This document shows positions 1 through 64,000 of a DNA stretch of 64,000 bases, piece after piece. Made by a program: the position numbers and the translations under genes. Each line of letters opens with the position of its first letter. The stretch's first letter is position 1. Under the pieces are notes generated by a model. That model saw nothing but the letters and a program-made list of their open reading frames with translations, ran no database searches and was not told where the DNA came from. Source of the stretch: an uncultured Eubacteriales bacterium (GTDB taxonomy: Bacteria; Bacillota; Clostridia; Lachnospirales; Lachnospiraceae); NCBI GenBank assembly GCA_949292785.1, contig CASFBK010000016.1:1-64000 (forward strand), written 5' to 3'.

Positions 1-54
1 CACTGTTCAGTTATCAAGGTTTCTGTTTTTGCTGTCTCAAGCGACAACTTCTAT

Positions 55-83
55 ATCTTATCACAGTCATTCGCTCTTGTCAA
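55..83 (-). promoter_or_regulatory. Proximal strong promoter, probably rRNA operon
   Basis: On the minus strand a perfect -35 TTGACA (78-83) is followed by a 17-nt spacer and the -10 TAAGAT (55-60). Transcription would leave the window at the left edge. The leader (1-54) ends in a stretch like the conserved leader/spacer found around rRNA genes in Lachnospiraceae (AACTGAACAGTG). That an rRNA operon follows is inferred; no rRNA gene lies inside the window. Confidence 0.65.
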
Positions 84-182
84 CAACTTTTTTATTTTTC
101 TTGTAATTTTTTGTCTTATCCGAATTATTATTCTGCAACAAATCTTTACATTTTTTTATCGCCGTTCTTAGCGACGAATGTT

Positions 183-211
183 ATCTTATCACGTTTGTCG
201 TTCAGTGTCAA
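183..211 (-). promoter_or_regulatory. Distal tandem promoter, probably rRNA operon
   Basis: A second minus-strand promoter has the same hexamers as the proximal one: TTGACA (206-211), 17-nt spacer, TAAGAT (183-188). GTCGCT occurs downstream of both -10 boxes. Two matched promoters about 128 bp apart with AT-rich flanks are typical of rRNA operons. The stretch 1-283 holds no gene. Confidence 0.62.
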
Positions 212-283
212 CAAATTTTTGCGAGAAAAATATAGTAAGTTTTTACTTCCATTTTCAAGAAATTGTTTGAATTGTCTGTATTT

Positions 284-1051
284 TTAATAAGCCATTACCT
301 CATATCCATCTTCCGTTACTGCCACCATAATTTCCCACTGGGCAGACAGTTTTCCATCCATCGTATATACAGTCCAGTTATTATTTCCATCAATATATAT
401 TTCATCTGTGCCCTGGTTCACCATTGGCTCTATGGTAAATACCATTCCCGGTTGAAATACCGCTCCGGTTCCTGCTTTTGATACAAAGCTTACATATGGT
501 TCTTCGTGAAACTCAATTCCAACGCCATGTCCGCCAATCTGACGCACTACCGTATATCCATGCTGTAAGGCATACTTATGTACTGCATTTCCCATTGTTC
601 CAAAACAATTTCCGGGATATACCTGTTTCAATCCCTCAATCATAGCCTCTTTTGTAACTTCTACCAGCTTTTTCGCTTCTTCCGACACGTTTCCAATGCA
701 GAACATTCTAGAAGAATCTGAAAAATAATCATTGTATATCGTAGAGACATCTACATTTATGATATCTCCTTCTTTTAAAATTACGTCTTCACTTGGTATT
801 CCATGACACACCTGACTGTTGACAGAGGTACATACGCTCTTGGGAAATCCCTGATAATTTAGTGGAGCCGGAATTCCACCTAATCGCTTCGTTGTTTCAT
901 ACACAATGCGGTCCACCTCTTCTGTTGTCATTCCTGCCTGAATCTTTTGTGCTACGGTATCCAGAATCTCAATATTTCGTTTTCCACTTTCACGGATTCC
1001 TTCTAATTGCTCTATTGTTTTAATAATAATGTGTGGTTTTCGTAATCTCAT
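284..1051 (-). CDS. map: Methionine aminopeptidase, type I
   Basis: Removes the initiator methionine from nascent cytosolic proteins and needs two divalent metal ions. The protein is 255 aa, the usual type I length. All five metal ligands are visible: Asp101, Asp112, His175 (GGHGVG), Glu208 (FTIEP) and Glu240. His83 and His182 match the conserved substrate-site histidines. The usual Glu-His pair near the C-terminus reads Glu-Ile here; the ligand Glu is kept. Start is ATG after a purine-rich site. It stands alone, between deoC upstream and the putative rRNA promoters downstream. Identification is firm. Confidence 0.95.
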   Translation of the reverse strand: MRLRKPHIIIKTIEQLEGIRESGKRNIEILDTVAQKIQAGMTTEEVDRIVYETTKRLGGIPAPLNYQGFPKSVCTSVNSQVCHGIPSEDVILKEGDIINVDVSTIYNDYFSDSSRMFCIGNVSEEAKKLVEVTKEAMIEGLKQVYPGNCFGTMGNAVHKYALQHGYTVVRQIGGHGVGIEFHEEPYVSFVSKAGTGAVFQPGMVFTIEPMVNQGTDEIYIDGNNNWTVYTMDGKLSAQWEIMVAVTEDGYEVMAY

Positions 1052-1143
1052 TGTTTCTTCTTCTCTTTTCCATATATAATAGTATCTTATTTTTCTTCGT
1101 AGCTATTATACTACTTTTTTCTATCATGTGAAGCAAAAACTAT

Positions 1144-1809
1144 CTAATATCCGCCAGCCTGCTCATTTTTGGCAAGCTTTACAATACGGCTGGTTCCAAG
1201 ACGGCTTGCTCCCAGAGAAATAAATTCTTCCGCATCTGCAAAAGAGGAAATTCCTCCTGCTGCCTTTATCTTTACTTCTTTTCCAACATGCTCTGCAAAT
1301 AATTTTACATCTTCAAAGGTAGCTCCTGCGGTGGAAAATCCGGTAGAAGTCTTAATATAGTCTGCTCCTGCTTTTGTAACTACTTCACACATTTTTGTTT
1401 TCTCTTCTTCTGTAAGCAGGCAGGTCTCGATAATTACCTTTAATATTTTGTCTTGGCAGGCTGATTTTAGTGTACGGATTTCCTGTTCTATCAAATCAAA
1501 CCGCTTGTCCTTGACCCAGCCAAGATTAATGACCATATCGATTTCTGCCGCACCATTTGCAATGGCATCTTTTGTCTCAAACTCTTTTACGGCAGTCGTA
1601 TTATATCCATTGGGAAAGCCGATTACGGTACATACCGCCATCTTTTCTCCCAGATATTCATGTGCCTGTTTTACATAAGAAGGCGGGATGCATACGGATG
1701 CGGTGCCAAAATCAACTGCATCATCACATATCTGCTTGATTTCTTCCCAGGTTGCTGTCTGTGTCAATAATGTATGGTCTACCTTTGAAAAAATTTCCTG
1801 TTTTTCCAT
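1144..1809 (-). CDS. deoC: Deoxyribose-phosphate aldolase
   Basis: Cleaves 2-deoxyribose-5-phosphate to glyceraldehyde-3-phosphate and acetaldehyde in deoxynucleoside catabolism. At 221 aa it has the usual length. The Schiff-base lysine is Lys153 in YIKTSTGFS; Asp92 and Lys182 (IKAAGG) match the proton-relay residues. I chose the ATG at 1809 because AGGAGG lies directly upstream; a TTG 21 bases further upstream would sit before that site. No other deo genes (pentomutase, phosphorylase) are adjacent, so here it is a stand-alone gene between map and radA. Confidence 0.95.
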
Positions 1810-1900
1810 AGTTTCCTCCTGTTTTCTCAATTCCAGCTATCAATACAATATGCTCTGAAATTCTGTTTCTATAACATTCTGTTTCTGTTACATTCTGCTT

Positions 1901-3271
1901 CTATGACATTCTGCTGATTGCTTCCTGTATATTTTCTACTCCGATGATTTTAATTCCTTTGGTATCTGTAAGTCCCGGTACACATACCTTTGGCAGAATA
2001 CACGCGGTAAATCCCAGCTTCCTTGCCTCTGCCACACGCTGCTGTGCCATATTGACTGCCCGGACTTCTCCGCTTAATCCTACCTCACCAAAGCAGATTG
2101 TTTTTTCATCAATGGGTCTGTCACGGAAACTGGATGCCAATGCCATAACTATTCCAAGGTCGATTGCAGGTTCACTCATCCGGATACCGCCTGCAATATT
2201 GACGTATGCATCGCAGTTTGATAAAGAAAGCCCGGCGCGCTTTTCTAATACTGCCATCAAAAGATTGACGCGGTTTAAGTCTGTTCCTGCCGCGGTTCTT
2301 CTGGGGATTCCAAAGCTGCTGTGACACACTAATGCCTGAACCTCCAATAATACCGGTCTGGTTCCCTCCATGGAACATGCCACAACGGAACCAGACGCCC
2401 CTTCGGGTTTTCCATTCAGCATAAATTCCGACGGATTTTCCACCTCACGCAAGCCTTCTTCACACATTTCAAAGACGCCGATTTCATTGGTGGAGCCAAA
2501 ACGATTCTTGACTCCCCGCAAAATACGATAGGCTGCATGCCGGTCTCCTTCGAAATAAAGTACCGTATCCACCATATGCTCCAGCACGCGGGGGCCTGCT
2601 ACCACCCCCTCCTTGGTCACATGGCCAACGATGAATACCGTAACTCCCATTCCTTTTGCAATCTGCATCAAACGTCCAGTGGATTCTCTTACCTGTGAAA
2701 CACTTCCCGGAGCAGAACTTACTTCTTCATTGTACATCGTCTGAATGGAGTCAATGATTACCACACTTGGCTTCTGCCTTTCAATGACCTGTCCAATCCG
2801 TTCCAGATTAGTCTCACACAACAACTGAAGGTTATCGGAAAAAGTCCCGATTCGTTCTGCACGCATTTTAATTTGCTGCAAGGATTCTTCTCCGGAAACA
2901 TACAATACGCTCATGGTATCGGAAAGATTACGGCACACCTGAAGCAGCAGAGTAGACTTTCCGATTCCCGGGTCACCGCCTACTAATATCATAGAACCCG
3001 GTACGATTCCTCCGCCCAGTACCCGGTCTAATTCCGGGAACCTGGTCCTCATCCGTTCCTTTTCCTGCATATCAATTTCTGACAGTTTATAGGACTTTAA
3101 GTCCTGATTGCCGCCTGCTACACTTTTCAGCTTTCCCGCAGTCTTTTTCTCTACTGTTTCTTCTACAAATGTATTCCACTCTCTGCATCCCGGGCATTGT
3201 CCCATCCACTTGGATGACTCATATCCACAAGACTGGCAGAAATACACTGTAACATTTTTCCCCTTTGCCAT
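1901..3271 (-). CDS. radA: DNA repair protein RadA
   Basis: RadA (Sms) is a RecA-related, DnaB-like ATPase that helps branch migration during recombinational repair. The 456-aa protein shows all family marks in order: an N-terminal zinc finger (Cys12, Cys15, Cys26, Cys29), Walker A GGDPGIGKST (about 98-107), the RadA-specific KNRFGS motif (255-260), and a C-terminal Lon-protease-like domain. Start ATG has AGGAGG seven bases upstream. It could be co-transcribed with deoC downstream (gap about 90 nt). Confidence 0.96.
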   Translation of the reverse strand: MAKGKNVTVYFCQSCGYESSKWMGQCPGCREWNTFVEETVEKKTAGKLKSVAGGNQDLKSYKLSEIDMQEKERMRTRFPELDRVLGGGIVPGSMILVGGDPGIGKSTLLLQVCRNLSDTMSVLYVSGEESLQQIKMRAERIGTFSDNLQLLCETNLERIGQVIERQKPSVVIIDSIQTMYNEEVSSAPGSVSQVRESTGRLMQIAKGMGVTVFIVGHVTKEGVVAGPRVLEHMVDTVLYFEGDRHAAYRILRGVKNRFGSTNEIGVFEMCEEGLREVENPSEFMLNGKPEGASGSVVACSMEGTRPVLLEVQALVCHSSFGIPRRTAAGTDLNRVNLLMAVLEKRAGLSLSNCDAYVNIAGGIRMSEPAIDLGIVMALASSFRDRPIDEKTICFGEVGLSGEVRAVNMAQQRVAEARKLGFTACILPKVCVPGLTDTKGIKIIGVENIQEAISRMS

Positions 3272-3342
3272 TCATTTCCTCCTAAATCAAATAAAATTCC
3301 GTTTGCAAAATTCTCTGTACAAAAATAAGGGCTGTTGCCACG

Positions 3343-3374
3343 AAATAAGGGCTGTTGCAATACACAACAACCCC
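3343..3374 (-). terminator. Imperfect terminator with duplicated 3' arm
   Basis: Downstream of the 138-aa gene, the minus strand reads a GGGGTTGTTG arm, a short loop and a GCAACAGCCC arm followed by TTATTT. The 3' arm plus T-tract (about 16 bp) is repeated in direct orientation 20 bp further on (3323-3338 and 3343-3358 on the plus strand). It separates this gene from radA. Confidence 0.5.
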
Positions 3375-3393
3375 GTTTCTTTCTCTTTTATTG

Positions 3394-3810
3394 CTATTCA
3401 GCTGTCTTTTCAATCTTAACGCTTACCGGTGTGCCTTCGTTGAGCTCTACGCTTAAGTTCAGCTTGCCACCAAGATTTGTCTTCATTTGTCCTACATTTA
3501 CGTCATCTACAAATACCTGGTATTCTGCTTCATCTTCTAACTCCAACGTAATCTGTGCGTCTTCTGTTCCTTCTACTTCAAACGCCACACCTGTGTCTGT
3601 TGCCTGCAGCTGGTGTACTGCGGTTCCCGGTACGGACTCATATACGAACATTCCATTTTTTTCTAACTTGGTAATCTCTTTAAATGTCTTTACCTTATAT
3701 AAGTCTCCGCTGAACTCAAAATTCTCCACCTTTGATTTAGATGCCAATGCATAATTACCAAAACTGATAGCTCCGTTCTCTGTACGAATCAGTTCTTCTA
3801 TTACAGCCAT
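3394..3810 (-). CDS. Conserved hypothetical protein (often labelled endosialidase)
   Basis: A 138-aa cytosolic protein starting MAVIEELIRTENG, with AGGAGG eight bases before the ATG at 3810; a longer in-frame reading to 3867 bypasses this site and is not favoured. It has no signal peptide or membrane segment. The second half is rich in alternating beta-like segments and acidic residues (ELEDEAEYQVFVDD). From memory, homologues are common in Lachnospiraceae and carry the label endosialidase, but I see no sialidase motif. Function is unknown. It is the next gene after clpC, about 90 nt downstream. Confidence 0.8.
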   Translation of the reverse strand: MAVIEELIRTENGAISFGNYALASKSKVENFEFSGDLYKVKTFKEITKLEKNGMFVYESVPGTAVHQLQATDTGVAFEVEGTEDAQITLELEDEAEYQVFVDDVNVGQMKTNLGGKLNLSVELNEGTPVSVKIEKTAE

Positions 3811-3897
3811 TTTATTATCCTCCTGTTGACAAATGTTCCTTTGTCCTACGTTCTTTTTATATCTCACATTATATAATAGTTTCTGTATTTTTTCCAG

Positions 3898-6345
3898 CTA
3901 TATTTTCACAAATGCAATTTCTTTTTTCCGTAAAACCACATTTACCGTATCCTGCGCTTTTACCCTGCCTGCCAGCACTTCTTCTGCCAGTCCGTCTTCA
4001 ATTTTGCTCTGTATCATACGACGTAACGGACGTGCTCCATATTTCGGGTCATAAGCCTTTTCTACAATATAGTTTTTTACTCCGGAAGTGATATTTAACG
4101 TAATTCCCATCTGGCTCTGACAACGATTAATTAACGTCTTGCTCAACAAGGTTACGATTTTCTTCATATCTTCCTTGGTCAGTGCATGGAATACAATGGT
4201 CTCATCAATACGATTTAAGAATTCCGGCTTGAAAATTCTACGCACTTCTTCCATAACACCATTTTTCATTAAATCATAATTGTGCTTCGCATCATCCACA
4301 GAAGCAAATCCCAAGCGCTTTGGCTCAATAATGGACTGCGCCCCTGCATTGGATGTCATAATGATAATCGTGTTCTTAAAGTCCACTTTCCGCCCCTGTG
4401 CATCGGTAATATGACCATCATCCAATACCTGAAGCAAAATGTTGAACACATCGGGATGTGCTTTTTCGATTTCGTCAAATAAAATCACGGAATATGGATT
4501 ACGTCTTACCTTTTCACTTAACTGTCCGCCCTCTTCATATCCCACATATCCGGGCGGAGAACCAATCATTTTCGAAACGCTGTGTTTTTCCATGTATTCG
4601 GACATATCTACCCGAATCATAGCACTTTCTGTTCCAAACATAGCTTCTGCGAGAGCCTTGGATATCTCGGTCTTTCCCACACCGGTAGGTCCTAAAAACA
4701 GGAAAGAACCTATCGGACGATTGGGGTCTTTTAATCCGACTCTTCCACGGCGTACTGCCTTTGCCACTGCATTGACCGCTTCTTCCTGTCCTACCACACG
4801 CTTGTGAAGTACCGATTCCAATTTCTTCAGTTTCGCGGTTTCTTCTTCTGCCAGTTTTTTTACCGGAATTTTAGTCCACTGAGATACTACCTCTGCAATT
4901 TCATTTTCTCCCACCTGAGGCTTTTTCCGTCTGGAATCTTTTCCAGCCTTTTGGCGCAGCTTCTCGTACTGCTCTTCGCATTCTTCTTTTTCACTTTTCA
5001 ATCTGGAGGCTTCGGCTAAGTCCATCTGCTGTACTGCCTGCTCTAATTCTTCCTCCATTTCCCGAATCTGCATCTGCAACTCCTGTAATGGTGCTGCAGC
5101 CTTTACGCCCTCTAAGCGCACCTTTGCCGCAGCTTCATCCATCAGGTCAATGGCTTTGTCCGGCAAAAACCGGTCCGAAATATACCGTTCGGATAACTTT
5201 ACTGCTGCCTGCAAGCCCTCATCGGTAATCTTTACCTGATGATGTTTTTCGTATAAACCGCGTAGCCCTTCGAGAATCTTTATGGTCTCTTCCGTGGATG
5301 GTTCTTCTACCATGACTGGCTGAAAACGTCGCTCTAATGCTGCGTCCTTCTCAATGTACTTGCGATATTCTTCTACTGTGGTTGCTCCAATCAGTTGAAG
5401 CTCTCCTCTTGCAAGATATGGCTTTAATATATTGGATGCATCCATAGCGCCCTCTGCGCCGCCTGCACCAATAATGGTGTGAAGCTCATCTAAAAACAGC
5501 AGAATGTTTCCGGCTGCTACCACTTCCCGAATTACTTTCTTAATACGTTCTTCAAATTCTCCACGATACTTAGAACCTGCTATCATGCTGGATAAGTCCA
5601 GTGTTACCACACGTTTTCCTGCGACGGAATCCGGTACTACGCCCATGGCAATCTGTTGTGCGAGTCCCTCGGCAATGGCTGTCTTTCCCACTCCCGGTTC
5701 CCCAATCAGACATGGATTATTCTTTCCTCTCCGGCTTAATATCTGAATGACCCGGCGTATCTCCTGTTCTCTTCCTATCACCGGGTCCATCTGCCCTTCC
5801 TGCGCCAGTTTTGTCAAATCTCTGGAAAACTGATCCAGTACCGGAGTTGCCTCCAGATTTTTCTTTCTGGACTTTGCAGACTTTAAGTCTTCTTTCGAAA
5901 AGCTTCCCTCTTCTCCCATGGCAACCAGTAAATCAATATATAACTTCTGTAAATTGATTCCCATGGTATTTAAAAGCCGCACTGCCGCGGATTCATTTTC
6001 CTTTAAGATTGCCAAAAGAAGGTGTTCTGTTCCGATTTCTTCACTACGGAAACGCTCCGCCTCCTTTCCGGCATTTTCCAACACATTTTCTGTCCTTGGG
6101 GAATATCCGTCCTGGTCTAATACCAATATGTCTTCTCCCGGTGCAATCAGGTTTTGTATTAGCTCTAACAGCTTCTCTTCCTCTACCTTATTTTCCATTA
6201 AAACCTGTGCTGCCACTCCTGTTTTTTCCTGAATAAGTCCAAGTAAAATATGCTCTGTTCCGATATAATTATGATGCATCTTTTGTGACAAACGTGCAGC
6301 TAGTTCCAGTGCTTTTCTGGCTTTCTGCGTATACTGTTTCTGCAT
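3898..6345 (-). CDS. clpC: ATP-dependent Clp protease ATPase subunit ClpC
   Basis: Hsp100 unfoldase that feeds substrates to ClpP. The 815-aa protein has the two N-terminal Clp repeats (1-145), AAA module D1 with Walker A GEPGVGKT (215-222), a middle coiled-coil domain of ClpC size (about 400-480), and AAA module D2 with GPTGVGKT. The start is the ATG at 6345 with AGGAGG upstream; that site overlaps the stop codon of the GntR-family gene (6356-6358), so the two genes are translationally linked. In Bacilli clpC follows ctsR-mcsA-mcsB; none of those is present here. Confidence 0.96.
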   Translation of the reverse strand: MQKQYTQKARKALELAARLSQKMHHNYIGTEHILLGLIQEKTGVAAQVLMENKVEEEKLLELIQNLIAPGEDILVLDQDGYSPRTENVLENAGKEAERFRSEEIGTEHLLLAILKENESAAVRLLNTMGINLQKLYIDLLVAMGEEGSFSKEDLKSAKSRKKNLEATPVLDQFSRDLTKLAQEGQMDPVIGREQEIRRVIQILSRRGKNNPCLIGEPGVGKTAIAEGLAQQIAMGVVPDSVAGKRVVTLDLSSMIAGSKYRGEFEERIKKVIREVVAAGNILLFLDELHTIIGAGGAEGAMDASNILKPYLARGELQLIGATTVEEYRKYIEKDAALERRFQPVMVEEPSTEETIKILEGLRGLYEKHHQVKITDEGLQAAVKLSERYISDRFLPDKAIDLMDEAAAKVRLEGVKAAAPLQELQMQIREMEEELEQAVQQMDLAEASRLKSEKEECEEQYEKLRQKAGKDSRRKKPQVGENEIAEVVSQWTKIPVKKLAEEETAKLKKLESVLHKRVVGQEEAVNAVAKAVRRGRVGLKDPNRPIGSFLFLGPTGVGKTEISKALAEAMFGTESAMIRVDMSEYMEKHSVSKMIGSPPGYVGYEEGGQLSEKVRRNPYSVILFDEIEKAHPDVFNILLQVLDDGHITDAQGRKVDFKNTIIIMTSNAGAQSIIEPKRLGFASVDDAKHNYDLMKNGVMEEVRRIFKPEFLNRIDETIVFHALTKEDMKKIVTLLSKTLINRCQSQMGITLNITSGVKNYIVEKAYDPKYGARPLRRMIQSKIEDGLAEEVLAGRVKAQDTVNVVLRKKEIAFVKI

Positions 6346-6355
6346 TGCTGTCCTC

Positions 6356-6724
6356 CTAATAATCTTCTTCAAATATTTCGTCTATCAACGCATGTACTTC
6401 TTCCTGTGAAATATTCTTACATACTGCTTTCGCCAAAATCACCCGCAAAGTCGCCTTCATCTCCTGTATTGCCTGTGCTTTTCCCTCTTCTAAAAAAATC
6501 ACAGCTCCGTTTCTTCGGTCCAGCTTAATAAAACCTTCCTGGCGCAATACATGATATGCTTTATTTACTGTATGCATATTAATTCCAATACTTTCTGCCA
6601 GTTGGCGTACCGAAGGAAGGGACTCTCCCTCCTGGTACTGATTCGTTGCTATTCCAAATACAATCTGATTGCGCAGCTGCATATAAATAGCCTCATCACT
6701 ATTAAAATCAATTTCTATATACAT
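6356..6724 (-). CDS. GntR-family (YtrA-like) transcriptional regulator
   Basis: A 122-aa regulator with an N-terminal winged helix (about 10-75; the PSVRQLAESIGINMHTVNKAY segment is the recognition region) and a short C-terminal helical tail, the layout of the YtrA subgroup that lacks a large effector domain. SD AAAAGGTGATACT precedes the ATG. Its stop codon overlaps the clpC ribosome binding site, so it is in an operon with clpC. It may control that operon in place of CtsR; this is inferred from position only. Confidence 0.88.
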   Translation of the reverse strand: MYIEIDFNSDEAIYMQLRNQIVFGIATNQYQEGESLPSVRQLAESIGINMHTVNKAYHVLRQEGFIKLDRRNGAVIFLEEGKAQAIQEMKATLRVILAKAVCKNISQEEVHALIDEIFEEDY

Positions 6725-6735
6725 AGTATCACCTT

Positions 6736-8421
6736 TTACAGATCATCTAAATCGATTACTTCAAAATCGTCCTTTTCTTCTACTTCTTTTTCCGGCGCTT
6801 TCTTTTCCGGCTTTCTTTCCGGCTTTTTCTCCGGTTTCTTTTCTACTTCTTTTTCTTCCCAATCCACTTCTTTTTGGGACTTTTTCTTCCATAATCCACG
6901 CTTTGGCTTCTCTTCTTCCGGTTCCTCTGTAAGTTCTTCCTCCAGCGCTTCCGGTTCGTCTGCTTTCTTGCGGAATCTCTTTGGCACTTCCTTAAAGTCG
7001 TCTTCCCATTCATCCTCATCTTTTCCTCTGCGAAGAAACAGATTTACAATGATGACAACCAGAACTGCTATGATAAAAATCAATACCGCTATGGTCTTTC
7101 TTGCAAAGCTTTTCTCACTGGTATATTGCTCGTTTAATTTATCATATGAATTCTGCATACTCTTCATGTCAGCATTGAGCGCTTCTTCATCTACAGAGGT
7201 TCCTTCGCTCTGCTGCGTATAACGCTGGAGGGTTCCTTCGCTCTTATCATACTGATACCATCCTATATTTCCTGTATTATTGATGGCATATACCAGATAA
7301 AAATCGCTCAGGCTCGGTTCCTGATTTCCATATGCCTGCACTGCTCCATACTCACCAATCTCTACCATAGATGCAGCATACTGTTCCGATACTTCTGCAT
7401 CCGCAGGTGGATTCAATATAATATAATAACCGTTTCCCATCTCGACCTTGGCAAACTGATAGATATTACCACTTTGCGCTTCGTAAACTGCCAGTGTATT
7501 TTTCACTTCTGTATCAGGGGTAGTAAGATATACCAAGACTACATCTCCCATATTAAACTGTAATGCTTCTACTTCCTGCCCCATGCAGTTGATTGTCGTT
7601 TTAGTGAAATCCTCCGGTACCCTGTCTGCCGGAATCGTTGCTGCCAGATGAAATTCTTTACCATTGAGAGTTATGACTCCAGCTTCCTCTTCCCCTGTTC
7701 CATCTGTCGGTTCCTCTTCCTGCGGTTGCTCAGCAGTACCACCCTTGGTTACTACAATTTTATAAGTTGCTTTTGCACCATTTTCTGCTTTTACAACTAT
7801 ACTAATGGTATTGCTTCCCTCTTTCAGATTGGTATTTCCGGTAATAGACTCTATGGTTGCTTTTGCATTAGACGGCTTTGCATCTACCGAAACTTCTGTC
7901 ACATCTGAAGCTACCGTTGCAGTATAACTGGTGGTATTGTATTGAAAAGCAGGAGACAATGTTCCTGGTGAAATCTTCAGGGAGGAAAGACTGTTGTCAC
8001 CTGACTGAGCTACTGCAACAGTTCCATCAGTGACCGTAAGCGTAGTTCCTCCTGCAGTCAATCCATCAGAACCGCTTACGGAAACAGACGCACTTCCTGC
8101 TGCTGTTGCTTTCAGTGTAATGGAAGCCCTTGCTGCTGATACTTCCACACTTCCGCCCTCGCCACCAGAGTATTCGGAGTCACTGCAGCTTACAAAGGAC
8201 AGTTTACTGCTGTCATACTGAAAGCCCAATGTGGTGGAGACCTGTTCTCCATTTTCATTTTGTGCCGTTGCCGTTACTGTTACGGTATCTCCTATATTCA
8301 AGCTTGAGGCAGATACTGCTACCACTACCTTTCCACTGGCATACGCCGGCATGATAGGCAGTATCACAATCGCCATTATAATTCCCATTATAAGTCCTAA
8401 ATATTTTTTCAAACCTTTCAT
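6736..8421 (-). CDS. Membrane-anchored surface protein with cohesin-like and cadherin-like domains
   Basis: A 561-aa protein. Residues 1-28 are a signal peptide ending AYA. Residues about 30-130 resemble a cohesin/Ig-like beta-sandwich (VVVAVSASSLNIGDTVTVTA). Residues about 145-226 match the cadherin-like beta-sandwich family PF12733 (LSSLKISPGTLSP...YNTTSYTATV). Then comes a domain of about 150 residues of unknown type, a TM helix (about 443-463), and a highly charged cytosolic tail of about 98 residues with repeated Lys-Pro-Glu-Lys motifs. Role unknown; probably a surface sensor or adhesion protein. It ends 11 bases before the GntR gene. Confidence 0.8.
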   Translation of the reverse strand: MKGLKKYLGLIMGIIMAIVILPIMPAYASGKVVVAVSASSLNIGDTVTVTATAQNENGEQVSTTLGFQYDSSKLSFVSCSDSEYSGGEGGSVEVSAARASITLKATAAGSASVSVSGSDGLTAGGTTLTVTDGTVAVAQSGDNSLSSLKISPGTLSPAFQYNTTSYTATVASDVTEVSVDAKPSNAKATIESITGNTNLKEGSNTISIVVKAENGAKATYKIVVTKGGTAEQPQEEEPTDGTGEEEAGVITLNGKEFHLAATIPADRVPEDFTKTTINCMGQEVEALQFNMGDVVLVYLTTPDTEVKNTLAVYEAQSGNIYQFAKVEMGNGYYIILNPPADAEVSEQYAASMVEIGEYGAVQAYGNQEPSLSDFYLVYAINNTGNIGWYQYDKSEGTLQRYTQQSEGTSVDEEALNADMKSMQNSYDKLNEQYTSEKSFARKTIAVLIFIIAVLVVIIVNLFLRRGKDEDEWEDDFKEVPKRFRKKADEPEALEEELTEEPEEEKPKRGLWKKKSQKEVDWEEKEVEKKPEKKPERKPEKKAPEKEVEEKDDFEVIDLDDL

Positions 8422-8589
8422 TATACTGCTCCTTTCTTTATCTATCTATTATAAATTTTATCCCTATCCTTCGATATATAATCGCCCACTTTCACTTAGT
8501 AACATTATAGTTTTTTCTGTCTATTATTGTCAAGGCTTATCCTCTAAATATTGTGTATTCTCGACATTTTAAACTAGATATAGAAAAAG

Positions 8590-8615
8590 GGACAGTCCTA
8601 ATAATACGACTGTCC
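8590..8615 (-). terminator. Terminator of the opp operon
   Basis: On the minus strand an 8-bp perfect stem GGACAGTC / GACTGTCC with a 10-nt loop is followed by CTTTTTC. It follows the 92-aa gene that closes the opp operon. Confidence 0.8.
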
Positions 8616-8636
8616 TCTTCTATGAAAAACATATAT

Positions 8637-8915
8637 TTACGAAAACCATACATTGATACAGAACATCAAAAACAAAAACATAGCCCCAATAAAAATGAGT
8701 CCGATGACCAGTCCGGCTGCCGTAGCACTAACAATCATACGTCTGGTCTCCTGCTTTGTCAGCGGTTCTTCCTGCAGGTATGGATTTTCTTGCTGTTCTT
8801 TTTCCCGTTCCCCGGGTTCCTTACGAAGCTCTGCTAACTCTTTTTCCTGATTTGCCAGTAATTCCTCTACATAACGGTCCTTCGAGTTAAAGCCTCCGAA
8901 TTGCCACCTAGTCAT
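8637..8915 (-). CDS. Small single-TM hypothetical protein
   Basis: A 92-aa protein: a charged N-terminal half rich in Glu and Lys (likely coiled coil, residues about 13-50) and one C-terminal TM helix (about 62-88). It overlaps the 3' end of oppF by 8 bases and is followed by a terminator, so it is the last gene of the opp operon. I do not recognise a family. It could be an accessory membrane protein of the transporter, but only the position suggests this. Confidence 0.65.
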   Translation of the reverse strand: MTRWQFGGFNSKDRYVEELLANQEKELAELRKEPGEREKEQQENPYLQEEPLTKQETRRMIVSATAAGLVIGLIFIGAMFLFLMFCINVWFS

Positions 8916-9915
8916 AGAGATGGCACCTTACCACATGTCCATTGCCCATATCCTTTGACTGTGGTGCCTGCTTTTTACAAATTTCCATGCACTCAGAACA
9001 TCTTGTATGGAATTTGCATCCGGACGGTGGATTTGCCGGAGATGGAATACTTCCTTCCAGAATAATACGCTTAAGCTTTACGTCCGGGTCCGGAATCGGA
9101 ATGGCACTGAACAAAGCCTTCGTATAAGGATGCAATGGATTTTGGAAAATATCCTCTGTTGCTCCTGTTTCTACCAGTCCGCCTAAATACATAACGCCTA
9201 CGGTATCGGAGATATGCTCTACTACCGATAAGTCATGAGAAATAAACAGGTAGGTAAGGTTGTATTCTTTCTGCAAATCCTTTAACAGATTGATTACCTG
9301 TGCCTGAATAGACACATCCAATGCAGATACCGGTTCATCACAGACGATAAATTCCGGATTCAATGCAATGGCTCTTGCAATACAAATTCTCTGACGCTGT
9401 CCTCCGGAAAACTCATGTGGATAACGGTCTTTATGATACTCCTGTAATCCACAGGAATTCATAATCCTGGTAATATACGCATCATATTCATTCTTCGGAA
9501 CAAGATTATGCTCTTTTACTGCTTCTCCAATAATCTCTCCGATAGGAAGTCGTGGAGACAAAGAGGAATACGGGTCCTGAAAGATAATCTGCATCTTGGT
9601 ACGCAGGTCGCGCATTTCCTTCTTGCTTACCTTATTAACATCTTTTCCGTTGAATAATACCTGTCCGCCTGTCTTTTCAATCAGTCTTAATATGGTACGA
9701 CCTGTGGTTGATTTTCCACAGCCGGATTCCCCGACCAAGCCCATGGTCGTGCCTCGTTTGATGTTAAAGCTTACATCATCTACTGCCTTTACATAGCCTT
9801 TGGCAGAACCCAGCGCATTTTTAATTGGAAAGTATTTCTTCAAATGGCTGACTTCCAGTATATTTTCATCCTTGTGAATAAGAGGCTCCTGTATCTTTTC
9901 TGTTTCTTTTGACAT
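8908..9915 (-). CDS. oppF: Oligopeptide ABC transporter ATPase OppF
   Basis: Cytosolic ATP-binding subunit of a peptide importer. The 335-aa protein has Walker A GESGCGKST, the ABC signature SGGQRQR, Walker B FIVCDEP and the C-terminal oligopeptide/dipeptide extension with a Cys cluster (CKFHTRCSECMEIC). SD GGAGGAG precedes the ATG. It follows oppD by one base. The full order on the minus strand is oppA, oppB, oppC, oppD, oppF. Confidence 0.95.
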   Translation of the reverse strand: MSKETEKIQEPLIHKDENILEVSHLKKYFPIKNALGSAKGYVKAVDDVSFNIKRGTTMGLVGESGCGKSTTGRTILRLIEKTGGQVLFNGKDVNKVSKKEMRDLRTKMQIIFQDPYSSLSPRLPIGEIIGEAVKEHNLVPKNEYDAYITRIMNSCGLQEYHKDRYPHEFSGGQRQRICIARAIALNPEFIVCDEPVSALDVSIQAQVINLLKDLQKEYNLTYLFISHDLSVVEHISDTVGVMYLGGLVETGATEDIFQNPLHPYTKALFSAIPIPDPDVKLKRIILEGSIPSPANPPSGCKFHTRCSECMEICKKQAPQSKDMGNGHVVRCHLYD

Positions 9916-9916
9916 T

Positions 9917-11083
9917 TTAGTTCTCCTCCTTCACAGCATCATTTACATGGCGGTAACAGCTCACATAATGTGTATCTGAAATCTTAAGTTCTTCCGGATA
10001 GGAACCATTGCAGCCTTCTACACACATCTCGCAGCGGTCTTTGAAGTAACAGTAATTTGGCATATCAATCGGGTTCGGCACCTTGCCCGGAATACTATAA
10101 AGTTTGTCTACCTTTTTCCCAACTACGGGCTTGGAATTCATAAGTCCTATGGTATAAGGATGACGCGGGTCTTTAAATATCTCCTGTGCAGTTCCCTTTT
10201 CTACCACACGTCCTGCATACATAACAACAACGTAATCTGCCATCTCTGCAATAACCCCAAGGTCATGGGTTATCAGCATAATGGAACTGTTAATCTTATC
10301 TTTCAGTTCACGCAGTAAATCCAGAATCTGCGCCTGAATCGTAACATCAAGAGCAGTCGTTGGTTCATCTGCAACAATCAATTTCGGATTACAAGCCAGT
10401 CCCATAGCAATCATAATACGCTGGCGCATACCACCGGATAATTCATGTGGATACATGGAATAAACACCTTCGCTGTTGGCAATTCCTACCAGCTCTAACA
10501 TTTCAATGGTTCTTGCCTTTACCTCTTCCTTGGTCATATGGGAATTATGCAGCGAAATCACTTCATCTACCTGGGCACCGATACGAAATACCGGATTTAA
10601 AGAGGTCATTGGCTCCTGAAAAATCATTGCCATCTGATTTCCTCTTAACTTCTGCATTTCAGCTGCCGGAGTATTTACCACATTATAAACCTCAGTACCG
10701 GTATTAAAACGGATTTCACCTTCTACAGTCTGTCCGGTAGGTCTCTGTACCAGCTGCATCATAGAAAGACTGGTAACAGACTTTCCACAACCGGATTCTC
10801 CAACAATACCTACGGTTTTTCCTTCCGGTACCTCAAAGGATACACCATCTACTGCCTTTACGGTTCCGATATCTGTAAAGAAATATGTGTGCACATTGTC
10901 AAATTCTACTACGTTTTTCGGATCCTTCATTTTTGTAATATATTCTTCTCTTGGAATATTCTTACGATTTCTCTTTTTCTCTATTTCAGCAGTAATTCTA
11001 CGATTTTCTTTGGAAATTCGTCTGGATTCTTTTGCTGAAATGTAATTTGCACCTTTTTTATTCTTACTTTCAAATAATCCCAT
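9917..11083 (-). CDS. oppD: Oligopeptide ABC transporter ATPase OppD
   Basis: Second ATPase of the peptide importer, 388 aa from the ATG at 11083. I prefer this to a GTG nine bases upstream because AGGTGAG is well placed. It carries an unusual basic N-terminal extension of about 50 residues before the ABC core (rich in Lys, Arg and Glu), then Walker A GESGCGKSV, signature LSGGMRQR, Walker B LIVADEP and the C-terminal Cys cluster (CYFKDRCEMCVEGC). It directly follows oppC. Confidence 0.94.
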   Translation of the reverse strand: MGLFESKNKKGANYISAKESRRISKENRRITAEIEKKRNRKNIPREEYITKMKDPKNVVEFDNVHTYFFTDIGTVKAVDGVSFEVPEGKTVGIVGESGCGKSVTSLSMMQLVQRPTGQTVEGEIRFNTGTEVYNVVNTPAAEMQKLRGNQMAMIFQEPMTSLNPVFRIGAQVDEVISLHNSHMTKEEVKARTIEMLELVGIANSEGVYSMYPHELSGGMRQRIMIAMGLACNPKLIVADEPTTALDVTIQAQILDLLRELKDKINSSIMLITHDLGVIAEMADYVVVMYAGRVVEKGTAQEIFKDPRHPYTIGLMNSKPVVGKKVDKLYSIPGKVPNPIDMPNYCYFKDRCEMCVEGCNGSYPEELKISDTHYVSCYRHVNDAVKEEN

Positions 11084-11092
11084 ACTGCTCAC

Positions 11093-12826
11093 CTACCTCT
11101 TCATTTTCGGGTCAAATGCATCACGAAGTCCGTCACCGATAAAGTTAAAGCCTAAAACCGTCAACAAAATCAAGAGACCTGCCGGAATCCATACAAACCA
11201 GAAGTTTGTCATAACATATGAATCATTTACCGCATTGATGATATTTCCCCATGACGCATATGGGAATTTAACGCCTAATCCCAGATAGGACAGGGTTGCC
11301 TCTGTCAAAATGGTATCACCAAGTCCCATGGTCGCGATAACGATTAACTGTGGGATTACATTCGGAATCAGGTGAATGAAAATTCTTCTATGTGTACTGA
11401 TACCAAGTGCTTCTGCTGCTGTCATAAATTCCTGTTCACGCAGGGAAAGAATCTGTCCACGTACCATACGTGCGACACTTGCCCAGCCAAGAAGTCCTAA
11501 CATGGCACACAGCACAAAAATACGAAACTGCGGATCAATCTTCCAGAAATCCATAATGGCACCCAGAATAATGTAAAGGGGCATAGCCGGAATACAATAG
11601 AAAATATCTACAATACGCATAATCAGGGTATCCACCCATCCGCCAAAGTATCCGGCAATTCCTCCCATAATGATACCAATCAATACTTCTATAATAACAG
11701 TAACGAATCCAACCAGTAAGGAAATTCTGCCTCCAAACATTAAACGTGTCAGCATATCCATACCGTGTCCGTCTGTTCCCAACAGATGTGCTTTCGACGG
11801 CTTTGCATAAGTGTCATTTACCTGTGTTTCCACATAAGACCTTACGGTATACTGCTCATTTTTACGTTTTAACACATACTCTGTTTCTTCTCCGGATTCA
11901 TCTGTAAAGGTAAAGGTTTCTGCACCCTCGTCTATCGCTTTTAATGCTGCATTTCTAAATTCCAGAGTAAGAAATACGCCATCATTGATAGCACTGATAT
12001 TGTAAGTAGATACCAGAGCATATTCTTCTCCATCTTTATAGAATAATGCGCCTTCTTCATTTTCTTCAATGGTATAAGTCACTCCATCTGCTTCCATAGA
12101 GGATGCTTCTGCTTCCATCGCGTCTAAGGCTGCACATTTGAAATCAAAAGAAACTTCTACCTCTTTTGTGGCACCGCTAAATACATATTTAGAAGCAATT
12201 GCAATATTTTCTGCAATATTAATGCTGGTGATACGTCCCTGCTGAGTAATGCTGTAATGCACCCCATCTGCATCAAATTCCGACTGGTTTGCTGCTACTG
12301 CTGCTTCATATGCTGCTTTTACACTATCTGTTAAAGCACCTGCTACCACTTCTTTATAGTTTGCATTTCCACGGACATTCGTTACTGTAGCAATCTGCTC
12401 TCCCTGTACAATGTAATACAAATCATCGTTCTTTTTCAGCAGACCGTAAGAAACATCCTTTGCTGTAAAGCTCGTCTCTCCGTTATTCACTGCAAGTATC
12501 ATCTGTGCCTGCGCAGCTGCCGGAAATTCCTTTCCGTCTGCTACACTATACTGCCAGTCTTTATTCTCTGCAACACCGGCATAATCCTTGATGGCAGTCT
12601 CAGTAGTACGAAATACCTGTTTTTCACCGTAGGGAGCAATCATTCCTCCTACAAATGAAAACAGGAACATACAGACAATAATCACCAGACCTACCATAGC
12701 CAAACGGTTACGGAAGAAACGTTTCGCAACCATCATACCAGGTGACAACACTTTTACTCTTTGCTCATCATCCAAAGAAGTAGATGCGCCGCCAGTTTTC
12801 GTATTTAAATTCTTTTCTTCGCTCAT
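11093..12826 (-). CDS. oppC: Oligopeptide ABC transporter permease OppC with large extracellular insertion
   Basis: Inner permease of the peptide importer, 577 aa against about 300 for classical OppC. The first TM (about 40-62) is followed by some 270 residues of predicted extracellular sequence with repeated segments of the type 'ADGVHYSITQQGRIT', 'ADGVTYTIEENEEG' and 'DESGEETEYVLKRKNEQY'. The conserved permease core begins near LLGTDGHGMDMLTRL and contains the EAA loop (EAALGIS). Spacing to oppB is 14 bases. The insertion may be a substrate-docking or beta-rich domain. Confidence 0.93.
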   Translation of the reverse strand: MSEEKNLNTKTGGASTSLDDEQRVKVLSPGMMVAKRFFRNRLAMVGLVIIVCMFLFSFVGGMIAPYGEKQVFRTTETAIKDYAGVAENKDWQYSVADGKEFPAAAQAQMILAVNNGETSFTAKDVSYGLLKKNDDLYYIVQGEQIATVTNVRGNANYKEVVAGALTDSVKAAYEAAVAANQSEFDADGVHYSITQQGRITSINIAENIAIASKYVFSGATKEVEVSFDFKCAALDAMEAEASSMEADGVTYTIEENEEGALFYKDGEEYALVSTYNISAINDGVFLTLEFRNAALKAIDEGAETFTFTDESGEETEYVLKRKNEQYTVRSYVETQVNDTYAKPSKAHLLGTDGHGMDMLTRLMFGGRISLLVGFVTVIIEVLIGIIMGGIAGYFGGWVDTLIMRIVDIFYCIPAMPLYIILGAIMDFWKIDPQFRIFVLCAMLGLLGWASVARMVRGQILSLREQEFMTAAEALGISTHRRIFIHLIPNVIPQLIVIATMGLGDTILTEATLSYLGLGVKFPYASWGNIINAVNDSYVMTNFWFVWIPAGLLILLTVLGFNFIGDGLRDAFDPKMKR

Positions 12827-12840
12827 CCTGCTTCTCCTTC

Positions 12841-13827
12841 CTAGTGAACTCGCACTCGTGGGTCAACCACTGCATACAGAATATCCGCAATGAGGTTACC
12901 CAGTAGTGATAATATAGCCAAAAATGTCAGATAAAACATAGAAAACGGAATATCTCCTCTTGTCATGCTAAGATAAGAAGTATATCCGATTCCCGGTATC
13001 TGGAACAACTGTTCCGTAATCATGGCTCCCGCAAACAAGGTAGGAAGACTTCCTCCCAAAATAGTTACAATAGGGATTAACGTATTACGGAATGCATGAT
13101 AATTAACTACGCGCTTTTCCGGCAATCCCTTTGCTCGTGCTGTACGAATAAAATCAGAATTCAATACCTCTAACATGTTTGTTCTGGTATAACGCATCAG
13201 GCTTCCGATACTTACGATAGTTAAAGTAGCTACCGGAAGAATCATATGCTGTGCATAATCCAAAAACTGTCCAAAGGGACTTAACTGCTCATGCATACGT
13301 CCTACGATACCATATAAATCCAGCCAGCCCAGTTTTACGGAAAATATCATTTTTAATATGGTAGCAAAGAAAAAGCTTGGTAATGAAATACCAATCAACG
13401 CAAAGACCGTAACGGCATAATCCGTTCGGGAATACTGCTTTCTTGCTGCCAGTATTCCAAGCGGTATGGCTATTATGATTTCCAATAGAAAGGCACTTGC
13501 TCCTAATGCAAAGGAATACCAGATAACCTCTTTAAACTTATCAATAACCGGTACATTCCACTGCCAGGAATCTCCAAAATCTCCTGTAAAAACATGTCCT
13601 ATCCAGACTACATATCCCTGTGGAATATTTACGTCTAATCCATAGGATTCATTCAACTGCTCCAACCACTCTTCGTATGACTTTGCTCCTGGTTTTGAGG
13701 ACATCTCTCTTGCCTTATTTTCCACATAAGAAGTTGGCATACATCTCATGATGGAATAAATAATAAGTGTTACGAAGAACAGGATAACAATGCTGATTCC
13801 CAAACGTTTTGCTATGAACTTTTTCAT
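12841..13827 (-). CDS. oppB: Oligopeptide ABC transporter permease OppB
   Basis: Permease of 328 aa with the first TM at residues 9-29, a periplasm-type external loop, then five further TM helices and the EAA motif region (RTARAKGLPEKRVVNYHAFRN). SD AGGAGAG lies before the ATG. It begins about 190 bases after oppA, with a hairpin between that probably lowers expression of the downstream genes relative to the binding protein. Confidence 0.95.
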   Translation of the reverse strand: MKKFIAKRLGISIVILFFVTLIIYSIMRCMPTSYVENKAREMSSKPGAKSYEEWLEQLNESYGLDVNIPQGYVVWIGHVFTGDFGDSWQWNVPVIDKFKEVIWYSFALGASAFLLEIIIAIPLGILAARKQYSRTDYAVTVFALIGISLPSFFFATILKMIFSVKLGWLDLYGIVGRMHEQLSPFGQFLDYAQHMILPVATLTIVSIGSLMRYTRTNMLEVLNSDFIRTARAKGLPEKRVVNYHAFRNTLIPIVTILGGSLPTLFAGAMITEQLFQIPGIGYTSYLSMTRGDIPFSMFYLTFLAILSLLGNLIADILYAVVDPRVRVH

Positions 13828-13969
13828 TGTTCCACTCTCCTATCTTTCCTTGTCTCTTCTATCTTAAAATACTTTATCTCTTTCAAAATAAGTATATTAT
13901 TTTCTACCTTAATAACAATTTCTGCAATCACTTTCTCCTCTAGGAAAAGTGGTTACACTCAAACAATAA

Positions 13970-13998
13970 CTTTGAGCCCACAACCTGCGGGCTCAAAG
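13970..13998 (-). terminator. Hairpin between oppA and oppB (attenuator)
   Basis: A perfect 10-bp stem CTTTGAGCCC / GGGCTCAAAG with a 9-nt loop lies just after the oppA stop on the minus strand and is followed by TTATTGTTT, a weak T-tract. Such leaky terminators are common after substrate-binding protein genes that need higher expression than the permease genes. Confidence 0.7.
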
Positions 13999-14019
13999 CC
14001 ATTTCATAAATAGGAAATA

Positions 14020-16338
14020 CTATTTCATCTCTACCTTTTCGATTTCATTCAACCATTTGTAGAATGGGGTAACATCTTTTGCCATTGTATCTTCATTGAT
14101 ACGTTCCGGACTGTAAATCACACAGTTCTGTCTCTGGTAAGTAGGAAGTTCTACTGCCCAGTCTAAGATAATATCCAGACACTGTTTGTACTCTGCCTTA
14201 CGGAATGCCTGATCATCACTGCTGCGTGCTTCCATAATCAAAGAATCCAATTCTGCATCTGCAATGTGGTAATGGTTGGAATTAGATCCACCTTTTCCAA
14301 CAATATTTGTGCTATAGTATACCTGATAGAGATCAGGGTCCGGAGTTGCAGCCCATGCTGCTGTCCAGAAATTCTGTGTTCCCGCATCTAATGCATCCCA
14401 AAGAACATTGGAATCACTTGGGTTGTTGATCGTCAATGTAATACCGATTTCTTCAAAAGCTGCCTTAGCATCTGTCAACAGACCAAATGCAGGATGGTCA
14501 GAACCACCTTCTGCCGGAATAATTACTTCATATTCCAGACTTGCTCCTTCCGGAGCTGCTGTTACCTTGCCATTTTCTACGGTATATCCTGCTGCTTCAA
14601 AATATCCTAATGCTGCCTGTGCAGCTGCTTCGTACTTCTCATCTGCACTCATTCCATCTGTGTAAATTGGATTTCCATCTACATCCTTAGAGTAAGCTAC
14701 CTCATAGTCTGCATCAGACTTCTGTGGAGCTGCCCAGGAAGTATTAGAAATTGGATAGTTAATAATACTTGCTGCATCTCCATAGTAAGAATCAATATTA
14801 ACATCTCTGTATACAGAGAAGATAGTCATCATTGCTTTTCTTAAATTCTTGGAAGCCTCACTGCTTGGATCTCCTCCAACGTTTACGGTGTCTGCATTAC
14901 ATCCAAGATAACCATATCCAAGATTGTCTACTGAACTTGTAATAATCTTGTCACCACTGGTCTCACCATTTCCATTAATACCAGCAATCTGTTCAAAGGT
15001 TTCTTTGCTTCCGGATGGGTCAGTTAAGTCAACGGTTCCCTGTTCTACAGCAGTAACCTTTTCTGCTTCTGCTGTTTCTTTGAACTGTACGTTCTTGGTC
15101 TTTGGAACTCCTAAGTAATAATTCTCATTTGCAGTATAGTAAATGGTCTTATTCTCATATTTATCAAAGACATATGGACCTGCTCCCATTGGCTTATCGG
15201 TCTTTTCACGTATAACAGATAAATCTCCGCGAGTAAATCCGAAGGAGTTGTTATCATAATCATACAGGCTCTTATCACCATAGTAATGCAACGGTGCAAT
15301 TTCAACACATAACTGATAAATCATGGTTGCATCAAATCCGTCTGTAATTACCTGCATCGTGTAATCGTCTACCCGAACAATACCGGAGATGTTTGGAACT
15401 TCTTCTCCTTCACCGGCTGCTTTTAAATCTTCGATTACTGCTGCTTCTGCCAGACTGTTTACATCTGCATCAAAGTATGTCTCATCACCTGCATAGTTCG
15501 TTGCTAAGGTCGCATAATCAGAACCATACTGTGCAATCACATCTGCCAATACAGTGTCATCATCCTTATCTGTCGGATCATAATCCGGGGCATACAACGC
15601 CGCAAATGCCTGTGCTGTTGTCACACCTTCTTCTAAGCCGTAAGCAGTAGGATCCGGTACCACATCAGATTCTACCCATGCAAATTCAGAAGTAAGAACC
15701 GGAGCAATAATATTCTCAGAAATCTGGGTTGCTAACTCTTCCGGCATCTCATCAATCTTTGCCTGAACCATTTCCGTTGTAACAGAATCTGCTGCTGTAG
15801 AGTTGGCACGATATGCCTTCATGCCCTTAATTGGGCTGGAATAAAACGTATAGCCTCCGTCATAATCCGTATCAGCTAAAGCATACAGTGTAAAGATTAC
15901 GTCATCAATTGTCAAAGGCTCACCGTCACTGAACTTTATATCATCACGCAGTTTCAACGTATAAGTAGTATCACCGGTAGCCTCATCAATCTCTACATCC
16001 ACATCAGAAGGACTGTAATATGTATAGTCCGTACCATTGTAAGATGTTGTCTCACCTTCAATACCGTTGTAAACAATTCCGCCTGTTCTGTCTGTACCAA
16101 CCAGATAAACCTGTGTCATATCAGTGGCATCTTTGTCATAGTCCGTATCATGGAAGAACGGGCTGAACTTTGCACTAAATGGTGCATAGCCTACTACTAA
16201 TGGTGTCTCACCATTACTTGATTCTTCTGTGTTCTTGTCAGAAGAATCTTTTTTTCCATCGTCAGCCTTTCCACATCCTGCAAGCATACCTGCAGTCAGT
16301 GCGCCAACGAGAAAAAGAGAAATTAATTTCTTTTTCAT
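14020..16338 (-). CDS. oppA: Oligopeptide-binding lipoprotein OppA
   Basis: Extracellular solute-binding protein, family 5 (SBP_bac_5), 772 aa, longer than the roughly 540 aa of E. coli OppA. A lipoprotein signal ends LTAGMLAGC with Cys22 as lipidation site, followed by a Lys/Asp/Ser linker. The core motifs include TLRDDIKFSDGEPLTIDDV and a C-terminal WxAxPDPD segment. An insertion of about 180 acidic residues (about 170-320) lies between the two core parts. AGGAGG precedes the ATG. First gene of the opp operon. Confidence 0.94.
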   Translation of the reverse strand: MKKKLISLFLVGALTAGMLAGCGKADDGKKDSSDKNTEESSNGETPLVVGYAPFSAKFSPFFHDTDYDKDATDMTQVYLVGTDRTGGIVYNGIEGETTSYNGTDYTYYSPSDVDVEIDEATGDTTYTLKLRDDIKFSDGEPLTIDDVIFTLYALADTDYDGGYTFYSSPIKGMKAYRANSTAADSVTTEMVQAKIDEMPEELATQISENIIAPVLTSEFAWVESDVVPDPTAYGLEEGVTTAQAFAALYAPDYDPTDKDDDTVLADVIAQYGSDYATLATNYAGDETYFDADVNSLAEAAVIEDLKAAGEGEEVPNISGIVRVDDYTMQVITDGFDATMIYQLCVEIAPLHYYGDKSLYDYDNNSFGFTRGDLSVIREKTDKPMGAGPYVFDKYENKTIYYTANENYYLGVPKTKNVQFKETAEAEKVTAVEQGTVDLTDPSGSKETFEQIAGINGNGETSGDKIITSSVDNLGYGYLGCNADTVNVGGDPSSEASKNLRKAMMTIFSVYRDVNIDSYYGDAASIINYPISNTSWAAPQKSDADYEVAYSKDVDGNPIYTDGMSADEKYEAAAQAALGYFEAAGYTVENGKVTAAPEGASLEYEVIIPAEGGSDHPAFGLLTDAKAAFEEIGITLTINNPSDSNVLWDALDAGTQNFWTAAWAATPDPDLYQVYYSTNIVGKGGSNSNHYHIADAELDSLIMEARSSDDQAFRKAEYKQCLDIILDWAVELPTYQRQNCVIYSPERINEDTMAKDVTPFYKWLNEIEKVEMK

Positions 16339-16399
16339 AATTTTTCCTCCTTTAAAATTATGCTCTCTATATATAAACGCAAGTGCGTCTATACCAAAA

Positions 16400-16945
16400 T
16401 TATTTTGTATCTTCCTGCTTCTGTTTTTCCACTACTACTCCCTTCTGCATCCGATTATGATATATAAGTGCTGCATAATCCATAACTGCCAGAACTATCA
16501 TTATTCCGAAAAACAGTGCCTCCGGTATCGCTCCGATTTCATCTTTATTCCTTATTAAGAATATTCCATCGGCACCTACTGTAAAGATACACAGAAAAAA
16601 AATTGCCAACACAGACTTCATCATCCGAAGCAATGTCACTTCATATTGATGTTTTTCCATTCTTTCCGGAATACGGGAAAATCCAACAGCCCCCATGATA
16701 TAATAAATAAGCGGAAGTATCATACAAAGATACGGTAATACAATGTATACCTTATAGCTTCCAGGACTGTTCAAAAGACCTGCTACAACCAGGAAAAACA
16801 TCTGAACCAAAGCAAATACAATCTGAAAAACGGAACGTCTTCTCTTCTCGGTTTCTTCCATACAAAAGATATAATAATCTCCCACATAGGAAAATTGATT
16901 CTCTCCATCTTTTCTTTTATAATCCTGGACAAACTTTCTTTTCAT
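16400..16945 (-). CDS. Four-TM membrane protein, unknown
   Basis: A 181-aa protein with a short charged N-terminus (MKRKFVQDYKRKDG) and four hydrophobic segments at about 40-60, 67-87, 108-128 and 140-160, ending in a charged tail. SD AGAGGATGAT precedes the ATG. I do not recognise a family. It lies 61 bases upstream of oppA on the same strand and may be co-transcribed, or may be an independent gene. Confidence 0.7.
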   Translation of the reverse strand: MKRKFVQDYKRKDGENQFSYVGDYYIFCMEETEKRRRSVFQIVFALVQMFFLVVAGLLNSPGSYKVYIVLPYLCMILPLIYYIMGAVGFSRIPERMEKHQYEVTLLRMMKSVLAIFFLCIFTVGADGIFLIRNKDEIGAIPEALFFGIMIVLAVMDYAALIYHNRMQKGVVVEKQKQEDTK

Positions 16946-17399
16946 ATCATCCTCTTTTTACCTATAGTATGACCGAATTATACCATAGCAGCAAACCAGC
17001 GACAAGCCAACGCGCTACCGCTTTACTATTTTACCCTAATGAATTCAGCGTTTTCTCCACACTATGGAAATTGACAGCAAATATCTTCTTATGGACATTC
17101 GTCTTTCTGTGGCAAACACTTTTTCAATGCCCTAAAGTATATCATAATTTTTTTTATTGTACTACATCTTTCTTCTGGTATTTTTGGGTTATTTTTACTG
17201 CTTTTTTGTATATATATTCTTTTTACCATAATTTTTATTCAATTCTTTATCGAAACACCGTAATACCGCGATAAATTGCGTCTTATCATTATAATATTTA
17301 AAAAATAATAATTTCTTATTCTTACATTTTCTTCCAATAAGCATATTTATTCAATTCGATTTATTATTTCTTCTTATAAATAAACATACTTTTTTTAAG
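16946..17399. other. AT-rich intergenic region without a supported gene
   Basis: About 450 bases of AT-rich sequence with T-runs. I found no gene with a plausible ribosome binding site, no RNA gene and no clear terminator. A 101-codon plus-strand reading frame here has no ribosome binding site and low-complexity Phe/Tyr-rich content. Confidence 0.5.
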
Positions 17400-17636
17400 T
17401 TATGCTTTTTTAAGCCTTTTGTACTCTTTTTCACTCCCACTACTCCAAAAACACCACCACATCAAACCGGTCATAGCCAGAAATATGGGAATTGCTTTAG
17501 TTCTGTCCCAAAGCGTAATGTCCGTATCTGTTATCATTGCTGCCAGCATCAGCAAAGAAAAGGTCAGAATCACTGAAATGACTCCTGTCAGTGCTAAAGT
17601 TCCTATGTCCGGATTTGTTTTCTTTTTGTTCCTCAT
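17400..17636 (-). CDS. Small two-TM hypothetical protein
   Basis: A 78-aa protein with basic N-terminus (MRNKKKTNPD), two hydrophobic segments (about 14-36 and 47-65) and a charged C-terminus. The SD GCGAGGATAATAAA lies before the ATG. No family recognised. It stands divergently from pfp. Confidence 0.6.
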   Translation of the reverse strand: MRNKKKTNPDIGTLALTGVISVILTFSLLMLAAMITDTDITLWDRTKAIPIFLAMTGLMWWCFWSSGSEKEYKRLKKA

Positions 17637-17737
17637 TTTATTATCCTCGCTTTCTTTTTATCTTGAGCACTATTTTAGCAGGATGCCTGTCCAATAAAAC
17701 GGACTTTCCTTTTCCCTGTTGATTTTTTTTATGTTAT

Positions 17738-17853
17738 GGTATAATATGAGTACTTAGTGAAATCGAGCATAGGTGCGAAGATTGAACTTAGTACGAGTAA
17801 TACCTACTCACTTAGCGAGGTGTTTTCGAACTTAGTGAGTAGGGTATAATATG
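17738..17853. repeat. 94-bp dyad element flanked by 11-bp direct repeats
   Basis: The 11-mer GGTATAATATG occurs at 17738-17748 and again at 17843-17853, enclosing 94 bp. Inside is CCTACTCACT...AGTGAGTAGG (10-bp stem) and several copies of ACTTAG. The layout looks like a small non-coding insertion with a target duplication that split or duplicated the -10 region (TATAAT at 17740-17745 and 17845-17850) in front of pfp. A related core ACTTAGCGAGGT(G/C)TTTTCGA recurs near 40870. Confidence 0.6.
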
Positions 17854-17892
17854 TTTTGGTATCATATGATTTTTTTATTAAGGAGAGTTCAA

Positions 17893-19125
17893 ATGAAAAA
17901 CTGTTTTGTTGCCCAATCCGGCGGTCCTACCGCTGCTATCAATGCCAGTCTTGCCGGTGTTATCAAAGGAGTATTGGAACATTCTGATTTTGACCGAATA
18001 TATGGCTCTTTGAATGGAATCACAGGAATTTTAGAAGGACGCTATTTAGACCTTACAGATATTTTTAATAAGGAAGAAACACTAAATCTTTTAAAAAGAA
18101 CACCTGCTATGTACCTTGGTTCCTGTCGTTTTAAGCTTCCAAAACCGGAGGAGAATCTCAGTCCTTACCAGTTTATTTTTCAAAAGTTCGAGGAAATGAA
18201 TATTGGCGCATTTTTTTATATCGGTGGAAACGATTCTATGGATACCGTGGACAAGCTTTCTGCTTATGCTGCTTCCATTGGCAGCGATATTCGGGTCATC
18301 GGTATTCCAAAAACTATAGATAATGACTTATGCGTTACTGACCACACTCCGGGATTTGGCTCTGCTGCAAAATATGTGGCTTCTTCTATTCTGGAAATCT
18401 CACATGATACTTTAATTTATCATGTAAAAAGTGTAACGATTGTGGAAATTATGGGACGTGATGCAGGCTGGCTTACTGCTGCCTGTGCCCTTGCAAGAAA
18501 TGAATATTCTACCGCTCCTCATTTAATTTATCTGCCGGAGCGTGCTTTTGATACAGAAGTCTTTCTGTCTGATGTAAGCCGTGTATTAGAGGAACGAAAT
18601 AATGTTATCATTGCTGTATCAGAGGGTATTCGTGATAAAGATGGAAATTACATCAGCGCTTCTGCCGGACCGACAGACAACTTTGGTCACAGCCAGTTGA
18701 GCGGAGCTGGAAAAGCATTAGAATATCTGGTGCAGGAACGCCTTCATGTCAAGGTTCGTTCTGTTGAGGTAAACATCCTGCAACGCTGCGGAGCACACAT
18801 TGCTTCTCTTACCGACCTTGATGAATCCTTTGAAGAAGGACGTTTTGGTGTAACACTTGCCGGCAAGGGAGAGACTGGAAAAATGATTACCATTTCCCGT
18901 ACTTCCAATACACCTTATGCCGTCTCCTATGGCGCGGCTGCTATTGCCGAAATCGCAAATAAGGTAAAAAGTGTTCCGGAAGAATATATCAATGCAGCAG
19001 GAAATGACGTAACTTCAGATATGATTACCTATCTGAAACCATTAATTCAGGGCGAACCCGTCGTAACCTTCAAAGACGGACTTCCTGTATACCTTCCTGC
19101 AGCAATGAGCAGTGCCAATCCGTAA
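17893..19125 (+). CDS. pfp: PPi-dependent phosphofructokinase
   Basis: Phosphorylates fructose-6-phosphate in glycolysis. The start is the ATG at 17893 after GGAGAGTTCAA, giving 410 aa. Residues 111-114 read GGND, placing Asp114 where ATP-dependent enzymes have Gly, and 139-145 read PKTIDND with Lys140 in place of the Gly of ATP enzymes. This Asp/Lys pair is the mark of pyrophosphate-dependent PFK. The N-terminus AQSGGPTAAINAS is typical of the clostridial clade. It is the only central metabolic gene here on the plus strand and ends at a bidirectional terminator. Confidence 0.92.
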   Translation: MKNCFVAQSGGPTAAINASLAGVIKGVLEHSDFDRIYGSLNGITGILEGRYLDLTDIFNKEETLNLLKRTPAMYLGSCRFKLPKPEENLSPYQFIFQKFEEMNIGAFFYIGGNDSMDTVDKLSAYAASIGSDIRVIGIPKTIDNDLCVTDHTPGFGSAAKYVASSILEISHDTLIYHVKSVTIVEIMGRDAGWLTAACALARNEYSTAPHLIYLPERAFDTEVFLSDVSRVLEERNNVIIAVSEGIRDKDGNYISASAGPTDNFGHSQLSGAGKALEYLVQERLHVKVRSVEVNILQRCGAHIASLTDLDESFEEGRFGVTLAGKGETGKMITISRTSNTPYAVSYGAAAIAEIANKVKSVPEEYINAAGNDVTSDMITYLKPLIQGEPVVTFKDGLPVYLPAAMSSANP

Positions 19126-19207
19126 GAAAGCAATATTCGTGCTTGCACGGAAATATTGGTTTCTTTACAGATTGATAGGGCGAATGCCCGTGAACAAACT
19201 AACAAAA

Positions 19208-19255
19208 GTCAACCGTTTACATGCACACCATCCCATGTAAACGGTTGACTTTTTT
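19208..19255. terminator. Bidirectional terminator between pfp and esterase
   Basis: A perfect 16-bp stem (GTCAACCGTTTACATG and its complement) with a 10-nt loop is preceded by AAAA and followed by TTTTTT, so it works in both directions for the convergent pfp and esterase genes. A second imperfect inverted repeat lies just upstream (about 19123-19168). Confidence 0.92.
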
Positions 19256-19276
19256 ATTTGTTTTGAAACTTTCTCC

Positions 19277-20191
19277 CTATTTCCCCGTTACAACCTCAAA
19301 ATACCGTTTCACCTCTGCCCACGCCGCCTTGGACTCCGGCATCAGCATCATTCCCATCTGGAATACATGAAACATTCCCTTATAAATATGGAACCGCACA
19401 CGTACTCCCTGCCGCTTCGCCTTATGGGCAACACTCACCGAATCACTTAAGAGCATCTCCACTTCTCCTGCCTGTATCAGCATCGGCGGGAAACCCCAGA
19501 ATTCCCCGAACATTGGGGAGATATAAGGATGATGAGGGTCATTGGTTCCTACGTAATCTTTGTTGTAAATAAGGCTGTCTCTGGTATTGCCAAACAATGG
19601 GTCCCGCTCATAATTGTCTTCGTAGGATGGTCCACTGGCTGTCAAATCTGTCCAGGGTGACATCAACACCAGTCCTCCCGGCAGTTTCCGGTTATGGTCC
19701 TTCAGATACATACACAACGCCAGCGCAAGTCCGCCTCCTGCAGAATCTCCTGCCACAATAATCTGTCTGCTGTGCCATCCTGCCTTTTTCAACCAGTCAA
19801 AAGCTGCCACTGCATCTTCTAATGCCGCCGGATAAGGATGCTCCGGCGCCACCCGGTAATCAATGGTCAGTACATTCATTCCTTTGCTTACCTCACAGTA
19901 TAATCCTGCAAAAGAACGGTAAGCATTACGCATGGCTCCGATATAACCGCCTCCATGAAGCTGCAGGATTACATAGTCTTTTCTCGGTCTTTCTTTCCGG
20001 GACAGATATTCCATGTTAAATCCCGGCATTTGAATTTCCTCCATCCGAAAACAATCCGGACAATGCCATTTGGGCTCCACCAGTTTCTTGCGTAACTCTC
20101 CTGTTTTTATCTTTCTGCCAATCAGATTGTCATTGGTAACATGTGCAATCATTTCCCGAATGACTCTTCCTCTTGTGCTGATTTCTGCCAT
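19277..20191 (-). CDS. Alpha/beta-hydrolase esterase (HSL family)
   Basis: Carboxylesterase-like enzyme of 304 aa. The oxyanion-hole motif HGGG is at 79-82 and the nucleophile Ser150 is in GDSAGG. The acid position of the triad reads Glu in the AGEVEMLLSD segment and the histidine is in GMFHVF. The start is the ATG at 20191 with AGGAGGAA; a longer reading frame upstream overlaps the next gene and is rejected. It is the last of three linked genes (acyltransferase, DUF6320 protein, esterase) separated by 8 bases or overlapping, which suggests joint action on an acyl or ester compound. Confidence 0.88.
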   Translation of the reverse strand: MAEISTRGRVIREMIAHVTNDNLIGRKIKTGELRKKLVEPKWHCPDCFRMEEIQMPGFNMEYLSRKERPRKDYVILQLHGGGYIGAMRNAYRSFAGLYCEVSKGMNVLTIDYRVAPEHPYPAALEDAVAAFDWLKKAGWHSRQIIVAGDSAGGGLALALCMYLKDHNRKLPGGLVLMSPWTDLTASGPSYEDNYERDPLFGNTRDSLIYNKDYVGTNDPHHPYISPMFGEFWGFPPMLIQAGEVEMLLSDSVSVAHKAKRQGVRVRFHIYKGMFHVFQMGMMLMPESKAAWAEVKRYFEVVTGK

Positions 20192-20199
20192 ATTTCCTC

Positions 20200-20871
20200 C
20201 TATACATGAAACCTTCGTTTCAACTCTGTTTTCGCCCTGCGGTCTCCAAATATCAAGGTCGCCAGAAGCAGACATGCGGATACGGCTGCTGCAATAATAG
20301 AAAGCACCGGTCTGGTAATTACCCCAAGATACCACATCACAAGCCCCATTATGGATACCAGTGCCGTACATATCTGCATCAGCAGATAGCTTTGCCAGTT
20401 TGCCATGTTTACAAGCATAAGCACCATAATGGTAACATCCAGCAGCAAAATTGCTCCGGGCACCACATAATTCACCGACCATCCCTGATATCCTACAATA
20501 TTATCTACTGCAATTACCAGCAGGACTGCTCCAATCACCTGAAACCATATCACACTTCGATAGCCTGAATTCTTCTGAATGGAATATTTTAACGTAATAT
20601 AGAAATACAAAATACTGATACCGGTAATTGCAGACCACCAAAGACCGTCATAGGTCAGATAATTAATAATAATCAGCACTACCTCTGTCACGATAGCAAG
20701 AAAACTATACAAGCGCACTACAAAGTTCAGCTTTTTTACCGTTCCCTTCACATCCGGATATCCAACTGCCACTCCGCCCGGCTCTTCTGTTTCCTCCAAC
20801 ACATTCCTGCACAGAGGGCATACGGTTGTTTCATCTAAAATCTCTACATTGCATTTCTTACATTTTTTCAT
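20200..20871 (-). CDS. DUF6320-type membrane protein with zinc ribbon
   Basis: A 223-aa protein with an N-terminal zinc ribbon (Cys4, Cys7, Cys18, Cys21) followed by six predicted TM segments between about residues 45 and 205. This layout fits the DUF6320 family as I remember it. Its ATG overlaps the stop of the acyltransferase gene (ATGA), and its stop lies 8 bases before the esterase start. Function is unknown; the position ties it to the two neighbouring enzymes. Confidence 0.8.
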   Translation of the reverse strand: MKKCKKCNVEILDETTVCPLCRNVLEETEEPGGVAVGYPDVKGTVKKLNFVVRLYSFLAIVTEVVLIIINYLTYDGLWWSAITGISILYFYITLKYSIQKNSGYRSVIWFQVIGAVLLVIAVDNIVGYQGWSVNYVVPGAILLLDVTIMVLMLVNMANWQSYLLMQICTALVSIMGLVMWYLGVITRPVLSIIAAAVSACLLLATLIFGDRRAKTELKRRFHV

Positions 20872-22154
20872 GCTTCATATACTCCATTCGTTTCTATCTG
20901 TACCGCAATCCCATCTTCTGCCAGCCTATGAAAAAAAACACGCTGCACATAGGTGCCTGCCAGATTAGAGCTTATGGTAAATACCAGTGTATCCTCGTAG
21001 GAGCAAATCGTCCCCTTTATGTTCTGCCCCTTAGACATAGATAAAAATGCGGAAAACTGCCGGATATAATCCTGATATTCCTCCTTTACCTGGATATTTC
21101 CAATATTCGTTACCGTGGTGGTATTGGCAAGCGCACTGGTACGATACACATACTTCATTGCCAGACTTTTTATAAATAGCGGAACTGCCCGTAATACGAA
21201 ATTCTTTTCATTGGATACGTTATAGGCAAACAGATTTTCAAGATTCTCCCGATTAATCTGACTTCTGAGACTTTCTGCCACAATCTGAATCACTCCTTTG
21301 AAGGTATAATTCTCCTTTTCCGGCTTAAATACCGCTGAAATAATGACAAAAAAGTTCTTCATGGTAATGGAGTCAAAGTAGGGTCTTAAGTTTACCGGCA
21401 CACAGGAAGTAATCGGTCTCCCATGCTTATTTCGGTTTCCATGAATACTCTCCTGATAAATACTCCACAAAAAGGCTGCTACCAGATATTCATTAATGGA
21501 TACCCCGTAACCTTTGCTGACTTTCTTCAGCTCCTGCACTGACATGATTCCATGCATAACTCCGATTTCCAAAGGTTCTAACTTTTCTCCTTTTACCAGA
21601 TAGGCGCGCTCCGACCTGTAAACCTTTTTGTGTCCCTTTTTATAATTCTCCAGATAACTGTCTTCCCGGTTCAAAGAAGTCTCACTGCTCAAACCATCCC
21701 CAAGCTTTTCTGCCAATTCCGGATGTGCCAGGCGCAGATACTGATAGGTCAGTTCTTTAAGAAAGGTGATTCCTCCCATTCCATCGGTTAATACATGAAA
21801 AACTTCCAGATTAATGCGGTTCTTATAATAATTTACCCGGAACAGGTAATTCCTGTTCCGGTTAGGTGAAATATATTGACAGGGATATTGATATTCTTCC
21901 TTTACCTCCGGTGCAGGCTTCTGGTTTGTCTCAAAATAGTACCAGAATACACCGGAACGTATCCGTACATTGAATACGTCAAACAATGGCAGAACACGAT
22001 TCAGTGCTTCCTGCAGAAGTTCCGGCTGAATCTCTTCATTCAGTGCTACCGATATACGATATACATTGCTCATGCTCTCTCCGGCAATCACCGGAAACAG
22101 ATGCGCTGTATTGTCTAATTTATCCCATTTTATTTCACTTGAATTCCTTTTCAT
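20868..22154 (-). CDS. Condensation-fold acyltransferase (alcohol acetyltransferase-like)
   Basis: A 428-aa protein of the chloramphenicol-acetyltransferase/condensation superfamily. The catalytic HxxxDG motif is at 120-125 (HVLTDG). The rest follows the pattern of alcohol acetyltransferase or WS/DGAT-like proteins: an N-terminal SNVYRISVALNEEI strand and a second half with a GRPITSCVPVNLRPYFDS segment. It probably transfers an acyl group to an alcohol; the substrate is unknown. It overlaps both neighbours (GH31 upstream by 4 bases, DUF6320 downstream by 4 bases). Confidence 0.82.
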   Translation of the reverse strand: MKRNSSEIKWDKLDNTAHLFPVIAGESMSNVYRISVALNEEIQPELLQEALNRVLPLFDVFNVRIRSGVFWYYFETNQKPAPEVKEEYQYPCQYISPNRNRNYLFRVNYYKNRINLEVFHVLTDGMGGITFLKELTYQYLRLAHPELAEKLGDGLSSETSLNREDSYLENYKKGHKKVYRSERAYLVKGEKLEPLEIGVMHGIMSVQELKKVSKGYGVSINEYLVAAFLWSIYQESIHGNRNKHGRPITSCVPVNLRPYFDSITMKNFFVIISAVFKPEKENYTFKGVIQIVAESLRSQINRENLENLFAYNVSNEKNFVLRAVPLFIKSLAMKYVYRTSALANTTTVTNIGNIQVKEEYQDYIRQFSAFLSMSKGQNIKGTICSYEDTLVFTISSNLAGTYVQRVFFHRLAEDGIAVQIETNGVYEA

Positions 22155-24154
22155 ACTTCTACCTTTATTGTTTTATAATGATTTGGATTCTCATAATCCT
22201 TTTCATATCCCTCATCTTCATATAATTCATACTCTGCCTTATCTGTTACAAAATGAAGGGTTTTTAATTCCTGTTTCTCTGCTTCTTCTAAAAATTGACC
22301 GCCCATGGTATATGGAACAATTTTTTCCGGACGAATAAAGAATACCACTTCGTCTAGTGCCACATCAATATAATAGTGCCCTTTTTCTAATACTTCAGTC
22401 TTAATGTCCTTCATACTCTTCATACGAACCAATTTCATTTTTTCCGGCAGATATACATATCTTCCTGTTGCATTCTGGGTATAAACAGGCGCTATCATGA
22501 TACTTTCCCCTAATAACAACTGGTCTTCTGTCTGCTGTGCATACTTATCCCCGGGATATGCAAATGCAAGGGGCACAAAGAGCATCTCATCCCGAAGGGC
22601 TGCTTTCATATATTCACTATACAGATACGGCATCAGTCCGTAACGGATTCCTATGATGTTCTTGAAGGCTTCTTTATTGGTAAACTGGTAAGCTTCCTGT
22701 TCTCTGGTTCCCAAAGCAGCATGATTTCGCATCAGAGGGGTAAAAATACCAAGCTCCAGCCAGCGCAATACCAAATCCTCCGTAGTATCGGCTCCAAAAC
22801 CTCCCAAATCTGCTCCGGTATATAAAAATCCGCACATATTCAAAGACGGCAGCATCTGTAAATTCAACAGCAGATGAGACCACCAGGACTGATTATCTCC
22901 CATCCATGTCCCGCCATAACGGTGCATTCCAATATAGGATGAACGGGAAAAAATAAGAATACGCTTGTCCGGACACAGTTCTTCAAACGCTTCTCCTGCT
23001 GCCCTTGTCATGTTATAGCCATACAGATTGTGTACCTTGTCATGTCGTACCTTGGTTCCATCCATATCGTGATAGAAGGATTTGTAATCTTCCGGATTAT
23101 TTGCAAGTCCATTTACCATATCACGGAAACCGAATACCTCCCACATATCCATATCCCGATTATCCATTTTCTGAATCTTTTTCATAACTGCCTCTAAATT
23201 CTTCTCAGAATAAAAGATTGATGGCTCATTCATATCATTCCAAAATCCTTCGATTCCCTGATCCAATAAGAATTTATACTGTTTTCCAAACCATTTTCTG
23301 GCATCCTTATTTAAAAAGTCAGGAAAATGAACCCTGCCCGGCCATACGGCGCCTACAAAGTCAGTTCCGTCCTTTTCCTTACAGAAATATCCCTTTTCTA
23401 CTCCCTCTTCATAGGTCTCGTATCCCTTTTCTATCTTGACGCCCGCATCAATGATGGGTACCAGATGGATATGCTCTTTTTCCATTTCCGTTACGAACTT
23501 TGGAAAATCCGGAAACGTTTCTTCATTTACGGTAAAATCCTTGAAGCGCTCCATATAGTCAATATCCATATATACGCTGTCGATTGGAATATCATTGTCA
23601 CGATATCCTTTTACCACCTTACGAATATCATCTTCACTCTGATATCCCCAACGGCTCTGTCCATATCCAAATGCCCACTTCGGCGGAATATAGCTGCGTC
23701 CGATTAAGGTACGGAATGCTTTCACAATATCCAGAACTTCTTTTCCTTCGATGATGTACACATCCATATTCCAGTCTTCCGGTGTAATGCGGACTTCATC
23801 CATTCTGGTGTACCCCATATCCAGAGTCAGTTTTCCCGGATAATCCAGAAATACTCCGAATCGCTCTTTTCCATCTATTACAAAGAAGTTATGTGCCCCA
23901 TACAGGGAATGCTGTGATTCCGTGTGATTTGGCTGGTCCGCACAGTTGCTCTCATAAATCCATCCTCTTTTGTTGATTCCCCTTACATTTTCTCCCAATC
24001 CATAAATACGGTCCTCTGTTCCCAATTTATAAATGAAGCTCTTATCTTCCCTTTTCAGATAAGGTATCTTTCCTTTTTCTGCTGTAAGCTTTGCAACAAC
24101 GGCATCTGTATGAATTGGCTTTCCAATCGTGATTTTACGAATACTATTCTTCAT
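22151..24154 (-). CDS. Glycoside hydrolase family 31 (alpha-glucosidase type)
   Basis: A cytosolic 667-aa enzyme without signal peptide. The GH31 nucleophile Asp307 lies in GFWNDMNEPS, and WMGDNQSWW carries the acid/base Asp region. The N-terminal beta-sandwich (about 1-130) and the (beta/alpha)8 barrel are both complete. It likely releases glucose or xylose from alpha-linked oligosaccharides. SD AGGAGGAACAAGC precedes the ATG. Its end overlaps the start of the acyltransferase gene, so it heads that operon. No sugar transporter or regulator is adjacent. Confidence 0.93.
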   Translation of the reverse strand: MKNSIRKITIGKPIHTDAVVAKLTAEKGKIPYLKREDKSFIYKLGTEDRIYGLGENVRGINKRGWIYESNCADQPNHTESQHSLYGAHNFFVIDGKERFGVFLDYPGKLTLDMGYTRMDEVRITPEDWNMDVYIIEGKEVLDIVKAFRTLIGRSYIPPKWAFGYGQSRWGYQSEDDIRKVVKGYRDNDIPIDSVYMDIDYMERFKDFTVNEETFPDFPKFVTEMEKEHIHLVPIIDAGVKIEKGYETYEEGVEKGYFCKEKDGTDFVGAVWPGRVHFPDFLNKDARKWFGKQYKFLLDQGIEGFWNDMNEPSIFYSEKNLEAVMKKIQKMDNRDMDMWEVFGFRDMVNGLANNPEDYKSFYHDMDGTKVRHDKVHNLYGYNMTRAAGEAFEELCPDKRILIFSRSSYIGMHRYGGTWMGDNQSWWSHLLLNLQMLPSLNMCGFLYTGADLGGFGADTTEDLVLRWLELGIFTPLMRNHAALGTREQEAYQFTNKEAFKNIIGIRYGLMPYLYSEYMKAALRDEMLFVPLAFAYPGDKYAQQTEDQLLLGESIMIAPVYTQNATGRYVYLPEKMKLVRMKSMKDIKTEVLEKGHYYIDVALDEVVFFIRPEKIVPYTMGGQFLEEAEKQELKTLHFVTDKAEYELYEDEGYEKDYENPNHYKTIKVEV

Positions 24155-24232
24155 GCTTGTTCCTCCTGTTGGTCTGTTTTTCCATCACTGGTTTACATAC
24201 GGATATATTTTATCATACTCTATCACAAATTT

Positions 24233-24964
24233 CTATAGATGTGTCTTATTCTCCTCTTCTTCTATTACCCGATTCATTTTATAACCAATGCCAATACGTG
24301 TTTGTATGTATTTCGGATGCTCTCTGTCCGGTTCTATTTTTTTACGCAGTCCTGCCATGAAAACCCGAAGCGAAGACACCTCACTGCCATCAATGCTTTC
24401 CCATACCTGGTCGATTAAATACTGATGGGTCAATACTTTCCCTACATTTTTCGCTAACACACACAGCAAACGGTATTCCATGGGAGATAAATCTATATGC
24501 TTTCCATTCAAAAAAACCTCTGCCCCTGTAAAATCAATCTTTAACGCTCCATTTTCAAAGGTAGTAACCTCTTCTCCGTTCTGATTTCGTACATAATTGA
24601 TTCTGCGAAACATAGAACGAATTCTTGCCAGCAATTCTTCTGTACTGAAGGGTTTCGTCAGATAGTCATCTGCTCCGGCATCTAAAGCATCTATTTTATC
24701 CTGATCTTCGCTTCTGGCGCTGATTACAATAATCGGAACATTGGAAAAGGTGCGTACCTTTTTAATAATCTCTATTCCATCCATATCCGGCAGTCCTAAA
24801 TCCAGTAAAATAATATCCGGCTTATGTGTTACAATTACCATCATTGCCTGTGCGCCATTCTGCGCTTTTACATAGTGATATCCCTGTGTTTCTAATGTCG
24901 TTGCGATTAAATTACTGATTGCCTTTTCATCCTCAACAATTAACAGCTTCTGTCCTGCTGCCAT
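24233..24964 (-). CDS. kdpE: Response regulator KdpE
   Basis: OmpR/PhoB-type regulator of 243 aa. The receiver domain (1-120) has phospho-acceptor Asp55 (LLDLGLPDMDG) and the LTKPFS lysine. The C-terminal winged helix is about 135-235. The start lies within the kdpD 3' end (32-nt overlap) behind GGAGGAGGTATCAGAAT. It acts with KdpD on the kdp operon in response to K+ limitation or turgor. Last gene of kdpFABCDE. Confidence 0.95.
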   Translation of the reverse strand: MAAGQKLLIVEDEKAISNLIATTLETQGYHYVKAQNGAQAMMVIVTHKPDIILLDLGLPDMDGIEIIKKVRTFSNVPIIVISARSEDQDKIDALDAGADDYLTKPFSTEELLARIRSMFRRINYVRNQNGEEVTTFENGALKIDFTGAEVFLNGKHIDLSPMEYRLLCVLAKNVGKVLTHQYLIDQVWESIDGSEVSSLRVFMAGLRKKIEPDREHPKYIQTRIGIGYKMNRVIEEEENKTHL

Positions 24965-27680
24965 ATTCTGATACCTCCTCCGCCTTTAAATCAAAGGAAA
25001 AAATACTTCCTTTGGGAATATTGTCATATATTTTTATATTGCCATCATGGGCCTGTACAATGGAGCGGCATAGGGAAAGTCCTACTCCCATACTGCGTCT
25101 GCTGTCTGCTAACGTCTTGTTTCCGGAATAAAACATATCAAATACTTTTTCTTTCATTTCATCCGGAACTCCGTCTCCGTTATCTGCCACTTGAATTACA
25201 ATTCTTTCTCCTGCTTTTTTGGCTTTTATTGTAATCGTGGTTCCCTCCTGTGTGTATTTTATTGCATTATCTACAAGATTTAAAATCACCTGCATAATCA
25301 GTTTTGCGTCCATCCATGCCATTAAGAATTCACTTTCTAATTCTACTTTGATTTCGTGGTGATTCAGTCTTCTTCGCACCTGCTTTAAGGCCTCTTCTAG
25401 CACCTCTTCTACCATTTCCGGCTGAAGCCGCAGCTTCATTTGCCCTTCTTCAATTCTTGTAATGGAAAGCAGATTCTCAACCAGATTATACAGCCATACA
25501 GAATCGTCGTAAATACCTTCATAGAGCTTTTGTTTCTGTTCTTCTGTCAACTGCTTCGAACGCTTCATTAATACTCCGGAATTACCGGAAATACTGGTAA
25601 GGGGAGTACGCAAATCATGAGAAATGCTCCGCAGCAGATTTGCCCGAAGCTGCTCCTGCTTCATCTGCATCGTTACTTTATTTTTCTCCCGCACATTTCG
25701 TTCCTTTTCTAACGCCATTGCCGCTTCGTTGAGCATGGCATTTAGCAGGCTTTCATCAAAAGAGGATAAGGGTTTATTCCCTACCCGTATTCCTACTACA
25801 CCATAAATATAATCCTCGCTTCTTACTGCAAGATATAATCCCTTTGCTCCCGGCAAAGTATTTGTCATAGCCCCTGCATGTTTATTATTGCGGAAGGTCC
25901 ATGCCGCTACTGCCTGTTCTTCCTCTGTAAGAAGCTGCCCAATTTGGCTGTTTTCCTGTATTGGATATTTTTCCACTTTTTTACAATCTTTTGGATTTCC
26001 GGGATAATATACAATATCTCTTTGCAACAGTTTTACTAACTGACCGGATACGATTTCAATAATCTCGGCATCATCCTGCACCATTTGCAGCTTCTGGCTG
26101 GTCTCTAATAAGGTCTGTGTCCTCCATGCTCTTTTCACTGCCTGATGCCCATAGGTCTTTACCTTCTTTGCCAGAAATGCTGTAATAAAACCGGACAAAA
26201 ACATAATCGCAAACGTAACAAAATACCCCGGATTATCCACCATTAATGACCAATATGGACTGGTAAAGAAAAAATTAAAGCATAATACTCCCGCCAATGC
26301 AGAGATAAAACTATATATCTGACTTTCTGTTACATACGCTGTCAGCAAAATTCCCAATATATATACGGTAATAATATTGGCTTCATCAAACCCGCACCAT
26401 TCAAATAAAAATGCAACTCCGGTAACGACTGCAAAAATCAATACTAATGCAAGCATATCCCGCGCTTTCTCTTTCCTTGCCCTTGTTTTTATGATAGTCC
26501 TTTTTATTTTCGCCTTTCGGTATTTCTTTTCATACGTATCCGGTATCAGGTGTATTTCCAGCTTCGGTAACAGTTCTGTCAGCTGCTGTGAAAAACTGAC
26601 CGGCTTTACAAATCCTCTGCGCTTATTATAGCTTCTTCCCAACACGATTTTGGATACCCCGGATATTCTTGCATAATCTGCGATTTGCTGCGTAATATCA
26701 CCGCCATAGAGCGTTATGGTTTTGGCGCCAAGCTGTTCTGCTAAATGCGTATTCATTCGAAAACGAGTCTCATCCTCATCATTTAAATTTTGCCCCGGCG
26801 CTTCTACATATACTGCTGTAAAACGGGCATGAAATGCCTGCGCCATTCTCGACGCTGCACGAATAACCTTCGGATTGGAAGGAGACGAAGATAAACAAAC
26901 TAAAATGTGCTCGTCTGTGCTATACTGACTTTGGGGATTACGTTCTCTGCTTTTTTCCGATATTTGATTGACCTGGTCCGCGGTCCGCCGCAATGCGATT
27001 TCACGAAGCGCCGTAAGATTTTCCACAGAGAAGAAATTATCTAATGCCCTTCCTGCCTGCTGCTGCCGATATATCTTTCCCTCTTTCAAGCGCTCCATCA
27101 ATTCTTCCGGTTCAATATCCACCAGCTCCACCTTATCTGCTTCATCAAATACAAAATCAGGAATTCTTTCATGTACCACAATCCCTGTAATAGATGCTAC
27201 AATATCTGCAAGACTTTCTATATGCTGTACATTTACCGTAGTATATACATCAATCCCCGCCTTTATTAATTCCTGAATATCCTGATACCGTTTTATATTC
27301 CGGCATCCTGCGGCATTGGTATGTGCCAGCTCATCCACTAATATAATCTGCGGTTTTCGAATCAGGGCAGCATCTAAGTCGAACTCTTTTAATATAATTC
27401 CTTTATAAGGAATCTCTTTGGTAGTCAAACACTCCATTCCCTCTGCTAATACCATAGTTTCCGGACGTGCATGTGGTTCAATATACCCTGCCACAACGTC
27501 CTTGCCCTCTTCCATCGCCATATGCGCAGATTGCAGCATAGCGTAGGTTTTCCCTACGCCTGCTGCATATCCAAAGAATATTTTTAATTTTCCCTGCGTT
27601 TTCCTTTGTGCTTCTTCCTTTGCCAAATGCAAAAGTACTTCAGGGTCTAAACGTTTTTCTTCCATATCTCTTCTTCCCAT
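24933..27680 (-). CDS. kdpD: Sensor histidine kinase KdpD
   Basis: Full-length 915-aa K+ sensor. Order of parts: N-terminal KdpD domain with Walker A GYAAGVGKT (37-45), a Usp-like domain (about 257-375), four TM helices (DUF4118, about 405-510), a GAF-like region, HisKA with SISHDLRTPL, and a HATPase domain (NLVDNAIKYT, ADNGDGVP). The ATG at 27680 follows AGAAGGATAGA next to the kdpC stop; an ATG 15 bases later is an alternative. It regulates kdpFABC through KdpE. Confidence 0.95.
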   Translation of the reverse strand: MGRRDMEEKRLDPEVLLHLAKEEAQRKTQGKLKIFFGYAAGVGKTYAMLQSAHMAMEEGKDVVAGYIEPHARPETMVLAEGMECLTTKEIPYKGIILKEFDLDAALIRKPQIILVDELAHTNAAGCRNIKRYQDIQELIKAGIDVYTTVNVQHIESLADIVASITGIVVHERIPDFVFDEADKVELVDIEPEELMERLKEGKIYRQQQAGRALDNFFSVENLTALREIALRRTADQVNQISEKSRERNPQSQYSTDEHILVCLSSSPSNPKVIRAASRMAQAFHARFTAVYVEAPGQNLNDEDETRFRMNTHLAEQLGAKTITLYGGDITQQIADYARISGVSKIVLGRSYNKRRGFVKPVSFSQQLTELLPKLEIHLIPDTYEKKYRKAKIKRTIIKTRARKEKARDMLALVLIFAVVTGVAFLFEWCGFDEANIITVYILGILLTAYVTESQIYSFISALAGVLCFNFFFTSPYWSLMVDNPGYFVTFAIMFLSGFITAFLAKKVKTYGHQAVKRAWRTQTLLETSQKLQMVQDDAEIIEIVSGQLVKLLQRDIVYYPGNPKDCKKVEKYPIQENSQIGQLLTEEEQAVAAWTFRNNKHAGAMTNTLPGAKGLYLAVRSEDYIYGVVGIRVGNKPLSSFDESLLNAMLNEAAMALEKERNVREKNKVTMQMKQEQLRANLLRSISHDLRTPLTSISGNSGVLMKRSKQLTEEQKQKLYEGIYDDSVWLYNLVENLLSITRIEEGQMKLRLQPEMVEEVLEEALKQVRRRLNHHEIKVELESEFLMAWMDAKLIMQVILNLVDNAIKYTQEGTTITIKAKKAGERIVIQVADNGDGVPDEMKEKVFDMFYSGNKTLADSRRSMGVGLSLCRSIVQAHDGNIKIYDNIPKGSIFSFDLKAEEVSEYGSRTEAVNC

Positions 27681-27681
27681 T

Positions 27682-28290
27682 CTATCCTTCTAAGATTCCA
27701 TCTAATGCAAGATTTACTTCTAATACATTTACGGTTTCTTCTCCGAGAATACCTAAAAACTTGCCTTTGGTATACTTCTCTATAATATCACGAACTTCCT
27801 CTTCCGTCATATTGTTTTCTCTGGCAAGTCTGGGAACCTGGTATTCTGCTGCTGCCACTGAAATATGCGGGTCAAGACCACTTCCGGAACAGGTTACCAG
27901 TTCTACCGGTATTTTCTCTGTATCCGCGTCCGGGTTTGCTTTTTTTATCATTTCGACTCTTTTTTGAATTTCTTCTGCATATTCTTCACTTGCCGGAGTC
28001 TTATTGGAAGGTTCTGCGTACATCAGTCTGTTTCCATTATCATCTGTAAAGGTACTGACATCCAGATTCATGATTCTTCCCCACATATGAGACTCATCGG
28101 TATACTTCTGTGCCAAAAGCTCACTTCCATATTTTACGCCATCTACCTCAATAATGCTTCCATTTGCTTTTTTTCCAAACAGTAACTGACAAACGCCTGT
28201 CATTACCAGTGTATAAATCAATCCACACAGCACCATCATAACAAGAAATATAATTAATGCTCTGGAAAAAACACTTTTTTCTTTCTTCAT
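27682..28290 (-). CDS. kdpC: K+-transporting ATPase subunit KdpC
   Basis: Small accessory subunit of the KdpFABC K+ pump, 202 aa, with one N-terminal TM helix (about 10-32) and an extracytoplasmic domain containing the family motifs CSGSGLDPHIS and VNVLEVNLALD. SD AAGGAGTAAGAAACC precedes the ATG. It is 17 bases downstream of kdpB and touches kdpD. Confidence 0.95.
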   Translation of the reverse strand: MKKEKSVFSRALIIFLVMMVLCGLIYTLVMTGVCQLLFGKKANGSIIEVDGVKYGSELLAQKYTDESHMWGRIMNLDVSTFTDDNGNRLMYAEPSNKTPASEEYAEEIQKRVEMIKKANPDADTEKIPVELVTCSGSGLDPHISVAAAEYQVPRLARENNMTEEEVRDIIEKYTKGKFLGILGEETVNVLEVNLALDGILEG

Positions 28291-28307
28291 GGTTTCTTAC
28301 TCCTTCC

Positions 28308-30383
28308 TTAGAATAATCCCGTTACAACTAAAATCATATCAATTATCTTAATAAAGATAAATGGTGCAATAATTCCGCCTAAGCCATAAATCAACAGGTT
28401 TCTTGATAACAGCTTTCCTGCGGATACTTCACGGTATTTGACCCCTTTTAATGCTAACGGAATCAGTGCAATAATAATCAGCGCATTGTATATAATTGCT
28501 GAAAAGATAGCACTTTCTGCACTATGCAGACCCATGATGTTCAATGCCTTAAGTCCCGGATACAATCCCATGAACAATGCCGGAATAATAGCAAAGTATT
28601 TTGCTACGTCATTGGCAATACTAAAGGTAGTAAGACTTCCTCTTGTCATCAGAAGCTGTTTTCCGATTCTTACGATGTCAATCAGCTTGGTAGGAGAAGA
28701 ATCTAAGTCTACCATGTTACCGGCTTCCTTTGCTGCCTGCGTTCCTGTATTCATAGCTACTGCTACGTCAGCCTGTGCCAGAGCCGGAGCGTCATTGGTA
28801 CCATCTCCGGTCATTGCAACCATATGACCTTTTGCCTGAAGCTCACGAATGGTTGCCAGCTTCCCTTCCGGGGTTGCCTCTGCAAGGAAATCGTCTACTC
28901 CTGCTTCCGCTGCAATAGCTGCCGCTGTCAATGGGTTATCTCCTGTCACCATAATGGTTCGGATTCCCATTTTCCGTAAATCTGCAAATTTTTCTTTCAC
29001 ACCTGATTTGATAATATCTTTTAAAAAGATAACACCAAGTACCACATGATTTTTGGTAACTACCAGTGGTGTACCTCCCTGATTTGATATTCTCTTTACG
29101 ATTTCATCACATTCTTTACTGTATATGTTTCCGGCAGCCTCCACATATGCTTTCATAGAATCTGCTGCACCTTTTCTGATTTCAACTCCCTTCATATCCA
29201 CACCACTCATTCTGGTCTGTGCCGTAAAAGGAATGAAGGTCATACCTGCATCTTCTAAATTGCGTTCCCGAATCCCGAACTTTTCTTTTGCAAGTACTAC
29301 AACGCTTCGTCCTTCCGGTGTTTCGTCCGGAAGAGAAGATAACTGGGCTGCATCTGCAAGCTCCTGTTCAGAATGTCCGTCTACCGGAATAAACTCGCTC
29401 GCCTGACGGTTTCCAAGTGTAATGGTCCCGGTCTTATCCAAAAGCAAGGTATCTACGTCACCTGCTGCTTCGATAGCACGTCCGCTCATAGCAAGTACAT
29501 TTGCCTGGTTTAACCGGCTCATACCTGCAATTCCGATTGCAGAAAGCAATGCTCCGATTGTGGTTGGCGCAAGACAAACCAACAATGCTACTAAAGAAGT
29601 TACAGAGGTCGGATTGTCAATCCCTGCCTGGTTCGCAGAAAACAGGGAGTATGCATACAGTGACATGGTTACTAAAATAAAGATAATGGATAATGCAACA
29701 AGGAAAATTTCCAGTGCAATTTCGTTTGGCGTTTTCTTTCTTGCTGCGCCCTCTACCATGGCAATCATCTTATCCAGAAAGCTCTCCCCCGGTTCGCTTG
29801 TAATACGTACTACAATCCAGTCTGAGAGAACCATTGTACCACCTGTTACTGCGCTGCGGTCTCCGCCTGCTTCACGGATTACCGGAGCAGACTCCCCTGT
29901 GATTGCACTTTCATCTACAGAAGCAACTCCTTCGATTACTTCACCGTCTCCCGGAATCTGTTCTCCGGCTTTTACAATTACGATATCGCCTTTTCCCAGA
30001 TTTGCAGATGGAACTTTGGTAATCTTATCTTTCTTTTCCGGACTTGGAATCTTATGTGCTTCCACATCCTTTTTAGCAGAACGTAAGGAATCTGCCTGCG
30101 CCTTTCCTCTGCCTTCCGCAATGGCTTCTGCAAAGTTGGCAAATAATACCGTAAACCACAAAATAATGGTGATTCCTAATATATATCCTGTTCCTGCATC
30201 CTTAATTCCAAATAAGGATGCAACGAACAATATCGTTGTTAAAATTGCGGATACGAACACCAGAAACATAACAGGGTTTTTCACCTGGGTCTTAGGCGCC
30301 ATCTTTAGAAAAGCATCCTTGATTGCACGCATTACCATTTTCTTGTCGTGCAATGCACCTGCTGTGCTAACATTATTGCTCAT
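28308..30383 (-). CDS. kdpB: K+-transporting P-type ATPase KdpB
   Basis: Catalytic P-type ATPase subunit, 691 aa from the ATG at 30383, chosen because AAGGAGG lies eight bases upstream. The TGES motif is at 162-165 and the phosphorylated Asp316 is in [17 protein letters not shown] and [10 protein letters not shown] follow. It energises K+ uptake through KdpA. A long antisense reading frame on the plus strand is only a by-product of its codon use. Confidence 0.97.
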
Positions 30384-30396
30384 TTTATTAACCTCC

Positions 30397-32214
30397 TTAT
30401 GCAATCATCTGAAAGAATTCAGCGATTGGTCCAAGTGATAATGCCGGAAAGAAGCTTAATGCTCCAATCAGCAGTACAACGAAAATCAATAAAAATACAA
30501 ACATTCCGTTGCTTGTGGAAAGTGTACCTGCTGTTACTGCTACCTTCTTCTTTGCTGCCATATGACCCGCGATTGCAAGCATTGTCAACATTGGTAAAAA
30601 TCGTACAAATATCATTACTAATCCAATCGAAACATTTAAGAATGGCGTATTTGCTCCAAATCCTGCAAAGGCAGAACCATTGTTTCCGCCTGCGGAGGAA
30701 TAGGCATACAGCACTTCAGAAAGCCCATGTGCTCCACCATTATTCAAGCTGTCTACTGTACCTGGAAGTAACGTTGCAAGACCACTTCCTACCAGAATTC
30801 CGATTGGAGTACCAAGACAACATAATACCCCCATCTTCATTTCAAAAGGTTCAATTTTCTTTCCTAAATATTCCGGTGTACGTCCTACCATCAATCCTGC
30901 AATAAATACTGCGAGAATTGCAAATCCAATCATACCGTAAAGACCACATCCCACACCCCCAAATACTACTTCACCAAGCTGCATCAAAAGCATTGGTGCC
31001 AATCCGCCGATTGGCGTATAGGAATCATGCATGGAATTAACTGAACCATTAGAAGCCGCGGTGGTAAAGGTTGCCCATGTTACGGAAGTTGCAATACCAA
31101 ATCTGGTCTCTTTTCCTTCCATATTGCCGCCCGCTGTTCCATCGGTACTTTCCACTGCTACTGCACCGTCTGCGGATAACTGCGGTGTTCCTGCCTGTTC
31201 ATTATAAGTACAAACGCCAAGCGCTGCTACCAGCATAATCATCATTGCTGCGAAGATTGCCCTTCCCTGTCTCTTATCCTTTACATTTCTGCCAAAGGTA
31301 AAGCAAAGAGCTACCGGAATTAATAACAGAGAAATCATTTCTACTAAATTAGAGAAGATAGTTGGATTTTCCAATGGATGTGCTGAATTTACCCCAAAGA
31401 ATCCACCACCGTTTGTTCCTAACTGTTTAATGGCAATCTGACTGGCTGCCGGTCCTAATGGAACAACCTGTTCTGTTACAATTTCCGCATCTGCAACCGT
31501 CTCACCATTTACAGTGACAGTTCCTGCTTCTTCATCTATTACTGCATCTTCTATTATTTCACCATCCGCATCTACTGCAATGGGCTCTGACAGCTGTACT
31601 TTATCATAAGAAGAGAAGTTCTGTACAACGCCCTGTGATGCGATGATAAGTGTAACTATAATAGATAACGGCATCAGTATATAGATTACTGTTCTTGTCA
31701 GGTCTGCCCAGAAATTTCCGATTCCCTTCTCCTTTACACGGACAAATCCTCTGATTACCGCAAACAGTACCGCAATTCCTGTTGCAGCGGAAACAAAATT
31801 CTGAACGGTAAGTCCCATCATCTGTGAGAAGTAACTCAAAGCAGATTCTCCACTGTACGCCTGCCAGTTAGTATTTGTCATAAAGCTGGCTGCCGTATTA
31901 AATGCCAGATGCCAAGAATTTCCTGAAATCTTTTCCGGATTAAACGGTAAGATTCCCTGTAATAAAAGTATGAAAAATAATACAACAAATCCAATTACAT
32001 TAAAAAGAACTGCACTTAACGCATATTTTTTTGCAGACATGTTTTCTTCCGGGTCTACCTTCATTATTTTATAAACCAGATTTTCACATGGGCTGCATAT
32101 CTTAGAAAGGAATACCTTTTCTCCATTCATTACCTTTCCTATGTACGCCCCTAACGGAATTGCAAGTGCCACCAATATGATAAGGTACACTGCATACTGT
32201 AAAATTGCTGCCAT
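30397..32214 (-). CDS. kdpA: K+-transporting ATPase subunit KdpA
   Basis: K+ channel-like subunit, 605 aa from the ATG at 32214 (AAGGAGA upstream; its A is shared with the kdpF stop, TGATG). The four pore-loop regions are visible ([38 protein letters not shown]). Compared with the E. coli protein (557 aa) there is an extra acidic segment of about 45 residues just before the second pore loop ([18 protein letters not shown]...). Intergenic spacing to kdpB is 13 bases. Confidence 0.96.
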
Positions 32215-32303
32215 CACCTTTCGTCTCCTTTCAATAAGAGTGCGGCATAATATAGTAACATACCAATTCCTGCCGCTGCGATCAGCCAGATTAAAACTTC
32301 CAT
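32214..32303 (-). CDS. kdpF: Small K+-ATPase subunit KdpF
   Basis: A 29-aa single-TM peptide that starts [20 protein letters not shown] and ends KGDER. KdpF is a known stabilising subunit of the KdpABC complex. The ATG at 32303 has AAGGAGAATTATT upstream. Its stop codon overlaps the kdpA start (TGATG), as expected for tightly coupled subunits. The region upstream (32304-32425) must hold the kdp promoter; I could not define it. Confidence 0.88.
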
Positions 32304-32425
32304 AATAATTCTCCTTCCTTCTGCTGCTTGCGCCTATATGTTTTATCAACACTGTTACTATACTATTCCACGTTTAAAATAGGGATAAAGAACAACATTT
32401 TTCGTATTAAAATTGCATTAATGCC

Positions 32426-33745
32426 TTAGTTAAGAGTTTCCCGAATAATGCTTTTTCTAAGAAGCCAGACGCACATAATATTGGGAATCGCCATAAAAGA
32501 ATTGAATAAATCCGAAACGCCCCACACCAATTCCAGAGACATAACAGCTCCCAGATATACAGCGAACAAATAAAAAATCCGATAATTTTGAATTCCCTGT
32601 TCTCCCCACAAATATTGTACCGCGCATTCCCCATAGTAGTTCCAGCCAATTATAGTGGCAAATGCAAACAATACCAAAGATATGGACAGAATCACATCTC
32701 CACGAACAGGAAGCTCTGAAAATGCAATAAAGCACAATCTATCCTGAGGTGCATGCACATATTTGGCAGGATTTCTTATCATACTGCTTACCACGGTAAT
32801 TCCGGTAATTGCGCACATGACCACCGTGTCCCAGAAAGTGCCTGTCATGGACACCAGTCCCTGCTGCACCGGTGAAACAGTTCTTGCAGATGCTGCTGCC
32901 ATAGGCACGGAGCCAAGCCCTGCTTCATTGGTAAATAACCCTTTCGAAATTCCCACACGCATGGCAGTCATAACAGCTGTTCCGGTAATTCCTCCGAGGA
33001 AAGAACGAGAGGAAAACGCAGAGCCGATAATCACCCTTAAGGTTTCCGGCAGATAAGAGGCATTTTTTATGATAATAAAAAAACACCCGCCCAGAAAAAA
33101 AAGACTCATAACCGGGACGAGAAAGGTGCAGACCTTGGCGATTTGTTTCCCCCCACCTATAATCACCACTCCTGCTAAGAGTGCTGTTGCTATCCCGATG
33201 ATATGAGGAGATATTTCTACCTTTCCCCGAATAGCGGCAGAAATAGAATGCGCCTGCACACTGCTGCCAATTCCAAAGGAAGCCAGTACGGCAAATATGG
33301 AGAAAAACCATGCCGCCCATTTTTTATGTAATACTCCTTCCAGTACATACATAGGTCCCCCCACATAGGAACCATCCTGCCGCTTCACACGATATTTTAC
33401 CGAAAGGAAGCTTTCTGCATAGCATGTGGCAATTCCAAAGACTCCGGTAATCCAGCACCAGAACACCGCGCCGGGTCCTCCTACTGCGATTGCCGTAGAG
33501 ATTCCTATAATATTTCCTGTTCCAATGGTGGCAGCTAAGGCTGTTGCTAAAGCAGAATAAGGGGAAACATTTCCTGTTCCCCCTTCTGTTCTGGTAAAAC
33601 TGCCGCGTATTCCCTCCGGTATGCGTTTCTGAATAATCCCCAGCCGAAAGGTAAAATAAATATGCGTTCCAAGCAGCAACACCAGCATAGGAAAATTCCA
33701 TAGATATGCCTGTATGGTCTTAACTGCTTCTAGTACTGTATCCAT
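32426..33745 (-). CDS. Alanine/glycine:cation symporter (AGCS family)
   Basis: A 439-aa secondary transporter with about 11 TM segments. AGCS signatures are clear: the N-terminal NVSPYSALATALAATIGTGN stretch, PGAVFWCWITGVFGIATCYAE, and GLFTNEAGLGSVP. It imports alanine or glycine with Na+ or H+. SD AGAGGAGCGAATC lies before the ATG. It ends about 120 bases upstream of kdpF; both are on the minus strand but are probably separate units. Confidence 0.93.
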   Translation of the reverse strand: MDTVLEAVKTIQAYLWNFPMLVLLLGTHIYFTFRLGIIQKRIPEGIRGSFTRTEGGTGNVSPYSALATALAATIGTGNIIGISTAIAVGGPGAVFWCWITGVFGIATCYAESFLSVKYRVKRQDGSYVGGPMYVLEGVLHKKWAAWFFSIFAVLASFGIGSSVQAHSISAAIRGKVEISPHIIGIATALLAGVVIIGGGKQIAKVCTFLVPVMSLFFLGGCFFIIIKNASYLPETLRVIIGSAFSSRSFLGGITGTAVMTAMRVGISKGLFTNEAGLGSVPMAAASARTVSPVQQGLVSMTGTFWDTVVMCAITGITVVSSMIRNPAKYVHAPQDRLCFIAFSELPVRGDVILSISLVLFAFATIIGWNYYGECAVQYLWGEQGIQNYRIFYLFAVYLGAVMSLELVWGVSDLFNSFMAIPNIMCVWLLRKSIIRETLN

Positions 33746-33772
33746 GATTCGCTCCTCTATACTTACTATAAT

Positions 33773-34762
33773 TTAAGTATATTGGCGCCTGTCTTTTTCT
33801 ATGAAAAGATTTTTTCGCTTTATCCACTCGGTAGACACATCCATGGCTGCCCGGCATGCCCTTGTCTGGTCTAAAGAGTTCAACATAACAAAATCATGTA
33901 TCATTGCCTGAAACCGAAGCGCGGTTACCGGAACCCCTGCAAGCCTTAGCTTTTGAGCATAGCACTCTCCCTCCGTCCTTAAAACATCGGCTTCCCCATT
34001 TAGAATCATAGCTTCCGGCAGATTATACAACTGCTCTACCTTTGCCCGCAATGGAGATACCGTTATCTGATTGCGCTCACATTCTGATGTGGTATATTGA
34101 TTCCAGAACCAAATCATACCTTCCCGTTCCAGATAATAGTTTACCGCAAATTTACAGTAAGATTCTGTCTGAAAGCAGGCATTGGTTACCGGATAATACA
34201 AAAGCTGCTTGTGAATTTTGGGACCTCTACGGTGTTTTGCAAGAAGCGTCATAGCAATCGTCATATTTCCACCAACACTGTCCCCTGCCACTGTAAGCGT
34301 TGCTTCATTCATTTTATGCCCCATGCAAAGCAAGATTTCTTTTAGCTGGCAAAGCACGCTATAACACTGTTCTACTGCAACAGGGTACCTTGCCTCCGGC
34401 GAACGACTGTACTCCGGAAACACTACAATACAACCGGTTCTTGCTGCCAGCTCTCTTACCAGTTTTTCGTGGGTATGAAAGCTTCCAAATACCCATCCTG
34501 CGCCGTGAATATAGAAAATAACATTTGCCGGATTTTCTATTGTTTCTCTTGGACTTACCATATAAATTGGAATTTCTCCCCACGTTCCGGTGTCTATACT
34601 CATACTGTCAATTTTCGCAGGATACATAAATACCGGCGTATCCTGGGCTTTTTCTAACACTTCGCGCCCTTCCTGTGGGGGAAGCTGATATATCTTTGGT
34701 GGAATTGCACTGGCATTGCAGACTTCTTCTGCTTCCGGTTCTAATATTACACATCGTTTCAT
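33773..34762 (-). CDS. Alpha/beta-hydrolase esterase (HSL family), second copy
   Basis: A 329-aa carboxylesterase-like enzyme. The oxyanion motif reads HGAG (86-89) and the nucleophile Ser162 lies in AGDSVGG; Asp in GEADVLR and His in MIHDF complete the triad. The ATG at 34762 has AGGAGGTTACT upstream, so longer in-frame starts are rejected. It is only distantly similar to the esterase at 19.3 kb. It precedes the AGCS transporter by 27 bases and may be co-transcribed with it. Confidence 0.87.
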   Translation of the reverse strand: MKRCVILEPEAEEVCNASAIPPKIYQLPPQEGREVLEKAQDTPVFMYPAKIDSMSIDTGTWGEIPIYMVSPRETIENPANVIFYIHGAGWVFGSFHTHEKLVRELAARTGCIVVFPEYSRSPEARYPVAVEQCYSVLCQLKEILLCMGHKMNEATLTVAGDSVGGNMTIAMTLLAKHRRGPKIHKQLLYYPVTNACFQTESYCKFAVNYYLEREGMIWFWNQYTTSECERNQITVSPLRAKVEQLYNLPEAMILNGEADVLRTEGECYAQKLRLAGVPVTALRFQAMIHDFVMLNSLDQTRACRAAMDVSTEWIKRKNLFIEKDRRQYT

Positions 34763-35027
34763 AGTAACCTCCTGAATCGTATCTCCATTTAAGATATTCA
34801 TCACTGGAAGAGGAAATGCATTTGCATGCACTCCTCTGAAACAACGATATAATGGAATATGTAGGACATGTCGTACTGTTTTTCCATTATGATGCACCTA
34901 TCACACTTGGATTCATAATAGCAATACCATGCACCATGGTAGTGTTTCACATGGCAATACAGTACTGTTTTTCCTTGTTGGTGCAGCTGGAAAATTTTTT
35001 TACAAAATTGTTACGTTTCATAAATTA
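34763..35027. other. Intergenic region with short direct and inverted repeats
   Basis: No gene seen. The 13-mer GTACTGTTTTTCC occurs twice about 90 bp apart, each followed by a similar (A/T)TG(A/T)TGGTGCA-like stretch. Small dyads include CCATG-CAC-CATGG and AGAGGA...TCCTCT. It separates the toxin-cassette 3' end from the esterase. Confidence 0.4.
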
Positions 35028-35360
35028 TTAATCTCCTATAGAAATCAATCCTAAACCTCTTGACATCGCTTTTTGAGCGATCTCTACTAAGTCTTGCAAC
35101 ATTTGATTCCCTTCTTCCAATTCTTCATAATTCTGAAGTAACGATGTGTTCAAGATATAATTACATATTTCAATTATTTGAGATAAATCATTTTTAGAAA
35201 CTTCAACATCATCATAAGGATCAATCTCATACAACTTACTCATATCAAATGATACTTGTCCCCTCATTTTATAGATAAAATTAATTAACTCATCACTAAA
35301 TTCTACGTTGACATCCTGTTCATCAATCTCGTTTATTGAATTGCCTATATAAAAATTCAT
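35028..35360 (-). CDS. Putative immunity protein of the LXG-type toxin
   Basis: An acidic 110-aa cytosolic protein without recognised family. It lies 12 bases behind the toxin gene with its own AGGAGG, the usual place of an immunity gene in polymorphic toxin cassettes. It contains mostly predicted helix (NDLSQIIEICNYILNT; YEELEEGNQMLQDLVEIAQKA). The immunity role is inferred from position, size and acidity only. Confidence 0.6.
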   Translation of the reverse strand: MNFYIGNSINEIDEQDVNVEFSDELINFIYKMRGQVSFDMSKLYEIDPYDDVEVSKNDLSQIIEICNYILNTSLLQNYEELEEGNQMLQDLVEIAQKAMSRGLGLISIGD

Positions 35361-35372
35361 AAAAATAACCTC

Positions 35373-36689
35373 CTACTTTTTGGGAAATGCAGTAATTACA
35401 TTCCCAGCCTCATCAATAACTACTTTTAATGTATATAACGGTTTCCCTTTACTATTAGTTCCTATCGGATCGGTAAATGTTTGTTCAAAGATATACCCTT
35501 CTCTTCCAGCAGTATTAGGAGTCACAACAAAATTGTCACCCTTCAATGTGCTATCAATACCTTCTCTAATATCAAAATCTGCATTAAAATGTGATTTATT
35601 TCCATATGTAGAATTAGGTCCATGTCTATCAAGTATATGGTTATTAAAAGTATCATCACTCAAAGTATAATCGTCTGCTAAGTCAAATACTTCTTGAATT
35701 TTACTTCCCGAACCACCCTCAACCACATTTCTATTTTTAGTTTCTTCCACCCCGGCATAATACTTCCCTGCAATCGCCGTATTCGCTCCAACCACTGCTC
35801 CACGGAATGCATTCTCTGCCATGCTCCACATCTCGTCTGATATGTACGACTTTGCTTTGACCGTTTGTGAAAGTTCTTCTATCTGCTCCACATTCAGGGA
35901 TTCTTCTTCTACGATATACAATACCGTAGAAAGAATATCACTCACTATCCTTGCCTTTTTCTCCGGCTGATACTTCTTTACCGCTAGGGAATAATTTATC
36001 TTACTGCCATAGTCTTCTATCCGGTACAGCTCGCATATCTGGTCTATCACCTCTTCCTGTGTAAGCTTTCCACTTCGGAACTGTTCTTTTATCTTCTCTA
36101 TCTCTTGTATCAGTTTCTTTTTCTGGCTGATAGACGCCTCTTTGCTCTCCGGGTCTATCTCATCCTCAAAGGTTCCTTCTCCAATGGAATACTTAAGGAT
36201 CTCCTGTATCTTCTGAGCCATCCGGCTTTCTTTGCTTTCGCCGGGCTTTACTCCGATAAGTTCTTTCAGCTTTTGCTTTTTTACTTCGTCATTTCCTTCC
36301 AGGATTTCTGCCGCATGCTTGTAGGAATCAGAATCTAAAGACACTGTCCTGAGACTTATTTCTTCCGTCAGGTTCTTTAATTTCTCTTGAAAGGTTTTCA
36401 GCTCTTCGTTGCACTTTGTAAATTCTTTTTGATATTTGTAATCTACGGCTCTGACATTTTCAACAATCTTTCCAAATTTCTTTTTGGTCAGATCCATCTT
36501 GTCTGCATGCTGCTGATAGTATGTCTCCAGGTCTCCTTTTGCCGCATAGGTGGACAACTCCCCTGCACCGGGCTCTGAAATGCACCAGTAATCCTGTATA
36601 GAATCCCAAAGTGACCCCTGTTCTTTTAACTTCTCTATTATATCATAGATTTCTTCTATAGTCGCCTGCGAAAAATCTCTTGTGTCCAT
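35373..36689 (-). CDS. Polymorphic toxin with LXG/WXG-like N-terminus and C-terminal RNase-like domain
   Basis: A 438-aa protein without signal peptide. Residues about 1-130 form a long helical hairpin region like the N-terminal targeting domain of type VII-secreted LXG toxins; residues 130-300 are a helical linker. The C-terminal toxin domain (about 335-438) contains HILDRHG (His351, Arg355, His356), KSHF and a terminal GNVITAFP. Ending in a TAFP-like strand after a KVVI strand resembles EndoU/colicin-type (BECR-fold) RNase toxins. Target RNA is unknown. AGGAGG precedes the ATG. It sits between three helical partner genes and a putative immunity gene. Confidence 0.72.
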   Translation of the reverse strand: MDTRDFSQATIEEIYDIIEKLKEQGSLWDSIQDYWCISEPGAGELSTYAAKGDLETYYQQHADKMDLTKKKFGKIVENVRAVDYKYQKEFTKCNEELKTFQEKLKNLTEEISLRTVSLDSDSYKHAAEILEGNDEVKKQKLKELIGVKPGESKESRMAQKIQEILKYSIGEGTFEDEIDPESKEASISQKKKLIQEIEKIKEQFRSGKLTQEEVIDQICELYRIEDYGSKINYSLAVKKYQPEKKARIVSDILSTVLYIVEEESLNVEQIEELSQTVKAKSYISDEMWSMAENAFRGAVVGANTAIAGKYYAGVEETKNRNVVEGGSGSKIQEVFDLADDYTLSDDTFNNHILDRHGPNSTYGNKSHFNADFDIREGIDSTLKGDNFVVTPNTAGREGYIFEQTFTDPIGTNSKGKPLYTLKVVIDEAGNVITAFPKK

Positions 36690-36712
36690 TTTTCCTCCCG
36701 CTCTTTTGTTTT

Positions 36713-37003
36713 CTATAATTCAAATGTCAATGCCATCTGTAAGATACTGTTCTCTTCGCTCTGTTGAAAGCCTTCTTTTATCTTTTTCAGTGTCTGAATG
36801 CTCTCATTTATCAGATATTGGTCTAATATCTTTATGATTTCTTCGCTGGTCTTTTTTAATTCTGTTACTGCTTCACGCGCCGGACCTTCTCCTTCCATCT
36901 GATAAATGTTTCCCAATGCTGCCCTGCATTCTTCCTGCAGGCCTTCTAATTCCAATATCTTAAGGTTCAGGTCTAAATAATCGATTTCCAGGCTATTCTT
37001 CAT
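36713..37003 (-). CDS. Small helical partner protein of toxin cassette (third)
   Basis: A 96-aa helical protein (MKNSLEIDYLDLNL...) overlapping the previous gene by 11 bases. Start at 37003 is preferred; a TTG 24 bases upstream also lies behind GAGGAGG. No Cys, no TM. The size and its location before the toxin match the WXG100-like or LXG-associated helper proteins that dimerise with the toxin N-terminus for secretion by the type VII (Esx/Yuk) system. Confidence 0.62.
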   Translation of the reverse strand: MKNSLEIDYLDLNLKILELEGLQEECRAALGNIYQMEGEGPAREAVTELKKTSEEIIKILDQYLINESIQTLKKIKEGFQQSEENSILQMALTFEL

Positions 37004-37295
37004 AGAATTCTTCGTCTGCCTCCTCAAAGTCTTGTTTCCACTGTTCCATCTGTTTTTCTATATTTTCATAAATACTTTCTATGGATGTACTGAGATTCTT
37101 GGTCTTTTGAAGATACTCCGTGATATTATCATGGACCTTTCCCTGCTTTATGGATTGGAACGCAACGGATTTCATAATCCCGTCATATCTTCCCAAAAGA
37201 TACATAAGGTTCTCTTTTACCTCGCGAAGTGCGGTCTCCTGCATGGTAATTTGAGAAAAACTTATTTTTATATCTGCATAATTCTGTGTACTCAT
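36993..37295 (-). CDS. Small helical partner protein of toxin cassette (second, YwqI/DUF3130-like)
   Basis: A 100-aa helical protein from the ATG at 37295 (MSTQNYADIKISFSQ). An in-frame ATG at 37319 that overlaps the previous stop codon is an alternative through translational coupling. The N-terminal pattern resembles the TIGR04197/DUF3130 family of LXG partners (from memory). It overlaps the next gene by 11 bases, showing co-translation of the cassette. Confidence 0.62.
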   Translation of the reverse strand: MSTQNYADIKISFSQITMQETALREVKENLMYLLGRYDGIMKSVAFQSIKQGKVHDNITEYLQKTKNLSTSIESIYENIEKQMEQWKQDFEEADEEFYEE

Positions 37296-37312
37296 TATTT
37301 CTGCCCTTTGTG

Positions 37313-37741
37313 CTACCATCTTGCCTGAAGACGGATTTCTCTTTCTATCTGCTCTATTTTTGCTTCTATTGCACGAATCTCCCGATTCATCTGCTCTATC
37401 TGTTGTGTCATGGAAGATATTTCACCGGACAGACCGTTTCTTTTGGATTCCACACTGCCATACAGACTCCTGACCAACGGTCCGCTCATTCTGCCCTGCA
37501 GCACCAGATGCATGGACTGGATACTCTTTTGTCCCACATTAACAGTTTCAAATCGCTGTAATGTCTGCTGCTTTTCCCGTTGGAAATACTCAATATTTGT
37601 CAATGCCCTTCTATTTTTCTGCTGTAGCTCTTCTGCACACTCTAATTTTCTGCTTAACTGTCTCTTTTGTGCTCTTTTCTCCTCCAGCTCTTTTTCCAGT
37701 TTTTCTTTTTCTCTTTTCTTTTGAATGACGTTTATCCCCAT
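37313..37741 (-). CDS. Coiled-coil partner protein of toxin cassette (first, YwqH/DUF5082-like)
   Basis: A 142-aa almost wholly helical protein with two long heptad-rich stretches (residues 5-70 and 100-138) separated by a short turn, very rich in Lys, Arg, Glu and Gln. This is the layout of DUF5082/YwqH-type proteins at the head of Bacillus LXG operons. SD AGAGGAGAAGC lies before the ATG. It opens the four-gene toxin operon. Confidence 0.6.
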   Translation of the reverse strand: MGINVIQKKREKEKLEKELEEKRAQKRQLSRKLECAEELQQKNRRALTNIEYFQREKQQTLQRFETVNVGQKSIQSMHLVLQGRMSGPLVRSLYGSVESKRNGLSGEISSMTQQIEQMNREIRAIEAKIEQIEREIRLQARW

Positions 37742-37852
37742 GCTTCTCCTCTTCTCTTTTCAATTTCGTATATACTAAAAAACATACTTTTTCTAAAGAT
37801 ACTGATTTTTAACATATGGATTTTTAGAATAAGCTATTTATGAGCAAAAAAA

Positions 37853-37903
37853 TATGATATTCCATGCAAACTTTATGTCTAAAAATTTGCACAGAATATC
37901 ATA
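37853..37903 (-). terminator. Terminator after P-II gene
   Basis: On the minus strand two stem blocks (TATGATATTC/GAATATCATA, 10 bp, and TGCAAA/TTTGCA, 6 bp) flank a 2x2 internal mismatch and a 15-nt loop; eight T residues follow. It ends the permease/P-II transcription unit. Confidence 0.85.
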
Positions 37904-37964
37904 GATTTTCTATTGTATTTATGTTAAATTTATTTATTTATAGCTTTAGTCTTTACTATCCCAA

Positions 37965-38309
37965 TTATTCCAATGCATCATCCCCCATTTCACCGGTACG
38001 AATCTTCACTGCATTTTCAATCTCTTTAATAAATATTTTTCCATCTCCAAAGCTTCCTGTATTCAGTTCGGAAAGAACCTTTTTAATAATTCTGTCTACA
38101 ATCTCATCTTTGACAACGGTACGGACACTTAGCTTAGGCAGCAGATTTACACCAACGTTATCCTCTCTGGTATATACCTGCCTTACGCCCTTTTGCTTGC
38201 CATATCCGAATATACTTGAAATCATGACACCGTTTGCCCCTTCACTGTCAAGTATTCTCTTTAAATTTTCCAGCTTTTCCGGCTTTATGATGATTTCCAA
38301 TTCTTTCAT
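37965..38309 (-). CDS. P-II family nitrogen regulatory protein
   Basis: A 114-aa P-II signalling protein of the GlnB/GlnK superfamily. It has the N-terminal MKELEIIIKPEKLENLKRIL strand-helix, a T-loop region (GYGKQKGVRQVYTREDN) and the nucleotide-binding C-terminal half (TGSFGDGKIFI, VKIRTGEMGDDAL). No ammonium transporter is adjacent; it instead lies 49 bases downstream of an amino-acid permease on the same strand. It may sense 2-oxoglutarate/ATP and regulate that transporter. Confidence 0.9.
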   Translation of the reverse strand: MKELEIIIKPEKLENLKRILDSEGANGVMISSIFGYGKQKGVRQVYTREDNVGVNLLPKLSVRTVVKDEIVDRIIKKVLSELNTGSFGDGKIFIKEIENAVKIRTGEMGDDALE

Positions 38310-38358
38310 AGAATCACACTCCTTTTATCCGAACTCCTTTTTCAACACGTCGTAACAC

Positions 38359-39780
38359 TTAGAATTCCTTATCACCTTCCGGTGTCTTCATCCATACCTT
38401 TTCTTTTGGCCATTTAATAAAGAGCATATAGAACCACAAAAGCAGCCCTACGCCCATATAACCGATAAATCCAACCCAGGTTGCCTTTCCGATACCAATG
38501 GTGCAGAAAAATGCAATCACTGCCATAATAATTAATGATGCAACCTTTAACCATGTCGCACATTTATAAGGTCTTTCCCAGTCCGGATGTCTTTTGTCCG
38601 AAACCAGTGAGGAAATAGATGTAATTACATAGCAGAGTGCACATGCAAATGCCATCAGGTCAAAAAATGCTGTAATGGACTGCATTGCAATAAATCCGAT
38701 ACTTACCACCAAAATTAAAATATTGGGTAAGGTTGGCTGATTATATTTATTGGTATAGGAAAACTGTTTTGGTAAAAAGTTCTGACGTCCCATAGCATAA
38801 ATCATACGAACACCGGAATACCAAAATCCCAGTACAGAGGTTCCAATGGGGAATACTACACCAACAATTCCCATTACCAATACAAATGGTGCAATTTTAT
38901 CTCCAAAGCAATTTGTTAAGGCACTAAAGGTAATAAACGGAGAACAGTCACCATTGTTTGTTAATTCTCCCCAGGGCATAACGCCTGCCATACAGAAATA
39001 GAAAATGGTGTAAATGGCGCCACAGGTAATAACGGAACCAAGAATTGCTTTTTTCTGGTCCTTAATTGGGAAATCTCCCTCTTCTACCATAGCCGGCACT
39101 GTTTCAAAACCGAAATACGGGGTAATCATAAAGGAACAACCTACAATCCATGCAATTCCGGTAGAAGCAAAGCTGCCGCCATACTGCTTCATATTGCTGC
39201 TGGTAAAGAAGCTGGTAAAGTTAGAAAGGCTCCAGCTTCCGCTAAACAGGAACATAAGAGAACAAATCAAAATACCTGCGATACCGGCAAACAGCATGAA
39301 TGACTGTACCTTTCCTGCAACTACGTTTTTATACATACTTAACACACACCACGCACAAAGCACAAGGGCACCCACAATAACCGCAGAGGTTCCGGTCAGA
39401 TTCAGGCTGAACTGGTAATTCAGCCAGTCGATAATTCCAAGCACTCCCGCAGCCGGAACTGCAATCCATGCACACATGATAAGCCAGGCTGACCAGAAGC
39501 CCGCATGCTTATTCAGTCCTACCGTGTTAAATACCAGACAGGAACCCGTACTTGGCAGCATGGTGGAATACTCTGCATATACAAATGCGGTAGGCAATAC
39601 CGCCAATGTCATTAAGGCAAAAGCTAAAAAGGTCGCAGGACCTGTATAGGACATAAAAATGCCGTCCCAGTAGCACATAAATGTAAAAATTGCACCGGTA
39701 GCCATTGCATACACGTACACCAGTTTCATGGATTTTGACAATACACTTGTTTTTTTCTCGTTCATTACAGTATGATCCAT
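38359..39780 (-). CDS. APC-family amino acid permease
   Basis: A 473-aa transporter with about 12 TM helices and the APC N-terminal pattern (MATGAIFTFMCYWDG...TGPATFLAFALM). AGGAGGAAACGATT lies before the ATG. It is in a run with a kinase and PLP enzyme upstream and a P-II protein downstream, so it probably imports the substrate of those enzymes, an amino acid or amino alcohol. Confidence 0.88.
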   Translation of the reverse strand: MDHTVMNEKKTSVLSKSMKLVYVYAMATGAIFTFMCYWDGIFMSYTGPATFLAFALMTLAVLPTAFVYAEYSTMLPSTGSCLVFNTVGLNKHAGFWSAWLIMCAWIAVPAAGVLGIIDWLNYQFSLNLTGTSAVIVGALVLCAWCVLSMYKNVVAGKVQSFMLFAGIAGILICSLMFLFSGSWSLSNFTSFFTSSNMKQYGGSFASTGIAWIVGCSFMITPYFGFETVPAMVEEGDFPIKDQKKAILGSVITCGAIYTIFYFCMAGVMPWGELTNNGDCSPFITFSALTNCFGDKIAPFVLVMGIVGVVFPIGTSVLGFWYSGVRMIYAMGRQNFLPKQFSYTNKYNQPTLPNILILVVSIGFIAMQSITAFFDLMAFACALCYVITSISSLVSDKRHPDWERPYKCATWLKVASLIIMAVIAFFCTIGIGKATWVGFIGYMGVGLLLWFYMLFIKWPKEKVWMKTPEGDKEF

Positions 39781-39855
39781 AATCGTTTCCTCCTTCTTTT
39801 TGCATTGTTATATAAGTAAAATTTCAATAGAATGAAATCCTATTGCGTTGCTATG

Positions 39856-40851
39856 TTAGCCAAAGAGTCTTAAATATCGTTCTGCCAGTTCTATGGTTCC
39901 GTCCATCCAGCCCACGCTTAATTCGGCAACCGGACCGGATTCCTGATGACTTGCAAGCCATGCGGTAAGTTGCAGGCGGCGCATCATGATAAAAGTATCA
40001 ATTTCCTCAAAGTCCGTATCGGTAAAGGGAAGAACCTTGCGGTAACCGTCAAGCCACGCGTTTACCAGCTTTGGTACGATTGGCTTTTCTTCGATAAAGC
40101 TAAGCGCCGACGCCAAGTCATGCAAGTGCCATCCAAAGCCGCAGTCATCAAAGTCAATCACTTTTATCTGCTCTCCCTCCAGTAAAAGATTTGCAAGACG
40201 CAAGTCGGCATGAATTAATCCGTAGTTATTTTCTGTTTTCCCATATCGCTCCAGCCTCTTTTTTATAATGGCGGACACTTCCTCTAACATGACCTTCGCC
40301 TCCGGCGTCATATCCTTAAAATCCTGCCACCTGCCCCATGCTGCATGTTCTCCGATAATGGTGTCATAATTCCACTCTATCCGGTCAAGCTTGGCTGTAC
40401 CATTCCAGATTTCCGTCTGACGGTGAAGATAAGCTGTCGTTTCCCCAAGATAAGCAAACTGCTTTACCATGCGGGCTTCGTTATTTTCATCCGGCGCTTC
40501 CCCGGGAAGATATTCGCAAATGACACAATAGTAATCCTTTCCGTCACTGCCTGTTACAATCTGAATATTCTCTCCGTTCACTCCTTTAATTGGATTTGCC
40601 ACACAAAGCGGCGTATACTCATTAATCTGATTCAGCCATCGCATTTCAGAATCCAGTTCTTCTAAGGTGTGATAGCCCGGTCTGCTGATACGGAGCACCC
40701 CGTCTTTTTCTCCGGTTTCTTTGTTTTTTACCATGTAGGTTGCATTCTCCGAAAGAACAATCAGCTTCGATTCATCTGTGTCCTGCCAGCCGTATTTTTC
40801 CAATGCATCTGTGGCAAGCTGGTCGAATAATTGTGTATTTTCAAATGCCAT
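39856..40851 (-). CDS. APH-fold small-molecule kinase
   Basis: A 331-aa aminoglycoside-phosphotransferase-fold kinase. The catalytic loop reads IHADLRLANLL (Asp base and Asn metal ligand) and the metal-binding Asp lies in VIDFDDCGFG. ATG at 40851 has AAGGAGG eight bases upstream; a longer frame is rejected. Although related to antibiotic kinases, its place between a class-III PLP enzyme and an amino-acid permease suggests a catabolic kinase such as the hydroxylysine or ethanolamine type. Substrate unproven. Confidence 0.85.
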   Translation of the reverse strand: MAFENTQLFDQLATDALEKYGWQDTDESKLIVLSENATYMVKNKETGEKDGVLRISRPGYHTLEELDSEMRWLNQINEYTPLCVANPIKGVNGENIQIVTGSDGKDYYCVICEYLPGEAPDENNEARMVKQFAYLGETTAYLHRQTEIWNGTAKLDRIEWNYDTIIGEHAAWGRWQDFKDMTPEAKVMLEEVSAIIKKRLERYGKTENNYGLIHADLRLANLLLEGEQIKVIDFDDCGFGWHLHDLASALSFIEEKPIVPKLVNAWLDGYRKVLPFTDTDFEEIDTFIMMRRLQLTAWLASHQESGPVAELSVGWMDGTIELAERYLRLFG

Positions 40852-40865
40852 AATATCATCCTCCT

Positions 40866-40950
40866 TGTTACGAGCACTTAGCGAGGTCTTTTCGAGCCTT
40901 AGCACTTGTAGGTCGCCCTCGTGGGATACGTGCCGCCGTACCCTCTTGTA
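40866..40950. repeat. Intergenic dyad repeat related to that before pfp
   Basis: Contains GCACTTAGCGAGGTCTTTTCGAGCC, close to the core CACTTAGCGAGGTGTTTTCGAAC at 17811-17833, followed by a GC-rich stretch (GGTCGCCCTCGTGGG). It sits between the PLP enzyme and kinase genes. The same short non-coding repeat at two unrelated loci suggests a dispersed element. Confidence 0.5.
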
Positions 40951-40965
40951 CTGTTTTTTGCTGAC

Positions 40966-42249
40966 TTAAGCCTGTGCTAAAATATCATCCTTTGCTTCTT
41001 TGATTCCTTTTGCCATTTTCTCAAGAAGCTCATCACAATATTCTTTTGTTGCAAGAATACCCGGTTTAAACTGAAGAACACTTGGGTCGAGCTGGGAATA
41101 AATCGCCCACACACCATTTTCATATAAATGCTGCATAACGGGAATTGCTCCTTCTTTTCCGGCAAATTCTAGTCCGAAAATCGTTCCGCACTGGCGGATT
41201 CCGGTAAAGGTTTCCGGATTCTCTTTTTGGATTTCCTCAAGGCCTTTTCTCAAATAATCCGAAATAAAATCCACGTTCTTCTTTGTTTCCGGTCTGTTTA
41301 GAATCTCAAATACCTTTAAGGCACAGGCACAGCCTAGTTCAGAACCGCCGAAGGTTGCCATATGAGCACTGCCATCCTGCGTCATCCAGTAAGACGCTTT
41401 TTCATTTAATATTGCAGCAGAAATCGGATAGATACCGCCGGAAAATCCTTTGGAGGTCACAATAATATCCGGATTTACTCCGTATTTTGTAATTGCCCAC
41501 ATCTCACCACTTCGTAACAGTCCGGTCTGAACTTCATCTGCAATATATAAGGTTCCGTATGTTTTACATAATTTCTTCACAGCTGGCAAATATCCCTCCT
41601 GTGGCATTAAGAATCCATAGGTTGCAGGAATTGTCTCTAAGATTGCTGCTGCAACATCTTCACCTTTTAATGCCTCTTCCATGGCTTTGATGTCATTAAA
41701 GGGAACCTTTACATATTCGTCAGCGCCTTTATCTGCAAGAAAAATTTTGGAATATCTGTCGTTTCCGGCTGCTACTGCAAGTCCGGTGTGACCATGGTAG
41801 GCATTCTGGATGCACACGATTTTCTTTCTCCCAGTGGCTGCCCTTGCACACTTTAGTGCAAAGTCAACAATTTCTCCTCCACTGGAACCATAGATGACAT
41901 GCTTCATTCCTTCCGGAGAAGCCTTGATTACTGTTTCTGCTAGGGTTGCCTTTAAGGGCGATGGAAAATGATGATTTCCGATATCCACATAGTTAGTGGC
42001 TTCTACCAGTGCTTCGATGACTTCGGGATTTCTGTGTCCTAAGCTGTAGGTACCGCCATTGATATGTACATCCATTAATTTCTTTCCATCCATATCCCAG
42101 AAATAATAGCCCTCTCTTTTTCCAATTAAAAGGTCAATCTTTAGGTCCAGCCATTCCTTTGTCTTACCACTGTTCCAATATTCCATTGACTTTTGGAATA
42201 CCTCATCCTTCGATAACTGAAATACTTCTTCACAAATTGATTTTGCCAT
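40966..42249 (-). CDS. Class-III PLP-dependent aminotransferase or phospho-lyase
   Basis: A 427-aa PLP enzyme of fold type I. The PLP-lysine lies in TSKGFSGGIYP, the pyridine-binding Asp in IADEVQTGLLRSG, and the phosphate-cup region in YGSSGGEIVDFA. The class includes 4-aminobutyrate/ornithine transaminases and also amino-alcohol phospho-lyases of the AGXT2L type. The ATG at 42249 is chosen because AGGAG lies nine bases upstream; the ATG at 42258 is too close to it. Adjacent kinase and permease genes favour a lyase acting on a phosphorylated amino alcohol. Confidence 0.86.
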   Translation of the reverse strand: MAKSICEEVFQLSKDEVFQKSMEYWNSGKTKEWLDLKIDLLIGKREGYYFWDMDGKKLMDVHINGGTYSLGHRNPEVIEALVEATNYVDIGNHHFPSPLKATLAETVIKASPEGMKHVIYGSSGGEIVDFALKCARAATGRKKIVCIQNAYHGHTGLAVAAGNDRYSKIFLADKGADEYVKVPFNDIKAMEEALKGEDVAAAILETIPATYGFLMPQEGYLPAVKKLCKTYGTLYIADEVQTGLLRSGEMWAITKYGVNPDIIVTSKGFSGGIYPISAAILNEKASYWMTQDGSAHMATFGGSELGCACALKVFEILNRPETKKNVDFISDYLRKGLEEIQKENPETFTGIRQCGTIFGLEFAGKEGAIPVMQHLYENGVWAIYSQLDPSVLQFKPGILATKEYCDELLEKMAKGIKEAKDDILAQA

Positions 42250-42293
42250 AATATCCATCTCCTCTTTCTTGTATCAATTACTTGCTTTGTCCA

Positions 42294-43352
42294 CTATTTG
42301 TTTTGTCCATATATTTCTTCTAACATCTTCTGATAGGCAGTAGGAGAATATCCTGTTTTTTTCTTAAAGGTCTTCGCAAAATATTCTGCGTCTGAATACC
42401 CAACGGTTGCTGCCACATCATATATTTTTATTCTGTTATCCCTTAGAAGAACCTTTGCCCTGTCTACCTTGACCTCCGCCATATAATCGGTAAAATTCAT
42501 TCCTGTTATTTTTTTAAAAATATGGCTTACATAGCTGGGGTTTAAATACACTCCTTCGGCAACACTTTCTAAGGACAACTTTTCATCTACGTGTACTACT
42601 ACATATTTTCCAATACGATAGACCAGCTTATCGTCAATCATCTGATACTTCACTACCATTTTGCTTGCCTCCCCAAAACATCTGACCCACTCCTTGATAA
42701 TCTCTTCCTTTCTCATCAGGGAAAAACCAAATTTATAGGTAAAATCGTTTCGGTAAAGGAATTTTTCCAGCCATGGTTTTCTGTCAATTAACATTTCATA
42801 AATATGGTTTTTTGCCTTATCTGCTATAAGCTGACAGTTGATACCGTCTCTTTTCCAATCCTCGTATATCTGCCCTATCATGCTTCGGATAATGATTTCT
42901 TCCTGACCGCCTCCTAAAAAAATATTATCGATCAAAGCATCTACCTTCATCTGCAAATCATTCACCACATAACTAAGCCCAATGATGTCATATACCCGTA
43001 TCAGGGATTCCTCCAGCTGGCGGCTGTCCAAGGGCTGTATCAGATAATCAAATACACCGCTTAAAAAAATTTTTCTTACGACTTCATAAGACTTTTCATA
43101 TCCAATCAGAATGATTTTAATTCCTAAGAAAAGACTGGTAATCTGCTTTAATCGTTCTATGGTAAAACCCTCGTTTTGTTCCATAACCAATAGGCAAATA
43201 TTGGGACGCCTCGTATTCAGATAGGTATAAATTTCTTCTTCCTCCTGTATTGGCTCAATTAATGCAAAATCATTCCGAATAGACCAAAACGGCATTTCCT
43301 TTATCTGTTCTGCTACATGACCGTTCTTATCATAAATACCTACATACTGCAT
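42294..43352 (-). CDS. AraC-family regulator with receiver-like N-terminus
   Basis: A 352-aa regulator. The C-terminal 100 residues hold two helix-turn-helix motifs of the AraC type (LSLESVAEGVYLNPSYVSHI and IYDVAATVGYSDAEYFAKTF). The N-terminus (1-125) is receiver-like in its strand pattern, but the phospho-acceptor position in RPNICLLVMEQ is not Asp, so it is probably a degenerate, non-phosphorylated receiver. It lies directly upstream of the PLP enzyme and is likely its activator. Confidence 0.85.
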   Translation of the reverse strand: MQYVGIYDKNGHVAEQIKEMPFWSIRNDFALIEPIQEEEEIYTYLNTRRPNICLLVMEQNEGFTIERLKQITSLFLGIKIILIGYEKSYEVVRKIFLSGVFDYLIQPLDSRQLEESLIRVYDIIGLSYVVNDLQMKVDALIDNIFLGGGQEEIIIRSMIGQIYEDWKRDGINCQLIADKAKNHIYEMLIDRKPWLEKFLYRNDFTYKFGFSLMRKEEIIKEWVRCFGEASKMVVKYQMIDDKLVYRIGKYVVVHVDEKLSLESVAEGVYLNPSYVSHIFKKITGMNFTDYMAEVKVDRAKVLLRDNRIKIYDVAATVGYSDAEYFAKTFKKKTGYSPTAYQKMLEEIYGQNK

Positions 43353-43384
43353 CCTACCACCGCCCTTTCTTATTGTTTTTATCC

Positions 43385-44179
43385 TTACTGTCCCATAGAA
43401 GTGGTTTCCGGCAGGGTACTTCCTCCATCAATTACAATTTGTGTTCCCGTGATATAGCTTGATTCCTCACAGCCAAGGAATGCTGCAAGCTCGCCAATCT
43501 CTTTCGGGTCTGCAAGTCTTCCTAACGGAACTGCATCTGCTATGGCTTTGATGGCTCTGGATGGGTCTTCCGGGTCAGATTGTTTTGCCATTCCTTCTAC
43601 CAGAGGTGTCATAACATATCCGGGGCAGATAGCATTGACACGTATGTTCTTATCAGCCACCTCTCTTGCCATTGCCTTTGTAAAGCCTACCAACGCTGCC
43701 TTTGAAGTTGCATAAGCTACTTCTCCCGGGTCTGCCACCATATCACCGGTTACGGAACTCATAATCACTATGGCGCCTTTCTTATTCTTCATCATACTTG
43801 GCAATACTGCTTTGGTGGTATTCCAAACACCTTTAATGTTAATATCAAAATGAAGGTCTCTGTTTTCAAAAGAATCACTTTCCAAAAAATCCTCTAATAC
43901 ACATATACCTGCATTATTTACAAGAACATCTACAGGACCATAGGTATCCTCCGCTGTTTTTACTAAATTCTCTACGCTTGCAAAGTCCGATACATCCGTC
44001 TGAACACCAGTTACCTCGCAGCCCTGCTGTTTTAGCTGCTCTGCCAGTTCTAATACCTTTGTTCCTCTTGCTGCCAGTACGCATTTTGCACCATATTTGG
44101 CATAAACCTTTGCAATTCCTTCTCCAATGCCTTTGGAGGCTCCTGTAATAACTGCTACCTTTCCTTCTAACTTTTTCAT
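43385..44179 (-). CDS. Short-chain dehydrogenase/reductase
   Basis: A 264-aa classical SDR. The NAD(P)-binding motif TGASKGIG (about 12-19), NNAG, and the catalytic Ser (IMSSVTG), Tyr and Lys (YATSK) are all present. The start is the ATG at 44179 with AAGGAG eight bases upstream; an ATG six bases earlier is too close. It ends about 30 bases before the AraC-type regulator gene and may belong to the same operon. Substrate unknown. Confidence 0.9.
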   Translation of the reverse strand: MKKLEGKVAVITGASKGIGEGIAKVYAKYGAKCVLAARGTKVLELAEQLKQQGCEVTGVQTDVSDFASVENLVKTAEDTYGPVDVLVNNAGICVLEDFLESDSFENRDLHFDINIKGVWNTTKAVLPSMMKNKKGAIVIMSSVTGDMVADPGEVAYATSKAALVGFTKAMAREVADKNIRVNAICPGYVMTPLVEGMAKQSDPEDPSRAIKAIADAVPLGRLADPKEIGELAAFLGCEESSYITGTQIVIDGGSTLPETTSMGQ

Positions 44180-44219
44180 ATACATCACTCCTTCGTTATG
44201 AAACGGCTTTGATATAAAA

Positions 44220-44257
44220 AAAGAGACATGCACATCTTTCAATGTTCATGCCTCTTT
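44220..44257 (-). terminator. Terminator between AAC(3) gene and SDR gene
   Basis: Stem AAAGAGGCATG / CATGTCTCTTT (one G-U pair) with a 16-nt loop, followed by TTTTTTT-ATATC on the minus strand. Confidence 0.8.
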
Positions 44258-44382
44258 GCATCTTTTCCATCATTATACACCATTCTTTTCAAAATAAAAG
44301 GTGTATTTTTTAGGTTATGCCAGACTATTTTTAGTTTATACGGTACTTTCTTTATGTTATCCGTAATTATTTTATGTTTTCC

Positions 44383-45174
44383 TTATTTCCTGTTTTCTTC
44401 TATCCATTTTACCGCAAAGTCCACCAATTCCCGCTGGCGCATGAAACAGATGCTGCTGTTGCCTAAGGGAACCCTTGTGGTTGTTCCTGATTTTTCAAAG
44501 GCTTCGCCTATTTGTACAAAGTCTTCTCCATCTACATAAAGTGTATCATAGCTTACCCATTCTCTTTTTCCCTTTATCATCATGGCACTGTGTTCTGTGG
44601 ACAGATGTTTTCCGGGATAGTCTGCCCGTACATCTGCTAAATGTAAGGAGGTGTTCTTATCATATCCAACACCTATCAGCAGAACATAACCGTCTAATTC
44701 ATACAGCTTTCCGACAGGAGAATTTTCTCCGAAAATATTTGACAAGTCATGATTTTCTGTCAGATACTTTGCGTATTTTCCATGTGCCGCTACGGAACGT
44801 GCCGGATGGTCGCTACGCAGTGTTCCCTGCCATTTTCGGAACATTTCTGCCACTGCTCCCATAGTATTGGTCGGTGTAATATTTTTATCGTATGCAGGCC
44901 ATTGCTCCCGAATGGTCTGCCACCATTCTTTTGGCTCTTCCCAGTGTACGCCTGCCTCTGGGTCTAAATTTTTCCAAGACTGAGTCGGCATCATAATCGT
45001 TCCTTCTTCTCCTACACTTTCTAACAGTGCTTCTATCACAATCTGCGCCCCGCCGCAGACAAATCCAAGACTGCTCATAGAAGTATGTACCATGATACTC
45101 TGTCCGGGCTTTACTCCAACTGCTTCCAATGCTTTTTTTATATCCTCTTTTAAGACTATTTTTCTTTCCATCAT
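44383..45174 (-). CDS. AAC(3)-family N-acetyltransferase
   Basis: A 263-aa member of the antibiotic_NAT family (aminoglycoside 3-N-acetyltransferase / YokD). Typical motifs are SIMVHTSMSSLGFVCGG, GTIMMPTQSW, SDHPARSVAAHG and the LLIGVGYDKNTSLHLAD segment with the catalytic-site His. Start ATG at 45174 after AAAGGAAATAGA. Such genes are common in gut clostridia and most have not been shown to give resistance. It follows the MATE exporter on the same strand (gap 46 nt). Confidence 0.87.
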   Translation of the reverse strand: MMERKIVLKEDIKKALEAVGVKPGQSIMVHTSMSSLGFVCGGAQIVIEALLESVGEEGTIMMPTQSWKNLDPEAGVHWEEPKEWWQTIREQWPAYDKNITPTNTMGAVAEMFRKWQGTLRSDHPARSVAAHGKYAKYLTENHDLSNIFGENSPVGKLYELDGYVLLIGVGYDKNTSLHLADVRADYPGKHLSTEHSAMMIKGKREWVSYDTLYVDGEDFVQIGEAFEKSGTTTRVPLGNSSICFMRQRELVDFAVKWIEENRK

Positions 45175-45220
45175 TCTATTTCCTTTCTTTGTCACCTTTC
45201 TACCGTTCTACATAACGTTC

Positions 45221-46603
45221 TTATCCTGCTCCACCCTCTATTGCCACCGTTTTTTCTGCGGTCTGCTCCAGACTCCGCATCCAGTTCTTTTTGCAGAAAA
45301 CTACCAGTGAAATTGCAAGACGTACACATTCCTCCATAGACAGTATGAAATACACATACGGGATAGGCAGGTTCAGTACAAAAGCGGTCAATAAGCCCAA
45401 CGGAACTCCAAAGCACCAGGTACCAATCATATCAATCCACATGACGTATTTTGTCCTGCCGCCGCTTCGGATAATACCTCCACCCAAAATCATGTTAAGT
45501 ACCTTGACCGGAGCCACCAGCGCAAAAGCAAATAGAATCTGCCCTGCCACCTTCTGTACTCCATCCTCTACATTGTAAATCTGTACATAATAATTGCGGC
45601 TTACAATCAAAACCAGCGACAACATCACAGCTCCTGCAAGACCATATAACATCATTTTTTTTGACTCTGCATAGGCTTTTTCGTATTCCTCACTGCCCAA
45701 GGACTTTCCGATGAGAATTGCCGCTGCCTGTGAAAGTCCGCTTAAGGCTCCTATCACCAGCACCTGAACGGGCGACGTCAGCGTCATCGCCGCACAGGCA
45801 TCCGTACCGATATGACCGTAAATTGCCGCATATACATTTTCTCCCAGACTCCAAAAAAATTCACAGACCAGAATCGGCAGTAAAATCCCAAGATACTGTA
45901 TTCTGCCGCTTTTATTCATGCGAAAAACAAATTCCAGCCGCAGCTCCTGTTTGCGGTAGTAGTGCAAAAACAATCCCAGAATCAAAAGACAGCTGATGCT
46001 TTGAGAGATGACCGTTGCCACTGCGGCTCCGGTCACTCCCATTCTTGGAAATCCAAGCTTTCCAAAAATCAACACATAATTTAAGCCCGTGTTGACAACT
46101 GCTGCCAGAATACTGGCATATAACGGAATCACTGCTGCATTCATACAACGCAGCAATGTGGAAAGCAGTGTTCCTACTGCAACCGGAATGTAGGAAACTG
46201 CTATAATGCAAAGATAACCTGCTGCCACCTCTCTTGTCATGGCATCCTTTGTGTAGGCTCCCATAATCTGTGACGGAAAAATCAGACACATTCCGGTAAA
46301 CAGCAGCGCTAAAAACAGCGCCATCATAACATTTACACAAAAACTCCTGCTTACCTCCCGACTGTCCCCTTTCCCCATATACTGTGCAATCATGATACCT
46401 GCAACTGCTGCAATAGCAGAAACGAGAACTGAAAAAATGGAATAAAACTTTCCACCCAGACCGATTCCCGCGATGCTGGTACTTCCAAGCTGTCCCGTCA
46501 TTACCTGGTCAATTACACTGAACGATGACTGCAATAATGACTGGAGGGTAACCGGAACTGCAATTTTAATGACTGATTTATAAAATAAATTTTTCTGACT
46601 CAT
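45221..46603 (-). CDS. MATE-family efflux transporter
   Basis: A 460-aa membrane protein with 12 predicted TM segments and MATE landmarks: IAVPVTLQSLLQSSFSVIDQ, IAGIGLGGKFYSI, GVTGAAVATVISQ. It exports cationic drugs or metabolites with Na+ or H+. SD GGAGGTAAGTC precedes the ATG. It probably forms a unit with the acetyltransferase gene behind it. Confidence 0.92.
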   Translation of the reverse strand: MSQKNLFYKSVIKIAVPVTLQSLLQSSFSVIDQVMTGQLGSTSIAGIGLGGKFYSIFSVLVSAIAAVAGIMIAQYMGKGDSREVSRSFCVNVMMALFLALLFTGMCLIFPSQIMGAYTKDAMTREVAAGYLCIIAVSYIPVAVGTLLSTLLRCMNAAVIPLYASILAAVVNTGLNYVLIFGKLGFPRMGVTGAAVATVISQSISCLLILGLFLHYYRKQELRLEFVFRMNKSGRIQYLGILLPILVCEFFWSLGENVYAAIYGHIGTDACAAMTLTSPVQVLVIGALSGLSQAAAILIGKSLGSEEYEKAYAESKKMMLYGLAGAVMLSLVLIVSRNYYVQIYNVEDGVQKVAGQILFAFALVAPVKVLNMILGGGIIRSGGRTKYVMWIDMIGTWCFGVPLGLLTAFVLNLPIPYVYFILSMEECVRLAISLVVFCKKNWMRSLEQTAEKTVAIEGGAG

Positions 46604-46713
46604 GACTTACCTCCATATTCTGTATGTTACATCCGACGTCTGATTTATTTTTATCTTAGTTCCTGTATGGCAAATATGCAATAGGTTAAACGCGTAACCC
46701 ATTACAAAAACAA

Positions 46714-46749
46714 GAGAGCAAATTTGTGCAATATGACAAATCTGCTCTC
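46714..46749 (-). terminator. Terminator of the LacI-family gene
   Basis: A 14-bp stem GAGAGCAGATTTGT / ACAAATTTGCTCTC (one G-U) with an 8-nt loop, followed by TTG-TTTTTG on the minus strand. Confidence 0.8.
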
Positions 46750-46776
46750 CTGACTTTTCCGTGCAAACCTCATTCT

Positions 46777-47781
46777 TTATTTTTCCATAACACTCCGGCG
46801 TTCTACCAAAGTCACAGGTAATGTTATGGTAGTGCCTGCATTTCCGTCTTCCTTTAATCTCTCTAACATAGTGATTGCAAGCTGTGCTCTTTTCCTTTTA
46901 TCCTGCCGGACTGTAGTCATGGTTGGGCAGACCATTTCGCATAAGGGAACGTCATCAAAGCCTGCAATGGAAATATCCTTTGGCACCTTAAATCCCTGTT
47001 CCTGTAAAAACTGCATCAACTCAATGGCATAATAATCAGAAACTGCAAAAATCGCGGAATATGACGTTAATTGTTTCAGCTTCCTCCGATAAAATCTTCT
47101 GCGCTCTTCCTTTTCCATGGGAATCATTAGAAAATCTGCTTCATCCTCTGCCATTGCTGCCTGAAATCCCAAAAACCGCTCCTTATCCATCCGATCATCA
47201 TTGTCGGAAATACAAAGTACCTTGTGATGTCCCATTCTTTTGAAATAAGCTCCCATCTGATACCCACCGTTATAATTATCCAGCACCATATTACACAACC
47301 GTTCCGGCTTCTCAAGGTAAGCGTCATACACCACAAAAGGGATGCGCATGGTATCCCGCAACTTTTTATAGTCCTGTTCACAAAAACCCAGAATCACCAG
47401 CCCCTCCATATTCCACATGGAAGCAAAGCGGGCTATCTCTTTTACTTCTGTTGCCGTCTTTACCATCATAAAATATCCAGCCTTTTCAATTTCAGCAGAT
47501 AATTCATTTAATGCAGAAGAAATAAAGGTATCCTCCAGCACATGGGATTCATACTTTTCGTGATTGTTCACCACAACACCAATAATGCGGGAATTATTTT
47601 GCGCCAGCAGAATGCCCGCCATACTTGGAATGTACTGTCTCTGTTCTAACAGCTCCTGCACTCTGTGCACTGTTTCGTCAGAAATTTTCTTTGTTTTTCC
47701 ATGAATCACATTCGACACCGTAGCGGTACTGAGCCCTAATTCTTCTGCGATATCGACAATTCGGACGCGCTTGTTGTCCAT
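46777..47781 (-). CDS. LacI-family transcriptional regulator
   Basis: A 334-aa repressor. The N-terminal HTH (IVDIAEELGLSTATVSNVIHG) is followed by the hinge helix and a periplasmic-binding-protein-like effector domain (61-334; GFDDVPLCEMVCPTMTTVRQD is typical). The hinge reads SMAGILLAQ. No sugar-utilisation genes are adjacent, so the regulon is elsewhere or unknown. It is transcribed away from the PqqD-like gene. Confidence 0.92.
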   Translation of the reverse strand: MDNKRVRIVDIAEELGLSTATVSNVIHGKTKKISDETVHRVQELLEQRQYIPSMAGILLAQNNSRIIGVVVNNHEKYESHVLEDTFISSALNELSAEIEKAGYFMMVKTATEVKEIARFASMWNMEGLVILGFCEQDYKKLRDTMRIPFVVYDAYLEKPERLCNMVLDNYNGGYQMGAYFKRMGHHKVLCISDNDDRMDKERFLGFQAAMAEDEADFLMIPMEKEERRRFYRRKLKQLTSYSAIFAVSDYYAIELMQFLQEQGFKVPKDISIAGFDDVPLCEMVCPTMTTVRQDKRKRAQLAITMLERLKEDGNAGTTITLPVTLVERRSVMEK

Positions 47782-47944
47782 TTCTCTCCCGCCTTCCTAT
47801 GTACTTCTCACTTTTTTCTATTTTAACACAGTCTTTGGTCCTATCACAAGACAGGACGCTTTTATTGTATTTTGTATATTTTTATTTTAAAAGGAGAATC
47901 CTAATATACAAACCCATCAGAATTAGAAATCAGGAATTAAAGCT

Positions 47945-48277
47945 ATGAAAAAAAGGAAAAATTATCTGGATTATATCCCAAAGCGTAATTCTTATTACCA
48001 ATATACCTTTAACAGCCAAAATCACATTGAAATCCATATTCCCAATCAAGGACTATGCAACCGGATTGCACAGATTTTTTTCAAACGTCCCAAATACAGC
48101 CGGATTGAACTAGATGACTTGGGAAGCTTTGTATGGAATTCCATCAATGGCACGCTTTCCATCTATGAGATTGGTCTTAACGTCAAGGAACATTTCGGCA
48201 AAGAAGCAGAACCTTTGTATGAACGCCTGTCCTGCTTTTTTATGGCACTTCAAAAAAATAATTTAATTACCTTGTAA
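47945..48277 (+). CDS. PqqD-family protein
   Basis: A 110-aa protein whose second half (about 55-108) matches the PqqD/RRE fold: IELDDLGSFVWNSINGTLSIYEI then a helix and a final strand. PqqD-type domains bind leader peptides of ribosomally made, modified peptides; many stand-alone members have other or unknown roles. There is no radical SAM enzyme or peptide-modification gene nearby. The ribosome binding site is weak (AGGAATTAAAGCT). Its stop codon overlaps the -35 box of the mgtE promoter. Confidence 0.75.
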   Translation: MKKRKNYLDYIPKRNSYYQYTFNSQNHIEIHIPNQGLCNRIAQIFFKRPKYSRIELDDLGSFVWNSINGTLSIYEIGLNVKEHFGKEAEPLYERLSCFFMALQKNNLITL

Positions 48278-48300
48278 TTATGAAAAAAAAGAACTATAAT
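48272..48300 (+). promoter_or_regulatory. Promoter of the mgtE leader/mgtE unit
   Basis: -35 TTGTAA (48272-48277), spacer exactly 17 nt, -10 TATAAT (48295-48300). It would start a transcript near 48307, about 30 nt before the leader ORF and 230 nt before mgtE. Confidence 0.7.
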
Positions 48301-48335
48301 GTAAAATATGATAAAAATAAAGGCAGGTGAACAAA

Positions 48336-48437
48336 ATGGACAGTTGTGACAATCATAGTCGAAGTAGCTGCATAGGTCGAAATCTGAATAGAAGTAATTG
48401 GCAACGAATGTGTATCCAACCGTTCGTTTTGTTTTAA
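48336..48437 (+). CDS. Putative leader peptide of mgtE
   Basis: A 33-aa reading frame starting MDSCDNHSRSSCIGRN and ending QPFVLF, with SD AGGTGA seven bases before the ATG. It lies between a consensus promoter and mgtE. The 99-nt stretch after it is C-containing but G-poor and unstructured (possible Rho-loading region). The N-terminus matches the short ORF before mgtA (MDS...RSS; nine identical bases CGAAGTAGC). Magnesium-sensing leader peptides are known for mgtA/mgtCB in Salmonella (MgtL, MgtP); a similar role is inferred. Confidence 0.6.
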   Translation: MDSCDNHSRSSCIGRNLNRSNWQRMCIQPFVLF

Positions 48438-48536
48438 TGTATACTTTATAATACTCTTCTTAATGCTTTTCAATACTTCTAAACATTTTTCTGATCTATC
48501 CCCAATAACAAATAACTGAATAAGGAGGCTTTAAAA

Positions 48537-49964
48537 ATGGAAATGAAAGTATTAAAAGCAGGAGAAACTATGGTTTCTATTAAGCCAGATTATGTAAGAG
48601 AGATTATTGACGTTATCAGAAGCAATGCCTCTCCAAAAGCCATGCGCGAACACCTCGAAGATTATCATGAAAATGATATTGCTGACGTGTTGGAATTATT
48701 GTCGATAGCGGAACGTAAAAAGCTATACCGTATTCTGGATGCATCTATGCTGTCAAATATCCTGGAATATGCGAAAGAACATGACGCTGGTATCTATCTG
48801 GATGAAATGGACATAAATAAGGCTGCAAAAGTGATTGAAAACATGGAATCAGATGCAGCCTTAGGTGTGTTGCAAAAAGTAGAAAAAAATAAAAGAATGC
48901 TTCTTATTGATTACCTCAATGAAGCGGTAAGAAAAAACATTGCCTTAATGTCATCTTTTGATGAAGACGAAATCGGTAGTAAAATGACAACAAATCATAT
49001 TGCCATCCGGGAAAATCTTACAATCAAGCAGGCAATGCGCGCCCTCATAGAGCAGGCTTCTACCAATGACAATATCTCTACCCTGTTTGTCACGGATGAA
49101 TCAGGCGCATTTTATGGAGCCATTGATTTAAAAGAGCTTATCACTGCCCGACAGGATACCTCGCTGGATTCCCTGATTATGACCTCCTATCCCTATGTAT
49201 ATGGGCATGAGGACATTGATGACTGTATTGAGCGACTAAAGGATTATTCCGAAGATTTAATTCCTGTACTGGATAATGATAATAATCTGCTTGGTGTTAT
49301 CACATCCCAAAATATTATTCAGGTAGTGGATGATGAAATGAGCGAAGATTATGCAAAGCTTGGTGGATTAACGGCAGAAGAGGATTTAAAGGAACCACTT
49401 TTGCAGAGCATGAAAAAACGTCTTCCATGGCTTTTTGTACTTTTGGCTCTTGGCTTACTGGTATCATCCGTGGTGGGATTGTTCGAGCAAGTGGTATCAC
49501 AGCTTACTTTGATTATGTGTTTTCAGTCATTGATACTGGATATGGCTGGTAATGTAGGTACTCAATCGCTGGCTGTTACCATCCGTGTTTTGATGGATGA
49601 AACATTGACCGGAAAACAAAAACTGCACCTGGTTTTAAAAGAAACCAAAATCGGATTTGCGAATGGTCTGCTTCTTGGAATTATCTCATTCGTAATCCTT
49701 GGTATCTATATTTTTGCTATGAAAGGACGGGGATTATTAATGGCATTGGCAATCTCCGGATGTATCGGTATATCGCTTTTACTTGCAATGGTTATTTCCA
49801 GCGCTGTAGGCACTTTGATTCCTCTGTTTTTCAAAAAAATTCATGTTGATCCCGCAGTTGCATCCGGTCCGCTCATTACTACCGTAAACGACCTGGTAGC
49901 AGTTATCACATATTACGGACTGAGTTGGATTCTACTCCTGAATATACTGCATTTAGCCGAATAA
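48537..49964 (+). CDS. mgtE: Magnesium channel/transporter MgtE
   Basis: A 475-aa Mg2+ channel. Order: cytosolic N-domain (about 15-140), two CBS domains (about 145-265; MTTNHIAIRENLTIKQAM; TSYPYVYGHEDIDDCIE), plug helix, and five TM helices (about 295-472) with the pore motif NVGTQSLAVTIR and a conserved pore Asp in PLITTVNDL. Mg2+ binding between the N and CBS domains closes the pore. AAGGAGGCTTTAAAA lies before the ATG. It is transcribed behind a leader ORF. Confidence 0.95.
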   Translation: MEMKVLKAGETMVSIKPDYVREIIDVIRSNASPKAMREHLEDYHENDIADVLELLSIAERKKLYRILDASMLSNILEYAKEHDAGIYLDEMDINKAAKVIENMESDAALGVLQKVEKNKRMLLIDYLNEAVRKNIALMSSFDEDEIGSKMTTNHIAIRENLTIKQAMRALIEQASTNDNISTLFVTDESGAFYGAIDLKELITARQDTSLDSLIMTSYPYVYGHEDIDDCIERLKDYSEDLIPVLDNDNNLLGVITSQNIIQVVDDEMSEDYAKLGGLTAEEDLKEPLLQSMKKRLPWLFVLLALGLLVSSVVGLFEQVVSQLTLIMCFQSLILDMAGNVGTQSLAVTIRVLMDETLTGKQKLHLVLKETKIGFANGLLLGIISFVILGIYIFAMKGRGLLMALAISGCIGISLLLAMVISSAVGTLIPLFFKKIHVDPAVASGPLITTVNDLVAVITYYGLSWILLLNILHLAE

Positions 49965-50002
49965 ACATGGGAAAATATTTTCTATTGTCAATCCGAATAA
50001 AA

Positions 50003-50053
50003 AAGTGCCTGGATATACTCCTTCTAACACCTACGGAATATATTCAGACACTT
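50003..50053 (-). terminator. Terminator after the ferritin-like gene (also faces mgtE)
   Basis: A 14-bp stem with two G-U pairs (AAGTGCCTGGATAT and ATATTCAGACACTT) followed on the minus strand by TTTTTTATTC. It lies between convergent mgtE and the ferritin-like gene and may serve both. Confidence 0.7.
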
Positions 50054-50101
50054 GTATTCATTAGAAATCTTACTATAGCTTCAATGCTCCCGCTTTCCAA
50101 T

Positions 50102-50647
50102 TCAATCTGAAAGAAGAGCCTTTAGAATCATAATATGATATTCTTCATCCTTAATAATTCTTGCTAACACAGCATTAACATAATCGTCTTTTATCACTTT
50201 TATATGCATTCTATATTGATTTATCGCAGCTTTCTCAGCCTCTATATCCGCTAATATCATCTTTTTGACATTTTGCGGCGTGTTCAGATATTCCGGTGTC
50301 CACATCTTTTGTCTTCCACCGTTCTGTTTTGCTGAAAAATCAATCGTGCCGCCCAGCAAAAAAATTAATTCTCCTAATTTCTGCAAATGTATCATTTCTG
50401 CCATTGCAATTCCAAGGATTGTTTTTGCTAAGGGGCATTGCTCACAGGACATACGATTTTCGTTGTTGATATACTGCGTAATTGCAGACATCTCAGATAC
50501 CGAACCACAATAATCAAAGCTGAGTAAATTAGCATAAGCCTGATTTTTTCCCCGCACCTGAATGGCAGGATATGGTAATTCCATCATAATCGGCTTTACG
50601 TTCATAAAACTGCAGGTATTGACCAAAGGATTCTCTCTTTCTTCCAT
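50102..50647 (-). CDS. Ferritin-like diiron-type protein
   Basis: A 181-aa protein with a four-helix ferritin-like pattern: Glu52 (SEMSAITQY), Glu84-x-x-His87 (AEMIHLQK), Glu136/138 (IEAEKAAINQY), and Glu168-x-x-His171 (DEEYH). These are two E and ExxH pairs, as in rubrerythrin or bacterioferritin cores. A CEQC pair (69-71) lies in the loop between helices. No rubredoxin domain. It may store or detoxify metal or peroxide. It lies 11 bases behind the Cys-rich protein gene, so both are probably co-expressed. Confidence 0.8.
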   Translation of the reverse strand: MEERENPLVNTCSFMNVKPIMMELPYPAIQVRGKNQAYANLLSFDYCGSVSEMSAITQYINNENRMSCEQCPLAKTILGIAMAEMIHLQKLGELIFLLGGTIDFSAKQNGGRQKMWTPEYLNTPQNVKKMILADIEAEKAAINQYRMHIKVIKDDYVNAVLARIIKDEEYHIMILKALLSD

Positions 50648-50658
50648 GTTTCTATATC

Positions 50659-51024
50659 CTATTCGATGATATCATCACAGTCACTGGCAACTTTGTCACA
50701 TTCACACTCAACAGAGGCTTCGCCAACTTCTGCCCTTGCACCAAAGACAACAGGAACTTCCACACGCAGTTTCTGGCTGATGGTAAATTTGCATTCACCG
50801 CCAGGCTTTCCCGGACACATATCGCAGCCGGATGAAATTACAGCTTTTCCCAGACACTGTGTCTTCGCATTGCCAGCTTCTCCGAATGTTTTAATGGTAA
50901 CCGGAATACAAACATTAACATCCTGATAACCTACTGCTTCACAGCCTACCTTATCCTTATCTTTTTCCTTATCCTTTTTCTTATACTCTTCCGTTTCTAC
51001 TTCCTGACTTAATACGTTATTCAT
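50659..51024 (-). CDS. Cys-rich hypothetical protein
   Basis: A 121-aa protein starting MNNVLSQEVETEEYKK from the ATG at 51024 with AAAGGAGACTGTT. After a charged KKKDKEKDKDK segment come nine cysteines (CDMCPGKPGGEC and CECDK clusters) in a beta-rich sequence (DVNVCIPVTIKTFGEAG, LRVEVPVVFGARAEVG). No signal peptide or TM. Family not recognised; it could be a metal-binding or spore/coat-type protein partnering the ferritin-like protein encoded next to it. Confidence 0.72.
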   Translation of the reverse strand: MNNVLSQEVETEEYKKKDKEKDKDKVGCEAVGYQDVNVCIPVTIKTFGEAGNAKTQCLGKAVISSGCDMCPGKPGGECKFTISQKLRVEVPVVFGARAEVGEASVECECDKVASDCDDIIE

Positions 51025-51157
51025 AACAGTCTCCTTTCCAAATTGGGGCTTTGCCAATACGGCATTTTTTGTTCCCCACAAATATGATATGATGAATCAC
51101 GTAAAACGGTTCCCGAAAAGAGTTTAAGAATATATTTTAAACAGAAAAGATCTATTT

Positions 51158-51979
51158 TTATTTTTCTATCATACGAATAAAAAAAGAATCTAAATCCTTG
51201 CCCTCCTTTTCTACAATATACTTATATAGCAAATCAATTCTTACCGCACATATTCTCTCATCTTTCAGTCTGAATATTCTCTTTTTCCCTGAATATACTC
51301 TTACTGTTTCCAACTTCACATCATTAAGGCTATAATCCCAGTATAAGGCTATTTCCGGACAGGCATCTGTTAAATATCTCCCTTTATTGTCTCTACAATT
51401 CTCGCATCCGTTTCCTTTCTTTTTTATTCTGTTGGTGATACTGGTATAATACAATCTATTGCAGTCCTCACATCTCCAATAAAATTTCATGACAGACGTC
51501 GGTTTAAACATACTCGGTCTTAAATTTCTATTTGCTTTCATATCCCAGGTAATTGCAATCTTTGGATATTTCTCTTCTAAACTTCCTTCCACAGAATTTT
51601 TCATATATTGACTTAAAATATTGATATGGTCTCTTTCAATATTGATACTCGGTATCATTTTTTGATTTGGATATATAGTCTTTATTAAATGATTGATAAT
51701 ATTAATCAAAGAATTGTCTTTTATATCGTCATATTTTTTAGATATGTCGCCTTCACATAATATAAATACCTTATAGAACTCGCTAATATGTATTGCCTTA
51801 CTTTTCTCATCTCTCATAGAATGGACAGCGCCAGCAAACCATTTCACTGGAGGCTTCTGCTATCTCGTCTGCACTTTTTTCATTTTTCTGTTGTCATATT
51901 CCTTTGCGATATCCGGATATTTCATGGATGAAGTAATCACACTGTTTTTCGTATCTGCCACCCATTCCCTCAAAGACAT
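51158..51979 (-). pseudogene. Decayed treble-clef zinc-finger (DUF4379-like) gene
   Basis: The longest intact piece (51158-51847, 229 aa, GTG start) lacks its beginning. Upstream on the same strand, from an ATG at 51979, a frame reads MSLREWVADTKNSVITSSMK then YPDIAKEYDNRK before a stop; shifting frame at an A-run restores KSADEIAEASSEMVCWRC, and a second shift enters the long piece. The long piece has the repeat PKIAITWDMKANRNLRPSMF and CEDC...CENC fingers typical of DUF4379. Two frameshifts mean it is broken. Such proteins are often near mobile or phage regions. Confidence 0.65.
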
Positions 51980-52348
51980 TCAAAATAAAAAAAAATGTGG
52001 AAGTACAGACAATCAGGATTTACTTCAAAGCAGTACCCGGCCTCCCGCACACATCGGCTGTTGAAAGAAGCGTCCGGTAAAGCCGCATATCTTTTGATAT
52101 ATCTGATCGTATGTAAGGACGCGTCCTTTGTTCGCCACAAACATACAAAGAAGTCCATATTCCTCCGTCGTCAGGTTAATCTCCCTTCGGTCACGGTATA
52201 TCTTCCGCCGATCGAGATAGATTTCAAATCCCGGAAGCAATACCATCGTTTCTTTCTTAATCCGTTGACTTTCAAAATCAAGATACTGTTTCAAGACATC
52301 TATTGTCTCATCAAATACAGCAGAATCCTGATCATTGAATTCAATCAC
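51970..52348 (-). pseudogene. Decayed OmpR-type winged-helix regulator
   Basis: The 107-codon frame from a GTG at 52348 has the start of an OmpR/VanR winged helix (INLTTEEYGLLCMFVANKGR then VLTYDQIYQKICG). It then runs into unrelated residues. In a second frame, the expected end of the domain appears (PDASFNSRCVREAGYCFEV). The central recognition part of the domain is missing and the frames no longer agree, so a deletion has destroyed it. No receiver domain precedes it. It lies just behind the small membrane protein of the mgtA unit and may be the former local regulator. Confidence 0.7.
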
Positions 52349-52473
52349 TAATACACGTCCGATAATAATCGCCTCCCATCATCAAAATGCTTGTGGATTG
52401 TTATCATCTCTAAATAAATTACTTGAGAACTGCCGGAATATTAATCTGTCAACATCCCAGCAGCCATGTTTTT

Positions 52474-52623
52474 TTATTTTTTCTTCGGCTTCATCCCCCA
52501 AAACACTACATTCATAAGAACTACAATCAGCGCAACAACAGCCATTAAAACCCAAAAGCCCATATTCAGCCCCAACCATTCGGTCATTCCGAATACACTC
52601 ATCCAAATATTTGTCCAGTTCAT
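52474..52623 (-). CDS. 49-aa single-TM protein downstream of mgtA
   Basis: A small reading frame starting MNWTNIWMSVFGMTEWLGLN, with one TM helix (about 20-43) and a basic end (WGMKPKKK). AAGGAGGATTAAAAAA lies directly behind the mgtA stop codon and before this ATG, so it is the second gene of the mgtA unit. Small membrane proteins regulate MgtA in enterobacteria (MgtS stabilises it, MgtR promotes degradation of MgtC). This one is unrelated in sequence as far as I can see, and its role is inferred by position. Confidence 0.75.
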   Translation of the reverse strand: MNWTNIWMSVFGMTEWLGLNMGFWVLMAVVALIVVLMNVVFWGMKPKKK

Positions 52624-52640
52624 TTTTTTAATCCTCCTTT

Positions 52641-55415
52641 TTATAACAGCTCACCGTAATGCTTTACATAAGCCTTCTTCAGGCTTGTCGCCAATGCCAT
52701 ATAAAGCAGGATGCACGGAATCAGATACGCAAAATAGCTTGCCGGCAGCGCCACAAATCCCAGCATTGTTCCAAATGCCGTAAACGGAATAATGGTAAGG
52801 ACTGTAATTCCGGTACAGGTCAGCAGCGTCAACGGAGCGGACGCACGGCTCTGGATAAACGGAATCTTCGGTGTACGAATCATATGGATAACCAGCGTCT
52901 GGCTCCACATGGATTCCACGAACCAGCCTGCCTGGAACATTGCCGCATAAGTCGTCTGCATCTGCTCTAATTCTGCTCCGCTGAAATGATTTGCCAAGTC
53001 GTTATACAACACACCGTCGGACACGAATATCGGACAGTATACAAAGTACATGAAAATGTAAGTTGTCCAGTCGAATACAGAGCTTGTCGGTCCAATCCAA
53101 ATCATAAAGCTGCCCACAGAGGAAGCATCCCATTTACGGGGTATGCGCAGGAATTCTTCGTCTACATTATCCCACGGAATTGCTGTACAGGACAAATCAT
53201 AAATGAGGTTCAGGAAGATCAGATGTACGCTCATCATTGGCAGAATTGGTATCAGCGCTGAAGCCGCCAGCACGGAGAACATATTTCCGAAGTTGGAGGA
53301 AGCAGTCATCTTTATGTACTTAATCATGTTAGCATAGGTCTTTCTGCCTTCAATAATACCTTTTTCCAGTACCATCAGGTCTTTCTCAAGCAGAATGATA
53401 TCGGCGCTTTCCTTTGCCACGTCTACCGCTGTATCCACGGAAATACCAATGTCAGCGGATTTCATAGCTGCTGCGTCATTGATACCGTCTCCCATAAATC
53501 CAACCGTATGTCCGGATTCACGAAGGACTGATACCACACGGGACTTCTGATCCGGGGTCAGCTTTGCAAAAACGTCTGTCTCTTCAGCAGCTTTTGCCAG
53601 CTCAATGTCGTTCATTTTATCTAAATCGGAACCCAACAACATATTACGCACCTTTAAGCCTACCTGTGCGCAAATTGTACGCGTTACTTTATCATTATCT
53701 CCTGTCAGGATTTTGGTGGTTACACCATGCTCTTTCAATGCACGAATTGCATCCGCAGTTGTTTCTTTTGGCGGATCAAGGAATGCCAGATAGCCAAGCA
53801 GAACCATATCACATTCATCCTTTACGCCAAAGGCTCCTACAGGAGAAGGATTGCTCTTTTGCGCAAGAGCCAGAACACGAAAACCCTTATCATTCAGTTC
53901 ATCAACGGTTTTCAATATCTTGTGCCGCAGTTCCTCAGAGAGCGGCTGAACCTCACCGTCATATTCCGCAAAGGAACAAACAGAAAGCATTTCCTCCACA
54001 GCCCCTTTGGTGACCATCTGCGTCTTTCCGGTCTTATCCTTCACCACAGTGCTCAAACGACGGCGCGTAAAGTCAAAGGGAATCTCGTCTACTTTTTCAT
54101 AATGCTCCGAAAGATCAATCAGCCGGGGATCTTCCGCCTCTTCCTCTTCGGTTTTCTTTATGATAGCTAAATCCATCAGGTTTTTATATCCGGTCTGGAA
54201 ATAGCTGTTCAAATACGCATGGCGCAGAACACGAGTATCCTCTTTGCCATTTGCATCCATATGGTATTCCAGAACTACCTGATCCTGAGTTAAAGTACCG
54301 GTCTTATCTGTGCAGAGAATATCAATAGCTCCAAAGTTCTGGATGGAGTTCAGATTTTTTACAATGGTCTTTTCCTTACTCATGGAAACAGCACCCTTTG
54401 CCAGACATGTGGTAACGATCATAGGCAGCATCTCCGGCGTCAGACCTACTGCAATAGAAATACCGAACAGAAATGCCTCCAGCCAGTCTCCTTTTGTAAT
54501 TCCGTTGATAAAAAATACTACCGGAACCATAACCAGCATAAAACGAATTAATACCCAGGATACCGCATTTACGCCTTTGGTAAAGCTGGTTTCCACTGCT
54601 TCCTCGGCTACTGAAGAAGCCATCGAACCAAACAGGGTATTATCACCAACCGAAATAACGACACCAGTGGCGCTGCCGGAAACGACATTGCTTCCCATGA
54701 AAGCAATATTGCCATATTCTGTCACAGCATCCTGATCCGTTTCGACCATTTGGGGCGTTTTCTCTATCGGTTCACTTTCTCCCGTCAGGCTGGACTGGCT
54801 GACAAACAAATCCTTTGCATCAACAATACGCATATCAGCCGGAATCATATCACCTGCGGAAAGACGGACAACATCCCCGACAACAACATCTTCCAGGGGA
54901 ATTTCAATTTTTTCCTGCTCCCTCCTGTCAACGGTACAGGTTGTAGTAATCATATCAAGCAGCCTTTCTGCCGCATTGCCGCTGCGGGCTTCCTGTACAA
55001 AACGTAATGTACCGGAAATGACAACCATGGTCAGGATAATTACCACCGTCAGGCAGTCAAAATCATCTTTCGTGTTCCCCCACAGCTCCATATAGGGCAA
55101 AATCATATCTGTAACCATGGAAACCAGAGCAAGGCAGAACAAAATCGCCGTAAAGGGATTAATATAAGCTCCTGCCAGTCTCTGCGGCAACGATTTCTTC
55201 TTTTGATGAGTTATCTTGTTTGTTCCATATTTTTTTCGATTAGCAGCAACATTTTCCTCTGAAAGACCACGCAGCGTTGTGTTCTGTGCTTTCATAACTT
55301 CTTTTATGGGGTGCATTGCAGCATAAGTAATGTGGCTGTTCTGCTCTTCGCGGACTCCCGCCTTTTCAGCAGCCACCTTAGTTTCCTGCTGACTGCTTAA
55401 TTCCTTCTTATTCAT
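52641..55415 (-). CDS. mgtA: Mg2+-importing P-type ATPase MgtA
   Basis: A 924-aa P3B-type ATPase. N-terminal cation-ATPase domain, TGES (211-214), phosphorylated Asp370 in DKTGTLT, nucleotide domain, [10 protein letters not shown], and the MgtA-type C-terminal TM region ([34 protein letters not shown]). It brings Mg2+ into the cell. The ribosome binding site TTAGGAGGTAAGTCCA contains the stop codon of the upstream leader ORF. A 49-aa membrane protein follows. Confidence 0.96.
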
Positions 55416-55427
55416 TGGACTTACCTC

Positions 55428-55538
55428 CTAACCTTTTTCATTAAGGCAAGAAACAGAATCAGATGAGAAAAATGGGTTCTGATCTGTTTTTTTATTCTGT
55501 TTCTGCCTGCTACTTCGCGGACTACTGTCAGAGTCCAT
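55428..55538 (-). CDS. Putative leader peptide of mgtA
   Basis: A 36-aa reading frame starting MDSDSSPRSSRQKQNKKTDQ with strong SD GGAGGTGAGGAAA. Its stop TAG is inside the mgtA SD (GGTTAGGAGGT), so translation of the two is coupled. Acidic residues and Pro near the start followed by basic residues recall the Salmonella mgtA leader MgtL, whose Asp/Glu/Pro codons make ribosomes sensitive to low Mg2+. The start resembles the short ORF before mgtE. A leader role is inferred. Confidence 0.65.
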   Translation of the reverse strand: MDSDSSPRSSRQKQNKKTDQNPFFSSDSVSCLNEKG

Positions 55539-55587
55539 TTTCCTCACCTCCGATGTAAAAATATCTATTAATAAACCACTAAGTGGA

Positions 55588-55899
55588 TTATTTGTTACGG
55601 TAACGGTCTTTCTTTTCGATGTAGCACACGTCAAAGCCTGCAACAACAAGCCATGCAATCATAGTACATACAAACCAATGCTCTGAAAATCCTGGCCACA
55701 GCCCTTTCAACAGGAAGATGATGCCGCTCAAAGCGATGACTTCCCCGATATTACGGCAAAGCGGCACAATTTTGATTTTTTCTTTTTCCTCCTGCGGCAT
55801 AGCCTTCCATGCAGATAAATGGGTGTGCACTTTTCCACACGCAAAAGCAAAACCTGCCACACAAAAAAGTAGCCCCAAAAAAATACAGGTGAAATTCAT
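55588..55899 (-). CDS. DUF3784-like small membrane protein
   Basis: A 103-aa protein with three hydrophobic segments (about 3-22, 51-67 and 75-92) and a cytosolic loop PQEEKEKIKIVPLCRNIGEV. The layout fits DUF3784 as I recall it. AAAGGAGTGAATTACG precedes the ATG. It lies between mgtC and the mgtA leader and is likely part of the same Mg2+ gene set; function unknown. Confidence 0.75.
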   Translation of the reverse strand: MNFTCIFLGLLFCVAGFAFACGKVHTHLSAWKAMPQEEKEKIKIVPLCRNIGEVIALSGIIFLLKGLWPGFSEHWFVCTMIAWLVVAGFDVCYIEKKDRYRNK

Positions 55900-55937
55900 C
55901 GTAATTCACTCCTTTCAGTGTTTTCTATTGTCTTCAC

Positions 55938-56618
55938 TCACAGTACCTCCCATCCGGCACTGATGACCGCAGGTACAATAAGCGCTTTTCCAACAATCGC
56001 TTCTAATACATGGTTTTTTTCTTTGCCGGTGGAACAGTATTCCGCAATAATTTCGACCTTATCCCCAACTATATCCCCACTTTCAAGATTGCTGAGATAT
56101 AAGGTCTTACAGGTATTACTGTTAATCAGTAAACTGCGAATCTCCTGTTCTGCTTCTTCCAGACAGGTAATGAAAATACGATACTGTTTTTCAGCCTCGT
56201 CATGGCCGACAACCGGATTTATTTTTCTGGCAAGGGGTCGAAGCAATATATTAGACAAAATCAAAACAGCGGTTGCTGTAATTGGTGCAAGAAACATTCC
56301 TGTACTGGCTAAAAGTCCAATCGCCGCTGTACACCAAAGTGTTGCTGCCGTGTTCATCCCTCTGACAGAGGCACCATCTTTAAAAATAACACCACTGCAC
56401 AAAAATCCTACGCCAGAAACAACATAACGTCCTACATAAAGTGCATTATCCGGAGAGCCATAGCACATAGGAAACAATGTAAAAAAGCTGGTTCCCATAC
56501 AAATCAAAACATTTATACGAATACCTGCAGGATGTCCCGTCAACTGTCGCTCAAGCCCAATAACAAATCCGAGTAGCAACGAAAGGGAAATTCGCAATAC
56601 AAAATCGGTATAAATCAT
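55938..56618 (-). CDS. mgtC: MgtC/SapB family protein
   Basis: A 226-aa membrane protein. The N-terminal domain has about four to five TM helices with the MgtC signature LGFVIGLERQLTGHPAGIR and the VGFLCSGVIFKDG segment. The C-terminal half (about 145-226) is a cytosolic ACT-like domain. MgtC proteins are induced under Mg2+ limitation and in some species modulate F-type ATP synthase. AGGGAGGCGGTTGAT precedes the ATG. Its promoter region carries an 11-bp-period direct repeat shared with the second mgtA-type gene. Confidence 0.93.
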   Translation of the reverse strand: MIYTDFVLRISLSLLLGFVIGLERQLTGHPAGIRINVLICMGTSFFTLFPMCYGSPDNALYVGRYVVSGVGFLCSGVIFKDGASVRGMNTAATLWCTAAIGLLASTGMFLAPITATAVLILSNILLRPLARKINPVVGHDEAEKQYRIFITCLEEAEQEIRSLLINSNTCKTLYLSNLESGDIVGDKVEIIAEYCSTGKEKNHVLEAIVGKALIVPAVISAGWEVL

Positions 56619-56641
56619 ATCAACCGCCTCCCTTCATAAAA

Positions 56642-56702
56642 ATTATAAAAAAATCGCATGGAGAATCACATGGCTAAAACCTTGCGATTTCCTTGCGATT
56701 TT
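56642..56702 (-). promoter_or_regulatory. mgtC promoter with 11-bp-period direct repeat
   Basis: -10 TATAAT at 56642-56647 without a consensus -35 (TGTGAT at 17 nt). Upstream, the minus strand reads GCAAGGAAATCGCAAG (56681-56696), two GCAAG half-sites 11 bp apart, 33 nt from the -10 box. OmpR/PhoB-type regulators bind direct repeats of this period. The orphan winged-helix gene lies just upstream. Confidence 0.65.
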
Positions 56703-56710
56703 GCAAGAAT

Positions 56711-56759
56711 TTGAGAATCTGTTTTGCGGATTCTCAACGAACAAATCTATCTGATTTGT
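56711..56759. other. Two adjacent hairpins behind the winged-helix gene
   Basis: TTGAGAATC / GATTCTCAA (9-bp stem, 56711-56737) and ACAAATC / GATTTGT (7-bp stem, 56741-56759). No long T-tract follows, so they are weak terminators or regulatory dyads between the regulator gene and the mgtC promoter. Confidence 0.45.
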
Positions 56760-56777
56760 GAGTCTTCCTTTTCCTAT

Positions 56778-57275
56778 TTACAACTCATCGTTGAATTTGT
56801 ATCCAATCCCCCATATCGTCAATATGTATTCCGGGGCATCTGGATTCGGTTCGATCTTCTTCCTCAGTTTTCGGATAAAAGCCATGATATTGCTGTCGTC
56901 CAGCAGATAGCTGTTTTCCCACACCGCCTGATAAATCTGCTCCTTTGTGAACACCTCCCCACGGTTACGAGCCAAAAAATACAGAATATCAAACTCTTTT
57001 GGTGTCAGTGCAATTTCCGTATCATCCCTGAGGACTTTCCGCGATTTTGTATAGATGGAAAGTGCACCGCAGCAAATCACATCGCTTGAAGAAGGTGCAA
57101 ATTCCTCATTACCAAGCTCCAGCATGAGCGAACTCGCCCTTCTGTTTATCAGCTCCTCCATGCCCTCCAGCATTTCTCTCGCCCCGGCGGTATCAGGTGC
57201 AGATGTACGGAGCTTTTCATGGAGCCATTCTGCAAAAGAGGAATCCAGACTGATAAAACCGATATTCTTTTTCAT
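56778..57275 (-). CDS. Orphan OmpR-type winged-helix regulator
   Basis: A 165-aa protein. The C-terminal half (about 68-163) is a complete OmpR/PhoB-type winged helix (LTPKEFDILYFLARNRGEVF then TKEQIYQAVWENSYLLDDSN and YILTIWGIGYKFN). The N-terminal 65 residues are too short and lack the Asp pattern for a receiver domain. ATG at 57275 follows AAGGAGGAATCTGCC, 18 bases behind the second mgtA-type gene. It probably binds the direct repeats before that gene and mgtC. How it senses Mg2+ is unknown. Confidence 0.83.
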   Translation of the reverse strand: MKKNIGFISLDSSFAEWLHEKLRTSAPDTAGAREMLEGMEELINRRASSLMLELGNEEFAPSSSDVICCGALSIYTKSRKVLRDDTEIALTPKEFDILYFLARNRGEVFTKEQIYQAVWENSYLLDDSNIMAFIRKLRKKIEPNPDAPEYILTIWGIGYKFNDEL

Positions 57276-57292
57276 GGCAGATTCCTCCTTCC

Positions 57293-59947
57293 TCAAAGTA
57301 ATTCATGATATTTCTTTACATACCAGCTTTTTGCCAGCGTAACCAGCAACAGATACAGCACAACAATGACAATCAGAAACCCGAAGTACACGAGAGGCAG
57401 GGGGGTTAATCCGATCAAGCTTCCAACTGGTGTAAAGGTCAGAACCGTAAAAAACAGGATTCCAAGCGTTGTAATGAGCATTACTGGACGTGAAGGCTTA
57501 CTTTGGAACAACGGAATCTTCCCAGTTCGGAGCAGATGCAGGATTAATACCTGTGTCCACATAGATTCCAAAAACCATCCGGTTTGAAACAAAGCAATAA
57601 ACCTTTCCTGCCCACCTGTCCCGGCAAGCACCTCAAAACTTCCTCCACAGACAGAAGGACATAATACAAAGAACAAAAACACAAATGTCAAAATATCAAA
57701 AACGGAGCTGATTGGACCAAAAAAGCGCATGAAGCGTCCTAGCGTCCGTCCGGACCATTCCAATGGCTGTGAGAGAATATCCTGATCCACATAATCCCAT
57801 GGAAGCACAAGACATAATACATCATAGAGCAGGTTTAATAAAAGAAGCTGCACAGATGTCATAGGGAAAAATGGTAAGAACACACCTGCGATGACAATCG
57901 AAAAAATATTGCCAAAATTAGAGGATGCTGTAATTCGGATATATTTTGACATATTGGCAAATGCTTTGCGTCCTTCTAAAATCCCTTCTTCCAAAACACT
58001 TAAATCCTTTTTCAGTAAAATTACATCTGCACTTTCCTTTACAGCTTCTGCCGCCGTATCCACCGAGATACCCACATCTGATTCCACGATGGCGGGAAGA
58101 TCATTCATCCCATCTCCCAAAAAACCAACAGTATGCCCATTTGACTGCAATATTTGCACAATCCGAACTTTCTGTTTCGGAGTAAGTTCTGCAAAAACAG
58201 TTGTACGCTCAATTTTGACGGATACTTCATCATCCGTCAGACATTCAAGTTCTGCACCTGTCATGATTTCTGTCGTATCAATATCCAGCCTATGACAGAT
58301 AGAGAGCGCAACGCTTTTTTGATCTCCTGTCAACACTCTTATTCCGACATGACGGAACTTCAATTTTCTAATGGCAGTAGCGGCTGTGTTCTTTGGTGCA
58401 TCAAAAAATGCCAAATATCCCAATAGTATAAAATCTTTCTCATCTTCGGTATTCAACTTTCCCTGCTGGAGAGGTTTGTAGGCCACCGCCAAAACCTTCA
58501 TGCCATCCTCTAGCATTTCATCAACAACTGCATGGACACTGGCACGCCCATCCTCCTCCATTTTTCTGTGCTTTCCCTTGTACTCAACAAAGCGGCAATG
58601 ACTGCATACTTCTTCAATGCTGCCCTTAATGATAAGCATATTTTTTTCGCTATCTTTCACAAGAACACTGGCAAACTTCCGTTCGTAGTCGAATGGCAAC
58701 TCATCCAATTTTGGATGCTGTACTGCAAAATCCTTAAAATGAGATTTACGTCCTGGCATATCCTGGCATTTAAGAATAGCTGTGTCCAGATGGTTTCGAA
58801 CACCAGTATGATAGAGGCTGTTCAAATAAGCAAAATCTAAAACCTTTTCATCTTCGTTGCCAAGTATATCCATGTAGTATTCCAACAGAATCGTATCGCC
58901 AGTTAAAGTGCCTGTTTTATCCACGCACAGAATATCCATACTGCCAAATCCCTGCATAGCATTGAGGTTTTTTACCACAGTCTGCTTTGTGCTCATGGCT
59001 GCGCTGCCCTTTGCAAGGCAAGCATTGATTACCATCGGTAGCATTTCCGGGGTCAGCCCTACCGCAACGGACAGCGCGAACATAAATGCCGCAAACCAGT
59101 TTCCTTTAGTAAGACCGCAAGCAACGAATACCACAGGAACAAGAACAGACATAAAGCGAGTTAAAACCCATGCGATTGAGTTTGCACCCTGATCGAATCC
59201 GTTTTTATGTCTTGATTCTGCTCCTGAAAAACCGCCATAAACAGTATCTTTGCCGACAGCTAAAACGATACCTTCTCCCGTACCGCCAATAACAGCGGAA
59301 CCCATGAACGCAATATTATTATACTCCGCATAAGACCGTTCCTTACCCCCTGAAAGGGTTTTAGAATTTTTTTCTAATATGGCGCTCTCCCCAGTAATTA
59401 CAGACTGTGAAACAAATAAATCTGCTGTATCCGTAAGCCGAATGTCAGCGGGAATTCGATCACCGGCAAAAAGACGAACCTGATCTCCAACTACAAGTTC
59501 GCATGTAGGAATACCCACCCATTTTCCACCTCGATGTACCATTACATTTGTATGAACCATCTCTGACAGATAATCAGAAATGTGTTTTGACCGCATCTCC
59601 TGTATAAACCGCACAATACCACTGATAAGAAGCATACATAGAATAATCCATACAGTAGTCACATTGCGGCTGAAATTGGAAGCAAGCAGAACGTCTGTTA
59701 CAAACGAAACCCCCGCCAGTACAAATAAAATAACAGTAAATGGATTTATAAAGGCCCTTCTAAGCCGATAGAACACCGTATCATTTGCCCGACCTGTCAA
59801 AGTGTTGCTTCCGTATTGCTCACTACTTCTTTCAGCCTGTTCTTTATTATACCCCCCATCGGGGATTTGAAATTCCTGATACAGCGCATCAACTTCTTCG
59901 TGCGCGTAATGAATCACTCGCTCGTGAATTGAATTGCCACCTTTCAT
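57293..59947 (-). CDS. Second MgtA-type Mg2+ P-type ATPase
   Basis: An 884-aa P3B-type ATPase from the ATG at 59947 (GGAGG eight bases upstream; a TTG start further up would overlap this site). It shows TGES, Asp343 in DKTGTLT, GDGMNDLPAI and the MgtA C-terminal pattern [14 protein letters not shown]. It is clearly divergent from the MgtA at 52.6-55.4 kb (different N-terminus, about half identity by eye), so it is an old paralogue or an independent acquisition, not a recent duplication. Heads the run with the winged-helix regulator. Confidence 0.93.
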   Translation of the reverse strand: MKGGNSIHERVIHYAHEEVDALYQEFQIPDGGYNKEQAERSSEQYGSNTLTGRANDTVFYRLRRAFINPFTVILFVLAGVSFVTDVLLASNFSRNVTTVWIILCMLLISGIVRFIQEMRSKHISDYLSEMVHTNVMVHRGGKWVGIPTCELVVGDQVRLFAGDRIPADIRLTDTADLFVSQSVITGESAILEKNSKTLSGGKERSYAEYNNIAFMGSAVIGGTGEGIVLAVGKDTVYGGFSGAESRHKNGFDQGANSIAWVLTRFMSVLVPVVFVACGLTKGNWFAAFMFALSVAVGLTPEMLPMVINACLAKGSAAMSTKQTVVKNLNAMQGFGSMDILCVDKTGTLTGDTILLEYYMDILGNEDEKVLDFAYLNSLYHTGVRNHLDTAILKCQDMPGRKSHFKDFAVQHPKLDELPFDYERKFASVLVKDSEKNMLIIKGSIEEVCSHCRFVEYKGKHRKMEEDGRASVHAVVDEMLEDGMKVLAVAYKPLQQGKLNTEDEKDFILLGYLAFFDAPKNTAATAIRKLKFRHVGIRVLTGDQKSVALSICHRLDIDTTEIMTGAELECLTDDEVSVKIERTTVFAELTPKQKVRIVQILQSNGHTVGFLGDGMNDLPAIVESDVGISVDTAAEAVKESADVILLKKDLSVLEEGILEGRKAFANMSKYIRITASSNFGNIFSIVIAGVFLPFFPMTSVQLLLLNLLYDVLCLVLPWDYVDQDILSQPLEWSGRTLGRFMRFFGPISSVFDILTFVFLFFVLCPSVCGGSFEVLAGTGGQERFIALFQTGWFLESMWTQVLILHLLRTGKIPLFQSKPSRPVMLITTLGILFFTVLTFTPVGSLIGLTPLPLVYFGFLIVIVVLYLLLVTLAKSWYVKKYHELL

Positions 59948-59973
59948 CCATCTCACCTCCAATCGTTTTTTTC

Positions 59974-60028
59974 ATTATACCATACAATTATTAAAAAAAA
60001 TCAGATCTATATCTTGCTTTTTCCTTGC
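59974..60028 (-). promoter_or_regulatory. Promoter of second mgtA-type gene with direct repeat
   Basis: -10 TATAAT at 59974-59979, no consensus -35 (GATTTT). Upstream the minus strand reads GCAAGGAAAAAGCAAG (60013-60028), two GCAAG half-sites 11 bp apart, 33 nt from the -10 box, exactly the geometry of the mgtC promoter. The 5' UTR would be about 20 nt. Confidence 0.68.
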
Positions 60029-60145
60029 TTTTGCTTTCTATGAAAATATACATTTTGATTTTTCTCTATTTAGAGGGTACAACGCAAATATGAGAGGACA
60101 CACACAAAATAGTCCTTTCATGCCGCCCTGTATCAATTCCAGAAC

Positions 60146-60170
60146 AAAGAGTCTGCTCGCCAGACTCTTT
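60146..60170. other. Hairpin upstream of second mgtA-type gene
   Basis: A perfect 10-bp stem AAAGAGTCTG / CAGACTCTTT with a 5-nt loop. No T-tract in either direction beyond TTT. It may mark a former terminator or element end next to the recombinase remnant. Confidence 0.5.
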
Positions 60171-60185
60171 CGCGCCCGAGCGGTG

Positions 60186-60359
60186 TCATTTATGACTAAT
60201 TTCATCTCCGCGAGGTGCGCATCCTGAACGGAGTGGTTTTTTAATAATCCTTACCGGCCTTTGTATCAAGGAGACTCTGGTGTAAGCACATACCCGCTTC
60301 TTCTTTATCGCTGGTACCGGAATCTTATTGATACTCTTTACCTGCATGTGCATAGGCAT
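60186..60359 (-). pseudogene. N-terminal remnant of a serine recombinase
   Basis: A 57-codon minus-strand frame starting MPMHMQVKSINKIPVPAIKK. It holds KKKRVCAYTRVS, the start of a serine recombinase with its catalytic Ser, then breaks into unrelated residues (LIQRPVRIIKK...). TGAGGAA precedes the first ATG. Everything after the first catalytic motif is lost, so it is a fragment of an older integrated element. Confidence 0.65.
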
Positions 60360-60465
60360 TTCCTCAAAAAGCCATGCTCCTCATCAATTTGTATTTTTTA
60401 AAGCATGTTGATATTTTCTCGAAATAGCGATATAATATTGATAGAACTTTAAGGAGGTGCTATCT

Positions 60466-60741
60466 ATGCCAATGATTCGTCCAAGCAGTGATCTGCGAAA
60501 TAAATACAATGAAATTTCTGAATTCTGCAATCAGTACCAGGAGCCTGTTTTTATTACCAAAAACGGAACCGGCGACCTGGTAGTCATGACCAACGCCCAG
60601 TATGAACAGCTTTGCGGAAAATCTGAACTACACCGTCTTTTAGATGAAGGACTGGCTGAAACCAAAGCTGGACATGGCAGGCAGGCATCCGATGTTTTTT
60701 CTGATTTAGAAGAAAGGTTCGGGTTCCAGACAGATGTATAA
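60466..60741 (+). CDS. Phd/YefM-type antitoxin
   Basis: A 91-aa antitoxin. The N-terminal Phd/YefM fold (SSDLRNKYNEISEFCNQYQE then PVFITKNGTGDLVVMTNAQYE) is followed by a helical toxin-binding tail. The ATG at 60466 has AAGGAGGTGCTATCT upstream. It overlaps the toxin gene by 8 bases. It should repress its own operon and neutralise the RelE-type toxin. Confidence 0.9.
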   Translation: MPMIRPSSDLRNKYNEISEFCNQYQEPVFITKNGTGDLVVMTNAQYEQLCGKSELHRLLDEGLAETKAGHGRQASDVFSDLEERFGFQTDV

Positions 60742-61042
60742 CGTAATTATTGATTCCAAAGCAGAACAGGATTTAGTGGAGATTTTTCTTTACATCACGG
60801 AAACTCTAAAAGCCCCAGATGCCGCCAAACGCCTGTATTCCGAAATCAAAAAAGAAATCTCAGGACTTTCATCTATGCCGTATCGCTGTGCTTTGATTGC
60901 GGAAGAACCGTATACACAACTTGGTGTAAGAAAACTGCTCATTGAGAATTACATTGCTTTTTTCCTTGTGAGTGAAACTGCCCAGGAGGTTCATGTGTTC
61001 CGCATTCTTTATAACCGCAGGGAATGGCATAACCTCATATAG
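60734..61042 (+). CDS. RelE/ParE-type toxin
   Basis: A 102-aa toxin of the RelE/ParE superfamily: MYNVIIDSKAEQDLVEIFLY, the YRCALIAEEPYTQLGVRKLL segment and a terminal VFRILYNRREWHNLI. Its start lies inside the antitoxin gene. RelE members cut mRNA on the ribosome and ParE members poison gyrase; sequence by eye does not decide between them. Presence next to an element boundary is typical. Confidence 0.88.
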   Translation: MYNVIIDSKAEQDLVEIFLYITETLKAPDAAKRLYSEIKKEISGLSSMPYRCALIAEEPYTQLGVRKLLIENYIAFFLVSETAQEVHVFRILYNRREWHNLI

Positions 61043-61335
61043 ATCGAGTAGAAGTCGGTAACTGGCGGCCGTCCTCTCACACACAGGAAAAACCTGCAAT
61101 ACTTTGTTCTTGCCATCTGCGGCCCTAAGAAAAAAGTCAATAAGCTCACAGGCAGTATGCCACTGCTACGATAAAGTGTAAAAAAACTGCCGGCACATGG
61201 AAAATCTCCATGCTCCAGCGGTTTATTTTACAGTACCATATTCATACAATTTCGCATAACCCCATCCCCACTTCGTAAACATATCATATCAAATTTCACT
61301 AAAACACACACACCAAACTGGCAGAAAACTTTAAT
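61043..61335. other. Intergenic region, probable left boundary of the integrative element
   Basis: About 290 bases with no gene. A small dyad CATGGA-AAATC-TCCATG lies near 61196-61212. The recombinase gene ends at 61336, and large serine recombinase genes commonly lie at the end of their element, so the attachment site is expected here. I could not identify the core sequence. Confidence 0.45.
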
Positions 61336-63061
61336 TTACCGGGTTTTTCTCGACAGAAGACACACCGTCTCAGCATTATTACCTTTGTTGCCTAATTCAT
61401 CCCCTGAAAAATCAGTATGCTCCACATCAAAAGCATACCTGATTTTCTTGATATAAGTCTTTGTTTCTGCTATTTCATCTTTGGGAAATACCTGAATTTC
61501 TGCTATCAACGCATGTAAAACTTTCCTTTTGTCCTCTTGACTTAGTTTATCATAGATTGTATCGAACTCCAACAGCATTTTATAAATTTTTTCTTCGTCT
61601 AATTGCTTCTGCTTTACTGCGCGCATTTTTTCAAGGCACTCTTTCTTTTTTGCTTCCTCTGAATCTATTTCCCCATAAATCTTATCTAAACGCTTGTTCA
61701 TATCTTTTCGCCTGCGATCAGCAGATTTATCATCATCCATCATATTGTCTATATCCCATTCAAGATTTGATTTATTCCGCTCTAATGCCTTAATCTTTTT
61801 ATCATAAGCAGCAAGTTCTTTTTCCAGTTCAGATAAATCAACAGATTTTCCTATCTTTTCCCTGACATAGCCTGCAAATTTTTCATTCTTGACAAGAGAT
61901 TTTGTATATTCAACAGCTTCTTTTTCAATTCTGTCAGCAGATATTCCATTTCTTTTACATTCTCCGTATACACCTGCCCTGTTGTAATGTCCACAAATGT
62001 AAGTCCTCGTTTCCCTGTATGTACCATCCTTATTCTTCCACCTGTTGTAATTGATGACCATATGAGAGCCACACTGAGGACATACAAGCAGTCCTGACAG
62101 CAAATGCTTTGGTGCCTGTCCTATATTGCGATTCCCCCTACACGCCCTGTTTTTTCGTTTCTGCTGTGCCCGTTCAAACATTTCCCTGCTTATGATTGCC
62201 TCATGGGACTGTTCATCAGATATGATATAATTCTCCTGCTTTTTTAATCTACATTCCTTTTCACCTGTCTCATCATTCAAACACTCAACAGTCCTTCTCC
62301 GCCCAAATGCTACAAATCCTGTATAAACAGGATTGTCTAAAATATGTTTGATTGTGTGCGTACTCCAGTCTGTAAACTGATAGTCCTGTCTGTTCTCTGG
62401 CACAGTTTTTTATTCCGTTTCTGTTTAAATAATCTACAATTCCTTTAATTCCAATATCTTCATTTACATACTTTTCAAAAATCATTTTAACGATATAAGC
62501 ATTTTCATTTGCAACAAGTTTTTCATCTAATGTTGAATAGCCAAAAGGTGCAAAACCTCCATTCCACCCACCCTGACGTGCTTTTTCTTCCCTGCCAAGC
62601 ATAGTCTGGGTGATGATGTTTTCCCTTTCCATCTCTGCAACTGTGCCAAGAATAGCAATCAGCATATTTCCCATAGAAGTACTGGAATCCAAGCCTTCTT
62701 CTTTGGTCAGCAGGTTTATACCATATTTCTGTAACTGATTGATTGAATTTAAGATATCTCTTGTATTCCTGCCAAAACGTGACAGCTTAAAGACTAGAAC
62801 ATAACCAACTTCTGAATCTGCTCTTGTCACATCATACATCATCTTTTGGAACTGCTCTCTGCCTTCAATATTTTTTCCAGAGCGTCCTGGTTCCACATAA
62901 ATTTCAGCCACCTCATAGCCCTTTGATTTTGCATATTCTGTAAGTTCTCTTTTCTGTCCGTCTATAGAAAATCCTTCCACCTGCCTTTCAGACCTGACAC
63001 GAATATAAATTACACACTTTGTTCTCCTACTGAATAAATTTTCTACTGTTTGATAAGCCAT
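61336..63061 (-). pseudogene. Large serine recombinase, frameshifted and missing the catalytic Ser
   Basis: Two frames together form a recombinase of about 574 aa. The first frame (ATG at 63061, SD GGAAGGTGATATTATT) has the resolvase domain and recombinase domain; the second has the zinc ribbon (CPQCGSHM...CGHYNRAG) and coiled coil. At 62406-62411 there are six A on the minus strand; removing one restores NGIKTVPENRQDYQFTDW. In addition residue 23 is Arg where the catalytic Ser belongs (IRVRSERQ instead of RVSSERQ; AGG against AGC/AGT). The Arg motifs SRFGRN remain. It is probably inactive. Confidence 0.85.
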
Positions 63062-63084
63062 AATAATATCACCTTCCTTATAAA

Positions 63085-63396
63085 TCATATATAGAAAGAA
63101 ACCAATTTCACCGTCAATCTTGTATGTATTGCAGACACAGGTGTTACCCATGCCTGCCCCCAATCAAAATTTCGTGCATCATATAAATTTGACTCACGTT
63201 GTTCATCATCACTTGCAGCATACGTTATTAAGATATCAGCAAGGACATTTACATACTGCCTGAAATTCATATCTATAATCAGACTACTGTCTGCATCATC
63301 TGCTATTGGAAATTCCATGATGGCATTCCCAATCTGCTTCTGCCTGTAATGACTGATTGCTTTGATTTTAACTGAAACTGGTTTCTCTTTCTCCAT
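63085..63396 (-). CDS. Small element-associated hypothetical protein
   Basis: A 103-aa acidic cytosolic protein (MEKEKPVSVKIKAISHYRQK) from the ATG at 63396 with AAAGGAGTAACAGCT. It lies 23 bases upstream of the recombinase start on the same strand and is probably co-transcribed. I do not recognise a family; the pattern IIDMNFRQYVNVLADILITY suggests an alpha/beta fold. Confidence 0.7.
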   Translation of the reverse strand: MEKEKPVSVKIKAISHYRQKQIGNAIMEFPIADDADSSLIIDMNFRQYVNVLADILITYAASDDEQRESNLYDARNFDWGQAWVTPVSAIHTRLTVKLVSFYI

Positions 63397-63630
63397 AGCT
63401 GTTACTCCTTTCATAGACTTAGGGAAACCAGCCTGTCTCCCTACACCTCCATTTTACCGCATCAGGATATGGTTTGTCCGCTGTCTGCTCGACCATTTCG
63501 TTCGTTTTGAGCACGAAAAGTAAGGAATCTGCCATATATTAGTGTGTACAGAGCAGTCAAAAAGAGAAAAAAACTCCTCATTTATTTTTAAGAAGTCTTG
63601 AAACAACAAACTTTAAGGCAAAGAAAAAAA

Positions 63631-63651
63631 GGATGATTTTACGAACCACCC
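63631..63651 (-). terminator. Terminator behind VirB2/TrbC-like gene
   Basis: On the minus strand GGGTGGT / ATCATCC (7 bp with two G-U pairs), 7-nt loop, followed by TTTTTTT. The stretch 63397-63668 otherwise holds no gene. Confidence 0.7.
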
Positions 63652-63668
63652 TTTCTGAATATTTATAA

Positions 63669-64000
63669 TTAATCTCTCAATGCACCGTAGAAAATACCTA
63701 CAATTAATGCAACGGAACCAAGTCCTGCTGCTGCAAGTCCAGACCAAATAAGAGCTGTAATACATTTACTTCTTTCCGTAGGATTTCCAGAAGTAGTACC
63801 CAACTTCATGAAGTTCATAATAAAGATAACTACCATCGTAACTGCACCAATTGCAGAAACGAAAGTAATCACCGTCTTATATTTGGTAATGATTTTAGAA
63901 AAACTGTTATCCATAGAATTTGAAGAACCTGTAATATTAGATGTATTGCTTCCCCAAGATACATCAAAATTATCATCAAAGACTGCATTCGCCTTTAACT
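63669..64000 (-). CDS. VirB2/TrbC-like conjugation membrane protein (5' end outside window)
   Basis: The visible part has two TM helices (about 15-35 and 55-75 counted from MDNSFSK) and ends GIFYGALRD. The frame is open to the window edge and reads LKANAVFDDNFDVSWGSNTS before MDNSFSK, and the internal ATG at 63914 has no ribosome binding site. So the true start, probably with a signal peptide, lies beyond 64000. A mature pilin-like protein with two TM helices fits VirB2/TrbC subunits of conjugation systems. Assignment rests on topology and context. Confidence 0.62.
   Translation of the reverse strand, partial: LKANAVFDDNFDVSWGSNTSNITGSSNSMDNSFSKIITKYKTVITFVSAIGAVTMVVIFIMNFMKLGTTSGNPTERSKCITALIWSGLAAAGLGSVALIVGIFYGALRD

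Follow-up and report, generated by a model that had tools for sequence, protein, structure and literature searches.

In this study we found that the 33-codon open reading frame (ORF) in front of mgtE is real and belongs to a family of leader ORFs with the consensus MDSCDS-x-G-R-S. All coordinates refer to the window, i.e. the whole stretch of DNA that was analysed, 64,000 nucleotides from an uncultured Eubacteriales bacterium of the Lachnospiraceae. We consider it probable that these leaders act as a switch set by ribosome position, in which the translated leader ORF controls a Mg2+ transporter gene, with Mg2+ as the presumed signal. The features of the two loci concerned are collected in Table 1.

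Table 1. Features of the mgtE and mgtA loci in the window. Segments A, B and C are the predicted pairing partners of the putative switch.
Feature	Position	Strand	Remarks
Promoter-like TTGTAA-17-TATAAT	48272-48300	+	match count at chance level
Shine-Dalgarno AGGTGA of mgtE leader ORF	48325-48330	+	similar in 30-sequence alignment
mgtE leader ORF	48336-48437	+	33 codons, MDSCDNHSRSS..., peptide MDSCDNHSRSSCIGRNLNRSNWQRMCIQPFVLF; family matches and coding test
CGA Arg codon (codon 9), mgtE leader	48360-48362	+	proposed pause point
Segment A, mgtE leader	48372-48396	+	inside ORF, starts 9 nt past CGA; predicted to pair with B
Terminator-like hairpin AACGAATG...CGTTCGTT then TTGTTTTAA	48403-48428	+	3' part of mgtE leader ORF
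Segment B, mgtE	48474-48499	+	predicted to pair with A, or (48484-48490) with mgtE start region
Shine-Dalgarno AAGGAGG of mgtE	48522-48528	+	sequence
Segment C, mgtE start region	48539-48545	+	predicted to pair with B once first part of A is unavailable
mgtE, Mg2+ transporter	48537-49964	+	TIGR00400, PF01769, PF03448, CBS
mgtA, Mg2+ P-type ATPase	52641-55415	-	TIGR01524 and NF011702 over cut-off
Segment C, mgtA Shine-Dalgarno region, GAGGTAAG	55420-55427	-	folding calculation
mgtA leader ORF	55428-55538	-	36 codons, MDSDSSPRSS..., peptide MDSDSSPRSSRQKQNKKTDQNPFFSSDSVSCLNEKG; R1 match E 1.1e-7 (R1 training sequence)
Segment B, mgtA leader	55444-55459	-	predicted to pair with A, or partly with mgtA Shine-Dalgarno
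Segment A, mgtA leader, AGGCAGAAACAGAAT	55494-55508	-	folding calculation
CGA codon (codon 8), mgtA leader	55515-55517	-	
Shine-Dalgarno and start region, mgtA leader	55535-55549	-	when unoccupied, can pair with 55461-55475

At the mgtE locus the ORF and its Shine-Dalgarno sequence were present as the first-pass annotation had described them, with the stop codon 99 nt 5' of the mgtE start at 48537. The TTGTAA-17-TATAAT promoter named there exists as a sequence, but promoter-like matches in that stretch occurred at chance level (4 found vs 3.1 expected). A 110-aa PqqD-like ORF (PF05402, 47945-48277) lies directly 5' of the mgtE leader.

The starts of the mgtE and mgtA leaders are related, as had been proposed. 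AGGTGANNNAAATGGAC occurs in two perfect copies in the 64 kb, both at these ORFs; when two mismatches were allowed, three copies were found in the window vs 0.75 expected, a number reached by 4 of 100 shuffles. CGAAGTAGC is also common to both ORFs. The transporters themselves were rightly called unrelated, their proteins matching different families (TIGR00400 vs TIGR01524). The source genome contains three copies of the leader, before two mgtE genes and one mgtA; the third, MDSCDSCGRSR..., is located on contig C22, 223 nt before the start of the second mgtE. A degenerate start pattern with up to two mismatches gave 80 matches genome-wide vs 78 in the reversed control; both window ORFs had no mismatch and the C22 leader was one of three matches with a single mismatch. 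R1, a sequence-only model built from eight leader starts, gave three strong matches in the source genome, all before Mg2+ transporters and all of them R1 training sequences, and one weak match elsewhere (E 0.14). Neither the mgtE nor the mgtA leader peptide had an NCBIfam or Pfam match (E<=0.001). At gathering level the window had no Rfam match, and the leader had nothing relevant at E<=5; a snoRNA match on the leader (E 4) was discarded as not relevant.

The gene order around the mgtA leader, mgtC - DUF3784 gene - leader ORF - mgtA (window 52641-56618), resembles mgtC - mgtQ - mgtB of Salmonella. A second Mg2+ P-type ATPase gene is found in the window at 57293-59962. Its start is overlapped by a 20-codon ORF, MDERWQFNSRA..., with CGA at codon 10, which might be a degenerate or a different leader.

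R1 was run on 299 Lachnospiraceae genomes and its matches were compared with MgtE matches by contig, strand and position. At E<=0.0015 all 32 matches were located upstream of Mg2+ transporters (31 mgtE and one mgtA), at distances of up to about 700 nt; eight of these best 32 were training sequences and 24 were not. When the threshold was set to E<=0.005, 35 of the 38 matches were upstream of mgtE (34) or mgtA (1), and three, in G282, G104 and G091, were unrelated ORF starts. Beyond this threshold the matches were mostly weak, and at least 145 of the 299 genomes had one at E<=0.5. The flanks of seven weak matches were inspected: L101-L106 were the starts of other ORFs, and L107 was a leader before mgtA.

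Scanning named GTDB genomes, which partly overlap with the 299, for a sequence pattern returned 43 loci, 42 of them with mgtE within 2.5 kb downstream; at the 43rd only 57 nt of contig remain downstream. The pattern required CGA and is therefore uninformative on this codon. Pattern loci were found in Agathobacter ruminis, Roseburia faecis, Roseburia inulinivorans, Coprococcus comes, Butyribacter intestini and Hominisplanchenecus faecis, and also in many metagenome-assembled genomes. A further model, R2, trained on CGA leaders, was run over 391 genomes of the class Clostridia. Outside Lachnospiraceae, 13 of the 27 inspected loci had MgtE downstream, in eight other families; the other 14 had none and looked unrelated. 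Three of the 13 leaders precede an MgtE that is only 24-26% identical to that of the window, and 11 of the 13 contain an in-frame CGA (codons 7-14), the exceptions being G585, without CGA, and G619, with CGA out of frame. The G619 leader (L235) has kept GGCGAAGT and is one base short, which reflects either a fault in the assembly or a genuine exception. In leaders L239, L241, L252 and L108, which stand before MgtE of the distant clade (24-26% identity), the first CGA is at codon 8, 12 or 14.

Peptide similarity yielded 51 leader candidates, some of them weak, in 79 mgtE upstream regions, and no candidate in 28 of the 79. The leader ORFs are 24-52 codons long, and 55-359 nt separate their stop from the transporter start (70 loci). 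A leader-peptide class common to mgtE and mgtA in clostridia, as suggested in the first-pass annotation, is well supported and wider than proposed: the search before these genes in other Lachnospiraceae extended it to many genera, and beyond them to eight other families of the class.

By sequence comparison, the first nine to ten codons of the leaders (Met-Asp2...Asp5...Arg9) are conserved as protein. In 32 leaders with CGA at codon 9, whose relatedness was left uncorrected, the similarity of codons 2-10 was 3.03 in frame 0 vs 1.63 (sd 0.037) for the same substitutions placed at random, and lay below expectation in frames 1 and 2. Within codons 2-8 variability was greatest at the third positions, with 92 consensus mismatches vs 48 and 35 at the other two. 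The Asp5 codon was GAC in 17 and GAT in 14 leaders, Asp2 was likewise about equally GAC and GAT, and Ser6 was encoded by AGT, AGC or TCT. Codon 2 encoded Asp in 28, Glu in three and Ser in one of the 32 leaders, and codon 5 Asp in 31 and Gly in one; both codons were more variable in leaders outside this set. The leaders accordingly show acidic residues among codons 1-5, a trait of the Mg2+ leader peptides MgtL and mgtQ. What stands before the Mg2+ transporter genes appears to be a translated short ORF, with a Shine-Dalgarno sequence, frame-specific conservation and association with the gene.

The sequences also indicate that Arg9 is nearly always encoded by CGA. In the 51 candidates, Arg at codon 9 was CGA in 36 of 38 leaders, AGA in one (G065) and AGG in one, which has a CGA at codon 6; some of the leaders were found with the help of R1, and seven of R1's source sequences carry CGA at codons 8-9, so that discovery leaned to CGA, whereas the peptide criterion did not require it. 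An in-frame CGA in codons 5-14 was present in 44 of the 51 and lacking in seven, and the first was found at codon 9 (35 leaders), 7 (4), 8 (2), 12 (2) or 6 (1). CGA triplets in nt 13-42 numbered 48 in frame vs 2 and 16 in the other frames (48/66). The counts by frame elsewhere in these ORFs were 9, 4 and 6, and in nine mgtA leaders 5, 3 and 1. The background share of CGA among Arg codons was about 8% (58/711 in long window ORFs, 37/460 in mgtE genes), and from codon 14 on it made up 9 of the 74 Arg codons of the leaders. In leaders G255_L038 and G296_L099 codon 9 is CAA (Gln), which differs from CGA at the middle base only.

The tRNA-Arg anticodons of the source genome were ACG, TCT, CCT and CCG; no TCG anticodon occurred among 50 tRNA matches, all but one typed by ARAGORN, in an assembly that may miss tRNA genes. 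With this set of tRNAs, CGA should be decoded by inosine wobble. For the his leader of Salmonella, PMC4046918 describes poorer decoding of CGA than of CGU and CGC, with the strongest stalling at AGG; CGA is therefore not uniquely slow.

Besides the window's own mgtA, upstream regions were inspected for 22 of 35 listed mgtA matches, one being the second mgtA of the source genome. Nine leader candidates were accepted by eye (G119, G126, G179, G033, G038, G024, G018, G162, G144). In G033, G038 and G024 the form is shorter, MDxxPR, and CGA stands at codon 6; the CGA is codon 9 in G179 (MDSGGSHER) and codon 5 in G162, and four of the nine (G119, G126, G018, G144) have no CGA. The first-pass annotation had taken these leaders to be used in place of an M-box. 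This fits the source genome, as no M-box (RF00380) was detected in the window and none in the assembly at E<=0.001, but it does not hold in general, as M-box and leader stand in tandem before mgtA in four relatives, or five if a weak candidate is counted. M-boxes were found in 22 of 200 Lachnospiraceae genomes. At six mgtA loci with a confirmed M-box, an accepted leader was located between M-box and gene in G179, G162, G018 and G144; G003 had a weak candidate and in G051 none was seen. Like the M-box (ykoK), the clostridial leaders precede the same kind of genes; unlike it they are ORFs, and both occur together at some mgtA loci. Where M-box and leader ORF precede mgtA (L260-L264), each transcript would carry two different putative Mg2+ devices.

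Inspection by eye revealed at many of 15 loci that segment A, just past the CGA, is complementary to a downstream segment B, and B also to segment C, the Shine-Dalgarno/start region of the transporter gene. From 93 leader-gene intervals (51 + 42), 14 without a gene start or a CGA and nine duplicates were dropped, which left 70, and for 58 of these, within the accepted length, the cost of opening the ribosome binding site (RBS) was calculated; folding was at equilibrium and cotranscriptional kinetics were ignored. When the 30 nt after the CGA were deleted, opening became more than 1 kcal/mol costlier at 42 of the 58 loci and more than 1 kcal/mol cheaper at two; at 16 the effect was below 1 kcal/mol or reversed. 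The mean rise on deletion was +3.8 kcal/mol, vs +1.2 with A shuffled, and the real A opened the RBS better than the mean of 16 shuffles at 46 of 58 loci (Wilcoxon p=1.4e-7). Against foreign A segments (12 per locus, each with at least 15 of the 30 positions different), the locus's own A was better at 42 of 58 (p=1.9e-6), and at 19 better than all 12. Shuffling the next 30 nt gave a mean shift of 1.2 vs 2.6 for A, an unclean control because those bases may belong to the switch at many loci. The real sequence lay at or below a shuffle fraction of 0.1 at 25 of 58 loci for A and for the next 30 nt alike; the effect is thus not confined to A.

As the 5' edge was moved downstream from the first base of the CGA, the mean cost at the 58 loci rose from 7.4 (0) to 8.1 (+9), 9.2 (+15), 10.8 (+21) and 11.2 kcal/mol (+27) and then stayed at 11.5-11.8. 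The steps from +9 to +15 (p=2.5e-5) and from +15 to +21 (p=3.7e-5) stood out, and later tested steps missed 0.05. By this calculation the RBS closes as the edge of the ribosome passes 9-21 nt beyond the CGA. If the leading edge is taken to lie some 12-13 nt past the first base of the A-site codon, a ribosome waiting at the CGA would leave the greater part of A free and would cover A after two or three further codons. Exposing the leader's own start too (edge -50) added 1.9 kcal/mol to the cost relative to edge 0 (p=0.0009), with increases of more than 1 at 30 of 58 loci and decreases at nine, which favours the state with a ribosome on the early leader. Twelve mgtA leaders were profiled in the same way (the window's, the nine accepted and the weak candidates G003 and G185; those without CGA measured from codon 9), and in 10 of them the cost rose by more than 6 kcal/mol from edge 0 to its maximum, a figure without shuffle control. 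Mutually exclusive helices linking leader translation to the transporter gene are thereby predicted, and the calculations support control via RBS pairing, together with intrinsic terminators at some loci.

For the window's mgtE, the folding calculation gave ATAGGTC, GAAA and TAGAAGTA as the helices between A and B; with the first part of A removed, B turned to the start region of the gene at the positions listed in Table 1. The opening cost increased from 2.6 to 5.3 (+24) and 4.4 kcal/mol (+36). Given this small change, the window's mgtE is among the weaker switch cases in the calculation. The mgtE leader as a whole had no excess folding stability (z -0.30). For the window's mgtA the cost was 3.4 (0), 6.6 (+12), 8.7 (+24) and 11.9 kcal/mol (+36), the RBS being partly closed already at edge +12 in the calculation; at +24, 55450-55443 pairs with the Shine-Dalgarno sequence at 55427-55420. 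This leader showed excess folding stability (z -2.65, reached by 2 of 200 shuffles).

In the model we propose, a free segment A would pair with B and leave the transporter RBS more open. A ribosome further along the leader would mask A, and B would then close the RBS; with no ribosome on the leader its start region would tend to pair and the RBS would again be less open. Low Mg2+ may cause ribosomes to pause or fall apart on the stretch from Asp2/Asp5 to the CGA, a slowly read codon. Such ribosomes would hold the early part of the leader, A would stay free and mgtE or mgtA would be translated. When Mg2+ is sufficient, ribosomes would pass the CGA, cover A and shut the gene. We infer the response to Mg2+ from the genes that are controlled and from the Salmonella analogues. 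More tentatively, and at somewhat less than even chances, we propose a Mg2+ sensor of gut Clostridia in which the early acidic residues and a single hard-wired CGA, decoded solely by an inosine-adenosine wobble pair, set the point where the ribosome waits or falls off at low Mg2+, one design serving two MgtE clades and the P-type MgtA and being stacked behind M-boxes.

Leader translation could instead act mainly on transcription, through an intrinsic or a Rho-dependent terminator, with RBS pairing secondary. The scan for hairpins followed by T-runs speaks for this, with 30 terminator-like hairpins at 25 of the 70 loci (8.7 expected from shuffled sequences), among the listed ones that in the window at 48403-48428, which a simpler scan did not return. 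In G014 and G182, moreover, segment B has by eye two alternative partners, A and a downstream arm that runs into Ts, an arrangement unlisted in the scan. However, 45 of the 70 loci had no terminator in the scan and the RBS effect is widespread, and we regard transcription as the main target as rather unlikely; at loci with an intrinsic terminator in the leader-gene interval, control of transcription may be added to that of the RBS. A leader with its own Shine-Dalgarno sequence before the gene would also be expected if it merely delivered ribosomes downstream by translational coupling or reinitiation. The distances from stop to start given above are long for coupling, and this explanation, which leaves the near-fixed CGA and Asp2/Asp5 without a reason, is very improbable.

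The conserved start could also belong to a structured, riboswitch-like RNA with GAYAGY..GGCGAAGY as its conserved part, the ORF being incidental. The first 45 nt are strongly conserved at the nucleotide level, which would agree with this, as would G619, in which GGCGAAGT is retained out of frame. We consider it unlikely, because the conservation is frame-specific and includes the start codon and the Shine-Dalgarno sequence, because the first CGA shifts by whole codons (6, 7, 8, 9 or 12), and because neither window nor leader had a relevant Rfam match. That the switching position has just one Arg codon, and a nearly invariant one, would in turn suit an attenuator in which the ribosome waits at the CGA when charged Arg-tRNA(ICG) is short, the signal being amino-acid supply and not Mg2+. 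Known amino-acid attenuators have several codons for the regulated amino acid, whereas the leaders have no such run and one Arg codon only; the genes controlled are Mg2+ transporters from two families, and in some genomes the leader is stacked with an M-box. There is little chance that arginine supply is the signal, and control by ribosome position in response to Mg2+ remains the reading we prefer.

In his- and trp-type attenuators the position of the ribosome selects between exclusive helices; unlike in these, the clostridial leaders have no run of codons for a pathway amino acid and their targets are ion transporters. By analogy, the closest counterpart is mgtQ of Salmonella, an 8-codon ORF between mgtC and mgtB whose Asp2 and Glu5 act to destabilise ribosomes, the mgtB RBS being released by alternative stem-loops, as described in PMC8092293. 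The clostridial leaders share with mgtQ the placement of a short ORF ahead of a Mg2+ transporter gene, acidic residues encoded by codons 2 and 5 and predicted exclusive stem-loops at the RBS, and the window's mgtA leader also follows mgtC, with the DUF3784 gene in between. They differ from the experimentally shown mgtQ in their length of 24-52 codons, in the CGA at mostly codon 9, in their occurrence before mgtE as well and in belonging to Clostridia. MgtL of E. coli and Salmonella mgtA, for which PMC11282234 describes drop-off at low Mg2+ that turns the gene on, full translation that turns it off, an EPDP motif and Rho-dependent termination, is likewise a leader peptide with acidic residues near its start. 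No EPDP motif was seen among the clostridial leader peptides listed; some of the mgtA leaders have Pro-Arg(CGA). The likeness to MgtL and mgtQ is one in the way of working and implies no homology. A 5' element of mgtE is also known in the 'mgtE motif', a riboswitch candidate with the RBS in a stem, given as exclusive to Thioalkalivibrio in PMC11109978; the clostridial element is, unlike this one, an upstream ORF and occurs outside Thioalkalivibrio.

We found no earlier description of a leader-ORF family with the consensus reported here, and among the literature matches listed, with preprints and most subscription papers outside the scope, there was no described leader peptide of mgtE or in Clostridia/Lachnospiraceae. 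Mg2+-linked leader ORFs are known from Salmonella and E. coli (PMC8092293 and PMC11282234), and the former paper mentions an mgtQ-like ORF in Brucella. If our reading is true, the use of ribosome stability as a gauge of Mg2+ arose independently or is far wider, and would operate in common gut bacteria, here Roseburia, Coprococcus, Agathobacter and Blautia-type genomes. The near-invariant CGA would then be one of the few natural examples of a particular synonymous codon seemingly acting as the functional part, and the contributions of codon decoding and nascent-chain charge to ribosome destabilization would be testable by single-base changes.
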